7,692 nucleotides of DNA from Promethearchaeota archaeon (GTDB lineage Archaea > Asgardarchaeota > Lokiarchaeia > Sigynarchaeales > SOKP01). Where the stretch lies: NCBI GenBank assembly GCA_004524425.1, contig SDNN01000138.1, positions 1 through 7,692 on the forward strand. Reading direction: 5' to 3'. The notes under the pieces are model-generated. The model ran no database searches, was not told the origin of the DNA, and saw only the letters and a list, made by a program, of their open reading frames with translations. The number at the start of each line of letters is the position of its first letter. The first letter of the stretch is position 1. This document shows positions 1 through 7,692 of the stretch, piece by piece. The translations under genes and the position numbers were made by a program.

Positions 1-1342
1 CAAACCACACGGCTTTTATTGGATATGGTTGCCCTTTTATCACAGCATTATAAAGATTTAATATTCCCAATCGATGAAAGGTGGGTTTATCTGGATTTGC
101 TTTGAGGAATGGATCCCAATTTAATATAGCCGGGACATACCCAGAGCTAAATGACGTGGTAACATGTCCCGTAACACTTGCTACTGTCGCTAAACCTCTT
201 AAAGAGATATCTCCATGGTAGGTTCTCGTAAAACCCATGTAAGTAAAAAAAGTTACCGTTTCTGTCATAGCAATTTTTTCTGCTAGTGATTTAATTAAAT
301 CTGCTGAAACACCCGTGATTTCCTGAACTTTTTCAGGTGGATATTGCCTTGCCAAATTCATTAACGATTGAAATGCCGTTTCACATTCAATTCCATTTAC
401 TGCATGACTTCCCGTGATTGAAGCGGATTTAATTATCGAACGTCTGAGTTTTTTCGCAGAATTAGATTTTTGATCAAACACGATATACGCATTTTCTTTT
501 TTATCACCAATATCCTTACCCCTCAAGAACTTCCCATTATCTTTACGCACTAAAAATGATCCATTTGTTTCATTTCGAATAAAATCAACATCATGCAAAT
601 TTTTCTCAAAAATAACGTTCATTAACCCCAAGGCAAGAGCACTGTCAGTTCCAGGCTTGAGACCAACATAGACATCTGCTTTTGAAGCTGTAACTGTAAA
701 TCGGGGATCAATTACGACCACTTTCGTGCCCTTTTCTTTTGCATCCAGCACTTTTCTCATTGTCTGAAGGGGCATGGATTCAGCAGGATTAGTTCCCCAT
801 ATTATCAAAAGTTCAGGAAATTTTCTTTGCCAGAAAGTTCCAAAAAGATAAATGTAAGGAAACTGACTGCCAAATATGACACGACTGCCACATGGCAAGC
901 CTGCATCGCCATATCCCCAAGCACTCACGCGTGTTGACTGCGTAAGACTTGCAAGTCTTAAGTATGCTCCGAATTTAGTTTGTCCCGCTCCTGGACCCCC
1001 TAATACCCATCCTATTGATTTCCATCCATGATTTTTCGCGATTTTTTTAAAATTATTAGTAATGATATCAAAAGCTTGATCCCATGTAATCCTTTCAAAT
1101 CTTCCTTCCCCTCGTTCTCCCACTCTTTTCATGGGATATTTTAACCGATCTGGATGATACGTGATTTCGAGACTTGAAAGACCTCTCAAACATATTCTTT
1201 TGTCTCTTTTTAATGGAAATTCAGCAGGCTCCAATTTGATTACCTTATCTCCTTTCAAATGGGCTAAAATTCCACAACAATCTATACCACAATGTGCTGG
1301 ACAGGCGGTCCTAATTTTTTTAACCTTTTCAGTTTCAGTCAT
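1..1342 (-). CDS. Molybdopterin (Mo/W-bisMGD) oxidoreductase, N-terminal 447 residues, cut by left edge
   Basis: Member of the DMSO-reductase/formate-dehydrogenase superfamily: large catalytic subunits that bind Mo or W through two pterin-guanine dinucleotides plus one [4Fe-4S] cluster. My translation reads open from ATG 1342 to the window edge. Visible are the cluster motif C14-x3-C18-x3-C22-x28-C51 followed by LRG, a cysteine at C151 in the segment LPCGSRVIFGS where the metal-ligand Cys/Ser/Sec usually lies, the family signature WGTNPAESMP, and the pterin-binding stretch VVVIDPR followed by a KPGTD motif. The C-terminal dinucleotide-binding half is outside the window. R53 follows the last cluster cysteine, where many members have Lys. 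No Tat signal is seen at the N-terminus, so a cytoplasmic enzyme is likely. The start is fixed by an in-frame TGA two codons upstream. The substrate (formate, polysulfide, acetylene or other) cannot be told from this half. Confidence 0.93.
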   Translation of the reverse strand, partial: MTETEKVKKIRTACPAHCGIDCCGILAHLKGDKVIKLEPAEFPLKRDKRICLRGLSSLEITYHPDRLKYPMKRVGERGEGRFERITWDQAFDIITNNFKKIAKNHGWKSIGWVLGGPGAGQTKFGAYLRLASLTQSTRVSAWGYGDAGLPCGSRVIFGSQFPYIYLFGTFWQRKFPELLIIWGTNPAESMPLQTMRKVLDAKEKGTKVVVIDPRFTVTASKADVYVGLKPGTDSALALGLMNVIFEKNLHDVDFIRNETNGSFLVRKDNGKFLRGKDIGDKKENAYIVFDQKSNSAKKLRRSIIKSASITGSHAVNGIECETAFQSLMNLARQYPPEKVQEITGVSADLIKSLAEKIAMTETVTFFTYMGFTRTYHGDISLRGLATVASVTGHVTTSFSSGYVPAILNWDPFLKANPDKPTFHRLGILNLYNAVIKGQPYPIKAVWF

Positions 1343-1384
1343 CGTTCATAAAATCCCTATTTCCTAGACTTACTTAAATTTCAA

Positions 1385-1392
1385 TATTTATA
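1385..1392 (-). promoter_or_regulatory. TATA box of the molybdopterin oxidoreductase gene
   Basis: The minus strand reads TATAAATA here, centred about 46 nt before the ATG at 1342. An archaeal start site some 26 nt downstream would fall near 1363 and give a leader of about 20 nt. That leader holds only a weak purine-rich stretch (AGGAAATAGGG). Inferred from position and sequence only. Confidence 0.45.
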
Positions 1393-1473
1393 TCTTTTAA
1401 ACTTATTAAAATAATAAAAGATAGTTCCTAATTCATGTCAAATGGTAAAAATCTTTCGAATTCAATATCATGT

Positions 1474-1489
1474 AAAAAAATAAAAAAAT
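1474..1489 (-). terminator. U-tract terminator after the seven-helix membrane protein gene
   Basis: On the minus strand two runs of seven T, separated by a single A, follow within about 25 nt of the stop codon at 1498. Archaeal termination commonly uses U-rich tracts without a strong hairpin. The tract also lies before the promoter proposed for the oxidoreductase, which fits two separate units. Confidence 0.45.
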
Positions 1490-1497
1490 AAGATTAT

Positions 1498-2208
1498 TTA
1501 ACTTCCTTTTAGAAACTTCTTTTCAATTACCTCGGGCATCATGAAGCCAATGTAGAAAAAAAGTGCACTTATTATTAGAATCAATCTAAACGGTGGAAAA
1601 GACAAGATAGTTTCTAATGCCGCTCCGATAAGATATATCAGAAATGCTAATAACAAGAATTTTCCTTTTAATTTCACTTTAGGCTCTTCAGACTTTAAAG
1701 ATATGATCGAAAAAAAGAGACCGGATATGATAAATATAATCAATTCTATGAGCAAATAAATGATGAGAAATAAACCCAAATCCACATTTACCGGATCAAT
1801 CATCACGGCTAAGACTGATATATCAGTAAATAAGAAATAAAGAATCAAAGACTCAAAAATTACCGCGTAGATGATAAAAATAATGTATATGACCTTAAAA
1901 TTTTTAATTTGCGTTAGGTCGTTTAACGCTATCAGCCATAAAATTAAGATCACTGAGATAAAGGAAAAAGTTATCAAGATGTACCAAAATAATGGTATTC
2001 CTACTCCATTAAATAGATAAGCTAAAAAACTAATCGACGAACCCCACCATGGTTTACTCATTACAAACCAACTTATCCCAATCAGAGGAAATACCCTCTG
2101 TTTAATCTCTTTATATTTTAACGCAATTTTTAGACCAATAATTAAAGAGAAGACCACAAAGAGAAGACTAAAAAGACCATTTATCACAATGCTTGCATCA
2201 ATTGCCAA
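1498..2208 (-). CDS. Seven-helix integral membrane protein of unknown function
   Basis: A 236-residue, very hydrophobic protein rich in Ile, Leu and Phe. I count seven likely membrane helices, at about residues 8-29, 40-63, 70-97, 104-128, 142-172, 181-203 and 206-224. They are joined by short polar loops, with a basic cytoplasmic-looking tail (EKKFLKGS). No catalytic or transporter motif stands out. The seven-helix layout recalls the sensor-like membrane proteins common in Asgard genomes, but no kinase or other output domain is attached. The start codon is TTG at 2208; a purine-rich stretch (AAGAGGTTTGAGAG) precedes it and the next in-frame ATG is residue 48, after the first helix. A good TATA-like box upstream suggests its own transcript. 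Function unknown; sensor or small-molecule carrier are only guesses. Confidence 0.85.
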   Translation of the reverse strand: MAIDASIVINGLFSLLFVVFSLIIGLKIALKYKEIKQRVFPLIGISWFVMSKPWWGSSISFLAYLFNGVGIPLFWYILITFSFISVILILWLIALNDLTQIKNFKVIYIIFIIYAVIFESLILYFLFTDISVLAVMIDPVNVDLGLFLIIYLLIELIIFIISGLFFSIISLKSEEPKVKLKGKFLLLAFLIYLIGAALETILSFPPFRLILIISALFFYIGFMMPEVIEKKFLKGS

Positions 2209-2253
2209 TTTCTCTCAAACCTCTTAAGATAAATGTTATTACAACTAGCTTGT

Positions 2254-2261
2254 TTTATAAA
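2254..2261 (-). promoter_or_regulatory. TATA box of the membrane protein gene
   Basis: TTTATAAA within a longer AT-only stretch (2253-2270), centred about 50 nt upstream of the TTG start. A start site near 2231 would leave a leader of about 23 nt carrying the AAGAGGT ribosome-binding sequence. This spacing supports both the promoter and the TTG start. Confidence 0.5.
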
Positions 2262-2336
2262 TATTTAAATTTAACTAGAACAAAATGATTAGACCACAAG
2301 GATTAAGTGCTTATTTTGTGACATATGTAAAGATAA

Positions 2337-2894
2337 TTAATAATCAAGGGAAAAGGTACTTTTAATCCAATTTTCAATATCCTGACTAGAATTCGATAAG
2401 GGTTTAGCACCTTTCGAACTATCTTTATATCGATATTCTTCCATTTTTTTCGATAAATCCCTTGTTGATATCACGAATCCATTTTCTAATTTTATCTCAA
2501 TTACCGTCCTATAGGCTATTGGTCTCTGAAAGCCCATGTGGACGTACATCTCGTCAATGAAATCTTTTGCCAACAAGATTCCTCCCGTAAAGTTAGCTTT
2601 TAAATTCAAATTATTATAAGAAAAATCAAAAATTGAAGTACCGACTTCCCTAATCTTTTGGGGTTCAACACCATTAATATTCGGAGGATTTTCTGCATTT
2701 AACAAAATCCTATCTAAAACTAAATTATCATCAATTAAGATGTATCTCATTACGTGACCTCGCCAACATGCAGTACATCTAGAATAAGAATTCATGCCAA
2801 AATCTTCAGGGCGGTACAATCCTTTCCCCCTAACCCCTACAATGGAAAACTCTTCCCCTTCATGTATGAGGCTGTCAGGAATTTGCGCCGTCAT
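2337..2894 (-). CDS. Conserved-looking hypothetical protein with CxxC motif, co-transcribed with the TrmB-like regulator
   Basis: A 185-residue soluble protein with no signal peptide or membrane segment. Distinct segments are MTAQIPDSL at the start, a GEEFSIVGVRGKGLY stretch (13-27), C40-T-A-C43-W-R-G-H47, a mostly beta middle (48-104), and LLAKDFIDEMYVHMGFQRP (107-125), then a polar, probably disordered tail. From memory, bacterial uncharacterised proteins share this start, the TACWRG element and the AKDF-YVHMGFQ element, so it seems to belong to a widespread unnamed family. No biochemical role is known to me. C40, C43 and H47 could bind a metal, but in the family as I recall it the first cysteine is not fixed. 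The ATG lies 12 nt after the regulator's stop, with AGAGGA 6 nt before it, so translation from the same mRNA is expected. Its function may depend on the regulator upstream. Confidence 0.88.
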   Translation of the reverse strand: MTAQIPDSLIHEGEEFSIVGVRGKGLYRPEDFGMNSYSRCTACWRGHVMRYILIDDNLVLDRILLNAENPPNINGVEPQKIREVGTSIFDFSYNNLNLKANFTGGILLAKDFIDEMYVHMGFQRPIAYRTVIEIKLENGFVISTRDLSKKMEEYRYKDSSKGAKPLSNSSQDIENWIKSTFSLDY

Positions 2895-2900
2895 AGCTTA

Positions 2901-2906
2901 TCCTCT
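2901..2906 (-). promoter_or_regulatory. Ribosome binding site of the 185-residue protein
   Basis: AGAGGA sits 6 nt before the ATG at 2894, directly after the regulator's stop codon. It fixes the start and indicates reinitiation or coupled translation within one operon. Confidence 0.6.
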
Positions 2907-4208
2907 TTATTCTAATTTCAAGATTATATTCATTAGAATTGGAAACTTCTCTTCTGAACCCCAAATAACATGGATTTTATTTTCCATGGGAATGGCAACT
3001 AATTTCGCAGCAATTATCCATTCGGTTCCAATCATTTTTGCAGTTTTACTTCCTTCCCTAAATTTTATATACATGATTGCTCCTGAATATTCGCGAATCT
3101 TGGTATTCTCAAATTTGAGGTCCTCAAGATCAGGATTAGTAAATTCCTCGATATCCTCATCAATTTGAGTGCTTAACTTCAATCTTTCACATGCTAACTG
3201 AAGCGCGGCTTTATTAAAGACATCATGCCCTATAGAGCTGCTATATTCAAAAATTAATAGACCACAATCTTTTTCCTCGCCTGTGATGCCAAGAGTCTTG
3301 AAATTTAAACCTTTTTCTAATAATGATTTGGAATCCTTGTCTATCTCGGCCAGATCGATCCACCCATTCTCCAAGGAATCACCCATCACGAAACGAAAAC
3401 TCTTTAGAATCTTTAGTTCCTCTTCTCTTTGCGCGATTCTCTCATCAAGTATGCTGGTTAATGGTCTTGCGATGAATGATTGAGCACGTTGATCTGGTTC
3501 TGGAAGCTTCACAACCCAACCTTTATCAATGAGACGCTCCAAAATGCGATAAATCGTGGTTCTCTTAATGTCCAATTCTTCATTTATACTGCCCACCGAA
3601 TCACCTTCCTTGCCTTTTCTTAGAAAAGCTAAATATACTTGCGCCTCTTCTATGCTTAATCCGAATCTAAGCAGTCCTAATTCCTGCAAATTATTAGTAT
3701 CGTCAAGTAAAATCCGTGGAGTCGCCCATTTCAATTCCTCAACCCTGCCTAATGATGTCTCTGGTTTAAGATACGGTTCTTTTGAACTAAGATCTAAAAC
3801 TGTTCTTGCAGCGTCAACTAATCCATCCGTTATTTTACCCTCAGCTTGGATCCTACAAAATATCATTCTTTCGTCATCCTTGAAACCCACAACACTTCCT
3901 TTATCATTCAAGTTAGTGGCAATAAAGCGCTCGGGAGTGATTTGAAGAATGACGTATTCTACACCAGCAATTGTAATTCTTCTTTCTTTCATTTCTAACC
4001 AAGCTGAACTTAATTCCTCTAAATCATTCGATAGGTCCCAATTTTTTGTGGAATAAACTATAGACGGTATGATATTAATTACATTTCCTTTATCATCTCT
4101 CTCTAAGGTGATCTCCATGAGAACTACTGCATTTATCTTTGATTTAGAATCCAATAATGATTGGGAAATAGTCTTGTAGTCTATCATTTTACGTGAATTT
4201 TTACTCAT
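2907..4208 (-). CDS. TrmB-like winged-helix regulator with roadblock/longin-like N-terminal region
   Basis: A 433-residue, apparently three-part protein. Residues 9-140 look like an alpha/beta profilin-like fold in roadblock/LC7 or longin order: helix (13-22), strands (25-34 and 46-54), helix (58-73), strands (76-98 and 104-121), helix (126-140). Residues 174-248 form a TrmB-type winged helix: GLSIEEAQVYLAFL, then SINEELDIKRTTIYRILERLIDKGWV as the recognition-helix region, followed by a wing. Residues 249-275 are a charged helix resembling the TrmB dimerisation coil. Residues 280-433 are a mixed alpha/beta C-terminal domain, perhaps a ligand sensor, with no recognisable sugar-binding motif. 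No SD precedes the ATG, but a TATA-like box centred about 27 nt upstream fits a leaderless transcript from residue 1; M8 (ATG at 4187) is the alternative. DNA binding is well supported. The roadblock/longin reading is inferred from secondary-structure order alone. Confidence 0.87.
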   Translation of the reverse strand: MSKNSRKMIDYKTISQSLLDSKSKINAVVLMEITLERDDKGNVINIIPSIVYSTKNWDLSNDLEELSSAWLEMKERRITIAGVEYVILQITPERFIATNLNDKGSVVGFKDDERMIFCRIQAEGKITDGLVDAARTVLDLSSKEPYLKPETSLGRVEELKWATPRILLDDTNNLQELGLLRFGLSIEEAQVYLAFLRKGKEGDSVGSINEELDIKRTTIYRILERLIDKGWVVKLPEPDQRAQSFIARPLTSILDERIAQREEELKILKSFRFVMGDSLENGWIDLAEIDKDSKSLLEKGLNFKTLGITGEEKDCGLLIFEYSSSIGHDVFNKAALQLACERLKLSTQIDEDIEEFTNPDLEDLKFENTKIREYSGAIMYIKFREGSKTAKMIGTEWIIAAKLVAIPMENKIHVIWGSEEKFPILMNIILKLE

Positions 4209-4230
4209 TTAGGTATTGAAATTCATTTCC

Positions 4231-4240
4231 TAATAATATT
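4231..4240 (-). promoter_or_regulatory. TATA-like box for leaderless transcription of the TrmB-like gene
   Basis: AATATTATTA on the minus strand, centred about 27 nt before the ATG at 4208. That is the normal archaeal TATA-to-start distance, so transcription would begin at or next to the start codon. The absence of any Shine-Dalgarno sequence agrees with this. Confidence 0.5.
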
Positions 4241-4256
4241 AAAAAAAAAAATTTTT
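4241..4256 (-). terminator. U-tract terminator closing the actin operon
   Basis: The minus strand reads AAAAA followed by eleven T, about 50 nt after the stop of the 77-residue ORF. A transcript would end in a long U run, with a possible short A-U hairpin. It abuts the promoter of the next unit, suggesting the actin pair and the regulator pair are transcribed separately. Confidence 0.5.
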
Positions 4257-4301
4257 AGTTATAATATTTTAACTTGAAAACTCTCTTAAGCTTTTGTTAG
4301 A

Positions 4302-4535
4302 TTATAAGCGAGCATTTTTAAATCTCAGTTTCAATTCATCCATCAATCTGGGCATCTCTTTTCTTTCTTTTGAACGCTGAATTTCAGTGAAATCCTTTCC
4401 TAAGATGACATTAGTGGTTTTTTGCCCAGACTTGTTAATGATGTCCATGTTGTTTTCAGATAAGACAATGCAGGGAATTCCATCAACAATCTTGATGATT
4501 ACCAAATAATTCACCTCGAGTTTGCTTAAAAACAT
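4302..4535 (-). CDS. Small protein of unknown function overlapping the actin stop codon
   Basis: A 77-residue ORF overlapping the last 10 bases of the actin gene in another frame. The ATG at 4535 has no convincing Shine-Dalgarno. A second start is at least as likely: TTG at 4505, residue 12, preceded by GAGGTGA with a 5-nt spacer and lying 20 nt after the actin stop, which would give 66 residues starting before [11 protein letters not shown]. The first half suggests a beta hairpin ([19 protein letters not shown]). The second half is a strongly charged amphipathic helix (about 50-75) ending [10 protein letters not shown]. No membrane segment, signal or known domain is recognised, and I see no clear WH2 or other actin-binding motif. 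Tight linkage makes an accessory role for actin plausible, but that is inference from position only. Confidence 0.72.
4511..4517 (-). promoter_or_regulatory. Shine-Dalgarno site pointing to an internal TTG start in the small ORF
   Basis: GAGGTGA, a near-perfect anti-SD match and like the AGGTGA before actin, lies 5 nt upstream of TTG 4505. It has no other use in this position, so it argues that translation of the small protein begins at 4505 rather than at ATG 4535. Confidence 0.5.
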
Positions 4536-5665
4536 CGATGGACTATCGCCGGTCCCATTTCTTTATACTCTCGCCGGGTTATCCACATTTTATGAAATGT
4601 TTTCAATGATGCCAAGATAGAACCTCCTATCCACACGGAATACATTCTTTCTGGAGGGGCGACAATCCGAACATCCACGGAATCTGGAATTTGTTCCTTT
4701 ATTTCTTTCGTTAATCGTTCTTTGATTCCTGGAAACATCGTGGAACCTCCAGATAAGACAATATTACTATATAGATCCCTTCGCAAGTCCACGTCACATT
4801 CATTAATGGCTCCTACTACCACGTCATCCAGCGCATCGAGTTCCTTACCAACTACAGAAGGATTGAAAAACACCTCTGGAGCTAAAAACCTCTCGACCCC
4901 CACGCTTATCGTCTCTCCATCGGGCAGCATGAAACTTTTTTCCATTCCTGCCACCTTTTTGGAAAGTAACATCTCTTTTTCGGGATCCATTGCCACGTAG
5001 CAGAGCTTTTCCTTAATATCTCGTACTATCTCCTTTTCTGCTGAAGATATCAAGGACACACCCCTCTGGCGCAACATTCTCTGCAAGTACGTGGTAATAT
5101 CCCTTCCCGCAAGATCAATCTTTTCTATGGCGTGAGACAACGCGAATCCCTCGAAAATGGGTACAATATGTGACACTCCATCTCCAATATCAATCACACA
5201 ACCCGTCGTACGACCTGAAGCATAAAGAGATAACACGGCCTGAGTGGCAACATATAATGCTGGCACGTTAAAAGTCTCAAACATGATCTCCCCCATTTTT
5301 TCTCTGTTTTGTCGCGGATTCAATGGCGCTTCGGTTAATAGTACAGGATGTTCTGAAGGATCCACTCTCAGATCCGTGTAAAACGTGTAATGCCAAATCT
5401 TTTCCATGGACGTCCAATCATCCACCACGCCATGCTCAATCGGAAAATTGAGATGCATTAATCCCTTGAGCTCCATTGCTTCCTCCCCTATGTAATAATC
5501 TCGTGTAAAATGCTTATATTCAGGAAAGATGTTTTCATATTTTGGCTTGCCGATTAACGTGGGAAAAACTGAACGAGGTTGATCCTCTCCCGCAAAACCG
5601 CTTTTGGTGATTCCCGTTCCGTTATCTAATATAATTCCCTTTGAGAAAACTTTATCATTTTCCAT
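4526..5665 (-). CDS. Actin (Asgard/Loki-type actin)
   Basis: A 379-residue actin, against about 375 in eukaryotes; it should bind ATP and polymerise into cytoskeletal filaments. Phosphate loop 1 is D14-N-G-T-G18 with K21 (actin D11, S14, K18). Catalytic and Mg/nucleotide residues are present as Q142, D159, D162 and H166 (actin Q137, D154, D157, H161) in [18 protein letters not shown] and IDIGDGVSH. Other hallmarks are [28 protein letters not shown] (here KEIVRD), [31 protein letters not shown] and a C-terminal GPAIVHRCF, one residue shorter than eukaryotic HRKCF. The D-loop region (about 40-58) is divergent and two residues longer, and lacks GVMVGM. No introns. The ATG has GGAAGGTGA 9 nt upstream. 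The gene looks richer in G and C than its AT-rich surroundings. Close similarity to eukaryotic actin over the full length sets it apart from MreB, ParM and crenactin. Confidence 0.97.
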
Positions 5666-5674
5666 AATTTTCGT

Positions 5675-5683
5675 TCACCTTCC
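5675..5683 (-). promoter_or_regulatory. Ribosome binding site of actin
   Basis: GGAAGGTGA, containing the consensus AGGTGA, 9 nt before the actin ATG. It fixes the start and shows that this organism uses Shine-Dalgarno initiation for this gene. Confidence 0.75.
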
Positions 5684-5868
5684 AATATTTAATATTTTAT
5701 TAAGTTATTTATTTGAGTTTAGTATTTTATCAAGAGAGATTTTTGTTTTCCCAGGCAGTTCGGTCCAAAATCATCTATCATAATCTCTTAATTGAACTTG
5801 GTACTAAACCCCGTGCTGAATTCTATTTTTTTTAAATTGTTGCTTATGATCTTAATAACCCACATGCA

Positions 5869-5876
5869 TATTTAAA
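5869..5876 (-). promoter_or_regulatory. Candidate distal TATA box for the actin operon
   Basis: TTTAAATA on the minus strand, a few bases downstream of the palindrome at 5880-5899. A start site near 5846 would leave a 180-nt leader before the actin ATG. AT-rich sequence nearer the gene (about 5690-5720) could hold another promoter, so the choice is tentative. Confidence 0.4.
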
Positions 5877-5879
5877 TGT

Positions 5880-5899
5880 TTGTCACGATCCCGTGACAA
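5880..5899. promoter_or_regulatory. Palindromic operator-like inverted repeat upstream of actin
   Basis: TTGTCACG-ATCC-CGTGACAA: perfect 8-bp arms around 4 bases. It stands out as GC-containing sequence inside very AT-rich DNA. On the minus strand it directly precedes a TATA-like box, in the place of the BRE element, which suits a dimeric repressor or activator that controls TFB access. A transcript hairpin is possible, but no U-tract follows. Confidence 0.55.
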
Positions 5900-6155
5900 T
5901 ATCGACGCATAATTATGACAAATCAATATGACCAAGGAATAGAATAATATTTCTTTCTCCAAGACTATAAACTCAAAATGCTTAACTAAATATAATAATA
6001 TACTATAAAAAATCAATCTTATTAATTCTAAACAAAAAGATTCGCTAGAATTCCTAATCTAATTAAAATCAATTAATCTCTATCATATAATGATTTAAAT
6101 AACTATACAATTAGACAAACATTAGGTTTATTATTTGAGAACTTAAATAATACTC

Positions 6156-6195
6156 AAAAAATTTCTAATAACCTAGGAAAGCTTAGAAATTTTTA
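6156..6195 (-). terminator. Hairpin terminator after the DUF4242-like gene
   Basis: Perfect 12-bp arms (6157-6168 and 6183-6194; AAAAATTTCTAA on the top strand) flank a 14-nt loop containing CCTAGG. The hairpin begins about 15 nt after the stop at 6210, and on the minus strand its second arm ends in a T run, as in an intrinsic terminator. The stem is nearly all A-T, so the U-tract may matter more than the fold. Confidence 0.5.
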
Positions 6196-6209
6196 AATTC
6201 AATGGTTAG

Positions 6210-6515
6210 CTAATAAGCCTCTATTTCCATTTCTTTACTGAAATCTTTACCTTCAACGACATGCATCTCATGAATTGCTTCTATTACTACTCCTCCACTT
6301 TTTTCAAATACTTCATGGATTGACTCGGGATCTTTTGCATTCCACTCACAGTACAACTTTTCCTGTTCAGGTACAATCCAGCTTCTTATCCAATCGGCAT
6401 CCTCCGAACAATTTGATTTTAAGGTTTTAAACACTACATTCTTCTCGGGAGCGAGTTTTAATATTCCTTCTAAAGCTCTTCTTTTCATGGGATGAATTAC
6501 AATATATTTTGGCAT
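6210..6515 (-). CDS. DUF4242/SCO4226-like small protein
   Basis: A 101-residue soluble protein. The pattern MPKYIVIHPM, then DADWIRSWIVPEQEKLYCEWNAKD (39-62), PESIHEVFEKSGG and a final strand IEAIHEMHVVEG matches my recollection of the DUF4242 family: a ferredoxin-like alpha/beta fold of about 80-100 residues, with a W-x-x-S-x-V/I element and a YC-x-(Y/W)-x-A-x-D/P element. The Streptomyces member SCO4226 is described as a nickel-responsive protein. Whether this copy binds metal is unknown; H8, C36, C56 and the H81/H84 region are the residues to test. The ATG at 6515 has a very strong Shine-Dalgarno. It appears to be a single-gene unit: 217 bp separate it from vapC and a hairpin follows it. 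The family call rests on memory of the motif, with no alignment. Confidence 0.82.
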   Translation of the reverse strand: MPKYIVIHPMKRRALEGILKLAPEKNVVFKTLKSNCSEDADWIRSWIVPEQEKLYCEWNAKDPESIHEVFEKSGGVVIEAIHEMHVVEGKDFSKEMEIEAY

Positions 6516-6519
6516 TAAA

Positions 6520-6529
6520 CACCCTCCTT
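6520..6529 (-). promoter_or_regulatory. Strong ribosome binding site of the DUF4242-like gene
   Basis: AAGGAGGGTG before the ATG at 6515, close to a full anti-SD match, predicting efficient translation and fixing the start. Confidence 0.7.
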
Positions 6530-6608
6530 GTAATTTTATTATATTTTATTGAATTATTAATAATGATCATAAACTCATTTATTTACTTTTCTGTAAAAGA
6601 AATAGACC

Positions 6609-6628
6609 AAAAAAATTTATTTAAAAAA
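6609..6628 (-). terminator. U-tracts after vapC
   Basis: On the minus strand T6 (6623-6628) and then T7 (6609-6615) occur about 105-125 nt after the vapC stop, with no strong hairpin. They are plausible archaeal termination tracts, but in DNA this AT-rich similar runs arise by chance. Confidence 0.3.
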
Positions 6629-6732
6629 TAAAGTTTTAAAGAAAAAGCCACTAAACCTATTGAATTTAAAAATGGTTGAATAATTAATGATTAAAATAGA
6701 TTCTTAGATATGGATTTATGAAAGATCAAAAT

Positions 6733-7221
6733 CTACTTTTTGAGATATTTTACTTTTAATTTTTTAATAGAATCTTTAAATTTATCATCAGAGGGATTAA
6801 GTATCGGGATTTTCGTTAACTTTTTGAAATCGCTGTCAAATGTGATGAAAGCATCGACTTTTACATTAGTTGCGCATGCTATATGGATTGCATCTGCAGC
6901 ATAAAGATTTTGAGAGAATATAAACTTTCGACTAGCCATGATTAGGATCATTTTTACAGGTACCAAAATAAGTTTCTCTTTTTGAGCATACTCACCTATT
7001 TGGCTTAAAAACAAATCTAGGGCTATTTGGGCATCCTTTTCTCCAATTCTATCCAAATTAACTTGTTTTTTGAATGCTCGAAACATTTCAGCAATTGTCC
7101 ACTCAGAAGTGATTCCAGGAAATTCAGCTTCAATTTGCTTTAAAAGCCAATCTGCAGCAAGTCTATCCTCAATTGGGCAATAAGCATTATAAAACACATT
7201 TGTGTCAATGTAAATAGCCAT
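6733..7221 (-). CDS. vapC: VapC-type PIN-domain ribonuclease toxin
   Basis: A 162-residue PIN-domain protein, the toxin of a VapBC pair. PIN toxins are Mg/Mn-dependent endoribonucleases, commonly cutting tRNA or rRNA. The acidic active-site set is complete: D6 in YIDTNVF, E45 in EWTIAEMFRAF, D110 in YAADAIHIA, and D129/D131 in ITFDSDF. The start is placed at ATG 7221, giving MAIYIDTN, the usual PIN beginning. The frame stays open further upstream to an ATG at 7302, but those 27 residues would lie wholly inside vapB and resemble no PIN sequence. The ATG shares its A with the vapB stop (TAATG), and GAGAGGA lies 6 nt upstream inside vapB, so the two are translationally coupled. The C-terminal tail is lysine-rich (KKLKVKYLKK). 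It is probably held inactive by VapB. Target RNA unknown. Confidence 0.9.
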   Translation of the reverse strand: MAIYIDTNVFYNAYCPIEDRLAADWLLKQIEAEFPGITSEWTIAEMFRAFKKQVNLDRIGEKDAQIALDLFLSQIGEYAQKEKLILVPVKMILIMASRKFIFSQNLYAADAIHIACATNVKVDAFITFDSDFKKLTKIPILNPSDDKFKDSIKKLKVKYLKK

Positions 7222-7457
7222 TATTCTTCCTCTCGCACCGTGCGGATTGCTTCTACTCCATTCTGAAGCGGCCTCTTCTGTTTCTGCTTTAAATATTCCC
7301 ATAATTCTTCTCTCGACCGAATTCCCAATCGTTCTCGTATATATGAAAAAATTCCCCCCCGAACCGCTTCAGATCGATTTTTAATAACGCCACTTTTAAC
7401 AAGTTGATCTAACCATTCTATTAATTCTTCATCTAAGGAAACAGAAATAGTTGTCAT
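7221..7457 (-). CDS. vapB: VapB-type ribbon-helix-helix antitoxin
   Basis: A 78-residue antitoxin partner of the PIN toxin. Residues 2-45 fit a ribbon-helix-helix DNA-binding domain: beta strand TTISVSLD, helix EELIEWLDQLVKSG, then NRSEAVRGGIFSYIRERLG as the second helix. Such proteins dimerise, bind operators in their own promoter and neutralise the toxin through the C-terminal region, here about 48-78, charged and ending RTVREEE. The ATG at 7457 has no Shine-Dalgarno, but a TATA-like box about 30 nt upstream suggests leaderless or very short-leader transcription. Its stop overlaps the vapC start by one base. Family assignment is firm; autoregulation is inferred from the family. Confidence 0.88.
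   Translation of the reverse strand: MTTISVSLDEELIEWLDQLVKSGVIKNRSEAVRGGIFSYIRERLGIRSREELWEYLKQKQKRPLQNGVEAIRTVREEE
7228..7234 (-). promoter_or_regulatory. Ribosome binding site deciding the vapC start
   Basis: GAGAGGA inside the end of vapB, 6 nt before ATG 7221. It supports the short vapC form and coupled translation of toxin to antitoxin. Confidence 0.6.
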
Positions 7458-7483
7458 ACCATAAAAATAATAGAAAATATGTA

Positions 7484-7490
7484 ATATAAA
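7484..7490 (-). promoter_or_regulatory. TATA-like box of vapBC
   Basis: TTTATAT on the minus strand, centred about 30 nt before the vapB ATG, fitting transcription beginning within a few bases of the start codon. The region is AT-rich, so chance matches are likely. Confidence 0.4.
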
Positions 7491-7501
7491 TTTGATGATA
7501 G

Positions 7502-7531
7502 AAAAAATATATTATAATGAGGAAATTTCCT
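7502..7531 (-). terminator. Palindrome plus U-tract between the ferredoxin gene and vapB
   Basis: A perfect 12-bp palindrome AGGAAATTTCCT (7520-7531) is followed on the minus strand by T6 (7502-7507). It lies 64 nt past the ferredoxin stop and just upstream of the vapB TATA-like box. It could end the ferredoxin transcript or serve as an operator for VapB; the sequence alone does not decide. Confidence 0.35.
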
Positions 7532-7594
7532 TTTCAATTAATTAAAGGGATAAACTGATTTTCCAAAAATTTTATTATATTCAAATTCAATGGT

Positions 7595-7692
7595 TTAATC
7601 AGATACATCAACTTTGGGAGTCGGAATAAAAACTCTCCTAAGCTCTGTCTTCCGTAATGTAATTGCACCCTCCGGGCATTGTTGCACGCACA
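7595..7692 (-). CDS. [4Fe-4S] ferredoxin-type protein, C-terminal end, cut by right edge
   Basis: Only the last 32 codons are inside the window. They contain C-V-Q-Q-C-P-E-G-A-I-T-L, the second half of a bacterial-type [4Fe-4S] ferredoxin motif (C-x3-C-P followed by EGAI), then a 20-residue tail ending KVDVSD and a TAA at 7595-7597. The cysteine before proline normally ligates one cluster while the preceding one belongs to another in 2[4Fe-4S] proteins. Whether this is a free ferredoxin or the end of a larger iron-sulfur subunit cannot be seen. It would act as an electron carrier in the cytoplasm. No link to the molybdopterin enzyme about 6 kb away is implied. Confidence 0.85.
   Translation of the reverse strand, partial: CVQQCPEGAITLRKTELRRVFIPTPKVDVSD

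What the first reader, a model, noticed from the sequence alone, without database searches (positions are those of the whole stretch)
4526..5665. Eukaryote-like actin in an archaeal gene setting
The product keeps the full actin length, all nucleotide and catalytic residues (Q142, D159, D162, H166) and eukaryotic signatures such as [13 protein letters not shown] and [12 protein letters not shown]. The gene itself has a Shine-Dalgarno and an overlapping neighbour. This points to an Asgard archaeon and a filament-forming cytoskeletal actin.
Basis: partly seen in the sequence, partly recalled or inferred. Interest (0 to 1): 0.8.

Follow-up and report, generated by a model that had tools for sequence, protein, structure and literature searches.

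The report
Archaeal actin with profilin-fused gene switch
This piece of archaeal DNA carries an actin gene very like ours, followed by a gene that joins an actin-binding-type protein (profilin) to a DNA-binding switch whose likely docking site lies in front of the actin gene, suggesting that these cells may sense their own actin to control actin production.

The parts
4526..5665 (-). B-type lokiactin, 379 aa
4302..4505 (-). ORF77 (likely 67 aa from TTG 4505 with SD GAGGTGA at 4511-4517; 77 aa if ATG 4535 is used): small protein family '[14 protein letters not shown] ... LxDELKxxF', present in 9 of the 20 B-type loci scanned, always just after actin; in the 80 loci no relative was found elsewhere
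   Evidence: AF2 model beta-hairpin plus long helix, mean pLDDT 69.7
2907..4208 (-). Profilin-TrmB fusion regulator, 433 aa
3777..4184 (-). Profilin domain of the fusion (about residues 9-144)
3498..3668 (-). TrmB winged helix-turn-helix (residues 181-237)
   Evidence: Pfam TrmB E 2.1e-11; 45 of 45 relatives scanned match
2910..3308 (-). C-terminal domain of the fusion (about residues 301-433), also present in a TrmB paralogue without profilin (L063:9267-10148)
5881..5898 (.). Operator-like palindrome TGTCAC-N6-GTGACA
5869..5876 (-). TATA box TTTAAATA, 4 nt after the palindrome, about 200 nt before the actin ATG
5675..5683 (-). Shine-Dalgarno-like GGAAGGTGA of the actin gene
   Evidence: sequence
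2337..2894 (-). 185-aa protein without Pfam/NCBIfam match; relative directly after the fusion in L066, L120 and L121
1498..2208 (-). 236-aa protein, hydrophobic and probably membrane-spanning (by eye); relative after the fusion in L056, L061, L120 and L121
2..1342 (-). Molybdopterin oxidoreductase (cut by the window end); similar gene further along in L120 and L121; flank, probably not part of the system

Best explanation
The window holds an autoregulated actin operon of a Lokiarchaeia archaeon: a lokiactin paralogue (B-type), a small helper protein (ORF77) and a dedicated transcription regulator made of a profilin domain fused to a TrmB winged helix. SHOWN by computation: the gene order, its conservation, the predicted profilin fold and profilin sequence homology, and a palindromic operator-like site beside the TATA box of the B-actin promoter that is nearly unique in each genome. 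INFERRED: the fusion protein binds that palindrome as a dimer through its TrmB domain; because a site arm covers the BRE position next to the TATA box it most likely represses; and the profilin domain binds monomeric actin, so that the level of free actin sets how strongly the operon is repressed (most likely negative feedback with actin monomer as co-repressor). It would work like a one-protein version of the eukaryotic G-actin/MRTF/SRF loop, without common descent.
Against: No binding experiment. The profilin domain is the least conserved of the five stretches compared (mean pairwise identity 41% against 63% for the wHTH), and its profile scores 207-220 aa profilin-like proteins of unknown activity at 75-132 bits while the whole-fusion profile gives the crystallised Asgard profilins 35-54 bits, so actin binding is not assured. 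One full-length fusion (G117, L121) has no actin beside it. L081/L173 has a truncated actin and no palindrome in 7.3 kb; L055 ends 54 nt upstream. L076 has spacing N4; L048, L051, L058, L071 depart by two letters from the consensus. In L058, L063 and L092 the best palindrome lies 13-14 nt from the TATA box with a further half-site between. Nine of the 19 fusion genomes have no exact core match at all. In the window alone the match count is not unusual. pTM is 0.36, so the domain arrangement is unknown. Activation is not excluded: TrmBL1 activates from upstream sites. The contact-patch test is weak, because actin's conserved regions may include it anyway.
Confidence: 0.5

Rival explanations
1. 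The fusion binds the operator and controls B-actin, but its profilin domain senses something other than actin monomers (proline-rich peptide, inositol-type lipid, another protein) or serves only in dimerisation.
For: Profilin domain less conserved than the rest; high-scoring relatives are 207-220 aa proteins of unknown activity; passages of PMC8410842 report lipid and polyproline binding by some Asgard profilins.
Against: Linkage to an actin gene at 19 of 20 places; actin's recalled profilin-contact patch is well kept in B-actin.
Confidence: 0.27
2. DNA-actin adaptor as in ParR/ParM or TubR/TubZ: the fusion clusters on a centromere-like site and tethers DNA to B-actin filaments for segregation, autoregulation being secondary.
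For: Cytoskeletal filament gene plus DNA-binding protein in one operon with a site before the filament gene is the par-type layout (recalled); several promoters carry a third half-site, about 11 bp from the next in L051, L063, L071 and L092.
Against: Only two or three exact half-sites per promoter, nearly always one place per genome, an arm locked to the TATA box in 18 of 18; B loci lie on long contigs such as 1.28 Mb and 0.33 Mb; profilin normally binds monomers and barbed ends (recalled).
Confidence: 0.12
3. Ordinary cytoskeletal lokiactin; the TrmB-like neighbour is unrelated to it.
For: The canonical A-type lokiactin loci show no such neighbour; one fusion lacks an adjacent actin.
Against: Linkage at 19 of 20 places, profilin domain, and 10 of 11 genome-wide exact sites at this promoter.
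Confidence: 0.08
4. Eukaryotic contaminant or chimeric assembly.
For: 60% identity to yeast actin.
Against: Grouped with Lokiarchaeia lokiactins with full support; nearly the same gene order in an independent 1.28 Mb contig (L120).
Confidence: 0.01

Closest known systems
Lokiactin (canonical, A-type; e.g. Ca. Lokiarchaeum ossiferum UYP47028.1)
   Same: Same family; A and B are 80-85% identical within a genome in the 7 genomes compared; conserved catalytic sites.
   Different: B-type is a paralogue that evolves faster (mean pairwise identity 82% against 98% for A-type), with its own regulator and promoter site. The paper reports one lokiactin and three ARP-like homologues in L. ossiferum (passages).
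Asgard profilins (LokiProfilin-1/-2, OdinProfilin, Thor profilin)
   Same: Fold and sequence profile.
   Different: Here fused to a DNA-binding domain; 20-26% identity in the structural alignments; LokiProfilin-1 and -2 carry a six-residue insertion relative to the fusion profile (alignment).
TrmB/TrmBL1 family regulators of Thermococcales
   Same: TrmB wHTH; palindromic operator near BRE/TATA, TATCAC-N5-GTGATA versus TGTCAC-N6-GTGACA.
   Different: Profilin at the N-terminus; the apparent target is an actin operon and the regulon nearly a single site, rather than sugar genes.
G-actin/MRTF/SRF circuit of animals (recalled; starts of abstracts)
   Same: Proposed logic: actin monomer level controls transcription of actin genes.
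   Different: MRTF uses RPEL motifs and SRF (recalled); no shared domains seen. Analogy only.
ParM/ParR/parC and TubZ/TubR (recalled)
   Same: Filament protein plus DNA-binding autoregulator in one operon.
   Different: Long contigs, a site locked to the TATA box with two or three half-sites, eukaryote-type actin and a profilin domain.

Membership tests
Lokiactin (Asgard actin) | Full-length actin domain with conserved nucleotide and catalytic sites | tested here: met
Lokiactin (Asgard actin) | Phylogenetic placement with Asgard lokiactins, outside eukaryotic actins | tested here: met
   (88 rows; Arps, crenactin and MreB were not in the tree)
Lokiactin (Asgard actin) | Forms F-actin-like filaments | not testable with these tools
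   needs purified protein
Profilin (domain of the fusion) | Profilin fold | tested here: met
   predicted model
Profilin (domain of the fusion) | Detectable sequence homology to known profilins | tested here: met
   Pfam PF00235 in 3 of 45 members only, not in the window's own protein
Profilin (domain of the fusion) | Binds monomeric actin | not testable with these tools
   no complex prediction or assay available
TrmB-family transcription regulator | TrmB winged helix | tested here: met
TrmB-family transcription regulator | Palindromic operator near BRE/TATA of the target promoter | tested here: met
   (site found; binding not shown)
TrmB-family transcription regulator | Sugar-binding C-terminal domain | tested here: inconclusive
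   no Pfam family above its cut-off reported for the C-terminal part; the structure rows listed were filled by the profilin domain
ParMRC/TubZRC-type partition system | Centromere of many repeats beside the operon | tested here: not met
   two or three exact half-sites at the promoters; no tandem array in the window's upstream region
MRTF-SRF circuit | Homologous components (RPEL coactivator, MADS-box factor) | tested here: not met
   Pfam at E 0.1 shows TrmB/MarR-type wHTH, no MADS or RPEL family, for the nine window proteins; functional analogy only

The most novel reading that the evidence does not exclude
Asgard archaea evolved a one-component actin-sensing transcription factor: profilin fused to a winged helix reads the free actin pool and controls, through a virtually single-site regulon, the operon that makes a dedicated actin paralogue, so cytoskeleton-to-gene feedback predates or parallels the eukaryotic G-actin/MRTF/SRF loop.
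Probability: 0.5. Interest if true: 0.93.

Novelty: new variant of a known kind. Interest (0 to 1): 0.82.

Why it matters
Whether the archaeal relatives of eukaryotes regulate their actin cytoskeleton, and how, is an open question; gelsolins and profilins are known there, and I saw no description of gene control by actin in what I could search. A 433-aa protein, one 18-bp site and one actin make the question testable in vitro: does actin monomer change DNA binding? It also shows a second, specialised lokiactin beside the canonical one, and a profilin put to a use not mentioned in the profilin paper whose passages I read.

Tried and rejected
Roadblock/longin fold for the regulator's N-terminus was my first guess from the sequence; the structure search gave profilin instead. 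A viral link for ORF77: 7 stretches matched a pattern in viral contigs, none was a relative. WH2-like or RPEL-like motifs in ORF77 or the TrmB linker were considered by eye only and not pursued. ORF77 gave no Pfam or NCBIfam family; its model is weak and was not put through a fold search; its family was not searched in whole genomes. A wider regulon: of the other hits, G002:C28 lies inside a short ORF, and around G137:C13, G004:C244 and G125:C18 I saw, by eye, no cytoskeletal gene; of the five control-genome hits only G106 was opened. The 27 hits in G005 look like a repeated element and were left out of the 13-of-16 count. L060 was a weak TrmB hit (25% over 163 residues) and was not counted as a fusion. 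L055 and L081 were not evaluable for the operator. Actin start positions in several B loci were called by script at the first alignable residue, so TATA-to-start distances (60-224 nt) are approximate. Codon-level selection tests and a complex prediction were not run. Literature searches were seen as listings; searches matched 1,471 and 2,932 papers, of which 20 and 15 were listed, so they prove little. The narrow ones are profilin + TrmB + archaea: one paper, a review not opened; profilin + winged helix + Asgard + actin: none. Akil and Robinson 2018 was not read; it is known to me only through citing papers and recall.

Full report
OBSERVATION. The catalytic and nucleotide-site residues checked are kept, apart from S14T, T303S and K336M relative to yeast, which the A-type copies share. 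No whole genome is held for the window; the protein database lists this sequence on a 7692-base contig, so the window is a complete short contig.

PLACEMENT. The best database relatives outside eukaryotes, at 74-88% identity, are Promethearchaeota/Asgard MAG proteins where an organism is named, apart from one marine sediment metagenome (120 of 7985 listed). A scan of genome contigs gave 80 loci, mostly Lokiarchaeota/Lokiarchaeia by record title (217 relatives found, best 80 kept). In a tree of 88 actins the window groups with L120 (100/98) inside a clade of 19 B-type actins (100/99) that lies among Lokiarchaeia actins; the 7 eukaryotic actins form a separate 100/100 branch. The tree is midpoint-rooted for drawing and has no Arps or crenactin, so it does not speak on the origin of eukaryotic actin.

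TWO LOKIACTINS. Gene neighbourhoods split the loci in two. The A-type is nearly frozen (mean pairwise identity 98%, 26 distinct sequences) and has a recurring set of neighbours. The B-type (82%, 19 sequences) is followed on the same strand by a TrmB-like gene. Of the 80 loci, 14 carry the full fusion; by record title 13 of these 14 come from genomes that also gave an A-type locus. In the 7 genomes compared, A and B are 80-85% identical. Whether the window's own genome has an A-type copy is unknown.

LINKAGE. Full-length fusions (E at most 1e-60) occur at 20 places in 19 of 227 Asgard genomes. An actin is the preceding long gene on the same strand at 19 of the 20, truncated in L081; in the exception, G117, an unrelated divergent gene lies there. 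L120 repeats the window's order actin, ORF77, fusion, 185-aa protein, 236-aa protein, and then, after three further ORFs (226, 279 and 56 aa), the molybdopterin oxidoreductase.

ORF77. The small ORF after actin is a conserved family: relatives at about 30% identity lie just downstream of B-actin in 9 of the 20 B loci scanned, in tandem duplicate in L056. Among the ORFs of the 80 loci and the window none was found elsewhere; whole genomes were not searched. The model is a beta-hairpin and a long helix, mean pLDDT 69.7. Its likely start is TTG 4505. A helper of the actin or of the fusion is my guess.

OPERATOR-LIKE SITE. Upstream of B-actin in the window lies TGTCAC-N6-GTGACA, then 4 nt, then TTTAAATA. 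In the window it is the only match with up to three mismatches, and it is exact; one match is not more than chance gives at that tolerance (1.42 expected). The comparative evidence carries the claim. At least 10 of 12 letters match in 17 of 18 evaluable B promoters (11 of them 12/12) against 0 of 61 other lokiactin promoters, whose best is 9; of 3800 mononucleotide shuffles 30 reached 10 and none 11. The remaining B locus, L076, has GTCAC-N4-GTGAC. An arm lies 3-4 nt before the TATA box (TTTAAATA or TTTATATA) in 18 of 18; the same composite is in 0 of the 61 controls. In 15 of the 18 this arm belongs to a best-scoring 18-mer; in L058, L063 and L092 the best one lies 13-14 nt from the TATA box and a further half-site fills the gap. 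Genome-wide, GTCAC-N6-GTGAC occurs 11 times in 10 of the 19 fusion genomes, 10 of them at the B-actin promoter (places compared); the reversed control pattern occurs twice. In 29 chosen genomes with a canonical lokiactin but no fusion found there are 5 sites in 4 genomes, reversed control 6. One of the five, in G106, precedes the first codons of an ORF at a contig end and continues into DNA like that upstream of L048, L050, L051 and L071, so it is very probably a cut B locus. Half-site plus TATA gave 13 of 16 hits at this promoter outside G005, and 27 in G005; 4 hits in 3 of the 29 controls, one being the G106 place; reversed controls 3 and 4.

MECHANISM. TrmB proteins bind palindromes beside BRE/TATA; TrmBL1's site is TATCAC-N5-GTGATA, it activates from upstream and represses from downstream, and TrmB over BRE/TATA represses (passages of PMC4158304 and PMC4706686). 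A site whose arm ends 3-4 nt before TATA covers the BRE position, which favours repression. The profilin domain offers an actin-binding type of surface on the same polypeptide; B-actin keeps the recalled profilin-contact sites better than average (95.0% against 84.2%; 2.45% of random site sets do as well). I therefore propose feedback from free actin monomers onto the operon. The actin-sensing step is the weakest: the profilin domain is the least conserved stretch (41% against 63% for the wHTH).

NOVELTY. Lokiactin, Asgard profilins and TrmB regulators are known. I saw no profilin-HTH fusion or actin-linked regulator in the listings of searches (partial listings for several, above all 50 and 71) or in passages of PMC9834061, PMC8410842 and PMC12993045. 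The library lacks most subscription papers and all bioRxiv preprints.

Noticed in passing
window 6733-7457 (-): A ribbon-helix-helix protein overlaps a PIN-domain protein: a VapBC-like toxin-antitoxin pair by layout.
   Followed up: no
window 6210-6515 (-): SCO4226-like (nickel-responsive type) small protein, Pfam E 2.5e-11.
   Followed up: no
upstream ends of the actin ORFs in L050, L053, L066, L076: The B-actin reading frame seems to begin with an ATT codon (AGGTGG... ATT TCA GT...) where relatives have ATG in MSVNGD: a possible ATT start.
   Followed up: partly
L136, ORF from about 1123 (+): A profilin domain at the start of a 443-aa ORF whose remainder looks, by eye, like a methyltransferase: another profilin fusion.
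   Followed up: partly
L137, L139, L140, L141: Profilin-like proteins of 207-220 aa with a similar, helical-looking C-terminus, close in profile score to the fusion's profilin domain.
   Followed up: partly
L063:9267-10148, L120:4326-5165: TrmB paralogues of 293 and 279 aa without the profilin domain lie close to the fusion cluster; they suggest that profilin was added to an older regulator.
   Followed up: no
genome G005: Half-site plus TATA recurs 27 times, 25 of them as GTGACAAGATTTAAATA and 12 within 106 bases of a contig start: probably a repeated element.
   Followed up: no
L121: A fusion cluster without adjacent actin and ORF77; a divergent gene, by eye aldehyde-ferredoxin-oxidoreductase-like, sits there.
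   Followed up: partly
L056:7259-7663 and 9104-10588: ORF77 and the 236-aa membrane-like protein are each duplicated in tandem.
   Followed up: no
A-type lokiactin loci among L001-L080: The canonical lokiactin is nearly invariant (98% mean identity over 26 distinct sequences) while its paralogue drifts.
   Followed up: partly
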